From NCBI GenBank assembly GCA_025558075.1, contig JAHLKF010000018.1:124001-188000 (forward strand): a stretch of DNA of 64,000 nt. The letters run 5' to 3'. The translations under genes and the position numbers were made by a program. The DNA comes from Gaertneriomyces semiglobifer (Eukaryota; Chytridiomycota; Chytridiomycetes; Spizellomycetales; Spizellomycetaceae). The notes beneath the pieces are model-generated. The model did no database searches. It was not told the DNA's origin and saw only the letters and a list, made by a program, of their open reading frames with translations. Of the stretch, positions 1 to 64,000 are shown piece after piece; position 1 is the stretch's first letter; each line of letters starts with the position of its first letter.

Positions 1-411
1 TTTTCCACATGACTTCAATGCTGTAGGGGCTGTTCTGTAGACACTGTGAAAAAACCGCCGTCAATAAACTCTATGATCATGGTAAAGATCATTATACCAG
101 CGAGGGAGATCTTACCATGTTGATAACGGGCACTTGAAGAGCAATGTCGATAACTGCGCGGAGAAAGAGCCATTTGATCGAACCTTTGACGAGAATCAAC
201 CCGGCAACCAGAAAATTCATAAACCTACAAAGTGCATGCGCATCAGAACATGTCTGCGGACAGCAAAGAGGACCACATTTACATACGTGATCTGAATCCA
301 TGCGCCGTTGAAACAGGCATCGAACTCTGCGGTGGTCACCATGATGTCCTGAATGGAATATCCCAGCGTTTTCGGAGAGAGATGGCGCAATGTAACATGG
401 CGGCCTTTCAT
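1..411 (-). CDS. Hypothetical multi-exon membrane protein, N-terminal part
   Basis: I do not recognise this gene. Three exons join in frame on the minus strand: ATG at 411 to 287, then 224 to 116, then 70 to the window edge. Donors are GTATGT and GTAAGA and both acceptors are TAG. The roughly 101 visible residues include a hydrophobic stretch at about 42-70 (FMNFLVAGLILV and onward), which suggests a membrane segment or re-entrant helix. The exons fit together in codon phase and the hydrophobic frame continues across both junctions, which supports a real gene. It lies head-to-head with the universal stress protein gene. The rest of the protein lies outside the window, so family and function cannot be assigned. 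Confidence 0.45.
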
Positions 412-732
412 CCAGCAGGGTGTTGAGGGAAAGGCTTCTCGGTAACCATGGCGGGGGTGCGAACAACAAGGGAAGGCAACTCTATGTACTTTTTTTCAGC
501 CCTGTTCATGAAGGACTTCACAAGATTTTCATGAAGGTCCTGGTCGAAGACTTGTCAAGATGCTCAGTCGTTGATAAGGTGTGGAAGTTTTTGAAAACCT
601 TTTAACGAGGCCCTATTTATAGCCCTGGTATCCCTCAGTCGGAGCCTAATGTTGAAAAGCAAACGCGAACCCACTTTGACACGAAGCTGATCCCAACAAG
701 ATACACATTCAAACGGCCCACCTTCGCACAGC
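412..732. other. Divergent spacer
   Basis: This 321-bp spacer separates two head-to-head genes and probably holds both promoters. I see no clear TATA box, RNA gene or repeat. Confidence 0.5.
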
Positions 733-1364
733 ATGGACGACACTCATACAGATCTTCCGCAACCCTCCGCCCCTCCCACTTCGCCCCCTGCGACCGATTC
801 TTCGACAGTTGCTTCAAGTCCTGTCCCGCTCCCCGGCCAACGCACTGTCCTCATCGGCATTGACTCCATCACCAAACATGGCCTCCAATCCTCTCCAGTT
901 CTCCATTGGGCGCTCCGTCAATTCCTGGTTGCTGGCGATACCGTCTATGTCGTCCACGCATCGAAATCGTTGGACCCAACGGGCATGGGTCAAACGGGAA
1001 ACGCGGCGCAGATGAATCCTGAATTGTTGAAGAAAGCCGAGTTGTTTACAGAAGATATTGTGAGAGGAATGTGTCGCAATATGTGGGGCAATGCCGGTGG
1101 GCATCATAGTCGGAACGTGAAGGCGCACGTCGTCAAAGGAGATCCACGGGAGGTGATGAAAGGGTTAGCAATGGAGCACAATGCGACTGCTGTGATTGTT
1201 GGCAGGAGAGGAACTGTTTCGACTGTTAGAAGGTAACCATGCATGTTGTGTGTGTTTGTGGAGATCGTACGCTAAGACGGCAGTTTTGTAGAATGCTTCT
1301 TGGAAGTGTTTCGGACTATCTTGCGCGGGAGCTGGACTCCACTGTCATCATTGTGAAAGAGTGA
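733..1364 (+). CDS. Universal stress protein (USP) domain protein
   Basis: A small nucleotide-binding-type USP fold protein of 190 residues. Two exons, 733-1232 and 1292-1364, join within an Arg codon across a 59-base GTAACC...TAG intron. The first ~35 residues are Pro/Ser/Thr-rich. The USP fold follows: VLIGIDSI as strand 1, HWALRQFLVAGDTVYVVHA, then VVKGDPREVM. The ATP-type signature GRRG (exon 1) is followed after the intron by MLLGSVSDYL and a final hydrophobic strand STVIIVKE. That G-X2-G-X9-G(S/T) spacing is what USPs use to bind ATP, but binding here is inferred. The role in stress or development cannot be read from sequence. Without the second exon the protein would lack the last helix and strand. 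Confidence 0.9.
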
Positions 1365-2882
1365 TGTACGGTTGTACTTTTCCGAACTTCTCCTTGTCGC
1401 ACGATCTTGGCATTCGAAAGTGGCAACGCAAAGTACCAGGCACTATTAATGTCTTTCCATCGAGCTCACAAGTATGTCTATGTCGGCTGTTTCCCCCTGA
1501 CGATCGCTGTTGCGTAGGTTATGAGATTGGTAGTGACCGGCGTTTGATTGTAGATTTATACGTGGTATTGTTTTGAGTAACTGAGCGAAACAGTGCATGT
1601 GCTACTTTCCATCAGCCATCAGTGCGGCGAGCGCGGTGATGTAGCGCGCAGCGTCGAAGGTCCATCTGCAGTACAGTCATATTCTATACTTCCATGTAAC
1701 CCCATCTACTATTGGGTGCAATAATCCAGCGTTTACCATGCTCACGCATTATCTCGGCGGCTGCAGTAGGACACTTGGCACTCGGTCAAAGTTGCTTATA
1801 TCACATTTTGAGCCTTTTCATGCCATGACGGGGTGCAAAACTGTCCGTCGCATTTGAGACTTCAACATTCTCGTCCTCGACCAGGTTCATGGTTCCCTTT
1901 TAACATTCTTGTCCTCAGCCTGGTTCATGGTTCCCGTATGGGTCTACCTGGACCCGACCAAACCATGCGCAATGAATGTAGATACTACTATTTACCACCA
2001 CAAATCGGAAAGAATGCGATAGTGCGCAGTTGTTATCTTTGCATACCACACTGCACCTAACAATCGAGTACAGCAACGTAGTATTTTTGTCAAGATTAAC
2101 TCAGCTTGCCGAGACCAGTCTTCCACTTCGCGGAATGCGCGTGGTGCGGAGCTGCTTACCTAAACAGATATCAATAAATATATACCGCCGGTTCTGTGGC
2201 TGTTGTTGTGTCAACACAACAAGCGGTGACCCCGTGGGTCAACGACAAGCGGTTCGATTCGATTGTTCTTAATTCTTTTGTTCCACCAAACGGTCAATAT
2301 TGCATATCCTTGGACACTGCTCAGGACTGGAATCATTGGACTAAGTTGGTCACCTGTCTTATTTATCATCACGCAACAATAAGTTTATAATGCGCATCTT
2401 GCTATTCATTCGAAAGCAAGTGTCGTATGAATAGGAACTTTGTTGGGGGCACCGTGGAAAAATAGGCGAAAGGGAAAATGTGGGGCAGTGTCAAGTCTTG
2501 TCATTCACGGCGCCGCGGCCGAAAATATCGAACCATTCGACCGACAATTCGAACCGCGGAAATGTATTTATTTGAATCCATGGATGCGCGAGTGCCACAA
2601 CAAACTGCGTTGCCAAGAACGGTCGCCATGGCTACACACTTGTAATAGCCCGGGCGTACGCGCACACCCTTGGCAACAAAGAGCGGGTGACTAACGCGTT
2701 TCCCAGGGCAACAAATGCCAAGTCGCCCGCACTAATTGCCCGCCCTATTTTTATATTTAGATCCTGCGTCGCCAAGGACCTCGTTCTCGTTCTCGTTTCG
2801 TCCGTCGTCGTCTATTCTTAACGTCGTCAACAAAGGGATATCCTGGATTCATCAGTCTCTCCACCACCACCCTCGTCTCGCA
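1365..2882. other. Long intergenic region upstream of ODC
   Basis: About 1.5 kb without a recognisable gene. It holds a two-copy 38-bp tandem repeat (1864-1939). Otherwise only short frames with non-ATG starts are seen. Its length compared with other spacers here suggests it carries ODC control elements (inference). Confidence 0.45.
1864..1939. repeat. Tandem repeat, 38 bp x 2
   Basis: Two adjacent copies begin AACATTCT at 1864 and 1902 and share the core GGTTCATGGTTCCC. They differ at a handful of positions. No function is evident. Confidence 0.75.
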
Positions 2883-2890
2883 TATAAAAG
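2883..2890 (+). promoter_or_regulatory. TATA box, probable ODC promoter
   Basis: TATAAAAG lies about 580 bp upstream of the ODC start codon. Initiation about 30 bases downstream would give a long leader containing the intron at 3235-3314. The assignment rests on the consensus match and position only. Confidence 0.55.
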
Positions 2891-3234
2891 GAGCTCGCCC
2901 CTCGCTGTCGAACTGCCTTCCATCCATCCATCCTTTGTTCTCGCGATCGCATCTTGAACAGTAGAAGAGTGCTTTGGTTATCGTCAATCCCTTTTCACCA
3001 TCATCATCCGTCGCATATAGCGGACGCTGCTTTAGTATTCTAAACTGTTAGTTTAGTTTGTGTCTCTTTTTTAACCGAAGGCTTCTTTGCTTCTCGGTCG
3101 TGGTTTCCACCAGGGTATTCGCCCTTTATTACTAGTTTAGCACTTGGGGTTGACACGGCCCACAAGTGCCCCTCTGAAAACGTCTTCCTACCCAGTCACT
3201 TTCTGTATCCGCCTCCTTCCGGGGATCGCACCTG

Positions 3235-3314
3235 GTATGTATCTCTTTCTTGTGTCCTGCCGAGTGCTCTCATCAATGGGATCTGTACTAACGATCACTT
3301 TTTTTTTCTTTCAG
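3235..3314 (+). other. Intron in the ODC 5' leader
   Basis: An 80-base intron with donor GTATGT, a perfect branch site TACTAAC at 3286-3292, a pyrimidine run and acceptor CAG. It lies wholly upstream of the ODC ATG, so it splices the leader and not the protein. Confidence 0.8.
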
Positions 3315-3466
3315 AACCACCTTGGGCAGGTGCACTCGGACCCTGAGAGTAGCTAGTGGATAACACTTTTCTCTGTTTATTTCTTACCGACTCGCGGACA
3401 CCGTCCTTCACCCGCTCCCGCGGCCCCGCTCCCTTCGCGTTACGTGCTTTCAGTCTCCCGATCCCG

Positions 3467-4855
3467 ATGAAAGAGGTCGTTGCTCCTTTTCTTCACCCAG
3501 CCACTGAGCTCTTCGACGCGGTTACTCGCAAAAAGTCTCTCAACAAGCTCCTTCACCACCATGGCTCTATCAAAGGGCCGGTGGCTGTCGAGCACCCTGT
3601 TGTCAACTCTTGCTCGGTCGCGTCCATCTTGAAGAGTCGTGTCATCGACTCTGATCCTTGCGACATGGATGCCGAGGATTCTTTCTTTGTTGGTGATCTG
3701 GGAGAAGTGGTTCGCCAATATGACCAGTGGCGCGCCCTCCTGCCTCGCGTGGAGCCGTTCTACGCCGTCAAGTGCAACCCTGACCCCATGGTGCTCAAGA
3801 CTCTCGCCTCTCTCGGTACGGGTTTTGACTGCGCTAGCAAGGGCGAGATCCAAATGGCTTTGGATCTTGGCATGGACCCGTCCAAGATCATCTACGCCAA
3901 CCCTTGCAAGCAAGCATCGCACATTCGCTTTGCTACCAACGTCGGGGTCCGCATGATGACTTTTGATAATGCCGATGAGCTACGCAAGGTCAAGGCTATC
4001 CAGCCTGACGCCCAGATGGTCTTGCGTATCTTGACCGACGACTCGCGCTCTATCTGCCGCTTCGGTATCAAGTTCGGCGCCTCTATGGCCACCGTGCCAC
4101 ACCTGCTCCAAACCGCGCGTGAACTTGACATGAACGTCATCGGTATTAGCTTCCATGTCGGCAGCGGCTGCTTTGATGCCAATGCTTTTGGGGAGGCTGT
4201 CTTGCTCGCTCGCAAGGCCTTCGATGAGGGCAAGGCGTGGGGCTACGACTTTCATTTGCTGGACATTGGCGGCGGCTTTCCAGGTGCTAATGCTTCTGGC
4301 ATCACCTTTCAACAAATTGCCGCTGTCCTGCGTCCTACTATTGACGAGAACTTCGGTCCAGAAGTTCGCGTCATTGCGGAACCTGGCCGCTACTTTGTTT
4401 CTTCGGCGTTCAGTCTTGCAACCAATGTGGTTGCCCGCCGTGTAGTGCCTCGTGATCGCCAGACTCCGTCTACCGAGAACATGGCAGACGGTGTGACCAC
4501 TCAGGATGATCACCCAGCCTTCATGTACTACATCAACGATGGTGTGTACGGCAGCTTCAACTGTCTCATGTTCGACCACGCGGTCGTCACGCCGCGTGTG
4601 TTGACTCGCAACGGCATGTTCATGCACCGCCAGGTTCCTCAAGAAGCCGAATTTGCCTGCAGCATGTGGGGCCCTACCTGCGATTCGATTGACTGCATCG
4701 GCCGCAACTTCAGTCTCCCAGAAATGCAAGTTGGAGACTGGGTTCACTTCGACAACATGGGTGCCTACACGATGTGTGCTGCTTCCAACTTTAACGGCTT
4801 CAAGAAGAGCACTATCATCTACACCAACACCGAAGTTGCCGTTGTCGGTCACTAA
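3467..4855 (+). CDS. ODC1: Ornithine decarboxylase
   Basis: Converts ornithine to putrescine, the first step of polyamine synthesis, in the cytosol. It is a fold-III PLP enzyme active as a dimer. The 462-residue protein is intact and intronless. The PLP lysine sits in FYAVKCN (K102). The phosphate-binding loop GGGFPG, the EPGRYF motif and SFHVGSGC are all present. The second active-site half carries the catalytic cysteine in WGPTCDSID (C405). I chose the ATG at 3467; the frame is open further upstream but only from a GTG. The length matches fungal ODCs. Fungal ODCs are normally destroyed through antizyme when polyamines are high; no antizyme gene is visible here. The N-terminus up to about residue 70 is variable. 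Confidence 0.98.
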   Translation: MKEVVAPFLHPATELFDAVTRKKSLNKLLHHHGSIKGPVAVEHPVVNSCSVASILKSRVIDSDPCDMDAEDSFFVGDLGEVVRQYDQWRALLPRVEPFYAVKCNPDPMVLKTLASLGTGFDCASKGEIQMALDLGMDPSKIIYANPCKQASHIRFATNVGVRMMTFDNADELRKVKAIQPDAQMVLRILTDDSRSICRFGIKFGASMATVPHLLQTARELDMNVIGISFHVGSGCFDANAFGEAVLLARKAFDEGKAWGYDFHLLDIGGGFPGANASGITFQQIAAVLRPTIDENFGPEVRVIAEPGRYFVSSAFSLATNVVARRVVPRDRQTPSTENMADGVTTQDDHPAFMYYINDGVYGSFNCLMFDHAVVTPRVLTRNGMFMHRQVPQEAEFACSMWGPTCDSIDCIGRNFSLPEMQVGDWVHFDNMGAYTMCAASNFNGFKKSTIIYTNTEVAVVGH

Positions 4856-5235
4856 AGGTTGTTGACCGTAGTGAAGACATCTAATGGACATTCTAGTGCT
4901 AACACAAAAAACCAAAAAAAACGACACTAGAGCCAATTGAAATACCAAAAAAAAAGACGTTGTATTAGAGACTCATGGATAACTGTCTATTAGTTGCTTT
5001 AAACATGGTTTTGATCAATGTCACGTCTGTCTGCTCTGTTTACTCGTCATTTTCACGCGGCGTTGATCAATGTCACGCCTTTTTGCTCTCTACTGGGAGC
5101 GTAAGTTCCTTGTAGATATGTTTGGCTATGCCTCAAACGCAAAGGTCGGCTGCATGAACAGTATCCTCAAGGTTCCTTAACGTCTTTTCATAGACCCGGG
5201 TTTCGATGGGGAAGGGATCGGGATGTTCAGGACCT
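4856..5235. other. Convergent 3' spacer between ODC and IMPACT genes
   Basis: Holds the 3' ends of two convergent genes. A short direct repeat sharing TTGATCAATGTCACG occurs at 5011-5038 and 5063-5090, both followed by a CT-rich stretch. No gene is seen. Confidence 0.5.
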
Positions 5236-6324
5236 TCAACGCTTGTTCTTTTTCTTGCTCTTATGCTTTGACCTTTCTTCGTCGACATCTTTGTTTTTGA
5301 CCCAGCCGCCCAGCACGAGTGCATCCCTCGCAGCGTTGTTGATGAGCCGAAAGCGATCCGGTCCCAGTTTCACACCTCCGTACCATCTCGACACGACCAC
5401 GACCACATTCCGCACATCCATGATCTGCATGAGATGTGCCAACCGACTCCCTGCAGCGGTCTCGCCATCATCGTCGTTATCCTGGAGCACGGAAGCGTTT
5501 TCCCGGACAATGCGGTAGGCGGTGATATTGTGGGTTGCGCGCTGAATGCGTTTGTCGGAGCGGATAAGTGATTGGATTGCTTGTGTGGCTTCGGCTGGGG
5601 AGTTGACGGATAGGGCACGGCCGATGAAGACGGACTTGCGCTCAGTGATAGCCGGAGCAACGGTCCATGGCGTCGCGGGTTGGTCGTCATTAATGGGTTC
5701 TTCGCTTGACTGCTCGTGCTCGTCGTGGTTCGGATCGGGTATCGGTTCGTCTTCGTTTGATTTTGAGGTGAGTGAAATATCCTCCGTGCTTGATGATATC
5801 GTCGCACTCTCATCATGCATCACGGAACCCTCGTCGTCCTCTACCGCAAGCATTTCGCGTAATCCTTCGATCAAATCATACATGCACACCTGTCCGTCTG
5901 TCCATACCGCCTCCAATGTTTCCCTAGCCAGCGCGACACCCGTCCCGTTATCTAGAATTTCTGGACGAGATGCGGGATAGTTGTTCGGAATGTGGATGCG
6001 AAGTGTAATTTGAGGGGATATGACTGATGTTGGCGCTTGAAGGATGTAGATGTTCGGATCCGAAGTGGGATGGAGGCACGAAGCGTCATATATTGCGTGC
6101 AGGGCTTCAAACTCGTCGCTTAAATCTTGGTTGATAGGCATGTTTCTAGATGGCTTTAGAGGGACTGTATAACTACGTCTGGTAAGATGTGTACAGGGTG
6201 CTAGGGAGGCAGGTCGTTGAACGGTGCTTTTGAAGTAAGCGCCACACACAGAGACTCTCCTTGATAATGATAATGAGCATACAAGCTTATTGACTTTCAG
6301 AGACCACACGGCACTGCGAAGCAT
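5236..6324 (-). CDS. YIH1: IMPACT/YIH1-family protein (RWD + UPF0029)
   Basis: Members bind GCN1 and restrain the GCN2 kinase, so they dampen the amino-acid starvation response. An RWD domain spans roughly residues 65-165 (DEFEALHAIY, the YPASRPEI turn). An acidic Ser-rich linker follows. The UPF0029 domain at about 230-350 carries KSVFIGRA, the VVVVVSRWYGGVKLG core and a final helix. The C-terminus is Lys-rich. A second in-frame ATG at 6141 (MPINQDL) would give a 301-residue protein starting just before the RWD domain, as in usual family members. The extra 61 residues contain no Asp or Glu and many Arg/Ser, resembling a mitochondrial presequence, which is unexpected for this family. Which start is used cannot be settled from sequence. 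Single exon. Confidence 0.88.
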   Translation of the reverse strand: MLRSAVWSLKVNKLVCSLSLSRRVSVCGAYFKSTVQRPASLAPCTHLTRRSYTVPLKPSRNMPINQDLSDEFEALHAIYDASCLHPTSDPNIYILQAPTSVISPQITLRIHIPNNYPASRPEILDNGTGVALARETLEAVWTDGQVCMYDLIEGLREMLAVEDDEGSVMHDESATISSSTEDISLTSKSNEDEPIPDPNHDEHEQSSEEPINDDQPATPWTVAPAITERKSVFIGRALSVNSPAEATQAIQSLIRSDKRIQRATHNITAYRIVRENASVLQDNDDDGETAAGSRLAHLMQIMDVRNVVVVVSRWYGGVKLGPDRFRLINNAARDALVLGGWVKNKDVDEERSKHKSKKKNKR

Positions 6325-6607
6325 GTCTTGATACCAACCTATCTAACCCGCTGCCTGCTCCATGCTCTAGTTGCGTTCGTAGGTCGTCGGCCGGGGAAAA
6401 AAGTTGGCTGGACGCGCGCGAGTACATTTGGTTATTGATAGCAACGTGTAATTCATTTAATGTCCTTCCCTCGTCGACGTTTTGTTTTTGAGATGGGCAT
6501 TCGGACAGTGGTTGGATCGCTGAAGACCGGCACGGTGCATTACAATAATCAGAGACTCTTGGGCGCTGCGTTTGAACAATCACTCTGTATATTGGACTAA
6601 CTAAGAG

Positions 6608-9600
6608 ATGGCGAGAGAGGAAAGTGTGAGCTCCGCCGAGGATCGCGAGCACGATGAGGCGGGGGACGTGGACGACGAACAAGATGATCTACACGAACAA
6701 CCCACGGCAGCGAGGGAACCAAAGAAGTCTATTGCTCTAAGCAAAGCAGAGAAAGATCGCCGTAAAGAAGGTTTCGCGAAGGACGCGGAGGCTTTGCGAA
6801 AGCAAAAGGCGCAAGATCAGCAGAAGCGATACGCCTATCTTATGGGCCAAACCGAAATCTTTACGCACTTTATTAACATCAAGAAGATGAAAGGTGGTGA
6901 TGTTACGGCACTAGAAGAAGCGACGGATACCCGGGCGAACAAGACCGCCACCGATGGATCGCGTAGACATAGAAAAACCGAAAAGGAGGAGGACGAGGAG
7001 CTTCTCCATGATGAACAAGAAGAGATATCAACTTTTTCGTTTGACGAGTCGCCGCCATATGTCAAATTTGCTCCAATGAGAGATTACCAAGTGCAAGGGT
7101 TGAACTGGTTGATATCCTTATTTGAGAACGGTATCAATGGAATCCTTGCTGATGAAATGGGTCTCGGAAAGACGTTGCAGTCCATCTCCTTTCTAGGATA
7201 TCTCAAACATTATCAAAATATCACCGGACCACATTTGGTCATCGTCCCAAAGTCAACGTTGCATAACTGGGTGAATGAATTCAGTCGCTGGGTTCCGACC
7301 TTGAACACATTCATGTTCCACGGAAGCAAAGCGGATCGCCAGGCGGTTGTGCAGGATAAGCTACTTGCACTAGACTTTGACGTGTGCGTAACATCGTACG
7401 AGATGTGTCTGCTGGAAAAAGCTCACTTTCGGAAGATCTCGTGGCAGTACATCGTTATTGATGAGGCACATCGCATCAAAAATGAAAATTCGGCGTTGTC
7501 TCAGATTGTTCGAGAGTTTCAGTGCCGGAATAGATTACTACTTACGGGCACGCCGTTGCAGAACAACCTACATGAGCTTTGGGCACTGTTGAACTTTTTG
7601 TTACCGGACATCTTCAGCTCGTCAGAAGATTTTGATCGCTGGTTCGAATCGCAAGGAGGGGATCAGGACAAAGTTGTTGTTCAGCTTCACAAAGTTCTGC
7701 GACCGTTTCTTCTGCGACGAATCAAGGCGGACGTTGAAAAATCCCTACTGCCCAAGAAGAGAATCAACATCTACGTAGGAATGAGTAGCATGCAGCGGAA
7801 ATGGTATCGCAATTTGTTAGAAAAGGACATTGACGCTGTCAACGATGCTATGGGTGAAAAGAAGCAGACTAAAACCCGTATGACGCGCTTGCAGAACATC
7901 GTGATGCAACTTCGCAAATGTTGCAATCACCCGTATCTGTTCGATGGCGCTGAACCGGGACCACCATATACGACCGATGAACATATCGTGGACAACGCAG
8001 GCAAGATGGTGGTCTTGGACAGGCTTCTCCAGCGTGTTAAAGCTCAGGGCTCCCGAGTGTTGCTTTTCAGTCAAATGAGTCGAATGTTGGATATTTTAGA
8101 AGATTACTGTATTTTCCGAGGGTACGAATATTGTCGTATAGATGGCAATACCCCTCATGAGGATCGGGTTGCCAGCATTGACGAGTACAACAGACCTGGC
8201 AGCAGCAAGTTCATTTTCCTGTTGACTACTCGTGCAGGAGGACTTGGTATCAACTTGGCTACTGCCGACACCGTTGTCATGTACGATAGCGATTGGAATC
8301 CACAAGTAGACCTGCAGGCTGAGGATCGCGCCCATCGCATTGGACAGAAGAAGCAAGTCGTTGTATTTCGTTTTATCACAGAGGTAGGGTGCACAAGTGC
8401 TGCCAAGAAGATTGACGTGTCTGATTGATTATCACTTGATATAGAATGCAGTGGAAGAAAAAGTGATTGATCGAGCAACTCAAAAACTTCGCCTAGACCA
8501 ATTGGTCATCCAGCAGGGCAGAACTGCGCAGTCCAATAAGGCAGCTTCTAAGGACGAGTTGGTTTCCATGATTCAACATGGGGCGCAAGACATCTTCAAA
8601 TCTACGGATAGTACAATTACGGGTGATGATATTGAAGACATTTTGAAGCGATCTGAACACAAGACGGCCGAGCTTGATTCACGGTATGCCAATATGGGCC
8701 TTGATGATTTGCAAAAGTTCAGTTTGGCTGCTGGGAGCAGCGTGTATGAGTGGGAAGGATCGGATTTCAGGGTGAGTCTACCTCAATGCAACCCAAGGGT
8801 TACATATTAACGGCATATACCTCCGACAGAATAAAGAGAAAGGCGCCGGCTTCGATTGGATTGGACCGGCTAAGCGTGAACGAAAAAATGTGATTCCATC
8901 ATATTCTGAACAAGAGTACTATAAAATCATGCTACAAACCGGGGGACGAACTGCGAAAGAAAAGGCGCCAAGACCACCAAAAGCGGTCAGCATACACGAC
9001 TTCCAGTTCTACCCACCGCGCGTGAAGGATTTACAAGACCGGGAAATCTTGGCATTTCGCAAAGAGATTGGCTACAAGGCACGACCAGAAGACGTAGAAG
9101 CAGACAGTGACGAGGAACTAGTCCATAAGGTTTTGGCCGAGCAAGCCAAGATTGATGCTACTGAGCCGTTAACGGACGCTGAACTCGCTGAGAAAGAAAG
9201 GCTGTTGACGAAGGGATTTGCCGACTGGACCAAAAAAGACTTTGTAGCATTCTGTAAAGCGAACGAAAAGTACGGGCGTGACGAGTTAGGATTGATTGCT
9301 CAAGAAATCGAAGGTAAAACTGCGGCGGAAGTCAAGCAATATGCCGCTGTGTTCTGGAAAAGGTACAAGGAGTTAGCCGACTACGAAAAGATCATTGCAA
9401 ACATCGAGAAGGGTGAGAGCAAGCTGCGCAAGACGCAGGAGATCCAAGATCAGCTCTCGGCAAAAATCCGGCAACACAAGGCACCTTTGCAGCAACTGAA
9501 GATCCAATATCTCCAGAGTAAGGGCAAGAATTATACAGAGGACGAGGATCGTTTTCTCCTGGTTATGCTGGAAAAGTTTGGCTACGGGACGGACGATGTC

Positions 9601-9877
9601 TACGAGAGGATAGTGCAGGAAATCAAGCGGTCACCCTTGTTCAGATTTGATTGGTTCATTAAGTCAAGAACAGCCTTGGTAAGTCTATCCTGCAGTTGTC
9701 ATGCTGACGGTGAGCGAATACTGACCCCAACCATAGGAGATTCAGCGTCGCTGTAATACACTAGTTACCCTGATTTCCAAAGAGGCGGCTGAAGCAGAGG
9801 AAGAGAAAGAAGAGCCCAAGAAACGGAAAGCCGCGACTGACAATAAAGCGGAAACAAGATCGAAGAAGAAGAAGTAA
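6608..9877 (+). CDS. ISW1: ISWI chromatin-remodelling ATPase
   Basis: Slides and spaces nucleosomes using ATP as the motor of ISWI complexes. Four exons (6608-8383, 8445-8771, 8830-9678, 9737-9877) give 1,030 residues, a normal length. The SNF2 ATPase begins near residue 160. Walker A is DEMGLGKT (about 182-189), the DEAH box is [10 protein letters not shown] (about 284), and the helicase C half carries [13 protein letters not shown] and the arginine finger motif RAHRIGQ. The second half holds the HAND domain ([15 protein letters not shown]), SANT ([18 protein letters not shown]) and SLIDE ([20 protein letters not shown]). The tail is Lys-rich. Exon joins preserve FRFITENAVEEKV and the final EIQRRCNTL block. 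Whether it corresponds to yeast Isw1 or Isw2 cannot be decided here. Confidence 0.97.
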
Positions 9878-10720
9878 CTTAACTGCTATGATTGCTGAGC
9901 GGAGAGGTTGATGTACATATTGATGATATATTACACAGAATGAGCAATCTTTCAATCTTTTTTGTCGCTTATGTTTTGGACACTCGCTGTTGTGTCTTCA
10001 TTTCCTTGATCTTCTGTGAACGCGACAATCACATATGCGAAGACTACCAGATTGGCTACAACCACGGCGGAAATGGCACTGTAGTTTTGGTTACCTGGCG
10101 AGCATCAATGGAGGGCGGATATCAGAAAGATGCCTACGGGTTAATAGCTGCGGTTGAGTAATTACCGTTGAAGAACGTGTTCAGGGTATAGTAATAAGTA
10201 AACAATGGCAGAAAAAATAACAGCATGGAGAAGAATATGAGCTTCCCAATGACATGTCTACAATAAGTTGACGCTGTTATGACCGAGAAAGATGAGAACT
10301 GACTAAAATGTACCCTACGCTGGAATGCTAGCCCGCTGTGGGTCAACCGAGACCGTTTTCGGCCCGTTTTTCGTCAAAGGCTCTATGGTCGTTGCCTTGA
10401 CTGTTCGCTGTCTGATCTCCGACATTCTCTGGTTCTCTGTTATTCCTTAGATGACTAGTTTCCTGCCTTTGTCCTATCTCTGCTCCTGTTCAATTCACAG
10501 ATTGTAAATATAAATGCGCGAGTTGCGTGTTGCAAGGTCGTGGTGGTAGGGCAAACCCCAGCGCACGGTCAGTCCCGACCGACAAGAGCCATCGTTTGGT
10601 TTATGGTTTTTTTTTTCTGTTTCTTACTGATTTCCGTAAGGGATCAGTCGGTTCAAGTTTCGACGAGCGCCCGTTTCAGTTGTTTCGGTGAAAACAGAAC
10701 GGCGGGCACGGAATCTGGCC
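9878..10720. other. Spacer between ISWI and ADE4
   Basis: About 840 bp with no gene I can support. It should hold the ADE4 promoter. An AT-rich block with AAATATAAATG lies near 10505-10515. Confidence 0.45.
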
Positions 10721-12724
10721 ATGTGCGGGATTAACGGTGTCATTCTTGCCGACTCGACGGCGAGCTGCAGTGCTGAGCTGTACGAAGGGTTGGGGCTTTT
10801 GCAGCATAGGGGACAGGTGCAGTATTACTGAGTTTGAGGATGGATTCGGTGAAGTGATTATTGAAATTTGGTCGTATAGGATGCAGCAGGCATCATTACA
10901 TGTGGACAGAAAGGTCGCCTGTATCAATGCAAAGGAAATGGCATGGTTAGAGATGTTTTTGAGTCTAGCCAGCTGTTGAGTTTACAAGGATCGATGGGTG
11001 TTGGTCATGGTAAGTATCATCTGTATGTATTATTAAGCAGCCGACCCGATGTGTTGACCAGTTTGCCATGATGCAGTACGCTACCCAACGGCTGGAACGT
11101 CGTCAAATGCTGAAGCCCAGCCATTCTATGTGAACAGTCCCTACGGCATCGTTTTTGCACATGTATGTAATTCGACTGTGTATGTGCGATGCCTGACACT
11201 TGCTGAAACCTTGGTGTTACCAGAACGGAAACTTGACGAACTCAAAGGACCTTCGGAACTTCCTTGACCATGAGGCGCACCGTCATGTGAATACTGAGTC
11301 GGATTCAGAGCTCCTGCTCAACATTTTTGCCGACCACTTGAACAAAACGGGCAAGTTCAGGTACTGAGTTGTGTGTCGATCGCCTGGACGGGCTGTATCG
11401 CTGACTCGCACGCGTGAAGGGTTAATGAAGACGACATTTTCACTGCTTTGCAAGGAGTTTACTCTCAGTGCAAGGGTGGATATGCATGCATTGGCATGAT
11501 TGCCGGCTTCGGTTTAGTCGCCTTTCGCGATCCCAACGGTATTCGCCCTCTTATTTACGGGGAGCGCACAACCGCCCATGGTAAAGACTACATGATGGCT
11601 TCTGAAAGCGTGGTTCTCGAAGCTCTGGGGTTCACCAACTTCACCGACGTCGCGCCTGGACAAGCCGTGATCATCACAAAGAATGGGGTCACGAAGAAGC
11701 ACTGTGTGACCGGCCTGGCATTTACGCCGGATATCTTCGAGTTTGTGTATTTCGCGCGGCCGGACTCTATAATGGACGGGGTTTCTGTGTATAAGGCTCG
11801 CCTTGCGATGGGAGAAGCCCTTGCCACCGCCGTTCGTCGCAAGCTGGGTGAAAATATGGATGTGGATGTGGTCATTCCGGTACGTGCGCTTGACATGTTA
11901 GTCTGGGTGCAACCCGAATGCTTATCATTGGATCAGGTCCCGGATACCAGTAGGTCATCAGCATTGCAGGTGTCTTACAAATTGAATATTCTCTATCGGG
12001 AAGGATTCATCAAGAATCGCTACATTGGTCGAACATTTATCATGCCTGGCCAAACGTTAAGGAAGAAGTCGGTGCGGCGCAAATTGAATCCCATGACCAT
12101 GGAGTTTGCTGGCAAGAATGTACTTATTGTTGATGGTAGGCGTTCCTTCACGCGTTCGTGAAGCTGTCATTTGCTGATCAGCCTTACAGATTCCATTGTC
12201 CGCGGAACCACATCCGGAGAAATTATTCAGATGGCCCGAGAAGCCGGTGCGAAGAAGGTTTACTTTGCCTCCTGCTCCCCACCCATTCGGTATGCAGCAT
12301 TGATTTTGACCGCGCCTCTTTTGAGATCTAACTCGATCGTCCAGATACCCCAATGTGTACGGTATCGACATGCCTACCCGGCAAGAGCTCGTCGCATGGA
12401 ACCGTACGGATGAAGAGGTCGCGGAATTCATCGGCGCTGACTGTGTTATCTACCAAGACCTTGATGACATGATACAGTCCGTAGCCAAGTTCAACCCTGA
12501 AATCTCGCAGTTTGATGTCTCCGTTTTTAACGGATGCTATATTACTGGTAATAGGTCCATTGTGTGGCGTCATGCATTCTCTCTTACTAAATCCCTACTT
12601 AGGCGATATCGATGAAAAATATCTGAACGAATTAGAAAGTTCACGAAATGATGCAGCTAAATCGCAACAAGCGCCGGTCGCCAGGGACGTCATCGGACTG
12701 CATAACAACTTCCAACAATCCTAG
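10721..12724 (+). CDS. ADE4: Amidophosphoribosyltransferase
   Basis: Catalyses the first committed step of purine synthesis, PRPP plus glutamine to phosphoribosylamine. Nine exons join in phase: 10721-10816, 10880-11009, 11077-11162, 11224-11360, 11420-11879, 11937-12135, 12190-12289, 12345-12547 and 12603-12724, giving 510 residues. The N-terminal glutaminase begins MCGINGV with the Cys2 nucleophile exposed after Met removal. HRGQ is completed by DAAGI in exon 2, and the RYPTAGTSS and NGNLTNS blocks follow. The PRPP-binding motif [14 protein letters not shown] is split between exons 6 and 7. The C-terminus [12 protein letters not shown] is typical. Everything needed for activity is present. 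The 3' end converges on CWC18 with only 59 bp between stop codons. Confidence 0.97.
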
Positions 12725-12783
12725 ATAGATAGTAGATAGCTTTTGGTAGCATCCACCGCTATGTAAAGTAGCTCTGCAACAAT

Positions 12784-13432
12784 TCATTCGGCTCCAAATA
12801 CGCCAGTGCCTCTCGCAGCGTCAGCCGCCCCTGACACTTGCGATATGTCGCCTTCCGCCTGTAACCGTGCTCCTGGTAATCGCCACACAGTGGTCAGCTA
12901 AGTCCTTTACGGAAGTATTAGCACTCCAATACGTACTTATAAGTTCCGCGATGCAGCTCTGTGTTTTCCGATCTAACTTTGCCATTTTGAGCTCCATATC
13001 TCTTTTCAAGTCCCAGTTTGATTTTTTGGGCGCCAGATCTTGCAGGTCCTAAGATCATCATTGTTAAGAGGTCGAACAACAACCCCAAGGAAAGCGTGGA
13101 CGTACCAGCTCCTCTCCTCTGGCCCCTTCTGCTTCGTTCACTTCCTGCAAGACCTGAACTGCACACTCTTCGACTGTAGCCGGGTCCCTCTTTTCAGCGG
13201 ATTCACTTTCTGATGCAACCACGTCCGGAACTTCTGCATTATGTGCCTTTTCGATATTGCTACGAGAGGGCTATGGGGATCAGCTAGTCGCGAGGCGCGG
13301 AAGGTCCACACAAACGCTTCACCTTTGGGAGTTCACATCACTCTGCGTATTGCCATTACTTTTTGAGGCTTTCAAAGCCCGTAAAGCTGCAAGCCGCTCC
13401 TGTCGCTTTTTCGCTTCTGCTTCCAAATCCAT
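12784..13432 (-). CDS. CWC18: Pre-mRNA splicing factor CWC18 / CCDC12 homologue
   Basis: A small spliceosome-associated protein of the Prp19/NTC-linked set (S. pombe Cwf18, human CCDC12). Four minus-strand exons (13432-13323, 13259-13106, 13048-12937, 12872-12784) join in phase to 154 residues. The N-terminus is a short basic helix, EAKKRQERLAALRALKA. An acidic variable linker follows. The family signature is in exon 3: LAPKKSNWDLKRDM, then KLDRKTQSCIAELI, continuing in exon 4 with RARLQAEGD. This matches the WDLKRD...KLKKRTQRAIAELI pattern of CCDC12. No single uninterrupted frame shows it, so a naive ORF scan misses it. It shares a 187-bp divergent spacer with the DUF599-like gene. Confidence 0.88.
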
Positions 13433-13619
13433 CGTTGCAACTGTTAATGTTCGGGTGGGTGGAAAATCCGCGCTGAGCATATCAAGTTTCAAAGCGCGGT
13501 CATGAACTTTAAAAAGTGAGACGAGGATTGAACTGTGGGCTTACACTATTTAAGGCTTACAACTGCTTCTATGCTTATCACCACCAAACGAAACTACTCG
13601 TTGCATTTATCTTGCAGCT

Positions 13620-14640
13620 ATGGCCGTCTCTCAACATACGATTGAAAATGTTGCTTCACTTGCATCATGTTCTGTATTGCTGCTGGCGTATCACTGGTAT
13701 CTGGTCCGGTCAGTGAGACGGACCCCAGAACGCACGGTATATGGTCTCACTCGAGCGGCAAGGCGAATATGGGTGCTGTCGATAATGAAAAACAAAAACG
13801 AGATTCTTGCTGGTATGTGCGGAACATTATCCTTCATGGTCGTCAATGGTTATTCATGTTCGTTTCAGTGCAAACACTACGAAATTGGGTCATGGCTTCA
13901 TCATTCTTAGCAACAACTGCGTCGGTTGTTGTCTTATCTATATTAGCACTTGTGGGCTCTCTTGCTGCTGATTGGCAACCGTCCACCATGGACTCGCCTA
14001 TTTCATACGCTGTTACGTTCGTCACTGACCCTTGGTTTGGCTATCGTTTGGCAGTGGTGCTCATCGACTTCATGTTCGCATTCTTCTGCTTCGCGCAAAG
14101 CGTGAGATTCTTCAATCACGTTGGGATGATCTGCAATGGTGAGTAACCCGAACATGCTTGACTTATAGGCTCAAGTGTAGCTGACGATAATGATTTGCGT
14201 ATGCAGTAAATGCTACCGAGCTTCCCGAACCCGTGACATCTCGCACTATACAAAATTATCTCCAACCCTCTCCAAAACAAGTTTCTTCCATCTTGAATCG
14301 TGGCTGTTTCTACTACACATCGGGCATGAGGTTTTACTACCTCTCTTTCCCAGCTATAGCATGGTTTTGGGGGCCTATATCATTGGGTGTCGCTACGGCA
14401 TTCATCACATTGGTACTTCGAGTCGTCGATTTTCATGTAGCTGAGTTTGAAGGAAATGATGAATCAGATGATGACGAAGAACCAGAATCGAGGACATTTA
14501 TGGGAAAGTTATGGCATCGTAAGCGACCAACGGCGAAGAGGCACAAGCACCGGCAGCCATCGGACAACATTGAACACAGTTCGCCTGACGACATGAATGC
14601 GTCAGAGAGGAGGATTGCTGAGATGCAAATGTTAGATTAA
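13620..14640 (+). CDS. DUF599-family membrane protein
   Basis: An uncharacterised polytopic membrane protein of 298 residues. Three exons: 13620-13812, 13869-14138 and 14207-14640. Hydrophobic segments are seen at about 10-30, 75-105, 125-155 and 210-240. The family blocks recognised are ILAVQTLRNWVMASSFLA, created across the first splice, and RGCFYYTSGMRFYYLSFP followed by AWFWGP. Both match the conserved DUF599 pattern of a VQTLRN helix and an R-G-Y-Y-Y-x(3)-R-x-(F/Y)-Y-F stretch ending in W-x-x-GP. The C-terminal ~70 residues are acidic, then basic, and hydrophilic, so probably cytosolic. Biochemical function is unknown for the family. The start is the ATG 187 bp from the divergent CWC18 start. 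Confidence 0.8.
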
Positions 14641-15372
14641 TTGCCTCATAGCGTGAGGTAGTAATAGACATTGTAGAAAAGTGAGACCATGTCTGGAATG
14701 ATTTGGAGAGAGTGAAGCCAGCGACAAACTCAACACTCGTATCTCGCAGCATTGAGAAGCAATAGCACGCCGACTTCCCCTCGACGCGAGCGTGTTCCGA
14801 CGAAGTGGTCAACGTCTGCCTTCGCAACTCGGAGTGTCTGGAATTAGATGCTTATCACACACCTCTGAATATTCGAACGGCTGCGGAGAACGCGCTGATG
14901 ACCTGGTACACTCGGGTTGATGGGTGCACTGGAATGGTTAGGCCCCAGCGCATTTGGGAAACACATAGACGCCTTGTAAGGCGTCTTCTATACTCAAGAC
15001 TGGTAATCAAGTATGCCGCGACAGAGCGTCTTAAATGAGCCATTGGTGCATTTTGCATCAATATAGCTGCCCCTTTTGAAGGCTTCAGCTGCCCTCTGTG
15101 CTCTTTCGGAACTCGCGTCTTTGCATCCGTTGCCTGAAAATTGGAAGGGAGGTATGAACGATAGGAGAAATGGGAAATGAAAAGTTTACAGCGCACAGGA
15201 CTAGAAGAATTTCTTGACCGCAGTCAGAAATGCCGTCGGCATGCAAACAGAGATGGCACTATATGTGTGCAACGAGCGAAATCGAGCAGTAGTTTGATCG
15301 GCATTAGGAAAATCTGTGATGTAGAGTAGAGGAGGGATAACGTAACAGCAAGGCGTGTGGCTACACGAGAAT
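14641..15372. other. Unassigned region, about 730 bp
   Basis: Several short frames run through on both strands (for example 14805-15038 + and 14855-15196 -), but none begins with ATG and carries a motif I recognise. A near-perfect palindrome lies at 14967-14986. A small spliced gene on the minus strand is possible: there is a good acceptor TTTTCAG around 15134-15140. I could not assemble one convincingly. Confidence 0.35.
14967..14986. repeat. Short palindrome (hairpin)
   Basis: Nine-base arms AGACGCCTT and AAGGCGTCT flank a two-base centre. Could form a hairpin in RNA or be a dyad binding site. No T-run follows. Confidence 0.6.
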
Positions 15373-16175
15373 CTAGTCGAACAACAATGCTTTCGCAAGT
15401 TTTTTCACGTCTGCCCGCGCTGGTTTGCTCTCGAGTATGCTACGGGCGATTTCCGATTTATTCGAAAGACCCCAGAGCACCGCGCCAACTACGCAATCCA
15501 CGTTGATGAGTAGGAAGCCGAGCAGTGAACAAGGGTGTGCAGCTTACCAATGACATCCCGGTCAACATAAAAAACAACTCCTCGCCTGTACGCAGGCTTA
15601 CTTTCCTCGCTGGGGCGTTCCCACACAGACACGGTGGAATGAGAGTCGCTTGTGTTTCCAATAGTATCCTGGTAGGTGTGCAGGTTGGTCAAAGCGACAT
15701 TGAAACTCCCACCACGCGAACATACCGCAACGACGGCGCCTTCCGCAACCAATTGGGAACCTTTCAGGCTCAGGCTTTTGCTTTGCGCCACTTCGCGCAG
15801 ATATCCTGGCAAAAATGAAGCAGAAGACCAAAGCATGTCATCCGTTGCCTTTTTCTTGATTGCGACTGTTTCGAGAACCTTCGGCCTAGGATCGCGCACT
15901 TGCGTCTTATAGACGAACTGGGCAAGAATTGCCGGTTACCGCTCCGTTCAGGAAATTGTCATTAATCACACTAGCATAGTACATACAATTGGTGTCACGA
16001 AAGCGAGAATGCCCAATAACAAGTATCGCTGACCCTTGGCGTTCGCATACGGGTCGACGAGCTTGACCGGCGTCGCATGGGTCGAGTGCGATGCCCATCG
16101 ACGAGAAAACCTAGAAGCCACCATAGATCGGCACATAGGAGCGGCGGAAAGCCGCTGGAGCTGACCGAGAAGCAT
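15373..16175 (-). CDS. Mitochondrial membrane protein with AIF C-terminal-like domain
   Basis: Three minus-strand exons (16175-15987, 15905-15548, 15488-15373) give 220 residues. The start is Arg/Ser-rich with no acidic residue for about 40 residues, a good mitochondrial presequence. A predicted membrane segment YLLLGILAFVTPI follows at 51-63. The C-terminal half resembles the dimerisation domain of apoptosis-inducing factor: VSVWERP, GVVFYVDRDVIVGAVLWG, then NKSEIARSIL and a final DVKKLAKALLF, against the AIF pattern G-V-x-F-Y-L...V-V-G-x-V-L-W-N...IARK. No FAD- or NAD-binding Rossmann domain is encoded here or nearby. A 57-base in-frame segment (15669-15725) has perfect splice sites and may be an intron. 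The family call is from memory of AIF and is tentative. Confidence 0.6.
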
Positions 16176-16382
16176 CGTGGTATGAGACCTCAGTTGGCAA
16201 GCCACACAAATCGCTGGCTAGTAGCAGTGCAATGCAGCGAGACAGTGTTCAGATCCTCTGCGTTGCAAACATTTGGTTGGCATGTAAGTGATATCAATAA
16301 CAGAACACGGCCCACGCTGGCGGATTTTCCCTCGACGCTCCCAGTCGTGTTGCATAGTCTGGCCGACGAACGAGAGGACAAC

Positions 16383-19196
16383 ATGTCGTCCTCCACCGCC
16401 GCCACTGGTCCATCAAATACGCCTCCTCGGAGCAATGGTGTAGTTTCCTATTTTCCTTTACATGATTTCATTCGTGCCTGCAACTGACCGAATGTAACTG
16501 CAGGCAAGAACAGAACGTGTAGAAATGTGGTGATTCACGGCTACTGCAAGTTTGAACATCGTGGATGTGAATACCTTCATCCGAAGGCGGGTCCACCCGG
16601 AGACAGCGTAAGCGGAGCGAGAGCCGCAAGTATGTGTATTTGTCTTCTGCCTTCGCTCATGTTGAGGGTATAGAATAAGCCGTCGACGCCATCAAAATCG
16701 AATACCAGCCCAGAAATGTCGGTATTGTTTGAAATGCGTATTGCCCTCCATCTCAGGTTCTTATTCTGTGACACTTCTTCAGGAAGTCGCGATTGAAAGT
16801 GGATTCGCCAGTTTTTACGCCTAATTCAGCTCCAAAACCGCAGGATGGAGTACCAGTTGATTTCCTACACAGACTAACTGCCGGTATGTCTGAGTTGCTG
16901 TGGTCTGCACCGGCTTGTTTGACGTCTATGAACTTGTCAGAACACCAAGCGCCGCGGCCTGGTGAATCGTACGATCCAAGGTATTTGAAGGCAGCGTGCG
17001 CTACTACTTACCGAAGCCCAACTGCTCAACTCACTTTGATCGAAGACCGCCAGTTCCACAAGCCAGCTATCAGTATTACGAGCCTGTTGCTGTACATGAC
17101 CCGTCCTCCCCATTTGTTGTGCAAAGCTCCTACGACCCTGGAATGAGTGCCGTGAACCATTCTTTGAGTCGCATGAACTTGGGACACTCGATGGATGCTA
17201 CTGTATGTCTGCCTGCTTTGTGCCGTTTGATCAAGCGCCATACTGATAGCGTTGACTTAGGGATCACCGGCGCGAAATTTCCATAATTATAGTGCGCCTT
17301 CGTATGATTCCTACTATGGCCAGAACGTAGGCCTTGTACCACAGCAACCGGTAAGGCTTTGAACATTGAGAGACCTTTTTCGACCTGGGCTCAAATGCAT
17401 AGCAGTTGCAATACCATCTCTACAACAACCCTCTCCCGCATATATCAAATCTTCACCCCAATCAAAAAAGCATCCACGCCTTTTTTATGTCTGACCGGTT
17501 GCGGGAGGATTTGTTGCGAAAAAATGAGGCAGCACAACAAGTTGTGGACACCACTTGTAAGTCTACACGAAAGATTTTGAAGTAATTGCAGATGAAGTGT
17601 AATCAAGGATATATCTAGCGGCCGAAGGACAAAGTCTTCCAACCGAACTACATCACTATCACTCCTTTTGCCCACTGGACTCCCCGCAACCCAAGACCAT
17701 TAGTGTGTTCCCGTATCCGTCCTTTGTCTACAAGGCGTTTTCCTCGCTAGACGGCAAGCCGTATGTTTTGCGACGCATAGAGGGTATGTTTTCTGCATTT
17801 TAACCTATGATATGGCACTGATCCGATAGCATGCATTAGGCTTCCGACTGGCCAATGAGTCCGCTATATCGGCGATTGAGGACTGGAGGAGATTGCGCCA
17901 TTCGAGTATAGTCTCCGTACGAGAGGCATTCACTACTAAAGCATTTGGCGATCACTGTAAGCTCTTTGACCATTCATTGCCGTGACTCCAGCTGATTGCT
18001 TTTTGTTAGCGCTTGTATTCGTGTATGATTACCACCCCCTAAGCTCGACTCTGTACACAAGATATTTTGCTGCAGGGACATACCCGAATCCCGTTGCCGA
18101 AAAGAACCTCTGGAGTTTTATAACTCAAATAGCATCAGCCCTCAAAACTATACACTCAGCTGGATTGGCCGCTAGAATCATCGAACCCAGCAAGATACTG
18201 ATAACCGGGAAGAATAGGTACCGTATTCATATCACGAGCTTGCAGGTTCGATCACTTACACTTGCCCTGTAGAATACGCTTAAACTGCTGCGGGATCTCT
18301 GACATGTTAACCTTTGATGCAGGAAAAAATATCCCTCAACACCAGGTACGTGCGATGCACCTGTAAAATTCTTTCGGTCCGGCTGCCAAGCATCCCTGTA
18401 TGTAGCAAGAAGACTTGCTTCATTTTGGTCAGCTCATTGTAGCGCTAGCCTGTGGCTCGTTAGCGGCCGTCCACAACCTGCCGAAGTCGATCGAGTTCAT
18501 CGTTCGACATAATTCCATGGACATGAAAAACGTCATTCTGTATCTCTTGAGCAAGCCTAACGCCTACAAGTGCATCGACGATGTGGTAACGATGATCGGT
18601 CCTCGGATACTGCACGAAATCAATAGTGCCCATCAGTAAGCACCATTGCCGTTGTTCTTGGTATTGTTAATAGACGAGGATAAGGAGTTTTACCTGATGT
18701 CCCGAACCTTTCAGCTACAACGACTTCCTCGAAGGCGAACTTGCCCGTGAGTTAGAAAACGCAAGATTGGTGCGGCTTCTCTGCAAGCTTGGGTTTGTGA
18801 ATGAGAGACCCGAGTGCGTGCACACAAGCAAATGTTGTCGAATCTGGTACCTTCATCTCACCTCGTCTGCATAGGTTTGATCTAGATCCCACCTGGTCGG
18901 AGACGGGAGATCGGTATTTGCTGAAGCTTTTTCGCGACTATGTATTTCATCAAGTGGATGAGACCGGTACCGCGGTGGTAGACATGGCGCATGTCTTGCA
19001 GTGCTTGAACAAGGTACGCGAACGTTTCGATGGTTGTGTTCCCTATCTTCAAACTCACATTCTTTCTGTCAAGTTGGACGCGGGCGTGGATGAAAAAGTC
19101 ATGCTCACGAGTAGAGACGAACAGTCCTGTCTTATTGTCAGCTACAAGGAACTTAAAAATTGCGTCGAGAGCACATTTCAGGACCTTTTGAAATAG
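16383..19196 (+). CDS. PAN3: PAN3, regulatory subunit of PAN2-PAN3 deadenylase
   Basis: PAN3 dimers recruit PAN2 to poly(A)-binding protein to trim mRNA tails. Sixteen exons run from ATG 16383 to TAG 19196: 16383-16437, 16504-16607, 16674-16721, 16787-16883, 16941-16980, 17046-17202, 17261-17350, 17403-17556, 17619-17783, 17840-17956, 18010-18217, 18273-18345, 18406-18635, 18715-18813, 18875-19013, 19074-19196. The CCCH zinc finger is [25 protein letters not shown]2-like element [13 protein letters not shown] follows, then a Pro/Tyr-rich linker and the [10 protein letters not shown] block. The pseudokinase begins at [20 protein letters not shown], with [20 protein letters not shown] as its catalytic-loop region. 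The C-terminal knob domain ends [11 protein letters not shown]. Exons 3 and 4 near the zinc finger are the least certain. Confidence 0.93.
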
Positions 19197-19639
19197 AGCC
19201 ACCCAATATCCTTGACAATTTCGCCGTACTGTTAGTTTGATGTGGTTGATCCATTCGACAGGACGGAAGTGCCGTCGGCCTCTTACTCCAAACATAATCA
19301 TTGCATCAGATGAATCTGCCCCCATCGCTTTCGATGACATGTGACACAAGAAAAGCAGCCACGTACTCGCTGGCCAGCGATCCGAACAACCTTGCGCACA
19401 TTGCCTTCCTCATAAACAACAGAAGAACGCCCTACAGAAGGTACATATAACTGATTCATGTTTTCGATTTATCGTACTGCATGATACATCTGTCGAGGTT
19501 ATACGGCAGCTCGATCTCCACCCTACAATTCGGCCGAGTATATGTCTCCGAACAATCGACTTCGCCCCAGGAGCATCATCTAGCTTGACTGACATCAGGC
19601 CTATGTTGTTGTTACTGGAGTGACCCCATGATAGAGGGC
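19197..19639. other. Convergent spacer between PAN3 and eL41
   Basis: Protein-like short frames exist on both strands, such as a plus frame ending at 19622 (TIRPSICLRTIDFAPG) and a minus frame starting ATG near 19457. None has a family match or a coherent full gene model. I leave it unassigned. Confidence 0.35.
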
Positions 19640-19788
19640 TTACTGCAAGAGCAAAGCGGATTAGAACCAGTCGCCATAACTCAAGATAGGTTTAACTAAA
19701 AGTAGATACGTACTTTGGAGCGAGCCCGCATCTTTCTGCGCTTACGCTTCAAACGCCTTTGCCTCTTCTTGCGCCACTTGTCTCTCAT
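19640..19788 (-). CDS. RPL41: Ribosomal protein eL41
   Basis: The smallest eukaryotic ribosomal protein, a 25-residue basic helix at the subunit interface. Exon 1 (19788-19714) encodes all 25 residues, beginning MRDKWRKKRQRRLKRKRR and ending MRARSK, matching the near-invariant eL41 sequence apart from Asp3 and Gln10. The exon ends directly in GTACGT. After a 71-base intron the acceptor TTGCAG is followed at once by the stop TAA (19642-19640), so exon 2 holds only the stop codon. A further intron probably lies in the 5' leader: a GTAAGT donor near 19870 and a TTAG acceptor just before the ATG. Far too short for a normal ORF scan. Confidence 0.93.
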
Positions 19789-19937
19789 CTCTAACAGTAA
19801 TCACCGAGGACAGTTAGCTCCAGGCATGCAACGCAGCGACAACCGCCCAAGCCATCTCTCTTCACTTACTTGCTTCGTTCCTGAGGGATACAAGCGGATG
19901 GGGAGCAAGAGCAAGGTTTAACAACAGAACCCGCCTC

Positions 19938-19978
19938 TTTATACCTGAGCCAGGCAAAGAAAATGCAAGTCACGTGAC
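19938..19978 (-). promoter_or_regulatory. eL41 promoter elements (TATA and CACGTG)
   Basis: On the minus strand TATAAA lies at 19943-19938, about 150 bp upstream of the eL41 ATG. A perfect palindrome GTCACGTGAC lies just upstream at 19969-19978. CACGTG is a bHLH/Cbf1-type site in fungi. The link to eL41 expression is inferred from position. Confidence 0.5.
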
Positions 19979-20656
19979 ACATATAGCTGTGTAAGCAGTC
20001 GGAGACTCGAAGACGCTGGGGGACAAATAAATAACACGAACGATTAGTACGCACCCTCGGAGAAGACGCTTTGGGACAACAGACAAGTATGATAATAACA
20101 CGAACCATTACTGTGTACCCTGCGCCTGCGATAAATGGGATTGGCAGAAGCCTAGGTTCTGCTCGTTTGTATTCATTTTGGAATGGCTTTTCTCGTGTGG
20201 CATATGGCTTGCCATGATGTATCACCTTCCCGTCGTTTAGATCGCAATCCCTTACTAGCGTCACAACCGCTGCTGGGAAGCGGACGATAAACTGAACCAG
20301 ACTGCTTGTGGAACTCGGCAAATGAGGGCAATGTTTGCTGATCCATTGGTTGCAGTCGCCGAAGAGGCCATCACGGCGTTCACTTAATCGAAGAGGAAAC
20401 AAGCTGCAAGAATGACACACGCTATGTTTAAAAGGGAAGGTCATCTTTACACTGGTCGCGAATCTGTCGATGTCATCGGTTCCCAGAACATGCTATTCCA
20501 CCTCTTCTGTGATAACGATTACTCGCAGCGATGATCATCGCGCCGCTTTGAACGACAAAGGTAACTAGCCATGCACATATCATAGGGTTGTTCGGAGGAC
20601 GAGTAGAGTAGTTGTGACGGAAGGCGATGTGTATTTGGCAAGGTTCACTATACAAT
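19979..20656. other. Spacer between the two ribosomal protein genes
   Basis: Contains the imperfect direct repeat at 20011-20121. A 192-codon minus-strand frame with an ATG (20444-19866) runs through it and over the eL41 promoter. I do not recognise the product, and it has no splice or domain support. Confidence 0.35.
20011..20121. repeat. Imperfect direct repeat pair upstream of eL41
   Basis: Copies at 20011-20056 and 20064-20121 both start AGACGCT and share GGGACAA, then AATAACACGAAC, an ATTA core and a final ACCCT. The second copy has a ~12-base insertion. The arrangement suggests a duplicated promoter element. Confidence 0.6.
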
Positions 20657-21131
20657 CTAAGCGGTTGCGGTCTTACGGGTACCACGGACCTTCTTTGCCT
20701 TGGAGGGCAAAGCCTTCTGCTGCAACCGACTGGCACGTGCGAGAGCAGCCTTCTCCAAATCCGGACGGTAAGACAGGACAATGTTGCGCACGCTCTTGGC
20801 AGCGGAGCGGGTGCTCTTCTTAATGGTGGTGGAGTGAGTGTTCTTGGCGATCTTCTTGGCGGTGGTCTTCTTGGTGGTCACGGCAACTCCCTTGTCCGCA
20901 GCGCTAACATGAACGGTCTATAAGGTGTGGCAGCAATGAAGTTAGGCGCGTCCTTGGCTCACTGAGGTGCAGGAGACGGGAAATGCAAACCTTGGGTTGA
21001 GCAAGGCCAGAGTACTTGAACGAGTTGATGTTGAGCAAGTTCCCGTGTTCCTTGCTGAACTGGATTCCGTTGCGCTTCACCAGGAAGGAAGACTGGTTGC
21101 GGGTCAACATCCAAATAAGATCTCCCGACAT
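20657..21131 (-). CDS. RPL28: Ribosomal protein eL28
   Basis: Large-subunit ribosomal protein eL28, present in animals, plants and many early fungi but absent from S. cerevisiae. (Yeast RPL28 is a different protein, uL15.) Two exons, 21131-20991 and 20917-20657, give 133 residues. Exon 1 reads MSGDLIWMLTRNQSSFLVKR, then NNSF-type NINSFKYSGLAQPK, aligned with the human WMVVRNCSSFLIKRN...NSFRYNGL block. Exon 2 carries GVAVTTKK, a Lys/Thr-rich stretch and YRPDLEKAALARASRL, matching YRPDLRMAAIRRAS. The C-terminus is basic. A longer in-frame reading upstream (from 21170) uses no ATG-supported start. It lies head-to-head with TOR. Confidence 0.93.
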
Positions 21132-21661
21132 CTGACAACCAACCCAAACATCATAATCATCAGAATCCACCTACAAACCGGAAACTGAATGCCCATTGAC
21201 GTTTAGTTCACCTTTATGATCTGCTCGTGAGTAGAAGGAGAGAGATTGTGGATTTGTCGACCGTTTCGCTGTTTGCTGCTAGTGAATTTGTAGCAACGTC
21301 GTCAATATCTTTGTGTGAAATGTTTGGGCAAGAAAACTGTGGGTGTAGGGTCTCCGAACACGCTCTCCACACACAGTATCGCTATAAGCATACACATAAT
21401 AACCTGAGGAAACCGCATATAACATTATAAAGGGGCCGCTCGATTAGGGATAAGCATCCTAGAGGCGGAGAGAGAAAGTGAGAACGTGTGAGAGAGAGGA
21501 CGTGTGGAAGTGGACACCAAGAGGAGAAGAGCAACTGTCGCGATCCGCTGTGGTGTTTGCCCCCATACCACTCAAAGAAGTCATCCGAACAGGGACAATT
21601 GTAGAAGCACTGTCCGCGGCTTGAGTGCCTCGTCTCGCCGTATCCTCGGCCGTCGAGGAGA
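21132..21661. other. Divergent eL28/TOR promoter region
   Basis: A 530-bp spacer between two growth genes. Purine-rich GAGAGA tracts lie at 21468-21496. No gene is seen. Confidence 0.45.
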
Positions 21662-24600
21662 ATGAGCGCTCCTTTGGCTATCGAACCGCTCGCGCGGATC
21701 CTACAGGATCTGCGGTCCAAGTACGTCCGGCGTTTCAATTGGTTCGCGAGGAAGCCAGAAGCATTAACATGCATGTCTCTCACTAAAGGAATGATGACGT
21801 TCGTGCCAGGGCAGCCAACGAGCTCCGGGAGCATGTATGGTGTGTCCTTGCTCGTTTACGCGAAGCATCGCTTAACGATGACAATTTTGTAGGTTATTGC
21901 GGTCTCTCGAGAAGTTTCAGGCGAAGCGTTCGCCAAGTTTATCAATGACGTGAATAAGAGGATATTTGAATTAATTCACAGTAACGATAGTTCCGACAAG
22001 ATAGGAGGAATTCTAGCGATAGGTATGTGAAAAACACTGACCTACTCAGGCGCATCACTGGGTCTCACCCGACTCACTAGATAAGCTCATTGACTTTGAT
22101 GGCGAGGAAAACACGACTAAAACTACCCGATTCGCAAACTATTTGCGCATCGTTCTACCTGGGCACGACCCGCAGATTACCCTTCTGGCTGCAAAAGCTC
22201 TAGGTAACAGAGGCCCTTGTGCTGCTCGCGCGTGCTTCGACCACTGACTTTGTTGTCTGTGCCAGGCCGGCTTGCCCTTTGTGGAGGTACTCTGACAGCC
22301 GAGTTTGTTGAATTCGAGGTGAAGCGGGCACTGGAATGGCTGCAAGGCGATCGCCATGAAGCACGCAGATACGCCGCCGTTTTGGTCATTCGCGAGCTTG
22401 CCGTTAGCGCACCAACGTTGATTTATGCATTCGTTGGGCAAATTCTCGATCTCATCTGGGTGGGCCTCAGGGACCCAAAGGTAGGCGTCGGCAAGGATCA
22501 TGTGACTGTGGTAACATTCACCGACTTTCCCGCAGGTGGTCATTCGCGAAGGGGCCGCGGATGCCTTGAGTGCTACCCTTGCGCTCGTGCAAGTGCGTGA
22601 AAACCGTCAAAGAAAGCAGTGGTATCAGAAGATCCTAGAAGAAACCCAAAGAGGCTTCAAAACTGCCAGTGCAGACACCATTCATGGATCTTTACTGACT
22701 TTGCGAGAGCTGATTAGTCACAAGGGCATGGTGAGTTATCTTCGTCACTACCTTGGCGATTCGCGGCTGACTGGCATTTATGAATAAGTATCCTGCGGAA
22801 AAGTATCGAACGCTTTGCGAATCGGTTCTTAAATACAAAGACCATCGCGACGGGCTTGTACGCCGTACCGTGATTTTAATGATTCCCGTGCTGGCGCAAT
22901 TTGATCCCGCTGATTTTGTTACTGCGTACCTTAATGGTTGCATGGCGTACTTGTTGAGCCAGTTGAAGAAAGACCGTGATCGCTCTGCTGGTATATTTCT
23001 GACCTTATTCAGCGTGACGATACCTAGTGGTTTTAACCGCAAGGCTTGTAGCTTTCATTGCTATTGGAAAAGTTGCGATTGCGGTGGGAAGCAGTATGGG
23101 CCCGTACTTAGATGCCACGTTACAGAATATCAAAGAAGGCTTGAATGCCAAAGGGTGAGTGAGATTATTTGGTGCAGGACGGTGTGCACTCAGTGACCAT
23201 TAAGCATGGTACGTTTAGCAAAAATCGCTCGGCCAATGAGGCGCCCATTTTTCAGTGCATCAGCATGCTTGCGCAAGCAGTAGGACCGGCACTCACGAAG
23301 TACATGCACGAGCTGCTGGAGCAAATGTTCTCTGGAGGTCTTTCGGAACCGTTACGACAAGCATTAGTGGATCTCTCAGTGTTTATTCCGCCGCTACTGC
23401 CTACTATACAAGGTCGGCACATTTATTCCTGCTGGAAGCAACTAGTGCTGACTTCCGTTTCGCAGAGAGACTTTTGAACCTACTTTCCGCTATACTTTGC
23501 GGCCAGCCTTATCGCCACCCGGGTGCGCCACATCGGCAGTCGCAAAATTCGCTGGCCGGCATGCGGGATTTTCAGGTATAGGCTTGTCCCTTGTCGATCC
23601 ACTCATCGTTATTGTTGAGTCGACTCACTTTTCCAGTCTGTGGGAGAGCCCCGTGACATAGACACCATCATTTTGTCTTTAACGACGCTGGGCAGTTTCG
23701 ATTTCACTGGTTCGTCGATGTTCTTGCATTGCGTGAAACTATGTCTAACGTTTCCTAAGGTTACATGCTGCATGAGCTCATCCGCGACTGTGCGGTTACA
23801 TACCTCGAGGATGACAATTCCGATATTCGTCGAGCTGCCGCATTGACGTGCTGCCAGCTTCTAGCCAGGGATCCAGTTTGCTATCAAGTAAGAAGTATCT
23901 ATGTTGACCTCTCCTTAACTGTTATCCTTAACTTTATATGACAGACTGCTACTCATGCTGTACAAGTTGTGGGCGAAGTTCTAGAGAAGCTGCTTACAGT
24001 AGGCATCACAGACCCAGGTTAGTTAACACCTCCGCCGAATTGGACCATTCATCTCATTAACGTGCTGAGCTTAGATCCTATAATAAGGCAAACGGTGTTG
24101 TCTTCTCTGGACGAGCGATTTGATTATCACCTCGCCCAAGCGGAGCACATTCGCACTCTGTTTATTGCACTAAATGATGAGGTCTTCGTGATCCGCGAAC
24201 TTACAATGACGATAATTGGCCGACTTGCACTACACAACCCTGCATATGTAATGCCATCCCTTCGTAAAGCTTTGATCCAGCTTTTAACGGAGTTGGAATA
24301 CGCTGGTGTCAGGTACAAGTCATTGTGCAGTGAGCAGCTGAGATTCGTACTCATATGGTGACAGTCGGCAGCGTGAGGAAAGTGCTCGTCTTCTGAGCCA
24401 TTTGGTGTCGTCTGCTCAGCGACTGATCAAACCATATGTTGAGCCTATTATCAAAGTGCTTCTCCCGAAATCGAAAGATCAAAGTTCGAGCGTAGCATCA
24501 CGAGTGCTTGCGGCACTTGGTGAGCTGGCAGAGGTGGGGGGCGACCGCCTCTTGCCGTTCCTGGGCGATTTAATGCCGGTGGTTATGGAAACGCTTCAAG

Positions 24601-27600
24601 ATCAAAGCAGTTCTACTAAACGTGAAGCGGCGTTGCGTACGCTCGGCCAGGTTTCGAGCAATACGGGATGGGTGGTGGAGCCATATCTGAAGTACCCTAA
24701 TTTATTGGGTATACTGATCGATATCCTAAAGACTGAGCAGTCTGCGGATATACGCCGCGAAACAGTCAAAGTCATTGGCATACTGGGTGCTTTGGATCCC
24801 TATAAGCACAAGGTATGCTGATTACGTTGCGGTGATTATGTGCTTTGTACTTATGGGCCTCCCCGGTGGTCTTAGATTGCGTCAAGGGACCCTGAAAGTG
24901 TACCATCCGGAGCCAATGCTGAATTGCCTATGAGCATGAGCCCTTCTGCAGACGACTATTACCCCACGGTCGCTGTGAACGCTTTAATGAAGATCTTGAA
25001 GGATCCGTCATTGAGTATCCACCATACTGCAGTGATTCAGGCGGTCATGTACATTTTCAAAACTCTAGGGCTTAAATGTGTTCCATTCTTACCGCAAGTA
25101 AGTTCGTCCCCAAATTTACCTCGTGGTTGGTTACGTGATGCTTACGGACTTCATAGATAATGCCTCCTTTCTTAAGCATGATGCGGACTTGTCCGCTTGG
25201 AATGTTAGAATTCCACTTTCAGCAGCTCGGCTTGCTGGTGTCGATAGTTAAACAACACATCCGGGGCTATCTTACGGAGCTGCTTGCGCTCATCCAGGAG
25301 TACTGGAGTCCCACTTCGAACATCCAGATAACCATCTTATCCCTTGTGGAGGCCATTGCGGTGGCCTTGGACGGAGAATTTAAAGTTTATTTACCGACTC
25401 TCCTACCGCAGATGTTGCAAATTTTGGAAGCCGACACGAGTGAAAGAAGGCAGCCTACTCAAAAGGTGCTACACGCAATGGTAGTGTTCGGATCCAACCT
25501 GGAAGAATATCTGCATCTGGTTGTGCCGGTAGTCGTGCGGCTGTTCGAGAAGTTGGACATACCGTTGCACGTGAGGAAGCTTGCCATACAAACCATTGGG
25601 CAGTTGTGCAAAAAAATCAATGTCTCAGATCAAGCGTCCAGGATTATTCACCCATTGGTTCGGGTGCTAGCCGGCTTACAACCTGAACTTCGCACCCCAG
25701 CTATGGACACGCTCTGTGCACTGGTGTATCAGCTTGCGTCAGATTTTGCCATCTTTATTCCGATGATCAACAAGACCTTGATCAAGCACCATATACAGCA
25801 CTCTAAATACGACATGCTGGTCTCAAAACTTCTCAAAAACGAACCTTTACCTCAAGAGTTAGGTACGGATGCAGATGACAGATACATAGATACTCAGGCG
25901 GAGGAATCCCCCGCTGAGGCGGCAGCAAGGAAGCTACCCGTTAATCAACAGCAACTTAAAAAGGCGTGGGAAACATCTCAACGATCCACGAAAGACGACT
26001 GGGTCGAATGGATCAGGCGATTCAGTGTGGAACTTTTGAAAGAGTCCCCCTCACATGCACTACGTGCCTGCGCTAGTCTTGCTGGTGTCTACTACCCGTT
26101 GGCCCGTGAGCTCTTCAACGCCAGTTTCGTGTCATGTTGGAGCGAATTGTACGACCAATTTCAAGATGAACTTGTGCGCTGCCTGGAGATGGCCCTCACT
26201 TCCCCTAATATTCCACCTGAAATTCTGCAGACGTTGTTGAACCTGGCTGAGTTCATGGAACACGATGACAAGGCTCTTCCTATTGACATTCGGACGCTCG
26301 GTTTATACGCGGCAAAGTGCCACGCTTATGCAAAAGCCTTGCACTACAAAGAGCTGGAATTTATATCTGACCCGCTGACGAATACCATTGAGGCTTTGAT
26401 TAGTATCAATAACCAACTACAACAACCAGATTCTGCCATCGGCATCCTCACATATGCGCAAGAGAATCATGATGTTGATTTGAAGGAAACCTGGTATGAG
26501 AAGTTACACCGTTGGGAGGACGGACTGGCTGCCTACGAACGGAAGCAGGCGGAAGATCCGGGCTCAGTCGAGGCGACGCTTGGACGCATGCGGTGCCTTC
26601 ACAACTTGGGTGATTGGGAAGCGTTATCACAACTCGCCCAGGAGCGCTGGGGCGCTGCTACCAACGAGGTACGCAAGGCGATAGCACCCCTCGCCGCGGG
26701 TGCGGCATGGGGACTTGGGCAGTTGGATCTTATGGATGAGTATATCGCTGTGATGAAACAGGAGTCCCCTGATAGTGCGTTTTTCAGAGCTATTTTGGCT
26801 CTTCATCGTAATCTTTACCCTCAAGCTGCACAGTACATCAATGCTACCCGGGATCTCTTGGACACGGAGCTCATGGCTCTGGTGGGCGAGAGCTACAGTC
26901 GTGCATACAATGTGGTGGTGCGCGTACAAATGCTAGCAGAACTGGAGGAGATCATAACTTATAAACAATTGTACGAACAACCTGATCGCCAGGACGCGAT
27001 CCGTAAAACTTGGATGGCAAGACTGCGGGGCTGTCAGCGGAACGTAGAGGTTTGGCAAAGGATTCTTAAAGTCAGAGCCCTCGTTATCTCTCCCAAGGAC
27101 GACATGGAGATGTGGATCAAGTTTTCTAATCTGTGTCGAAAGAGCGGACGGCTTGGGCTTTCCTACAAGACATTGTCGGGTTTACTTGAAAGTGAGTCGA
27201 AAGATTTCAATTCACTCGCGATCCGCGAAGAAACCCCACAAGTCGTGTATGCATGCTTGAAACATCTCTGGGCGTCTGGATCGAAAGATCAATCATTTGG
27301 GCAAATGAAGGAGTTTACGCGCACGATAGTCGACCAGTTGGGCATTTCTACTCTGAACGACATCCATTCACATATAGAGGGTTCCCAAGCGGACCCGGGT
27401 AAGGGAGAACTTGTGAAACTACTTGCTCGTTGCTACTTGAAGCTCGGAGAATGGCAGACCGCACTGCAGGAGGAGCTCAATGATGCGGTCATCCCCGAGA
27501 TCCTGAGGTCATACCTCGCCGCCACACATTGCGACAAGGAATGGTACAAAGCATGGCATGCTTGGGCACTGGCGAATTTTGAGGTGATATCACACTATGA

Positions 27601-30137
27601 AAAGCTACACGAGAGCATACCTCCACAGATTTTAGTTGCACATGTTGTGCCGTCCGTTCAAGGTGTGACATCATTTGTTCGCCAACCCGTTTGCTTTCAT
27701 GCACGCTCACCTATTTTCTAGGCTTCTTCCGCTCCATCGCGTTGTCCAAGGGGAACTCTTTACAGGATACGCTAAGGTTGTTGACTCTATGGTTCAAATA
27801 TGGCTTCCAGCAGGACGTAAATATTGCCATTGGAGAGGGATTTAGCAGCGTCAGCATAGATACGTGGCTCCAGGTTATTCCGCAGGTGAGACGAGTACAC
27901 GGTTCGCCACGATGTGTTCAACGTCTAATATTTCGAATCTGCTTCGGGCAGCTTATCGCACGGATCCATACGCCGAGCCCTCATGTGCGGCGTCTCATAC
28001 ATCAACTGCTGTCTGATGTCGGCAAAGAACACCCTCAGGCTCTTGTATACTCCCTGACAGTGGCCTCAAAGTCACAGAGTATTCCGCGCAAAAATGCCGC
28101 ATTGGCCATCATTGAAAAGATGCGTATGCATAGTGCGGTGCTGGTGGAACAGGTGAGTCCTTGACAACTGCTGCTGCTCGCCTTCCTATTCTCACGTTAT
28201 GGTAAGGCTTTACTCGTTAGTCAAGAACTGATTCGCGTAGCCATTCTTTGGCATGAGATGTGGCATGAAGGCTTGGAAGAAGCTTCTCGGTTATATTTCG
28301 GTGACCACAATGTGGAGGGCATGTTTACTACCCTGGAGCCACTGCATCAAATGCTTGAACGGGGTCCAGAGACTCTGCGTGAAATCTCATTCAATCAGGC
28401 ATTTGGCCGAGACCTTCAGGAAGCCCTGGATTGGTGTAAACGGTATAAGCGAACACAGAACGTGAACGACCTCAATCAGGCGTGGGATTTGTATTATCTC
28501 GTGTTCCGCAGGATCAACAAGCAGCTGCCACAACTTACGACTCTCGAACTACAATACGTATCTCCGAAATTGCTAGCTGCACGTGATCTCGATCTCGCTG
28601 TGCCGGGGACATATCGAAGCGCGGAGTCGGTGGTGAAGATCGCATCGTTCGTTCCAACCCTTACAGTTATGACATCTAAACAACGGCCGCGACGGCTCAC
28701 TATAATAGGGAGCGACGGCAAGGAGTACCAGTACCTTCTAAAAGGCCACGAGGACCTCAGACAAGATGAGCGTGTGATGCAGTTGTTCGGTCTTGTCAAT
28801 ACACTGTTAGCGACCAATGCGGAAACTTTCAAACGGCATCTAAGTATCCAACGGTATCCCGTGATTCCTTTGTCGCCAAATTCGGGTCTGATCGGCTGGG
28901 TGCCACATTGCGATACTCTCCACACTCTAATCCGCGACTACAGGGAGAGCCGAAAGATTTTACTCAATATTGAACACCGTTTAATGCTTCAGATGGCACC
29001 GGATTACGACAATTTGAGCCTGCTCCAGAAGGTGGAGGTTTTCGAGTATGCTCTGGAGAATACCACAGGGCAGGATTTATACAAAGTGTTGTGGCTGAAG
29101 AGCAAGAATTCAGAAGTGTGGCTTGACCGTCGAACGAATTATACGCGGTCACTCGCTGTTATGTCTATGGTTGGATACATTCTTGGTCTTGGGGACCGTC
29201 ATCCTTCGAACCTGATGCTGGATCGATTTACTGGCAAAGTCATACATATCGATTTTGGCGACTGCTTTGAGGTCGCAATGCATCGCGAAAAGTTCCCAGA
29301 AAGGATCCCATTCCGACTTACCCGTATGCTAATTAATGCTATGGAAGTGAGTGGTATCGAAGGCAATTTCCGAATTACCTGTCAGAACGTTATGAGTGTT
29401 CTGCGGGATAATAAGGACAGCTTGATGGCTGTTCTGGAAGCATTTGTTTATGACCCTCTGATCAATTGGAGGTTGCTGTCTACAGCGAGCCCGAAACAAG
29501 GTATTACTAACCTCGTATGATTATTACTATCTATATTTTAACGCCTCGGTCATAGATGGAAAAGCGATTCGGCAGACAAAGATGGACAACGGTTAGGACA
29601 TGCGCACATGCTAGAATGTCGGGGTGTTAACTAATTATTGCACGCAGAACTACTCGATGAGCCCACACAGACGCGAAATTTCCCAGCGAGTCGAAAGCTG
29701 CAGAAGAACGAAAATGACTTGATCGGCGACGGTGAGTAACGGAAACCGAATTCAAAAGATCTTCTGGGCCATCTGACCAAATAACTTCCGAATTCTATCG
29801 AACAGAAGAAGATCACGTTGGAAAGCCCGAGGCACTTAATACCAGGGCCTTGACCGTCATCAATAGGGTTTCGAACAAGCTTACGGGTACAGTTTGACCT
29901 GCGGCACTTGATCCAAGTTGCAGTTGCTAATCTGCAGTACGGTTCTCGTTTAGGCCGCGACTTTAAGCCGAACCAGACACTCGATGTCAAAAAGCAGGTG
30001 CATCGACTTATTCTTCAAGCAACGTCGCTAGAAAATCTGTGTCAGGTTGGTGTCGTACGCTCGTTTGCGGACTGTGCGTTTTGACTAACACCTTTTGCGA
30101 CCCATAGTGTTACATTGGATGGTGCGCATTTTGGTGA
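21662..30137 (+). CDS. TOR1: Target of rapamycin kinase (TOR)
   Basis: PI3K-related Ser/Thr kinase, catalytic core of TORC1/TORC2, linking nutrients to growth. I assemble 25 exons from ATG 21662 to TGA 30137, 2,348 residues. The HEAT repeats are in the first 17 exons, all short apart from exon 17 (25157-27662), which is 2.5 kb. The FAT domain follows. FRB is at about 1820-1915 ([20 protein letters not shown], then [15 protein letters not shown]). The kinase domain starts at about 1960, with [14 protein letters not shown], the catalytic loop [11 protein letters not shown] and [11 protein letters not shown]. The last five small exons carry the linker and FATC, which ends CYIGWCAFW across the final splice (exon 25, 30108-30137). 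All catalytic residues are kept. The ribosomal gene eL28 is divergent at its 5' end. Confidence 0.97.
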
Positions 30138-30747
30138 ATTCAGATGGTTCGTCATGTATAATATGCCCATGTAGATGCATGTATGATGCGAGTTGTACCT
30201 GCGATAAATCAATTGTATCAATAGCTACCCACATGTCCACATTACGCTAGGATCTGAGGCTTTCTAGCAGTCCATCCATCTACTTCGAGCTTCTAATCTC
30301 TCGTGAATCCTGTTACGGTTTTTTTGTAGTTTCGTCGCGCGGTCTTTCGGACCAGAGTTGTTAGGGATTTTGTTTTCCCGTGCACTTCACTGAAGGAGAC
30401 TGCACAGACACACTATCATAGACAAGAACAGCCTGTCGCTAGATCCTGAATCCTGCTTTGCAAATACAGCGGGTGCATTCAAGCGAAGGAGTGAGAACAG
30501 ATCACATTATCATCGCTACCGAGCCTGCGAAGGATTGATCAAGCTCTCAGGCTGATCGGGACAAACGAGGATAAAACGCAAGGTGAACATCAGTGCTCTT
30601 CACGGATGCAAGACAGGCTGTATTGAGTAGCGGAGCGATAAAAAGTCTTGCGATCTGGACGTAAGTGCTAGCGACCGTTAAGAACCAGTTGTCGTGGACG
30701 CTGACGGGAAATCATGTTTAAATGTCGAATCTACAGTACCTTTGAAA
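30138..30747. other. Spacer between TOR and the RBM26/27 gene
   Basis: About 610 bp that must hold the TOR 3' end and the next promoter. Nothing else is recognised. Confidence 0.45.
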
Positions 30748-33701
30748 ATGCATTTGGACGACGCTGCATCTGCTTCGCTAAAGCAGGTGCTCATGAGCCA
30801 GCTGGAATCACTGTATGTCTCTGAAGGCCGACTGTCCATTGGAATTGTTGCACTTCGGAAACTAACCTGTCAATCTACAGTTGCGATGCTGATCCAACCG
30901 TTCTGGCAGACTATGTCATTGCGCTCTTGAAGCATGAAAAGCCGATTACAGAGCTCAAGTCATTATGCGTGAGCCAATTGGATGACTTTTTGAAAGAAGG
31001 TAGAGTACTCGATTTTAATATTCGCCCGACCTTACCGTACCAACGAATGCATTCTTCTAGAGACTCAACCTTTTGTAACGAAGCTATTTGACCTCTTGGC
31101 TGAACAAGGGCACTTGGGCCCTCTGCATGACGACCACGCTGGGCAATTAGCGGGAGACCACGTAACTGACTCGTTCGCCGATGCGAGCACGTTACAGAAG
31201 AGAACCTTCGAAGAGGAACAGTCTGATGATGACGACAACGATCGCAACTTCAAGCACACACGGCGCGGTGATGGCCATATTGAAAGGACGCGAGATAGGG
31301 GCGACGTCAATTCACACCCAGTTGGTACAGCCAAGGACGCATCTGTCACAACCTCAGACCATAAGCGAAGAAGAACTGAGGATGCTGTGAGTTCAGAGGA
31401 CGGTGGAATCCATCGTTCGAAAGTGGCGCGTGGCTGGAACGACGATGGTCAAAGAAGAAGTGACCATGAGCGAGAACCTAGGGATATGAGATACCCCCAG
31501 CGATATCCACCGATGCCTGGCCAACCCATTCCAGGGCATGGCAGGTGGGAGGGAAATCAAAGCTGGAATGGCATGCCACTTGTACCTGGTTTTGGCCACG
31601 AACGGGATGCGCGGTACAATGATCGCGGAAATCCTCGGTTTCGGCCCCGTCTGCATGATAGACCTCGAGGCGCGTTGGGTTCGGGTCGAGGAGGATTCCA
31701 TAATGGCCGAGGAAAGCGTTGTCGAGACTATGAAGGTACGTGGGTGTCTTGATCGCGCTCTCTGGCACGTCTAGCTTAACTGGTTGCATTAGAACGTGGA
31801 TTCTGCATTCGAGGCGATGCGTGCCCTTTTGATCACGGTCTAGATCGTATTGTTGTAGACGAGATTCCAATTATACCTGGTAGACCTTCGTTTGACATGT
31901 TACCGGCCGGACCTCCTGGGCCCATGAGTGGAATGAGGCCATCTTATAACCCACCATTCAACGGAATGGGGAGAAGTTATGACCCCGGCCATTATGGTGA
32001 GCATTGCGAAGCATCCGTTATAACTCGCCTCAACTATTGATGCCGGCATTCCTCGTTATTCGCAGATGCTTCTGCATCAGGTCCTTTATTGAATGCGCCG
32101 GAGGCATATGACCCAGAACGCGCATCCTTTGCGCCATCGACACGCGGGGACATTCCACCTGTCCGCTCAACACCCGGCAGTCCACCGGGGCATGGGTTGC
32201 GTGGATCAAGTCCATTCGTTGCTGTGTCTGCCAGCCGGGGTGATGGGCGAGGCGGCCGAGGCTTCGGACGCCGAGGTGGTGGTCGCGGCGGTTTCACGGG
32301 GCACCAACAGCGTGGAGATACGCTAGTAGTGCAAAATATACCGAGAGAATTTTGCTCTATTGACAAGGTCAATGAATACTTCAAGACATTCGGCTCTATC
32401 ACCCACATAAAGGTTGATGCACCGTTGTCTAAAGCAGTTGTCCAATTCGCCCGCCATCAAGAAGCTTTGGCTGCGTATCGCTCCCCGGCTCCTATCTTCG
32501 ATAACCGATTTGTCAAAGTCTTTTGGCTCAATTCGGACAGTGCCAACGGGAGCATAAAACCTTCTGGTAGTGACTCTGTACCCAGCTGGTCCGTACATGG
32601 ACACAGCGAATCCAGTCCTTCTGTTGACGAATCCAAAGCAAAGGCCGCAGCAATCGATGAGAAGAAAGAGAAAGCTCGTCACCTGCTCGAGATGCAGCGC
32701 AAGCAACAAGAATTGATCGCCAAATCTTTGGACGAGCAAAAGAAGATGATGGAAAGGCTTAAAGATAAGAGCATTACAGCTGAGGAAAAGAGAGCCCTCA
32801 TCGACGAGTCCAGTAGGCTGTCCAAAACCTTGGAGTCGTTGATGCAGACTGCATCAACTGGTGTCTCCGTGGCAGCCAAGGGATTGTCATCTCGGGTGAC
32901 CCAGGAGGACAGGGAACGTGCGAGATTAGATCGCGAACTTGATGCACTGAATCACAACAAGTTCCCATCAGGTTCTTCCACCCCGGATTCCAAACTTGTT
33001 GCCCAACTGGAGGCGCTGAAGGCTAAGGTACGTAAAATTCACTGCATATGCTAATGGTCGTCGACTAATGGCCGGGCGAATAGGCAAGTGAGCAGGGCAT
33101 AGACCCATCGGCTGTAATTGCGGCAGGAAACTCCGAGGCTGGAGCGAGTTGGGGCTATTCCAGAGGTCGGGGACGTGGGGCTTGGTCGTCACGAGGTCGC
33201 GGGACTGGTCGTTTTTCGTTGGATAACCGGCCCAAGAAGATTCTGATCGAAGGATTAGTGCCGGAAGCTCAGAATGCACTAAAAGCGGAACTAGAGGTAG
33301 TATACCGGTTGATGATCGCTTCTGATACTGTACTGAACCCTTTTCAGAAAGTCGGTCCGGTAGCCGGCATCGAGTTCTTAGATGACAAGCGCAAGGCTGT
33401 CGTCGAACTTCCGTCCCGCCGAGAAGCTGAAAAGGTCAGAGGTTTACGTAACCCTTCAACTGTTAATGGGAAGCTAATCCTCAGTTTATGTTACGCACTT
33501 GTATAGGTCATGGCGCATTCGTTGATGATCCCTGACTGTGCAAATTTGAAGCTCTCTTGGCATGTTGATTCCAATTCGACGATGACGGGGGGCGACGACG
33601 GCACTCAGACAGAAACGGCGCCGCCCAGTGATGCGCAGCACCAATGGGAAGATTTTGATGATGAAGATGATGACAACGAGAGGTCATGGAAGCGAAGATA
33701 G
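30748..33701 (+). CDS. RBM26/27-type RNA-binding protein (S. pombe Rmn1-like)
   Basis: A nuclear RNA-binding protein of the family that partners the MTR4/exosome adaptors (PAXT in humans, MTREC in fission yeast). Eight exons (30748-30812, 30881-30999, 31061-31735, 31793-31996, 32066-33027, 33084-33296, 33348-33434, 33507-33701) give 839 residues. The N-terminal PWI-like domain is residues 1-75 (LCDADPTVLADYVIALLKHE, ELKSLCVSQLDDFL). A charged Arg/Asp-rich region follows. One CCCH finger is built across exons 3/4 with spacing C-X8-C-X5-C-X3-H. A Gly/Arg-rich segment precedes the RRM (TLVVQNIPREFCSIDKV, about 436-510). A Lys/Glu coiled coil, an RGRG region and a second RRM-like fold (KKILIEGLVPEAQNAL) complete it. 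The start is the first in-frame ATG. Confidence 0.9.
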
Positions 33702-33768
33702 TCATGTATTTACACAATAGTTTAAATGCCTGCATTAGTGATTCTGGTTCTTTGGTGTACACTCACTA

Positions 33769-36556
33769 TCATCCCATCTTCGCGTACTCTTGATTGATGC
33801 GGGAAACCGTATCGGAGGAGATTCGGTATTGCAAGCAGCCCGCGTACAGCGTCAGGGCACGAGCTTGTTCCTTCAACTCTTGGCCGTCCTTGTTGCGGGA
33901 GTAAAGCTGTGACAATGCTTTAATGGCCTCGAGCAGGATGTCTGGCATTACGCTTGCGACCACCTCTGTCAGCTGTCGGAACTCTTGAGCTTTGTGCTGT
34001 ATTTGATCCATATCCGCCAAAACCGGAATCAAATGAGTCTCCTGAAGTATCGCTAAACCTTCCCTGTACATCTCCCGGTCGAACATATCCATGGCACGTA
34101 CTAAATGGGCTAAAGTGAGGCAAGTCTGTTGTGACACAGGGCTTATTTTGGTGCGTATAGCAGGTTGAGACTCGTAGTAACTGGCCGTTTCCAATGCCAT
34201 CTTCGTCGCGTTGTCCGCAGCCGCCGAGTTTTCATCTAGAATGGACGCTCCTGTTGTTTCCCGATACCTATGCTGAATTAAGCTCTCGCTCAACTGCCTA
34301 CTGAGAAGATCCACAGCTTCATCGTAATGACCTGACAGATGATAAATTCTGACGGCATCCATAAACATCCCATTCTTGTCTGCTTGCTTCGCGATCTCCG
34401 CGACAATTAGGCGATGGAATTCGTTCGCCGTATCGATATGTAAGAGCGCTTGATGTTGTTCTATCTCTCCAACGACACGAGGGCCAGCCGTAGGAGTTGT
34501 TCCCAGAAGGGACTCGTAATTGCGGCTTTCAAGGACCATATCTCTTACTAGCGAGTAGCCGAGCGACAGATACTCACGGCAATTGTATGGCGAAACTTTC
34601 GCGGACTCCCCAAGATGCCATTGCATGACGCCTCGTTCGACAAAGAGACCTAATAGGTATATATAGTTCAGAGCTGCGCGAGTATTGCTTTTCGCCAGCC
34701 CCCGTGCGCAGTGACGAATAAGATGAGCGAAGTTGAGGGAGCGCGCCATATGAGATGGATGATCCGGAGGGTAGGTGGCTCTTCCACTCAAAAGAAGGCC
34801 ACCTTCAGTAATTTCAGACTGGCGAATTGGCACCCGTAAGACGCCATGATATGCACATGCCACCGCATAGTGGATAGCTTCGACGGCGTACTCTCCATCC
34901 GTAAGCAGATGCGCTATGCCCAACTCATACTCGCCACATAGGCACATCAGCTGAAAGAACATCGGTGCGCTTTTGTAATGCTCGGGATCAAACCTTTGAA
35001 GTCGCAGGGAAATGTCGCGCAATGTCAGTCGATCTTGCACAGGGTCTGTATCCAATACCTTCTCCTGAGCTAATACTAACATACTCCACACGTAATCCTC
35101 ACCAGAATTGCTGACTAAGGGATTTCTGAGGGCTGTCATCAAATCACACCGTCCTACGATCTTGTAGACGGCAAACTTGAAAGGGTCTACATTTCCATCC
35201 AACTCGTGATCGCGCAGGGTAGCATTCCATTCCTGCAGTAAACGATTCCGCAATTCCTTGGGCAGGCGCCCAGAGTTATCTGCCCATGCTTTCAGGTAGA
35301 TGTGAAGTTCGGAGGCTGATTGATGATGCGCAAATTTGGCACTGTACCGCACAGCATCTTGCACATGACCGGAGCGCAGTAGAGTGAAGGCGTGGGCCCA
35401 GAAAGGCTGACGGTCAATGATTTCCAACTCCCGCAACCACCTTCCGTTCTTCATGAGTCGCAGTTCAAGCATTGCTTTAACCTCCGCATTTACTGACACG
35501 GTGCCGCCGATCACAGCATGCCGACTGCGCACAAAATTGGATATCCAATCTCGGTATGTACGCTCCAAGTAGGTCCTTGATACGCGGGTAACTCGCTCGC
35601 GAAACTCCTCAGAGTGGGCTCGGCCGTCAAAGATTGGATGGCTCAAGCGACCACTAGTAAACAGCAAATGCAACAATCGCCATACAGCGGAAAACATCGC
35701 AAAGGCCTTTATGTTGGCACCCTCTCTCTTAGTCACTTCCGCATAAGCTTTTGCTAAATCAAATTCTTGCTTGGCAAGCCTGTTCTGATTCAGCTGCATC
35801 ACAACTGAGGTATACGCATGCATTCGCGGATGTGCTACGAGGCCACCTGATGGAAAAAGCTCTATAAGCCAAGCCGTCGACTCGCATAATTCAAAGACTT
35901 GACGCTACCTTTAAAGAAGCGCTGCTGGTCCAGGGCATCAAAGGAACCCATTAGCGCTGTGGTGGCAGGTATAAACCCTAGGGTATCACCAACATTAACT
36001 CATTAGCCGGGATCAAATGCGTCAGAATAAGTCCCGCAGTTGGATATATACCGTCTTCGTTCTTGTTTTGTGTACCCCATGGAACCTCCGCATGTCCGAG
36101 TTCTTCCAGAACTCTGCGCCTGGCTTTGTCCCAATCATTTTGCAATAATGTATCGAACGTACGCCGATAGCTAACTTCCGTATCTCGCTTAGTTTCGTTG
36201 ATCGCTACTGTGACAATATTTTCGTATTCATTGTTCAGGTAACCCTCCACGTCGGTGTCCTTCAGTGCACCAAGTCTCTCAAAAGATTGAGTTCCGTCGA
36301 TACTCTCCAAGTTTTCACGGACTTTCACAGGATCCAACCCTCGCGAGGCGAGCAGGCTAGCAGTCCTAGCGTCCACTCCCCCATGCGGTAGCGTGGCATT
36401 AAGTTTCTGTTCACTTTTGGCAACTATTCGTTTTGACTGGGCGTCTAACTGATCAAGTCCACGATTGACATGGGCGACCCCGGAGGGCAAGATGTGGTTG
36501 GTTAGCTGTCTGGACTGCTCCAGCAGCTCGGATAAGCTTCCCGGACGGTAATCCAT
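33769..36556 (-). CDS. NIC96: Nucleoporin NUP93/NIC96
   Basis: Linker nucleoporin of the nuclear pore inner ring. Three exons (36556-36052, 35977-35909, 35861-33769) give 888 residues. The N-terminal ~100 residues are hydrophilic and helical (SLSELLEQSRQLTNHIL), typical of the segment binding NUP62-complex partners. DTDVEGYLNNEYENIV marks entry into the conserved region. The spliced block FIPATTALMGSFDALDQQRF leads into the long alpha-solenoid (KAYAEVTKREGANIKAF, FWAHAFTLLRSGHVQDAVRY, FFQLMCLCGEYELGIAHLL). The start used is the first ATG. The frame remains open upstream to an AG at 36666, so an additional 5' exon is possible. It converges with the RBM26/27 gene, 67 bp between stops. Confidence 0.93.
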
Positions 36557-37639
36557 GTTATCCTGCAGCCTGTTGCGTTCTTGAATCGCGCTAGATCCAC
36601 TAGATCTACCGGCCTGGTTGGGTGTTTGTGCGGTGTGAATACTTAGGTTGCGAGGATACTCGGGCTGCACATACGAAGCCAGTAATTAATTACAGACAAC
36701 TGGACAGACGACAGCACAGGTTACGTTATTCTTTTTGGAAGACAAGTCTATCTGGTTCTGAATCCCAACAGGCAACAATGACATTGAGCTAGTGGTGGCA
36801 TCTTTATTCTGCTCCTTATCTCCCTTACCGGGATCTCGGTGATGAGCCGCGCAGAATTTAAGAATCCAAGGCAGACGACCAATCTACAAAGAAAGAATGC
36901 TGCTGCTAGTTCAGCAACGTTTTCGGCTTTATCTCCTCTGAACAAGATATTAGGCTCAAGAGGTCCTGCCATATCTTAAGATCGCGATCGTCTTTAATCC
37001 GACAAAGCTCAGCAACTACGGGGGTAGGTGTCTTCAACTTCCACTGGATTTATCTGCTCTGAGGATCATGATTAGATAGGAATAACACCTCAGAGCGATA
37101 TGCAAATGCGACGCCTGTAAATGGGCATGAAGCCAGCGCTGAATAGGCAGGGGCATCGTATGAACATCTATACGGATGAGGCGAAACGTTTCTTTGCGCA
37201 TCTGCGGCAAGCCAAACAGCACGTAATATTGGATCAAGAATGGATGTCCTGTAACCCGTGTATTATTTCTGATTGTCAAGGTTAGCCTGCTACAGCAACT
37301 GTATGAGAAAGAGCACGTTCACAGCGTTGGTCGGTATCATGATCCATCACGACGGACGACTGGCAAGGCGATCCTGGGAGGGAACTGAAACCTCGAGCAG
37401 TAGTAGTATGCAGCCGCAGACGCAGCAATTCCAAGATCATAATACGTAGTTCTGGACTATGGTAGTTCCATATGAGATTTCAATTTCGTCGTCAACATTA
37501 ATCATTTTAAAAGTGTATGTGTAAGGTTTGTCAACGTCTATGAATTGGCACGCGAAACTATCACACATAACTAAGCGAACCCCGTAAATGCTAAATGCAA
37601 AAGAATACTATCGACAAAAACCTGGATATACTAGGACTA
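36557..37639. other. Spacer between NUP93 and importin beta
   Basis: Just over 1 kb. A minus-strand ATG frame at 36972-36748 begins MAGPLEPNILFRGDKAEN and might be an upstream exon of NUP93 or a separate small gene. A short plus-strand frame starting ATG near 37130 also exists. Neither has family support. Confidence 0.3.
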
Positions 37640-40600
37640 CTAGGCAGTAATGTGCTTTCGGACATTCTCTCGTGCCCACCGTGCCGTTACTTTGACGTCC
37701 GGTTCAAGGCTTCGGTCAGTTTTAACCGACCTTAGGAGACACATGATCCAGTCTTGAGAAAATAAGGGTTTGAACTGGCCGAGAGGAAGCACCGAAGCAA
37801 GATCACTGAGAATGTAGCAACTTAGTGATACGCTGAAGGGAGTCTTCCAACATTTACCATACCCTATCAAACCCGCAAGACCCGCGGTAACACTCGGCGG
37901 CCGATCATGGGCAGCTGCAACTTCCTGCGCGAAGCCAAATATTTGCGGACCATAATTCGCCAACACATTTGCTAAATGGAAAGTTGAATTAGGAAGTCGA
38001 TCAGAGCTGCACGCTAACCATCTTACGCTTTGTGCTCATTCCCTGGGTGATGCCGACGTATGCCTCGATGATCCCTTCTCGTAACTGATTACCATATTCA
38101 TAATCGTATGAAGTGGTCTACAAGACAGTCCACATGGTTGGGTGGTGCAGCGCGGAATTCCTGTACAGCCTACTCACCATTGTCAACGATGCCATCGATC
38201 CAGCTTGCTGTAAGACCGCCATGATGATCTCCAAATAAGCTGCAAAGTTTTCACCAATCGCAAGAGCGATGTCTCCAAAGGCAGACAAAATGGAAGGTTT
38301 CACATCTTTGCTCAAGGCCGGATTCTAGTAGTACTACTGTCAAGAAGAGCAGTGTTTGCAAGACATAAGCTAAATCCTACCTGCAAGTCCGCGATAAGAA
38401 TATTCATCAAGGTGTCACAGTATGGCAAGATTTGCTCTCCAAGGGATCGCGACAGATCGCCCACCAAGCCTACAGCTATCGAGCACATCTAAGTGTGACA
38501 CAATTAGTAGTTGTGCAGGGTACAGCACCTGCAGTAACCTAGTTCTTCACCTGATGTTCTTCGTGATTTTGCAGCGCTCCATACAAGAACGGTGTAAATG
38601 CACCCATATAGCGCGCAAAGTCCGCCTTCAAGGCTAAGCAGTGAGACAGAAACGTTTAGGTCCTTCGTCCGGGAGTATAACATATCCAAAACAATCCCAC
38701 CAGTGGTTAATGCCCCAACAGCGAGGAAAGCGTCTTCCATTACTGTAGACGCCTTGGATGCGGAGGACATAATCATCAGCAAGGCCTGCATGGTGCGATC
38801 GGCAATCGGCACTATGTGACTAGCAAGTCGTCGCACGACACTCTAATGAAGAATGTAAGTTCGATGAAGTCGACAGCATTAACATGAGCAGGTTACTTAC
38901 ACTCATGACACCACAGAGATTTGATTGGAGCTCATAATGTGCCCTACGATCGTCCGCGCTTACCAACTGATTCTGAGCAATGAATCAAGGCACAAAATTT
39001 ATTCAGTAAGTGGTACACGCGCCGACAGGGCAGGCGATTCAAGCTCACCTGCATAGCAATTGTGTGCTCTAGGCGGTCCAAAATAAGAATAGCCAGTTTA
39101 TTGACAACATCTAAGCAATCCTAAAACGCGAAGATTAGGAATGTTAATGCACTGCATAGATACGAAAAACTCGACGCACCGCAGCAGAGTGCGCGACGAG
39201 AGTTGAGACAGCCTCGTAGGCGCTGGCACGGAAGTTGGGGTCTTGCTGAGGTCTACACGCAACGGAAGTGAATGGGAGTGATTCGGAGAACCCCGGAAAG
39301 TGAGGTACACACCTTTCAGCCGCTGAGTTCAAAGCAAACACCGCGGTTTCAAAAAACGGAGACAAAGTGCTAGAGTCGGTATCTTGCTCAGCCGCGCCCA
39401 GCGTCTCCCCGAGATTCATCAATGCCTAGAAACAGAGTTGTCAGAGGGACGACAGTTCTATGTGGAAGGGAGCACTTACCCATGCACAATTGGATGCCAC
39501 TCGGGAAGTATCATCCAGGCCCGAAAGGATTGCGGCTATGAGATTTGGCAAAACTTCCGGCTGTATAAAATGCGGGAGGATTTCACAAATACGGCCCAAG
39601 GTCCAAGCGGTCGTGTCTTTCACTTGTACGATGGATTCCTTCATCATTACAATCAGAACCGGCATGGCCTATCAAAAAAGTTTGTCAGAAGGAAGTGCAT
39701 AATAAGTTAACAATACATAGAATGCATACCTGAATGACTAGAGGTCCTAGGAGGTCTGGGTTGGGTCCGTCCATGATTGAACCTGTATAACAAGTTAGTA
39801 GCCATTAATATTGACGGCAGTAAAGTAACACTTACCGAAGGCCATCACTGACGCTTCCTTATAGCGCCAGTCAGAGCTCTGGATGTGTTGTTGAACAAAT
39901 GTCAGTACTGGGGCAACAACTTGGTCCCGAGCAGCTGCCGCCAGCAGAGAAAGGCATGTTGCAGCTGCCATGGAAACATTCCATTCATCCTCATCATCGT
40001 CCTCTTCTTTCTTCGTCATTAACCACCATAACGCATCCACTAGTTCAGCTACTGCCGTTTGCGCAAAATGGTGGTGTGCTCGGGAGGTCTCAACATCATC
40101 TTCGGCGTTTTGCTCAAATTCTGCGTCAATATCAATCTCCTCTTCGCATACAGTGGACCAAAATTCTATAGCTTGAAGCACAATATCCTCTTCCTCGTGC
40201 TTCATCCCCCAAAATGTGAGGGGCCCCAACGCTTTGGTCATGTACTGATCCATGTACGCATAATATAAGGACATTATCTTCACCAAGTTCTCAAAGGCGG
40301 CAACTTGCACGGGAAGCGAGGCGCTCCGAGTGGCCTCGCAGACGACCTGCATGATATAGTTGCGTTCGCCCACGTTATCGAAATTTGCTCGCACGAACTC
40401 AAGAGAGTTGTACAGTGCACTGAGTGCCGCAATTTGAACATCTGAGCTAGGCTCTTCCTTCCGCGCGCCTGATACGACAGCGGTTAAAATGGCATTTGCG
40501 TGCTGCGTGAGGGTGTTGGGGTCGACAGTTTCGCATATAAGGCCGAGGGCTTGAAGACTGGCCTGTTTCAAGGTAATGCTGTCCGTTTTTGTTACATTGT

Positions 40601-41295
40601 CAAGCATCGCAGGGATTAACTCAGGCCATTCCCCACGAGGGAGTTCAATCTCAGCCAAAGCTTGGATGACCTGTGACCGTTGCTTAACGTAAGCCATCAA
40701 AAACAAAAATGCTACCATCTTACCTGAGCCGCGAAGTATCCGGCACGCGTTTCCGTGGATGCTAGCGTTTGTAGCACCTGTTCAAAGTCCGGGATCAGCT
40801 AACCTGAAAACGCGCCAGTCGACCAACACTCGTCTTACAGCTGCTTTTATTGCCGATTTCGCTGGAGCGTCCGTTTGGACCCACCGGGTGGCTAGTTCTT
40901 CCTTACGTGGAGACTCCTAAGGTAAAATTATGCCTCAGCAGTGCACTATCGCGGACCTTACAAATGTCAACGACCTTAGCACTCAATGCGTTCTTCAAAG
41001 CGAGTGCTGCTGCTTGACGAATGTGTAGACCGTTGTTTTCACTCGCAACTTCTTGAGCTAGCATTCCCACATAGGTAGGCTGCAAGTTCAGGTGTGAGTT
41101 CAGTTCGTAATCGAGCAATAGGGTTGGGCGGCACATACGAATGATTGTTCAGCATAACTCGCCAACTGCGCTTCCGCCGACTCCCGTTGAACTAGAGCAG
41201 AGACCATAAGTTTTTTGCGGCAGTTTCAGACGTAGAAAGCGCAGCACCGTCATACCAGGATCGAGGGTCGCCTGCAAAAGCGGGGCCAAGGTCAT
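37640..41295 (-). CDS. KAP95: Importin beta-1 (karyopherin beta)
   Basis: Nuclear import receptor for classical NLS cargo with importin alpha, and for direct cargo. I assemble 19 exons from ATG 41295 to TAG 37640, about 860 residues, a normal length. The first exon is only 40 bases (MTLAPLLQATLDP), joined to VQRESAEAQLASYAEQSF. Exon 6 (40670-39836) is the longest. HEAT-repeat signatures include VMQVV-type NYIMQVVCEATRSASLPVQV, LVKIMSLYYAYMDQYM, the acidic loop EEDDDEDEWN in HEAT 8 that contacts importin alpha, DTTAWTLGRICEILP and KPSILSAFGDIALAIG. The C-terminus ends ARWARENVRKHITA. All exon joins I checked keep phase. Intron lengths are about 40-85 bases. No missing block relative to human KPNB1. 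Confidence 0.95.
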
Positions 41296-41718
41296 CGCGA
41301 ATATATGCAAAAGCGCAACAAAGGACGAACAGATTCGCTACTGCAGTATAAAATTCTGGCCAAAGGAAGGCAGACAACGATCTCTGTCGTCCAACGAAAA
41401 CAGAATGCGGAATGCGGAGATGATGGTGGATGAGAACCGCCTTGCCGATCCACTCGCGAGACCAACAAGTTTCATTTCGGACGCACATTTCTGAACAGCT
41501 TACCCTACCCCTGCAGGGCAACCCGACCTGTGCCGCACAGTCACGCTATGGAGCTAACTGGAGCAAAACTCTCGTAAGTCGACATCACACTGCAATGCAC
41601 CACATCTATGTGATATTTGACATTGGCACTGGTACAACTTACACAAATACAGTTTGCAAATTGATACTTGTGCCATGTTGTCTGTGCTGCAGAGGGCAAG
41701 TGTTCTGATTTTCTAATA
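41296..41718. other. Spacer between importin beta and the EsV-1-7 gene
   Basis: Holds the importin beta promoter and the downstream flank of the EsV-1-7 gene. An antisense frame here (41521-41192) is open only because it reads through importin beta exon 1 and its intron. No separate gene is supported. Confidence 0.45.
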
Positions 41719-42507
41719 TCAGTCACATGGGTCACGTGAGCAAGGGCACATGATGCACGTGACTGATACGCATCGTTCGCCCGGCAGATGGGACGCGCAG
41801 TACTTTGCTCCGTCGTCCATGTTATCAGCCCATCGCGCCGTCGAAGTGCACCCCGGGTGTTCGCAGACCGGGGCGAGAGCATAAACGAAGCACTCGGGCT
41901 TGTGCGTGGAACAGTGGGTCTTGGCCCCACCAACTGTTGCGGCACAGGTTGCTTTCGTGGAGCAATCGGGGTGTTCACAAAGATCGTAGCCCGGAACATA
42001 ACCCTCCGGTTTGTGTGCTACGCAGTACTCGCGTGCTTTACCGGTCGGTGCACGGAAACTTGGGACAACATCGCAGCCGGGGTGGATGCAGCGGAAGTCC
42101 CGGTTAGGGTATTTTCGCGTGATCACCAGTCCGAGCAGTTTCCCATGCTCCGCGCAGTGCGTTGGCGACGCACCGAGATTATCGCCATAGCACGGTGTTG
42201 TCGTGCACCCGGGTTCGGCGCATTGTTGATGTTCGCGAGCTGGGACCAGATCCAGCAGCTTTCCGTGGACGGCGCAGTGGGTTTTTGGCCCACCAAGCGT
42301 CTCGCCGTAGCTGGCGATAGTACTGCAACCCAGGTGGGCGCAAGTGTTCCAAACGCGAGCCAGGCCCAGCGGCGTCCCATGGGTGTGGCAGTGAGTGGCC
42401 TTTCCCTCATTTCTTTCTCCAAACAGCGTCATCATCTTGCAACCGCGGGTTGCACACAGGTTTGGCGCTCTGGTGCGGACAAACCCCAGCGGCGTCCCAT
42501 GGGTCAT
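41719..42507 (-). CDS. EsV-1-7 cysteine-repeat protein
   Basis: The 262-residue frame is built almost wholly from six repeats of about 37-44 residues. Each has exact spacing C-X4-C-X16-C-X2-H: starting CATRGC, CAHLGC, CAEPGC, CIHPGC, CEHPDC and CEHPGC. Most repeats carry a G at mid-unit, a T-H or Y before the third Cys, and H-(G/K)-(K/P)-L-G after the His. This spacing defines the EsV-1-7 motif, first seen in a brown-algal phycodnavirus and expanded in brown algae, where IMMEDIATE UPRIGHT belongs. A zinc-binding fold is likely but inferred. The ATG at 42507 falls inside a repeat, so the original gene probably began further upstream. No introns, unlike almost every neighbour. The C-terminus ends in a Cys-rich tail (CIMCPCSRDPC). 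Confidence 0.72.
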   Translation of the reverse strand: MTHGTPLGFVRTRAPNLCATRGCKMMTLFGERNEGKATHCHTHGTPLGLARVWNTCAHLGCSTIASYGETLGGPKTHCAVHGKLLDLVPAREHQQCAEPGCTTTPCYGDNLGASPTHCAEHGKLLGLVITRKYPNRDFRCIHPGCDVVPSFRAPTGKAREYCVAHKPEGYVPGYDLCEHPDCSTKATCAATVGGAKTHCSTHKPECFVYALAPVCEHPGCTSTARWADNMDDGAKYCASHLPGERCVSVTCIMCPCSRDPCD

Positions 42508-42985
42508 GCAGTGAGTGGCCTTGGCGCCGACCGTTTTTCCAAACGATGGTACGGTCGTGCATCCGGGTTCGCCACATTGTGAGATCGCTTGGGTTAGGAC
42601 CAGACCCAGCGGTTTTCAGTGGACGCTGCAGTGGGTTTTTGACCCACCAACATTCTGGCCGTAGCTGGCGATGGTGTTGCAACCCAGGTGGGCCAGGCCC
42701 AGCTTCGTGCCATGGGTGTTGCAGTGAGTGGCCTTGGCGCCCATCTTTTTTGCAAGCACCGCGATCAGCTTACAACCGCGGTCTGCACACAGTTTTGGCG
42801 CTCTGGTCCCGACAATAGACTTCGCGCCGACCTTCTCTCCAAAGGATGGTCCGGTCGTGCAACCATCGTGGACACATTGTGCGTTCGCTTGTGTTCGGCC
42901 AGACCCAGCGGCTTTCCGTAGACGCCGCAGTGGGTAGACTTTGCGCCGACCTATTCGCCATAGCTAGCTCTCGTCTTGCAAGCAG
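42508..42985 (-). pseudogene. Decayed upstream EsV-1-7 repeats
   Basis: The same minus-strand frame continues upstream of 42507 with further repeat units. An intact one starts CGEPGC. Before it, TGA at 42618-42616 replaces the Gly codon after the SVH of a unit lacking its first Cys. Then come an intact unit starting CADRGC and a unit starting CVHDGC that has lost its Cys-His half. Further upstream, units are in another frame and carry a TAG. Blocks around 42456-42483 and 42786-42816 are near-identical, pointing to a ~330-bp duplication. The region looks like repeat units lost through stops, deletions and a frameshift. Confidence 0.65.
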
Positions 42986-44068
42986 TGTTGGCGCAGAACA
43001 TCAGGTCGAATTCTTAAAGGGTTGATGGTAAGGCACAGGAGGAAACACCGGAGCGGCCAAAGGCCTCAGCGATCGACGGTGAGGTAGGTAAAAAAGGTTG
43101 GCGGTAGATACAGGAGGAAACACGTTCAACTGTACTCTTAAGAACACCTTAGCTTACCAAAATATAATAAAGCGCACGTGACCACACAACTTACGTAACC
43201 GCTCCGCGACGAGTTCCCGTTGAGTTTTGGTTCCAACTTCGGTAAGTGCAGCAGGACCTGTCAGTTTTCTCACGATGGCGGATCTTCTAAGAGTACACTG
43301 ACATGTTCTTCTACCAATCAACACCTACTACTGTATATGTAAATGCAGCATACCAAAAATCACGATACACACAATATTACCCGGTTTGTAATTAATTAAG
43401 AACACTTGCAAAGCAGTAATCCTCTGTAACACCAACAACACGCCAACTTCCAAGTTTCATGTTGGTTGCTGGTAGTAAGCTTCTTAAAAAAGGACTCTCA
43501 TAAATTCATATTGTAGGAAGACCCAATTTTGCTTGCAAAGCCCTCAGGAAACAAACAAAACATTGAGCATTTGTTTAACTACTGGAAGATAAATGCTCTG
43601 AAGGCTGGCAGAGATATGGAACACTCAATACCAGTGCTTAATGAACAGAGAAAAGACAAGATTGCAGGCTCTAGGGCAATATACATGCATCATGATGCAA
43701 CTTGGACACAGGTCATGATACCTCTGAATTGGTGATCTGCCACCCTGGCAGAAATGCTGACATCTGTTCTATGACCATTCAAAATCCTTTCTGTTGTTGG
43801 CTCATGAAAGTGCACCAGTACAAAATTATCCAGAACCTGCTCTCACAGCAGAATCTTTGATGTAATGCATTAAACAGCAGAAAGAATTGTGACTATTCAA
43901 ACACAAAAAGTCATGTCTTGGGGTACATCTTGAATTTGACAGTATTGGCAAACTGCTATTGTTGAAAGACAATTGTTTTCGTTCCAGGCCAGCTGTGCTC
44001 ATTGTCTTTGTTGGCAACTGGCTGGGCTGTTAGGCACAGAGTGGGCTGGGAATATTCTAGATGGAACT
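42986..44068. other. AT-rich non-coding region
   Basis: Base composition drops to clearly AT-rich. A plus-strand frame at 43529-43735 is open but starts on TTG and resembles nothing I know. It may be a remnant of a mobile element. No intact gene. Confidence 0.4.
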
Positions 44069-44192
44069 GAGAAACTGACCAGATTTGTGATACGGATCTG
44101 TAATTCTCTGCAATAAATGGAAGGGTCCGATCAGGACTTCCCTTTGGTTAAGATCAAGATAGACACACAATACTGGTATTCAAACGTATGTG
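44069..44192 (+). repeat. LTR-like repeat, copy A
   Basis: Shares with copy B (44456-44580) the ordered blocks TTTGTGATA, TGTAATTCTCTG, GGTCC...TCAGGACT, TAAGAT, GTAGACAC-like AGATAGACAC and GGTATTCAAAC. Upstream is a GGAATATTCTAGA stretch. The layout resembles the promoter half of copia-type LTRs. Confidence 0.5.
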
Positions 44193-44455
44193 CAGCAGCT
44201 AGTACACAATCTCACCCATGTGTAACATTGTACAAAGTTTGAAAACAAGTTCAGAATGAAGATGGACCATATCACCTGTGAACCTGCTTCACTCTCAGAT
44301 AGTGCAATCCTTTCAACAAGCACAAAAGCTTGATCAGTGTTGGAAGACAATGAGCATGGACTGTGCTGGAACATTCTGGAAGGTGACACCTAGATAGAAG
44401 TTTCTGTAGGAATGAGCATCCTAGATAGAAGCTTCTGTAGGAAAGTGCCACCACA

Positions 44456-44580
44456 GAGAAGTAATCAGTTTGTGATAAGGGTTTGTAATTCTCTGTTATA
44501 AAAGGAGGGGTCCTCTCAGGACTCCTCCTGGCTAAGATTAAGGTAGACACCTACAATACATTGGTATTCAAACCTATCTT
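44456..44580 (+). repeat. LTR-like repeat, copy B
   Basis: Second copy, 387 bp from the first, with a TATAAAAG at 44497-44504. Just upstream CTAGATAGAAG(T/C)TTCTGTAGGAA occurs twice (about 44389 and 44420). No retrotransposon coding sequence is seen between or beside the copies, so these would be solo or degenerate elements. Confidence 0.5.
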
Positions 44581-44590
44581 CAATAATCAG

Positions 44591-45072
44591 TCCCCAAATA
44601 ATCTGCAACCGTGACCCAGTACAACCAACCTCTGGGGATACTTGCACAACTGTACAAAGAAACCAAGAAAAGATTCATTCTCAGATAGTGCACTCCTTTA
44701 AGCAAGCACAAACGCTTGATAGGTCCCCAAATACTCTGCAACAGTGACCCAGTACAACCAACCTCCTGTGATGCTTGCTCAACTGTACAACAAAATCAAG
44801 AAACGATTTCCTCTCAGATGGTGCAATCCATTAAACAAGCACAAAAGGTTTATCATTCCCCAAGTCCACTGCAACAGTGAGCCAGTGCAACCAATCTTGT
44901 GTGACTTGCTCAGCTGTACAATGAAATCAAGAAAGGATTCCCACACAGGTTTGAGACTTCTTTTAAAAAGGATGAAACTTGATCAGTCACCACATGAACT
45001 GCGATGGTGAGCCAGTACAGCCATCCTCTTGTAATGCCTGCTCAACTGTACCATAAAATCAAGAAAAGGATG
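44591..45072. repeat. Tandem array of a 133-bp unit, about 3.6 copies
   Basis: Units start at 44591, 44724, 44857 and 44987 (133, 133, 130 bp and a partial). Each begins TCCCCAA or a variant, contains CAACTGTAC and AATCAAGAAA, and the first two end with the AAGCACAAA...TTGAT block. A partial unit (AGATAGTGCAATCCTTTC) also lies upstream at about 44288-44338, before the LTR-like copy B. Copies have diverged. Confidence 0.75.
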
Positions 45073-46517
45073 GACTGAATGAGCAATGTTTGCTCAAGAG
45101 GTGTCTGATGATAGAAAGATCTTGACAATGTAATCACAATACATGCAGGAGTATGTCAATGTCAGGGCCTCGCCACAAATACTGAAGGTAGGCCTCAGGG
45201 CAACACTTCCGAGAATACAATGACAGTTAAATAATGTATATCAAACCTAAGTGGGAAGGAGGCTTGTCAAAAGGTCATGTTAGCGACCCATTCACTGGAG
45301 CCTTGAAAAGACATTGAGGATGTGATATTTGCATTTTGCATGGGTTAACTTGCGCTTTGAAGTTAAGTTCGAAGGATATATGTGCCAAATCAGCATATCA
45401 CATACACTTGTAGGCCCATCCAGTGCAGTGGCACTCTTTCAAAATTGCACACACAGGTCTACATATAAATGGTGTACAATCAGCAATGCGTTGGGCTCAA
45501 GAACCACATTTACAATGATCTCTCTGATAATTTCCTTATCACCCAAGATGCTGAAGTTTCTTAACCAGGGAAGGCATCATAAACAAGAACACATTCCCAA
45601 GAATCAAAGAATAGACCTTCATTGATGCACCAGTAAGTATGGACAATTCATTGGACATCTCTATAGCCGAAGAATGCACCACTATTATAATGTTGAGCAG
45701 CTGTTGCATACAGGGCAACATGTGTAAGAAACCTGCAAGGTTGCAAAATTGGCCAGAGGAACTATTGTGTGCTTGGATGCGTGCACATGTCATGCAGCCC
45801 TTTTTTGAGCTCCTTGAAATATATGGTCGCCATATTCAGCTATTGCTCACAGTGATGCAATTGGCATGTGTCATCTGGTTATGAAAAAAGACCCAGATTT
45901 GACATCAGCTCGGTGGGTAAAGCACATGAGGAAATCTGGTTGTTCATGCCCTCACCGCCGAGTATACGAAGATGTTGACATTTGACACTTCATGTGCTCA
46001 CCGCTTGGCCACGCAAATGTTACATGAAGTGCTCACCGCTTGGCCACGCAAATGTTACTTTGTTGGTTCACATAAGAACAAGTCTTGAACCTTGAAGCCT
46101 AGCGAGGAGCTGGTCACACCGAGCCTGATGAGCAACCGGCTGAGCGGTGACTGAAGCGGTGATCCTCGCTCTTTTGGAAGGCAATGATGTTGAGAAGCAA
46201 GTAATCAGCAGCTAGCTGTTTCGCTGCGGAGATTGTTACCTGTGTACGGGTAAAACCTGTTTTGATTGATTGCTGAAGGCCAAACCATCTAATTGAGCGA
46301 ATCACAGTAGAGACTCAATGCACAGGTGTTCACCACCTTAACCCCACAATTTTCGGAAACACACGATGACTGAGCAAGTTAAGAATGTTTTGAACAACCA
46401 TATTATTGAGAATGACGGGTTTATGTCTCGTGCTTCATGCCTACTCTAGCTAAATGCTCTGATATGCTTATATCCTATGTTCTACTTGCTTGGTATCTGC
46501 AGCACTAACCAACCCCT
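45073..46517. other. AT-rich non-coding region
   Basis: Continuation of the repeat-rich block. Short open frames occur (45639-45884 +) but none is recognised. A 32-35 bp tandem duplication lies at 45991-46057. Confidence 0.4.
45991..46057. repeat. Short tandem duplication
   Basis: Two adjacent copies share GTGCTCACCGCTTGGCCACG followed by CAAATGTTA. They differ by a 3-base insertion and are otherwise identical, so the duplication is recent. Confidence 0.8.
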
Positions 46518-47963
46518 CTACTCGTCATCAGGTGTGTCTTCAATGACAAACTCTCTCTTGGTCAATCCAAACTTCCACGGCCATTGGAATTTGGGGCCAG
46601 AGTCTTCTACAAGCTGAATCTGTCCGAACTGGTATCCCCAGAAAGTAGTGTAAAGGTCCCAAAGTGGCGAGTCCTCTTGCTGGAACTTGCGGACAAGCTT
46701 CTGGTACTCTTTAGGGGAGAGGTCTTTGAGGCCGTACGTTTTGGACGCACGGTACTCAACCTTGAAATCAAGGAAGCCATCAATGTTGTTCTGCGTAAGA
46801 TCGGTCATGTACTGGGTGTAATCCAACAGCTTTCCTATCTTGCGGCCAAACAACCAAGCAAACCAACTGTTCTCGTACTCGTAAACACGAATACCAGGGT
46901 TGCCCGCCTGAAGAATGGAAGGAGTGTTCAACATCACTTCCACAACGGTGGCATCCGCAGGAAGTTGAGGCTTCTCAAGCGGAGGACGGAAAGACTCGAA
47001 TTGGAAACCAGCGACACCTGGCTGGGTATAGATGACAGAGATTTGATCTTGATTGTGGTGGCCGAAGAATTGACCTTCAATCACATCGGCATAGTGACCG
47101 ACAAGGTTGACGAACTGTTCGTAACACCCAGCCTTGTAAAGTTTCTTGGCGCCGCGGTCAATTGGTGGAATGTGACCCATGACGTAGACAAGCTTCTTCT
47201 CCCGTCTGGCCTCCTGTAATTCAGCTTCAAACCAAGAGAGCATCTTGTTACCAAAAGAACCCGAGATGGTACATTCTTGGGCTAGTTTGTTGGCATCAAA
47301 AAGACTCATGGTGTTCAAGTTGACGACCTTGATACCGTTGACAATATCCAGGCTGAAGTAGCCCCCTTCCAACCATGTTGGGGTCTCGTCCAGGCACAGG
47401 CCGTACGGCCTCCAGATGTCGGTTAGGGTGGTTGTCAAAGTATCGTTCATACTTTGTTGATCCTTTCCAGCCACATCGTTGTTCCCCCATGTGGGAATGA
47501 CGACAATGTCGTTGAAGTTATTCATACCCTTGAAGTAGTCGGTCACCTGTTGGTGGTCAATAAGGAGCTCTTCATACGTGCGGGCATGGCCAGCATCACG
47601 GTCGTGACGTCCAGAGTCGCCCGAGTACAGAATGAAGTCGACCTTGCGCTGGTCGTTCTCAAGGTACGCGAAAACCTCGTCCAAGAAGTTGTGAGGGGAG
47701 TCGCAAACGGAGCCTAGGAGCCCGTAAGTACCTGCGGTGTTCTTGCTAGGATCATCCACATTGGGACGGTGGCACTGGGTAACTGGATCGGTGCCAGGCT
47801 GGTACGTCTCGTCGATGTGAATGTCGGAGATGTGGATGAACCGACCGTACCTGGAGCTCGCCTTTTTGGGCTTGCACACAGAAGAGGTAGTGGGTGCGGC
47901 CAAAGCAGTCGTGGCCACGCCAAGAACTGAAACAAGTGAGAAGATCTTGCTGATAGAAGGCAT
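46518..47963 (-). CDS. Secreted endopolyphosphatase / acid-sphingomyelinase-like metallophosphatase
   Basis: A 481-residue single-exon gene. The first ~22 residues form a signal peptide (IFSLVSVLGVATTALA, cleavage near AAP). The calcineurin-like metallophosphatase fold follows. Metal ligands are seen in FIHISDIHID, YSGDSGRHDRD, WGNNDV, VMGHIPP and FGHHNQD. The paired GD-x(3)-HD and GNND motifs are those of the acid sphingomyelinase / vacuolar endopolyphosphatase (Ppn1) branch. The last motif is GHHNQD where many members have GHTHxD, as endopolyphosphatases with GH-x-N do. Substrate, polyphosphate or a phosphodiester, cannot be decided from sequence. Unlike most neighbours it has no intron. 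A TATAAAAG lies upstream at 48121-48114. Confidence 0.85.
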   Translation of the reverse strand: MPSISKIFSLVSVLGVATTALAAPTTSSVCKPKKASSRYGRFIHISDIHIDETYQPGTDPVTQCHRPNVDDPSKNTAGTYGLLGSVCDSPHNFLDEVFAYLENDQRKVDFILYSGDSGRHDRDAGHARTYEELLIDHQQVTDYFKGMNNFNDIVVIPTWGNNDVAGKDQQSMNDTLTTTLTDIWRPYGLCLDETPTWLEGGYFSLDIVNGIKVVNLNTMSLFDANKLAQECTISGSFGNKMLSWFEAELQEARREKKLVYVMGHIPPIDRGAKKLYKAGCYEQFVNLVGHYADVIEGQFFGHHNQDQISVIYTQPGVAGFQFESFRPPLEKPQLPADATVVEVMLNTPSILQAGNPGIRVYEYENSWFAWLFGRKIGKLLDYTQYMTDLTQNNIDGFLDFKVEYRASKTYGLKDLSPKEYQKLVRKFQQEDSPLWDLYTTFWGYQFGQIQLVEDSGPKFQWPWKFGLTKREFVIEDTPDDE

Positions 47964-48113
47964 CGTAATGATGACTTGGGTATTAGAAAAAAGATGAAGG
48001 TATATATGCGCAAAAAGGTCGAACTTGGGTACTCAAGCGGGTAGCTGCTCAAGTAAGGCTGGGAAGCTTGCGATGTGGAATGAAGAGGTCGAGGAGGTCG
48101 GCAAGGCGATCAG

Positions 48114-48121
48114 CTTTTATA
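48114..48121 (-). promoter_or_regulatory. TATA box of the metallophosphatase gene
   Basis: TATAAAAG on the minus strand, about 150 bp upstream of the ATG at 47963. Assigned by consensus and position. Confidence 0.5.
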
Positions 48122-49489
48122 GCCGTGAGCTCGAAAGTGAACATCACGTCGAGCTTGCCCAGAAATAGAGAAAGCCACTCAGGGTTTCGTCGTTCATCCC
48201 CATCAGCGTTCCAATCCGGCTCGTTGTGCTTGTCAGACCATCAATGCCAGTTCCGCCACTGGATACGTGTACAACAACTCAGTTTGTGTGCTTGGTCCAT
48301 AAGACTTACCGGTCCCTCGTTGCTGAAAATAGTTCACGCCTCCTATCGGAAAATCCTCATCAATGGTATCGTTGGGAATGGCAGCGCCCCAGAGCTTCCT
48401 CAACTTCTGTACAACGAGTGGGATTATGGATCCTTCCCTTAATGTAGATGGAAAATAACAACAAGCAACGAACCTCGGGCAGCTAAAAAAAGATCCTGAA
48501 TGGCAGCCACGAATCTTCCACAAACACTATTTTTAGATGCGGGTTGTTTTGACATGCAACCCACCATGGCGCATCTGCACACGCGCATATGCACGGGTAT
48601 CACGCTAGGTAACTTGATGTAAACTGTTACGCATCCAAGGACAAAACAGATCCCAAAGCAAAAAGTAAATGTTTACCGTTATGGATCCATCACCCTGAAG
48701 CAGGAAGTATCATATTTATCAACAGCGACGGAAATGTACGGTAAAATTGATCAAATTTTGAATAAGAATACATCTCCAACGCAATGATTTTTGGCCCTTC
48801 CTAACACCTTCAATGCATACAGCTCCAGTAGGTAAATCCCATCACATCCTTCAACAACTGTTTACAACCTAGACCCAAGCGGACGAGCATCCGTGTCAAG
48901 CATATGAATCAACTTATCTACGCCCAAGAAAATTCATATTCGAGCATTCAAGAAATGAGCAATTTGTCGATGTCAACGAGCGAAACGGAATGTATAAAAA
49001 ACGGAAAAGATACACGGCGGAGTTAGTTGACATTGCATACTGTGAGTAGGACTGCCAGTGAGAGCGCTGTGGTGCACTGCTGGGGGCAGCTTTGCCTATG
49101 CAAGATCTCCCAACAAATGTCATCATGCTTAGACCCAACATCCCACACGCGTAACCCACGCACCTCCTACAATCGCGACGATTTTGATCCGTACCAATTG
49201 ACAATGCAAAATCGTACCAATGCCGAATCCAAGGGTAATCGAATGTAAAGTTTGATCGTCAAATCGTGATAGGTAGTGTACCGAGTTGTTGGAAAGGTTG
49301 TCGTATTATATGGAACGGAGCGAGGATTGAAAGAAGGCGTGCGAGGGCAAAGAGGGGAAGGGCCATACATGGGGTATTATCTTAAGCGCTTTGCGTTACG
49401 TAATTAATCTGAATCGCAAGAAGAGCATCCTCAGCAGTCACCGAGGGTACATTCTCACTGAGAATGACCCTGGAGCCGAGCTTGATCAC
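48122..49489. other. Intergenic region
   Basis: About 1.4 kb without a supported gene. A minus-strand frame at 49489-49382 stays open after the stop of the next gene and reads coherently (VPSVTAEDALLAIQINYV). Confidence 0.35.
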
Positions 49490-49841
49490 TTACGTATCAT
49501 CTTCAACCAACCAAGAAGTAAAAGTGTGTATGCCACGTGCTGAGAGAGTTGTATTGGTTGTTGTTCTCGTAGGACCCTAAATAGACCAAAGGTTATTGGT
49601 TGTTCGTCCGGGTCACAAGAGACCTGCTTACCGTCAAGCTTGTCGTCGATGAAAGTGGACTACCTGTTGACCCAACAGATGTGGTAGGGTCGGCACACGA
49701 GGTGAAGCCGAATGTCGTTCCAGTGCCTGCGGAAAACCCAGCGAAAGTTGTCTTGGCTCCCATAGTAGCCGCGCATCTCGAAAATGTCCTTGACGCTGAA
49801 ACAGCTGTCCTAGCAGATGTTCGACAAATGGCCCCGTACAT
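49490..49841 (-). CDS. Small Ser/Thr-rich hypothetical protein
   Basis: I do not recognise the family. Two exons (49841-49632 and 49576-49490) with a GTAAGC...TTTAG intron join in phase to 98 residues. A good acceptor (CACACAG) also sits upstream of the ATG, suggesting a spliced leader. The N-terminus (ICRTSARTAVSASRTFSRCA) has five Arg and no acid, like a mitochondrial presequence. The rest is Gly/Ser/Thr-rich (FAGFSAGTGTTFGFTS). The opposite strand is also open across this region, so strand is not certain. The stop TAA is followed by another 35 open codons in the same frame. Confidence 0.35.
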
Positions 49842-50201
49842 GGCTGTGAATATCTCGCCTTTAGGCCTGGTAACCTGTGTGCACGACGGTATAAACACTC
49901 TGTGCGTGTTGAATAACCGGAGTATTTATTCTTGTTTTCGTTTGACTCTAGGCAACAGACTTTGCTATCAATAACCAATACCGCATGAAGGGGACTACTG
50001 TTAGAGTGGCCACCTCGACGCGTGAGATCTCCTAGGCGAGCATATGGACCTTGCTTTTGAGTGATCTCCAAAAACAACGATATTAAAAGGTGGTATCTTT
50101 ATGAGACAATGCTGCTTCAGTAAATGAGGCTAATGCCGTTCGTCGTCTTCTCAACTGCAGGTCAGTTTTCCGGAATATCGCCAAAGAAAATTCTACCCAT
50201 G
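49842..50201. other. Intergenic region
   Basis: 360 bp holding the probable promoter and leader of the small gene and the 3' end of GUCD1. Nothing else is seen. Confidence 0.4.
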
Positions 50202-51309
50202 TCATCTCACTCTCATGACAATCACGTCGCAATCTGTACCATCTGCCATTCTCGCAGCTTGCAATTGTGAACCTCGTATTCTGCACACTTCTTGTTCTGT
50301 CCCAGGATCTCGATAATAGAATAGGTCATTTTCCACGTCATAGGCAATCAACAGTATGTAATGGCCCACAAACTCATCAGACTTTGGAAGTAGGGTATAC
50401 GAAGAGCGCCCGCACAACGTGGTGAAACAAGAGAACATCTTGGTAACCCACGCAAGCGGGCCCGTTGAGCATGATGGCGGCAATGACGGCCCTCGCCTAA
50501 TGGGTATTTTGGGAGCCATGCGAGAACTCAGGCTGACAGCAGGGGTTGGTAGTGGTAAAGACGTAGACATCGATGTGGATGCTGAGGCCGCTGGAGTGGC
50601 ACTTTCCCATTGACAGCTCATCCACTGCGCAGGCCCTTTTAGCGTGTGCTTGTCGTTTTCAACCGCCGTGTAATTCGCACAAGCACCCCCACACCAGGTG
50701 GCCCACCGCTTGCGCTTTGCACACCGCTCGCAGTGGAGCGCTCGCAAGTCCACAAGCATGATCACAGCAAATAACGTAGATATCAGAAATCTACGTATGT
50801 CGTCCATGGCGAGAATTAATGGCACAACACGGATGTGATTCTCCTGTGCAGCGGCGAAGCGACAATGTACTCGCCGCCGATCGGATGACAGGGTATCGCG
50901 GTAAAAGTCATTGTTAGTATATTGCCATTTGACACCGATGTATGAGGTATAATATGCTGTAAAGAATGCAAATGAGACACACAACCAAAAACCGTAGCCG
51001 TCGGACTCAACACGTACTGAAATCGTCGACACCATAACGCCGCAGGATGTACGCCAAATCAATCGTCCACACGGATTCTAAAGGACACTCTTTTTGGAGT
51101 TTCAATGGAGTAGTGGACCGGTGCCCCAGGCTTTGCAGCACCATGCTAATACATGCTAATCCACAATCCCAGGCGTCCGTCTACATGCGCGGAGCACGAA
51201 TAGTTTCAGCGAAATGCAACAGAGAATCTGCCTGCTCTCTTAAACGTACCTGCTGGCAATGAGGAATCCTCATCAAGGTATCTGACAGTACTGCCGCTGG
51301 CAAGCCCAT
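50202..51309 (-). CDS. GUCD1-family protein (guanylyl cyclase domain-containing 1)
   Basis: Family of unclear activity, named for a guanylylate cyclase domain with a papain-like CA-fold signature. Three exons (51309-51250, 51180-51018, 50956-50202) join in phase to 325 residues. The family blocks in order are WDCGLACISMVLQSLG (nucleophile-type Cys), SVWTIDLAYILRRYGV, YIGVKWQY...FYRD, DDIRRFLI with LRALHCERC, and FVGHYILLIAYD then DLFYYRDPG and DGTDCDVIVM. A Ser/Pro/Thr-rich insertion of roughly 60-70 residues separates the LHCERC and VGHYI blocks and is not part of the core family as I know it. The start is an ATG 20 codons before the first splice. Part of that insertion could hide an unrecognised intron. 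Confidence 0.85.
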
Positions 51310-51635
51310 GATATGCTGCTGAGTGTGCGACTATTGCGAATCAAAAAGGAAAATCTCCCACATTGAGAGGGTAAAGCAACGCGTTGTGGATGAATGACTG
51401 TTGCAGAACTCCGTGCAAGTGTGAAATGGACGTTTCCTGCGGAACAATTTCAGCATCTGAACAGCATGCTGATGCTTGCCGAGTTACCGGGTTGCCGACT
51501 CAGAGGTGACAAAGTGTATAGTTTCACAGTCCCTGAATATAAAGGAGTTGACCTGATCAGAATACCACTGCCTGAGAAGGATAATGCGCTTTGAATCACA
51601 CAAAATTGTCAAAAGTTCTTGGCTACGGTGAATAT
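51310..51635. other. Intergenic region
   Basis: 326 bp between two minus-strand genes. A 66-codon plus-strand frame beginning ATG at 51394 is present, but it overlaps the expected GUCD1 promoter and has no recognised domain. Confidence 0.35.
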
Positions 51636-54479
51636 TCATACATGTGAAAACTCGATACACCACGTTTTTCGAACCCACAGTTTCACATCCACGACAAGAT
51701 GCTTGCTATCGAGCTCCTGGGCCTTACCGAAACCGAAGCGCGACCCTGAAGAATTGGATGCATCCTGCACCCCAGAGGGGCCAGATGGGCTGAGAAAGGT
51801 CACTGGGATGCCATCTGGGGCTACTCCAGGGTTTGAGCTGTCTGAAGACATCCCGTCAACCACCACCACAGGTATATGAGACTCTTCGCCATTAATAGCT
51901 TCAGATGACCCCAGAGCACCTTGTTGAATGGTTTGCCCTGCGTTCAACTCCGCGGCGGAATGTCTCTCTCCGGTGAAAGGCATGTCAATTTTTCGTGATT
52001 CATTGTTCAACTCATCATCCCCAAGGATCTGGCCTACAGGAAGCTCTGCCCCTGGAAGTTCCCTCATGATTTCTTTCCCTTTATGACGAGTATCGTCATC
52101 GGGATTTATTTCTGTCGACGCATACCCTGTGTTGCGGGAAGGGCCCGCGACAGCCTGGGCTCGCTTCCGCTCTAGCCAAGCAAAATCTATTCTCTCATGC
52201 ATCACTTCCCACCAGCATTTGCGAAACGCTTTTTTGAGCAAGAGGTACTCCAGTAAATGATTTCGTGAAATGTGTGGCGTGTCTCGGCCATTTACGATCG
52301 CATTGATATTGGTAATGCCTGCAGGCGCTGGCTCGTGTTCGGATGGAACAAAGGCAACGTCTTTTAAGTCATCTGGGACACGGTACCGGCGGCCCCATGA
52401 GTACTGATATGCTTCGCCGTTGAAATAGGTACGGTTAAATTTATGTCCAAGATCAATAGCCTGGCGGATAATATCATCGGTTTCACGCATTTTTAACATC
52501 TTCATGCTAGTGACAATATTTTTGTCGGAACTAATCTTGCGATAATCCCACTCCGTGCGGCCTGCCTCGAAATCGTCGCTTAGCAATCGCAGATTGTCAA
52601 TTAAGTGTTCGGCAAAAATTTGCTCTTCCACTTCGCTCACCACACGAGTTCGCGCAGATGGCTTCGAACCCTCTTCGCCTGTTGAGTTCGGAAGATGCTG
52701 GTCACCATCACCACAGCGGTTAGTGCCATAATATGGCATATATCCTCGCGATGTTTCTCCACGTTCAAATAAGTCAATGCCATCTTCACCCAGCCGACCC
52801 ATTATCTTCTCGCGCAGTATGCGACGTGCACATTGAGCTCTGATGGCAGGCATATGCACATCCAGAGGCTCAGATTCACTGCTCAGATGCCCTCCCATGG
52901 TATCCAGCTCTACACCTTCACGCGCCTTTGGCAAACTGGTATTTGCCAGGGCCGACCAAGAACCATGGGCGCTCGCTTTACTGAAACTCCTTCTGATGCT
53001 GCGCTTTATTGTTTCCCACACGCCATCCGGTTTAGTGTCCGGAGAGTTCACCAAAGTGGCCGCGGCAATCGGCAGAATTTCCATCACTTCCCGCACAATG
53101 ATAACAACATGTGTGGGTTTCGGTTTATCGCACAAGGGTGTGGGGCTTTCCGCTATGGGGGTGGGCTGCGCTCCTAAAATGTTCGGGGATCCGTCAGCCC
53201 CTGCAAATAAAGTTGGCATAGATATTCTAAACGTTGATATTCGGCGAAGCAAATTCATTGGCGACAGAGCCTGCCTGCTCTTTCGGCGCCCGTGCAAGGC
53301 ACTAGATTCGCCTTCCGCGGTTTGAATAATTCCACTGGCATGACTATGTCGACGCGAGGTGCCTGATGGAGCGTCATCTCCGCCTGGACCGCGTCTTTTT
53401 CGAAGCCTGCTACTACCTGACGACCCCTTCGTAGGCTCTACAGGTGAACCCACATCCTTAACACTTCCATCTGTATCAGTGGTACACGCAACACCTTCAG
53501 TAGACTCCGGCGTGGTCGGCAAGACGTCGTCTGACGTTTCCTCTACGGGATCCGAGCCACTAACAACATCTGCTGATGACATATCGACTTCATGATCACT
53601 GTAATTGGCGAAATGCTCAGTACGATGGGCATCAGCAGCGATCGGGTCCTGGCTTCCTTCGGATAACATCGCTTGTTTCTCAGCTTTCATCTCAGCTTCG
53701 TTCGCTGATTGTAACTCGCTCTCTTTCGCATGTTCTCTTTCTTTTTCACGCCTGCGCTCCTCAACGCGGGATGACCTCATCATCTCCTGATTACGAAGAA
53801 TTTGCTTTTTGAAATACTCCACCTCATAATGAAAAGCCTTAGGATCAATAGGTCCAACAGCTTCATGAAAAAGATATTCGTCAATATACCCCGGTGGAAT
53901 TATACCACTGTCATGTACTGGCCGAAAGGGCTGCTCTGCGGGACGGGACTCCGCAAGTGAGTTGTACTCTTCTCCTTCCGATGATTCGGAAAGCTCATCG
54001 CCAGTGTCTGGCGCGGTTCCAGTGGTTTCCGAATTGTAATGTTTTTGCCAACTCAGCGCTGTTGACTTGCTGAGCGAATTTGCATTGGCGAAGGAAGCAC
54101 GCTTCTCCGCCGTCTTTTCACGATCGGAACGAGTTTGTCGCGGTGCCGCTCCGGCATCTTGTGGTGCACGGTCCTCAAAAATCATGTTCGCCAGAGCGTG
54201 AGCGGCTGCCTCGCGCACTCTGCTCATATGGGCCACAAGGTGTTGCCCAGATACGGTGCAATGGAGAGCGATGAGAAGATTCCCAAAGATTGCGTTGACG
54301 GCATAGTCGGTTATGCATCCAAAAACAACGGACGAGATTCGGAAACGCACCCCACCAATTCGCACCAGTACCACATCTGTCGGTGCGACAGTTTGTAACA
54401 TTTGATAAGGCGAGGTCGTGCTCCCATGATAGTTTTTCATCGCGCTGGGTATGAATCTACTATTTGTAACAGATGCCAT
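51636..54479 (-). CDS. Large protein of unknown function
   Basis: I do not recognise this 947-residue protein. Visible features: a short hydrophobic stretch near 35-85, long Ser/Glu/Asp-rich disordered regions (about 100-200 and 280-520), a charged coiled coil at about 215-275 (EERRREKEREHAKESEL), and a compact, probably folded helical region from about 610 to 800 (EEQIFAEHLIDNLRLLSDDF, IIRQAIDLGHKFNRTYFNG, NHLLEYLLLKKAFRKCWWEV). The last 130 residues are again disordered, except for a short final block (SKHLVVDVKLWVRKTWCI). The N-terminal hydrophobic stretch (about 44-87) has a GTGCGT donor and a GAGCAG acceptor, so part of it may be an in-frame intron. A nuclear or cytoskeletal scaffold would fit, but that is only a guess. 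Confidence 0.7.
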   Translation of the reverse strand: MASVTNSRFIPSAMKNYHGSTTSPYQMLQTVAPTDVVLVRIGGVRFRISSVVFGCITDYAVNAIFGNLLIALHCTVSGQHLVAHMSRVREAAAHALANMIFEDRAPQDAGAAPRQTRSDREKTAEKRASFANANSLSKSTALSWQKHYNSETTGTAPDTGDELSESSEGEEYNSLAESRPAEQPFRPVHDSGIIPPGYIDEYLFHEAVGPIDPKAFHYEVEYFKKQILRNQEMMRSSRVEERRREKEREHAKESELQSANEAEMKAEKQAMLSEGSQDPIAADAHRTEHFANYSDHEVDMSSADVVSGSDPVEETSDDVLPTTPESTEGVACTTDTDGSVKDVGSPVEPTKGSSGSSRLRKRRGPGGDDAPSGTSRRHSHASGIIQTAEGESSALHGRRKSRQALSPMNLLRRISTFRISMPTLFAGADGSPNILGAQPTPIAESPTPLCDKPKPTHVVIIVREVMEILPIAAATLVNSPDTKPDGVWETIKRSIRRSFSKASAHGSWSALANTSLPKAREGVELDTMGGHLSSESEPLDVHMPAIRAQCARRILREKIMGRLGEDGIDLFERGETSRGYMPYYGTNRCGDGDQHLPNSTGEEGSKPSARTRVVSEVEEQIFAEHLIDNLRLLSDDFEAGRTEWDYRKISSDKNIVTSMKMLKMRETDDIIRQAIDLGHKFNRTYFNGEAYQYSWGRRYRVPDDLKDVAFVPSEHEPAPAGITNINAIVNGRDTPHISRNHLLEYLLLKKAFRKCWWEVMHERIDFAWLERKRAQAVAGPSRNTGYASTEINPDDDTRHKGKEIMRELPGAELPVGQILGDDELNNESRKIDMPFTGERHSAAELNAGQTIQQGALGSSEAINGEESHIPVVVVDGMSSDSSNPGVAPDGIPVTFLSPSGPSGVQDASNSSGSRFGFGKAQELDSKHLVVDVKLWVRKTWCIEFSHV

Positions 54480-54891
54480 AGCAGGTGTACCAGTCTCCTA
54501 TTTGTCACTGAACAGTTGCAGCCGTTGGTTGTATATATATACAAGTTGAGGTGTCAAACGATCGGTTGACGGGTATGATGTGATGCAGTAATGGGTGGGT
54601 GTCAGCTCTGTCAAATTACTTCCATGGAACCATAATCAATCCATCCAATCCGTAAGCGGAAAATTAGTGACCTTCTTGGACAGCTCAGTGAATACAGCGC
54701 TGCAACGGGCAAGCAATAGCCAGTATAATAGTTGGAGAGAGATAGGTTTTCCGCCGTCCGGGAGTAGAACCTGTGAAACACGCAGTGGGCCAAGTATTAA
54801 ATGAGAGCAGACGCGTTCGGTCTTGACGTCCTGATTTGAACTGTGACAGATAAGCTGCCTGCTTACCTCCAGCACGACACAACGCTCGGGC
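54480..54891. other. Divergent promoter spacer
   Basis: 412 bp between head-to-head genes. Contains TATATATATAC at about 54532-54542. No gene. Confidence 0.45.
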
Positions 54892-56561
54892 ATGCCACGA
54901 CATTCATATCACAACTGGAACCTCATCGTTGGGGGTACTTTGGGGCGCTCCGTTCACAGATGCCCATTTCGTAGATCCTTAAACCAATTTTATCGCCGTG
55001 GTTTGACTGTTGGGTCCGAGCCAATCCAGGGCACCAAGAGTTCGTCACAGCATGTCTCGTCCAGAACTGAAAGTCTACCGGCTCCTCGTACAGCTAGTAG
55101 CCACATGCCGTCGGAAAGTCATGTGTGGTATTCTGGAAACAGAGTAGAAAAATACGCCACAATGGATATTACTCCAGTTACTTTGCAAGACCTTCTGCAG
55201 ATGGGAGAAACGCACGATTTGCAATCGAGTGCCCGATTTGCACATGAAGAACTACCAAAGCGAATGGCCAGACGTGTAAAAGGTGAACAGAACGAAAAGT
55301 TTGCTGCTTTATGGCTGAGGTTTAATGCCACAGGCTTCAGCTCTTCAGAATCTGCCCTTCATTGTCGGGGTGAATCCTTGGATAAAAAGCGTATATCAAC
55401 TCTACTACGATTCTTTTGAAAAGCTTCTATCCCTGCCAGTACCTGTAAATGACAAAACGCAACAAATATTTACGGATGAGTTACGCCCACTGGTTCAAGC
55501 GCATCAAGAAGTTATCCCTAAACTTGCAAAAGGTGAGAATCATACCTGTATAGAGTCTTGTCAGCCATTGCTGACTTGCTCTTAGGTTTTAAGGAATGTA
55601 TTAAATATATGAGCAAGGAGAGCGCGACGGAATTTCTCAATCATATGATCCACGCCCGAATAGGCATCCGAGGTAAAAGAAACGTTGCCAGCAAGTTAAA
55701 GGCCGACGTGAACTCATTACCGTACGACAGTGATTGCTGAGCATCATCTGTCGTTGCACACCCGATCACCAAACTACCTCGGCGTAGTGAACACTCGATT
55801 GTCCCCAGCGCACCTGATCACATCTGTAGCCAAACATGCTAGAGATTTGTGCGAGCTAAATTACGGAGTCTGTCCGGAATTTGACCTTGTCGGCCACACA
55901 GATACCGTCATGCCGTACATTGGCGTGCACCTGGAGTACATCTTCATGGAGTTGATAAAAAACGCGATGCGTGCAACAGTAGAGTACTCCCAACGCACAG
56001 GGCGCATTGACCATCCAGCCGTTGAGATTGCTATATGCAAGAGCCCAGAAGAGGTTGTGATTAGAATTCGGGACCAAGGCGGCGGTGTCAACAGTAAAGG
56101 TGCGGTCTCAGACCCACGCCTGTTCCTCTAATCTAATGGTGGCAGCATTCTTACACCTCACGAATCGTGCACCAGATTTGCCTCACATATGGGACTACAG
56201 CTTCACTACCGTGCCAAAGTACGATGATTCAGAGGGCATATTTGCCACTCAATCCAGAATTGATATGCAAACTGGAGTTGGCGGTCCGATGGCTGGTGTG
56301 TTCCACTGAATCGCCATCGCTCCTTGCGAATATTGCTAACAGTAGCGAAACAGGACTTGGATTCGGGCTGCCCATGTCGCGGATCTATGGTAAGCGAATA
56401 TCTATCATCCTGCATACACAGTAGATTTCCAGCTGACGTCAATTTAAGCGAGGTATTTCGGTGGCAGCTTGGAGGTGCGATCAGTTACTGGACATGGCTG
56501 CGATGTATTCCTGCGGGTTCCTAACATACTGGGCGCTACCAAGCACATTATTAAAGACTAA
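54892..56561 (+). CDS. Mitochondrial PDK/BCKDK-type protein kinase
   Basis: Phosphorylates and inactivates pyruvate or branched-chain 2-oxoacid dehydrogenase E1 in the matrix. It is a GHKL-fold kinase. Seven exons (54892-55282, 55320-55532, 55586-55672, 55731-56093, 56176-56295, 56354-56389, 56449-56561) give 440 residues. The first ~75 residues are basic and Ser-rich, as for a matrix presequence. The N-terminal helical bundle has ITPVTLQDLLQMG, HEELPKRMARRV and LQNLPFIVGVNPWI. The ATP site has the N box ELIKNAMRATVEYS, G1 RIRDQGGG, WDYSFTTVP and G2 AGLGFGLPMSRIYARYFGG. The C-terminus lacks an obvious DW motif. PDK or BCKDK specificity cannot be told. The exon 4/5 join is slightly uncertain. 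Confidence 0.9.
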
Positions 56562-56707
56562 CCGCTATGTATCTAGTCGGCTGCTACTATCAAATACGGA
56601 ATCGTGACACCTACTGATCAACTCTATTTTTGGTTATCATGGAGTGCCCACTGAGGGGGTGCAGAAATAGTTAGGATAGGATAATATCAGCAGGCCAGCG
56701 CACCCAC

Positions 56708-59700
56708 TCACTTCTCGTCCTTCGAGACTCTCCAATAATAATCCGCATATTCTCCTCTGCCCATCATTTGAACAAACTCTTCGTCATGAGTGATCACAAT
56801 GAGTTGGAAGTTGCTCTGTTGGCGCCTGATCGCGATGATGCTAGGGATACAGCTCGTTAATTCTAGTTTGTGAACTCATCATGTCACTCGCCGCGTACTT
56901 TGATAATGATTGTGCTAAACTCTCGATATTCTCACGATCCAAATTTGTTGTAGGTTCGTCCAGAGCTAATATGCCACAGTTTAGGCCAAATGTCTCCGCA
57001 AGCGCTAGCCGTATGATCAGTGAAGCCAGAACTTTTTGCCCAGCGCTGCAGCGACCTCGCATATCAAGGGCTGTTTCACTCTTGATCATCACTACCCTGT
57101 AATTATATTGGCGGTTTCCCTTCGCATCGTCATTGTCTGACCGAATCTCAATGGTATCGATATCAGCACCCTGATAAGTATTCACCCATATCTCCCGGAT
57201 AATCTTATTGATTTCCTCCATCTTCAAGGAATGATATTTCATGATAGCAGTATCAAGTGCTTTGGCGTACTTCTCCAGATCACTGCTCGCCATCTCTTCC
57301 GTCTTCAGTTCGATGAGGTGTCGCTGATAGTCCAAATCAATGTCCTTGTAGTCATTTCGAAGCTCTCGCTCTAAACGACGAACTTGCTCTTGCATTTGCT
57401 TGGATTCACCAACTAGACCAGCACGCTACAGAAGCCATTTCTAAGCCCTTCGGAAGGAGACCGATGGGCAGGAAAGGAAACTCACCTCGCCAATGAGATG
57501 CTCATGTCGTGCTTTAAGACGGTTGTACTGGGAAATGATGGAGGCAGAGTCAAAAGCGGCACCGTCCTTTTCAAGTCGTTGAATATTCTCCTCTAAGGCT
57601 CGCAGGTCGCGCTGTTTCTGTCGGAAGCGCATGTTGTCGTCAATTTGCCGTCGCAAAGAAGCGACTCCAGCGCTCTGCTGCTTAATCTTTTGGATTCCAG
57701 CTGACTTCTCTGCAATAGCCGCTTTTATACTCTCCACTCTGGAGCGTACTGATCGAAGGTTTTTCTCACAGTCAGCAAGTTGCTGCGGACCACCTTGCTC
57801 GATAAATCTACGGCGAGATGTTGAGAGCTATTACTACCGCGGCCACCGCGGCAATTTCATACCTCTGCATGTCAGTATTGATACCAATTAGCCTGTCCAA
57901 TGATTGTTGTAGAGAAGCGATGCGACCTGTATGGTTTGCTTCGTCCGCAGATATAGTGCTCCGGTAATTCAAAAGTTGGGATTCTTTCTCTTCAATCGCC
58001 GGTTTGAGAGTATCCATTTGCCTCTGTGCGTCCTTCAAACCATGTCCATGCGTTAACCAGTCGTCTAAAAGGTCGATCGTTGAATAACATCTTACCCGGA
58101 TCTCTATTTGCAACTGCTCTATTTCTTCGGTGGTTTCATCAATCGAGTTCTGCAGTTTTTCCCGTTCATGCAGTTGAAATTGAACACGCTGCATTTCTTC
58201 TCGACCATCGCGTACGCTGTTTTGACGGCTCTGGACTTCTTGTTGTTTGAGCCGCTGTTCTGTAGTCAGTCGCTCTATGTGACGCCTGATGGTTTTACTG
58301 CGGAGAGAATTATGCAAGGATCTGAAGACGAGCTACAACGGCCACTATACCATTCGTTCTGTAAATCATCATTCTCTTGTTGCACATCTCCCATTGTCCT
58401 GGTCGACCCCGAGTCCTTTAGTTCTAGCTCAAGACGGTCAACCTCGAGCCTGAGCTGAGTCACGTCTCTTTGAAGGTCGCTGAGATCTTTGGCTTTCTGT
58501 CGCAGCTGGGTCACGCCTTGTGCCTCCAGTTTCAGCACAGCAAGCTCAGACTCCAGATCTTCAACCTCTCCAGCTATAGACTCCCTTTGTCGATTGAACT
58601 CTTCCAGCTCCTTGTTCAACTCCGCGACATCAACCGTTTGAAGCCTCTCCGCGTCTTCCCATGTAGTTCTCAAACTGTACAGCGTGTCTCGCTTACGTTC
58701 CGCGGAAAGAACCTCTGCCTGGTAGGCCCGCGTAGCTTGAGGAATCCTGTCGATGATTGTTTGCAGTTTCTGAAAGAAATTCTCAATATCTGTACCCGGA
58801 AATCCCCGTTCGCACAATGGACAACACTGGTTTGTTTCAGACTTTTTCAAAAATTTCTTGTATGTGGATTCAGCACTCCGCATGCTGGACAACTCATCCC
58901 GTTTTAGAACAACCAGCTGCTCAGCTTCGGCTAACGCGGTAGGGAAGTCAGCCTCTCCAATTTCACCCCGCACTCGTTGCAAGCTGAGGTTCAGAGTCTC
59001 GGCTTTCTTGGAAAGGTTATCCCGCACAAAGGCTAGTTTTGCATCAACAGTAGATAGCTCGCGATTCTTATCCAACAAGCGATTTTCTACGGATTTAAGA
59101 GCCTTATGCTTTGCATCCCACGCACAATCCACATCTCTCTCCAGTGTTTGGGTAGAAAGTGTCCTACCCAACACATCCTTGAATGCACCCTCAATTTCAG
59201 CCAAAGCCGCAGCTAGCGCAGAGGTCTTTTTTTCCAAGTCCACCTTTTTCAGCGACAATCGAGCGCGAGTGTCAGCTTGCATGTTCAACATTGCCATTTC
59301 ATCAGACACAGCGGTAGCCTTGTATTCTTGATCCTGGAGCTCTTGCTTCAACTTTCTGATTTTCGCTTCATAATCACGTTCCTCGAGGTCGTTGCGCGCC
59401 TTATCAAGAGCCAACTCATCTTCGGCTAGCCGGCGGTTTAGCGCATCAATGTCGGCTTGTGTACTTTGAATGTGATATAACTGTTGTGTATATTGTTCAA
59501 TTTTGCTGCGCTTGACATCGATTTGCCGCTGGGATATCTTCTTGGCTTCTGCATGAGATGAATGCTTTGTTCTTAATGATTGAATTTCGCTCATTATCCG
59601 ATTCTCGTATTCTTTCGCTTTTGCTTTACGTTCAGTTGCGCTATCTTGCTGCTCCTTGAGCATCTTTCGGAGTTTGTCCACAAACTGGTTCACTGCAGCT

Positions 59701-61329
59701 TGCGTAACCGGCGAGTTGCCAAGTCCAACAGTATTGAACTGAGTGCTTAGTTCATTGATTATACCCTGCCTATCAACAAAACGCCGGTCCTGAGCGGCTG
59801 CTTCAGCTTGTAGCCGGCCTTGCATTGTCAATGCATCAGTGTGTTCCTCTTGTATTGCGCTCAATTCTAAGGTCAAGCTCGCAATTTGCCTTTCGAAATC
59901 TTGCAATTCCCTCTCTTTTGTCACCAGCGATTCTTCGTACTCACTCAAAAGGCTAATGAGTTCTTCGTCCGACTCTGCACATAAGAATTAGAATTACACT
60001 TCTGCCTGCAAAAGCACCAAAGACGAAGCCTACGGACCCTCGTACTCCTGCATATTCTCAGCCAATTCACGAATACTCCGTTGGATCATGTCGTGCTCAA
60101 GTTTTGCTTGCTCAATGCGATTCTTGAGTCTATGGAACTGATCCTTCTTCTCAACCAAGGCCTCCATATCTTTGAAAACCACGTCGATTTCCCCTCCGTC
60201 GAGTGCGGTGACGCGTTGTTGAGCAAGCACCAGCTTGCCTTGAATTTGGGCCAACGTGTCTCTAACTCGTTCCGCTTTGCCTTTGTTAGATTTGAGGTGT
60301 TCCACATTATTCTGTGTGACCTTCAGCTGAAGCGCCTGCTCCTTCCTTAACGCTTTAATGTTGTCAAGAGCTTTGGTATATCTATGAAAGTGTTCAGTTT
60401 CAGAAGCAGAATGACAAAATATTCGTTTCAGCCAGGTTCTCTCACCTAGTAGAAGCAAAGATCTCGTCAAACTTTCGTTTCAGGTTAGACGGCTCAGATA
60501 GTGGCCTGAAATAAGAGCCTGTGATCAGAGGTCTAAACCTTAGTCGCATCAATGCGGCATCAGCGGTCATCCTACCAATATGATTCCTCTTGATGGCAAA
60601 ATATTACATTCTCAAGAATCGGTTTCGAGACTCCTAATTGCAAAGGTAATTCTGCATCCAATTCCGCACATTTCGTACTCAGGCTGTGTGCCTGGAGATG
60701 CCCAAATGAAAGAATTAGTAACAAACACAGAAAGCGAAGAAGTCAATGACGGTACTTCTCCAGTCTCCGGATCTGTGGTTGACAGCAGACTTTCCAGCGT
60801 TTTGAACGTCAGCGAAGCCTTCTTTTGGGTTGCGGACATAGACCTTGTGCAGACCATCTCGCGACCGTTAACATTCTTGAAGCGAAGTTTAATTTGAGCT
60901 TTGACTTCCGTCTCGTGCGCTAACTAGAGGGTGGCAACGAGAGTCAGGTTTTGAGGATCTGAGGAGGGGGCCCACTGCGCCCACCTTAGGATCATGAATA
61001 AAAACTCCGTTGCGCCCATTTGGAGGAAGGTCGCCAGTGGTTGCATACTTGAGGCATTCTATAATGGTCTGCACCAACCAATCACGGTCACAACAGCTGG
61101 CCGGACACCGCAGCACCTCAATGGACCTCACCGTCTTGCCGGCCCCATTGTGCCCAACAATCAGCGTCAGCGGATTATAGAATTCGATAACATTAGTTCC
61201 ATTGGGATCAAAAGAACGGACACCTCTGCGTTGATTGCAATTAATACGTTATGCATCCGTTCAAATTGCCAAAACATCTAGACATGACGGAAATACTTGC
61301 CTGATTAATAGCTTATCTATCTGCGACAT
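56708..61329 (-). CDS. RAD50: DNA repair protein RAD50
   Basis: ABC-type ATPase of the MRE11-RAD50-NBS1 complex, which senses and tethers double-strand breaks. It starts at ATG 61329 and ends at TGA 56708; I estimate 1,290 residues over more than ten exons. The N-lobe reads [17 protein letters not shown] with Walker [27 protein letters not shown] is the Q-loop region, formed across a splice. Long coiled coils follow. The zinc hook is [11 protein letters not shown] (CXXC). The C-lobe has the signature [20 protein letters not shown], Walker [13 protein letters not shown] and, in the last exon, [17 protein letters not shown]. The first intron (61300-61226) is GC-AG. All catalytic elements are intact. 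It converges on the PDK-type kinase gene with 146 bp between stops. Confidence 0.96.
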
Positions 61330-61699
61330 GACGGACAGATTGCACCGCTAGGGCGACGCTACCTAAACAGCGAGTGCCAAACTATATCTCTGCTTCAGTC
61401 AAGTAACCACTAATTTACTTGCCCCCTTCATGTCAGCGGGAGGTGTTGCAAATCCCCTCCCACCGGTGGCTGTGCATTACATATTCACAGACGCGCTTTT
61501 CGCGACCCATTCGGACACGCAAAAACCTTAATGACTTTGATTAAGGTGCTATGCTAAATCTGATATAGTCCAGTTCTACTATCCGCAATCCAGCTCCGCT
61601 GGTGTGGACTCCTTTCCGGAGAAGTCATATTCTACCTCACATCTACCTTGCGTCGTTCTTGCGGGCGACGATTCCCTTACCGTTCTTGTACTTATACAA
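61330..61699. other. Spacer between RAD50 and the ARF-like gene
   Basis: 370 bp between same-strand genes, holding the RAD50 promoter. No recognised elements. Confidence 0.45.
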
Positions 61700-62939
61700 C
61701 TATCGACTCTGAGATGACGGGTCGCGGGAACGTACAACGTCCTTTTCGACAACATTGGGCAGTGGCTTTATGTCTGGAGGCACAAAGCTGCTTCTTGAAA
61801 CAGAACTCATATAGATGGTCTCCTTCTTGTAATACTGGAGCGGGAGGTTACCGTCCGCTAAGAACGGATTCATAGCCAGTACCAAGTGAAATGATTTGGG
61901 CTCTTGAGGTGTCGTCTAGTGCACAGATATCAAGCTAAGCGCATCAGTTCTCGAACAATTGGAACTTACTTTTATGGCCCAGTCCATCATTTGAATCCAA
62001 AAGTACGTTAGGGTGATGCTGAATGTTTTTCCGGTCGTCCTTGAACTGTTTCGAATGAAATTTTCAATGCGCGAGAAAATCATATCCTTTCCTTTCCGTC
62101 GGCCATACGTCGTAAGATAGATGTAGGCTATCCGAAGGTGCGCGTAGTGGTCCCAGTATGGCAAAGTAAAATCCTCCAGCTGGTTAATGAACGTATCGTC
62201 GGCCTCATCTTGCCTCTTCAGCCAAGAGTCAATTTTGGAAGTAGTAGACGGCAACAAAGGTTGATCGCCCGACAGGCCAGCCTTTTGATTCAAAACGCCT
62301 CCCAACCAGTGAAAGGCATTTTGAAGGCCTTCGCTTGTGAACGCTGACACGGGAAATATAGTGAACACCCGTCCTTTGGCAATGTCCTTGACTGAATCAA
62401 GCACATCTGCAAGTGACATTGTTGCCGGCATGTCGGATTTGTTTCCTAGCCTGTGATATACAAGTTCTTCAGGAGAGGCAGTGAAGATTCCAGAAATTAC
62501 TCAAATCTTACAAAAGCACAGGAACGTCTGGAAGTGCCGTCATCAACATCGTTAAATATTCAACTGCTTCGGCAAGGCGTGCCCGATCGGTCAAGTCCAC
62601 AACAAAGATCAAAGCCGAGGTTCCATCAAAGTAATACCTCAAGAGGGGGCGCATTTGGTCGCACCCTCCCACATCCCAGATCATTAGCTTGGTCTGTCCG
62701 GCTTTGCAAGTCTCGACATTGAAACCAATCGTTGGAATGGTACAATGAACGTCCCTGTACTAGAGTTGGCGGTCAAGATCACATCGTATGATCCACTACA
62801 TCTTGAAAGGGCATACCCCTGCTACACGAAGCAGAATCGCAGTTTTGCCACTGTTATCAAGTCCCAGCATTAACGCTCTACGGGACTCCTCACCAAGGGC
62901 CGGGAACCATCGCTTCAAAAGCTGTCTGATAGCGCTCAT
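61700..62939 (-). CDS. ARF-family GTPase with extra C-terminal domain
   Basis: Four exons (62939-62826, 62759-62512, 62450-61970, 61915-61700) give 352 residues, about twice an ordinary ARF. Residues 1-185 are an ARF/SAR G domain: P loop GLDNSGKT, switch I TIPTIGFNVET, switch II WDVGGCDQMRPLLRYYF, LLGNKSDM and the SAF-type VSAFTSEGL. In ARFs the switch II glutamine follows DVGG. Here it is Cys. No N-terminal Gly2, so no myristoylation. Residues ~205-352 form a helical extension with FTLPYWDHYAHLRIAYIYL, FSITLTYFWIQMMDWAI, NPFLADGNLPLQYYKKE and VPPDIKPLP. I recall similar stand-alone sequences in other proteins but cannot name the domain. It shares a 149-bp divergent promoter with TAN1. Confidence 0.85.
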
Positions 62940-63088
62940 TAGGACTAGACGCTGTGGTATGTGTCAAATGTTTGCAAGCAACCCTTTTAAAATAATACAG
63001 CCCACCGTCGCGGTGAATCTGGTATTTATTTTTGCCCAGCCTGCAAAAGTAAACCACCAACAAATAACACCGCCTATTACTAGCAGTC

Positions 63089-64000
63089 ATGGCGAGCAAA
63101 AAGGCCACCAAGCGGAAAATAATGAAGAGCATGTATAACCAGGTGATTTATGATTGCACAAGGTCAATCGAGATTGTGCTTATGATGTGCATATTCCAAT
63201 GAGCCAGAGCGGTAGGAATCAGGTGGACCCTGGAATGCAAGGTATCCTGGTATTTTGCACAATGAACAAAGAAAAGCTCGCTGTAGCCGAACTAAGAAAT
63301 TGGTTTACGGATGTGTGTAAGTGCAATACCCATACCACTTCAAAGCCCCTCTTGACTGCAATCCTGCATAGTTTGTTGATGACACACCTGCCAAGGAGGA
63401 GTCAGATTCTGCTGACGATATTGAAGACTCACTTGAAAAAGAGTTGAAGGGGCTGAAAACGAGTCGCAGCGAACGGAAAGAGCAGTTCATGTGGTGTAAA
63501 ACGGACATGGATTGCATCGTCTTCTTACAGGTACCGAAAGCAAATTTCGCTGATGACATTGCCATTGGGCGGCCTTTCATTCTTCCTATTACAGACCCAG
63601 TCTCCACTTGCGCCGGCTGATTTTGTCTACAAAGTCCTATCGGATCTCGATCGCAATAAAGTCAAGAAAACCCGGTAGGGCGTGCCATCCGTTTAGGCCA
63701 CAAAACGTCGTGAAGCTGAATTTCCTAAAGGTACACAATGAGGTTACATCCAGTCGAGCGTACCTGTCGGGCATTCATGGATGATATAAAGGACTTGGCA
63801 AAGAAGATATGTTCTCCGCATTTTCATGTTGAAAATCAAGCCCCTAGAAAGGTCAGTTCTTTTGGTGGTAGGAAAGGCGGTATCAATGACTCAATTTGCT
63901 CATTGGAGAAATAATAGTGGGCTTGTGAGGCCAAAGTGCGATGGAATGATATTATTAAAAAGGACGAACTCATAAAGGAAATTGCAGACATTGTTGGCGG
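63089..64000 (+). CDS. TAN1: THUMP-domain tRNA acetylation adaptor, N-terminal part
   Basis: Adaptor for the NAT10/Kre33 acetyltransferase in making N4-acetylcytidine in tRNA (Ser/Leu). The 3' end is outside the window. Six exons are seen: 63089-63142, 63208-63312, 63372-63530, 63595-63674, 63731-63851 and 63918 to the edge. The N-terminus is a short basic helix MASKKATKRKIMKSMYNQ. GILVFCTMNKEKLAVAELRN starts the first ferredoxin-like half. DIEDSLEKELKGLK and CKTDMDCIVFLQT follow. The THUMP core is ADFVYKVLSDL, then RLHPVERTCRAF and KVRWNDIIKKDELIKEIADI, matching Tan1/THUMPD1. Only the last helix of the THUMP and the tail are missing. Confidence 0.9.

Follow-up and report, generated by a model that had tools for sequence, protein, structure and literature searches.

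The EsV-1-7 repeat array carried by this fungal genome is best read, at a probability of roughly 0.6, as the decayed remnant, lacking its nuclease, of a giant-virus-type gene for an array-guided endonuclease, whose complete members would both read and cut DNA and which was likely acquired from large DNA viruses. The array lies in the window, by which we mean the whole 64-kb stretch of DNA analyzed here (C18:124001-188000 of a 66-contig, 20.9-Mb assembly). Under this reading, a complete member would consist of an N-terminal EsV-1-7 array followed by a C-terminal PD-(D/E)XK-like endonuclease. The individual units would probably bind zinc and most likely each read part of a DNA sequence, with the C-terminal domain cutting at the site recognized by the whole array, so that the protein would be nature's equivalent of a zinc-finger nuclease. 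Such an array-nuclease may help its own gene to move or act in the competition among giant viruses, and the fungus would have acquired genes of this kind, probably more than once, most likely from large DNA viruses.

On the minus strand, positions 41719-42507 of the window hold six consecutive units that follow C-X4-C-X16-C-X2-H exactly, as an earlier reading of the letters alone (the sequence-only reading) had counted, omitting the strand. That reading identified the units as the EsV-1-7 motif and named the Pfam model EsV_1_7_cys as a check; this model (PF19114) scores the open reading frame (ORF) at 83.5 bits, above its curated cut-off of 25 bits, with an E value of 8.9e-24, which excludes a chance match. 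The window thus shares with the EsV-1-7 domain family its repeated unit. The array extends beyond the six units, however: a six-frame scan of the whole window finds eight strict units in a single frame between 41788 and 42789, two of them (42499-42576 and 42712-42789) upstream of those already noted, and about three degenerate units carry the array to approximately position 43000. The features of the locus are as follows.

41719..42507, minus strand: ORF of 262 residues with six strict EsV-1-7 units
41788..41865, minus strand: strict unit 8 (CEHPGC...CASH)
41902..41979, minus strand: strict unit 7
42013..42090, minus strand: strict unit 6
42145..42222, minus strand: strict unit 5
42265..42342, minus strand: strict unit 4
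42379..42456, minus strand: strict unit 3
42499..42576, minus strand: strict unit 2, within which the 262-residue ORF starts
42616..42618, minus strand: in-frame TGA within the array, where the equivalent site of the duplicated downstream block has a glycine codon
42712..42789, minus strand: strict unit 1, past the in-frame TGA
42790..43001 (approximate), minus strand: two degenerate units in two differing frames, the outer one with a TAG; decayed start of the array
41717..41768, no strand: inverted repeat with two 22-base arms that are 82% complementary; here the ORF ends and the array is cut off

Two stops and one frameshift interrupt the array. The first ATG of the ORF (42507) falls in the middle of a unit (HC-M-TH), and the TGA lies in a block that is 74% identical in DNA to a duplicated three-unit block over 333 aligned bases. 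Among the outer units, one is without its first cysteine, one is shortened, and the outermost sits in another frame with the TAG. At the opposite end, the last residues of the ORF are encoded by a 42-base dispersed repeat (41720-41761) with at least 21 further genomic matches at 90-93% identity from the scoring of 40 out of 67 candidates, embedded in a longer repeat in all four of the copies that were fetched. With its tail in a dispersed repeat and an inverted-repeat setting around it, the array breaks off against repeat DNA. The frame is open over 298 codons. Given the mid-unit ATG, the TGA upstream, and the repeat-derived tail, the ORF amounts to an open stretch, free of introns, within a broken array rather than to a demonstrated gene. 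The description of an intronless gene in the sequence-only reading is accurate as to the absence of introns, but an intact acquired gene does not fit an array broken at both ends: the stops, the frame change, the start within a unit, and the borrowed end together mark the window copy as incomplete.

The same reading had placed the array beside repeat-rich DNA, and dispersed repeats, an inverted repeat, and tandem copies are indeed found there. The 42-mer within the inverted repeat of 41717-41768 is rich in CACGTG, and four of its copies lie about 3.9 kb apart on contig C6, resembling a tandem array. Further along the window, a dispersed repeat at 44336-44585 has at least 16 near-full-length genomic matches (80-96% identity), another at 44016-44197 has several further matches or more (74-86%), and at 44582-45066 a unit of about 130-133 bp occurs four times in tandem.

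No nuclease half accompanies the array. Six C-terminal pieces used in tblastn gave nothing over noise beside it, and a nuclease-domain profile run across all six frames of the window reached a best E value of 0.8; as positive controls, the same profile recovers the related loci on contigs C10 (L028, 5.6e-32), C1 (L029, 2.2e-30), and C5 (L027, 1.7e-9). The window copy is without a nuclease part, and a dispersed repeat abuts the array at that point. Its 5′ stops and frameshift indicate that it is probably non-functional.

The control loci are three further EsV-1-7 loci in the same genome, to which a weak fragment on C16 (E 1.4e-4, one TGA) can be added. The C1 gene (C1:935716-937317; L029:717-2318, minus strand) encodes 534 residues from its own ATG with no stop and is the only relative found intact in the genome; its units are of a Cys4 variant (C-X-C...C-X2-C). 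The C5 and C10 copies are broken, and all three loci carry the C-terminal nuclease-like domain that the window copy is without. By eye, the C1 gene adjoins an acyl-CoA-dehydrogenase-like gene, and an open frame resembling a Tc1/IS630-type transposase (L028:3908-4441, plus strand) lies beside the broken C10 copy, near the end of its nuclease part. These other loci, the nuclease half of the family, and the decay of the window copy had all escaped the sequence-only reading.

A query made of the window repeats alone found five proteins, and all five share a C-terminal domain of about 170 residues, across which no Pfam family scores over its cut-off. Profile searching from those five yielded 498 proteins, the best 120 of which were taken; a query with the C1 protein yielded at least 122, and the best 120 of these 122 were taken, 119 of them new. 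A nuclease profile matches 122 of 122 proteins (P0001-P0122), a set that was drawn with nuclease-bearing queries and that includes the 25 proteins from which the profile was built. Among the 119 new proteins from the C1 search, likewise obtained with a nuclease-bearing query and from only those 7997 candidates sharing most words with it that were scored, 96 have the domain and 23 are without it by profile, so that arrays also occur without the nuclease.

This C-terminal domain looks like a PD-(D/E)XK nuclease, having both the PD and acidic core residues and profile similarity to a member family. In all 25 aligned domains, P64, D65, E78, D80, E81, Q83, and H84 are invariant, and the motifs P-D, E-x-D-E-x-Q-H, and R-x-N-P-D are invariant or nearly so; 5 of the 122 proteins depart from E-x-D-E-x-Q-H, with ENAH or ENRH, for example. 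Weak Pfam matches extend to 19 families, five of which we take to belong to the PD-(D/E)XK superfamily: Hjc (2.2e-4), DUF2726 (1.8e-4), TPD (0.022), AHJR-like (0.028), and DUF559 (0.14), each match coming from one or two of the 25 members. NCBIfam likewise gives a weak match to Hjc (1.1e-4, two of 25 members), and PHROG 9084, annotated as a homing endonuclease, is matched by 5 of the 25 (best 4.8e-5). The remaining weak matches, to 14 of the 19 Pfam and seven of eight NCBIfam families, fall outside the superfamily and include NTPase_1 (0.0026), dCTP deaminase-like (0.025), and AAA_18 (0.028); one PHROG match is an HNH endonuclease (0.056).

Aligned by hhalign against nine sequences of the Vsr-like family DUF559, the domain gives a P value of 4.5e-5 at a probability of only 68.8%, compared with P values of 0.097-0.80 for nine controls (one reversed, eight shuffled); the alignment pairs RPDF...VVEVDExQH with VDF...VVEVDGxxH, and IRFNPD with LRF. 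A search of PDB sequences with the C-terminal domain returned no solved-structure match, only one chance-level hit (E 1.7), and it is by sequence profiles that the domain is assigned to the nucleases. The nearest nuclease families are DUF559, DUF2726, and PHROG 9084. Relative to these, the domain has E-x-D-E-x-Q-H in place of E-x-D-G-x-x-H and an extra R-x-N-P-D, and the relatives have a long N-terminal cysteine/histidine array.

The same arrangement is found in a virus. Protein 534L of chlorovirus PBCV-MA1D (347 residues) has five Cys4 units followed by the same C-terminal domain (E 1.4e-15), whereas the window copy has Cys3His units and no nuclease part. GTDB genomes contain 90 pattern-matching stretches, three of which encode relatives, all on contigs of metagenome-assembled genomes (MAGs). 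The best of these lies on a 23-kb contig binned in a Planctomycetota MAG (L040 / L072, G001:C25), which encodes a 12-unit EsV-1-7 nuclease-like protein together with DNA_pol_B_2 and, judged by eye, a Rab-like GTPase as well as ankyrin-type repeats. The contig has the look of giant-virus DNA that was binned wrongly. A capsid search of three MAG genomes, including that of L040, gave no match, which does not by itself establish absence. Two single-protein and four alignment scans of IMG/VR found no relative, a result that is no evidence of absence because the giant-virus content of that collection was uncontrolled; one protein query each of phage and plasmid collections found none either.

Other named sources of arrays are Effrenium voratum (P0174) and Tetraselmis sp. 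(P0143, P0173), whose listed proteins are without the nuclease domain by profile. One Tetraselmis array protein is named RING-type by its source, and Pfam finds no family in it. The arrays of P0143, P0173, P0174, and P0239 are of the Cys4 type, none of the four proteins matching the nuclease profile; by eye, the E. voratum tail resembles a different PD-(D/E)XK type, and that of P0239 also differs but appears nuclease-like. No fungal names occur among the named protein-database matches, although most entries are nameless and the result bears only weakly on fungal orthologs. Most metagenome matches come without an organism or context from which a giant-virus share could be counted.

A quick tree built from 127 pieces of the domain places C10 together with P0103 and a further seven environmental proteins (support 83); C1 falls in the opposite half, beside P0007 and P0107 (support 88). 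C5 falls in the same half as C1 on a long branch, flagged along with other long branches, and its placement is unsettled; the C5 and C10 rows are short, covering 43% and 48% of columns. This topology would fit at least two separate origins for the copies in this genome.

The genome itself is probably fungal, as the sequence-only reading had assumed: the chitin-synthase domain Chitin_synth_1N has four matches in it and none in 14 control genomes. These controls are prokaryotic as far as they are named, and the contrast therefore leaves other eukaryotes possible. We take this domain to be a fungal marker. The neighboring genes that could be identified are cellular, encoding ornithine decarboxylase, an ISWI-type SNF2 protein, TOR, Nup93, a HEAT-repeat protein, a Metallophos/ASMase-like protein, and Rad50. 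Elsewhere in the assembly, two fragments of the NCLDV capsid domain Capsid_N exceed the curated cut-off, on C8 (L043, C8:2516-2773) and C15 (L044, C15:12122-12355); both lie near contig starts, and one has a stop. These fragments suggest that the host lineage probably met large DNA viruses. Taken with the chlorovirus relative, the relative on the giant-virus-like contig, and the position of the C10 nuclease part apart from that of C1, they make a foreign source possible. To that extent, the acquisition proposed in the sequence-only reading, perhaps from a large DNA virus, still stands, and its donor and direction of transfer go beyond what the data show.

The absence of a nuclease from the window copy could also reflect domestication into a DNA-binding protein of the kind hypothesized for the EsV-1-7 proteins of brown algae, with the fungus keeping the reader and losing the cutter, so that the 298-codon stretch would be a working DNA-binding gene. 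The stretch is stop-free in its 3′ part, with both stops and the frame change confined to the shorter 5′ part, and arrays without this nuclease domain do exist, as in the Tetraselmis proteins. When the units are compared in pairs, dS is finite for 20 of the 28 pairs, and dN/dS is below 1 in 19 of those 20. The ratio between the duplicated blocks is, however, 0.67 with a 95% interval of 0.41-1.15, which does not prove neutrality but reaches past 1, and the first ATG lies in mid-unit and the tail in a dispersed repeat. We consider domestication unlikely. Another explanation is that the family is an old fungal one, inherited vertically, with a motif that viruses and algae hold in common by ancient descent. 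Three more loci and a fragment show that the family is no one-off in this genome, and since C5 is unsettled and shares one large branch with C1, not every copy need have an origin of its own. Against this, C10 and C1 lie on opposite sides of the quick tree, and the window array shares only 31-34% identity with the repeats of C5 and C10, so that we regard purely vertical descent as having only a small chance of being correct.

Two further explanations concern the locus as a whole. A giant virus might have left a larger endogenous insertion in this chromosomal region, with the window array as one of its genes; the capsid-domain fragments in the same genome and the elevated G+C content of the array (0.60, versus 0.48-0.55 in 11 measured neighboring reading frames) could be cited in favor. 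However, the search for hallmark genes, which covered Capsid_N, found matches on C8 and C15 only and none on C18, and the genes identified on both sides, among the part of the window's reading frames that was examined, are cellular, which makes such an insertion quite improbable. Contamination or a chimeric assembly has nothing seen in its favor: the 64 kb of the window come from a contig 408 kb long, cellular eukaryotic genes flank the array, and the adjoining repeats recur on many contigs of the assembly. We give this explanation hardly any weight, and favor a decayed copy of an array-guided endonuclease gene.

If such arrays read DNA, residues that make contact with it might be expected to vary between otherwise similar units. 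We compared 555 strict units with a period of 38, from 118 of 241 proteins, and calculated for each position the within-array difference, scaled by between-protein variation and relative to the average position, with a bootstrap over proteins, some of which are related to each other. Among similar units (at least 65% identity, 66 proteins), the excess is 1.67 at position 9 (95% interval 1.50-1.88) and 1.57 at position 36, with positions 5, 33, 11, and 35 below these two. At 75% identity or more (39 proteins), position 36 reaches 2.09 (1.53-2.58), position 9 2.01 (1.60-2.44), and position 35 1.79; position 11 is at 1.37, its interval extending down to 0.95. Of the 555 units, 486 have S, N, H, or D at position 36, and 424 have R, Q, I, or T at position 9. 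The excess at positions 9 and 36 would fit a DNA-reading module, which does not prove these to be recognition residues.

Nucleotide changes within single arrays give a mixed picture. In the five units of L041, positions 7, 8, 9, and 11 have a pN of 0.50 and a pS of 0.07, compared with 0.11 and 0.26 elsewhere; the excess at these positions is weak in the 10 units of L040 (pN 0.41, pS 0.36) and absent in C1 (pN 0.33, pS 0.71), whose six Cys4 units are not equivalent in numbering. Position 36 covaries with position 9 in the unit that follows (z 3.9 with 20 shuffles, all proteins), although this is not the strongest of 492 pairs; with similar proteins removed, the value was reached by 2 and 10 of 500 shuffles, a weak signal that we treat as a lead only. 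After the same removal, covariation fades between positions 11 and 36 (33 and 87 of 500 shuffles) and between 9 and 11 (82 and 37 of 500), and that between 33 and 36, within the linker, was reached by none of 500.

Macaisne et al. in 2017 reportedly described the EsV-1-7 domain family, including the gene EsV-1-7 of Ectocarpus virus EsV-1 and IMMEDIATE UPRIGHT (IMM). Compared with the Cys3His unit of that family, the fungal C1 gene and PBCV-MA1D 534L have a Cys4 form. The family is patchily distributed across eukaryotes and present in several viral genomes (PMC7457493), with 90 members in Ectocarpus species 7 (PMC12629598). In two sources (PMC12993054, PMC7457493), IMM is described as acting in early sporophyte development, and the role of the repeat is given as a hypothesis only, that of a zinc-finger transcription factor. 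Most relatives found here differ from the family as these sources present it in having the array N-terminal to a nuclease-like part. The portions of the EsV-1-7 literature searched contain no mention of a nuclease fusion, which does not make such a fusion unpublished. One parallel comes from PMC12477816, in which the Ectocarpus transposase TcMar-2_Ec32 has an N-terminal EsV-1-7 domain. It resembles our relatives in placing the module N-terminal to a DNA-cutting enzyme, but that enzyme is a mariner-type transposase and not a PD-(D/E)XK-like nuclease.

A broader reading, which we find conceivable but hold only tentatively, would make EsV-1-7 arrays a modular DNA-reading system, in which units of about 38 residues touch short DNA stretches through positions 9, 36, and perhaps 11. 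In giant viruses, the arrays would direct a PD-(D/E)XK-like nuclease to its target, and IMM and its relatives, the Ectocarpus mariner transposase, and the fungal remnants would be offshoots. The window copy itself is a relic only, and its value lies in the family architecture that was reached from it. Arrays that front nuclease-like proteins in a chlorovirus, a giant-virus-like contig, metagenomes, and a fungus suggest a testable function for the EsV-1-7 repeat, namely sequence-specific DNA binding, for which the hypervariable positions in similar units would be the first residues to probe, and viral targeting modules would be a plausible origin of EsV-1-7.
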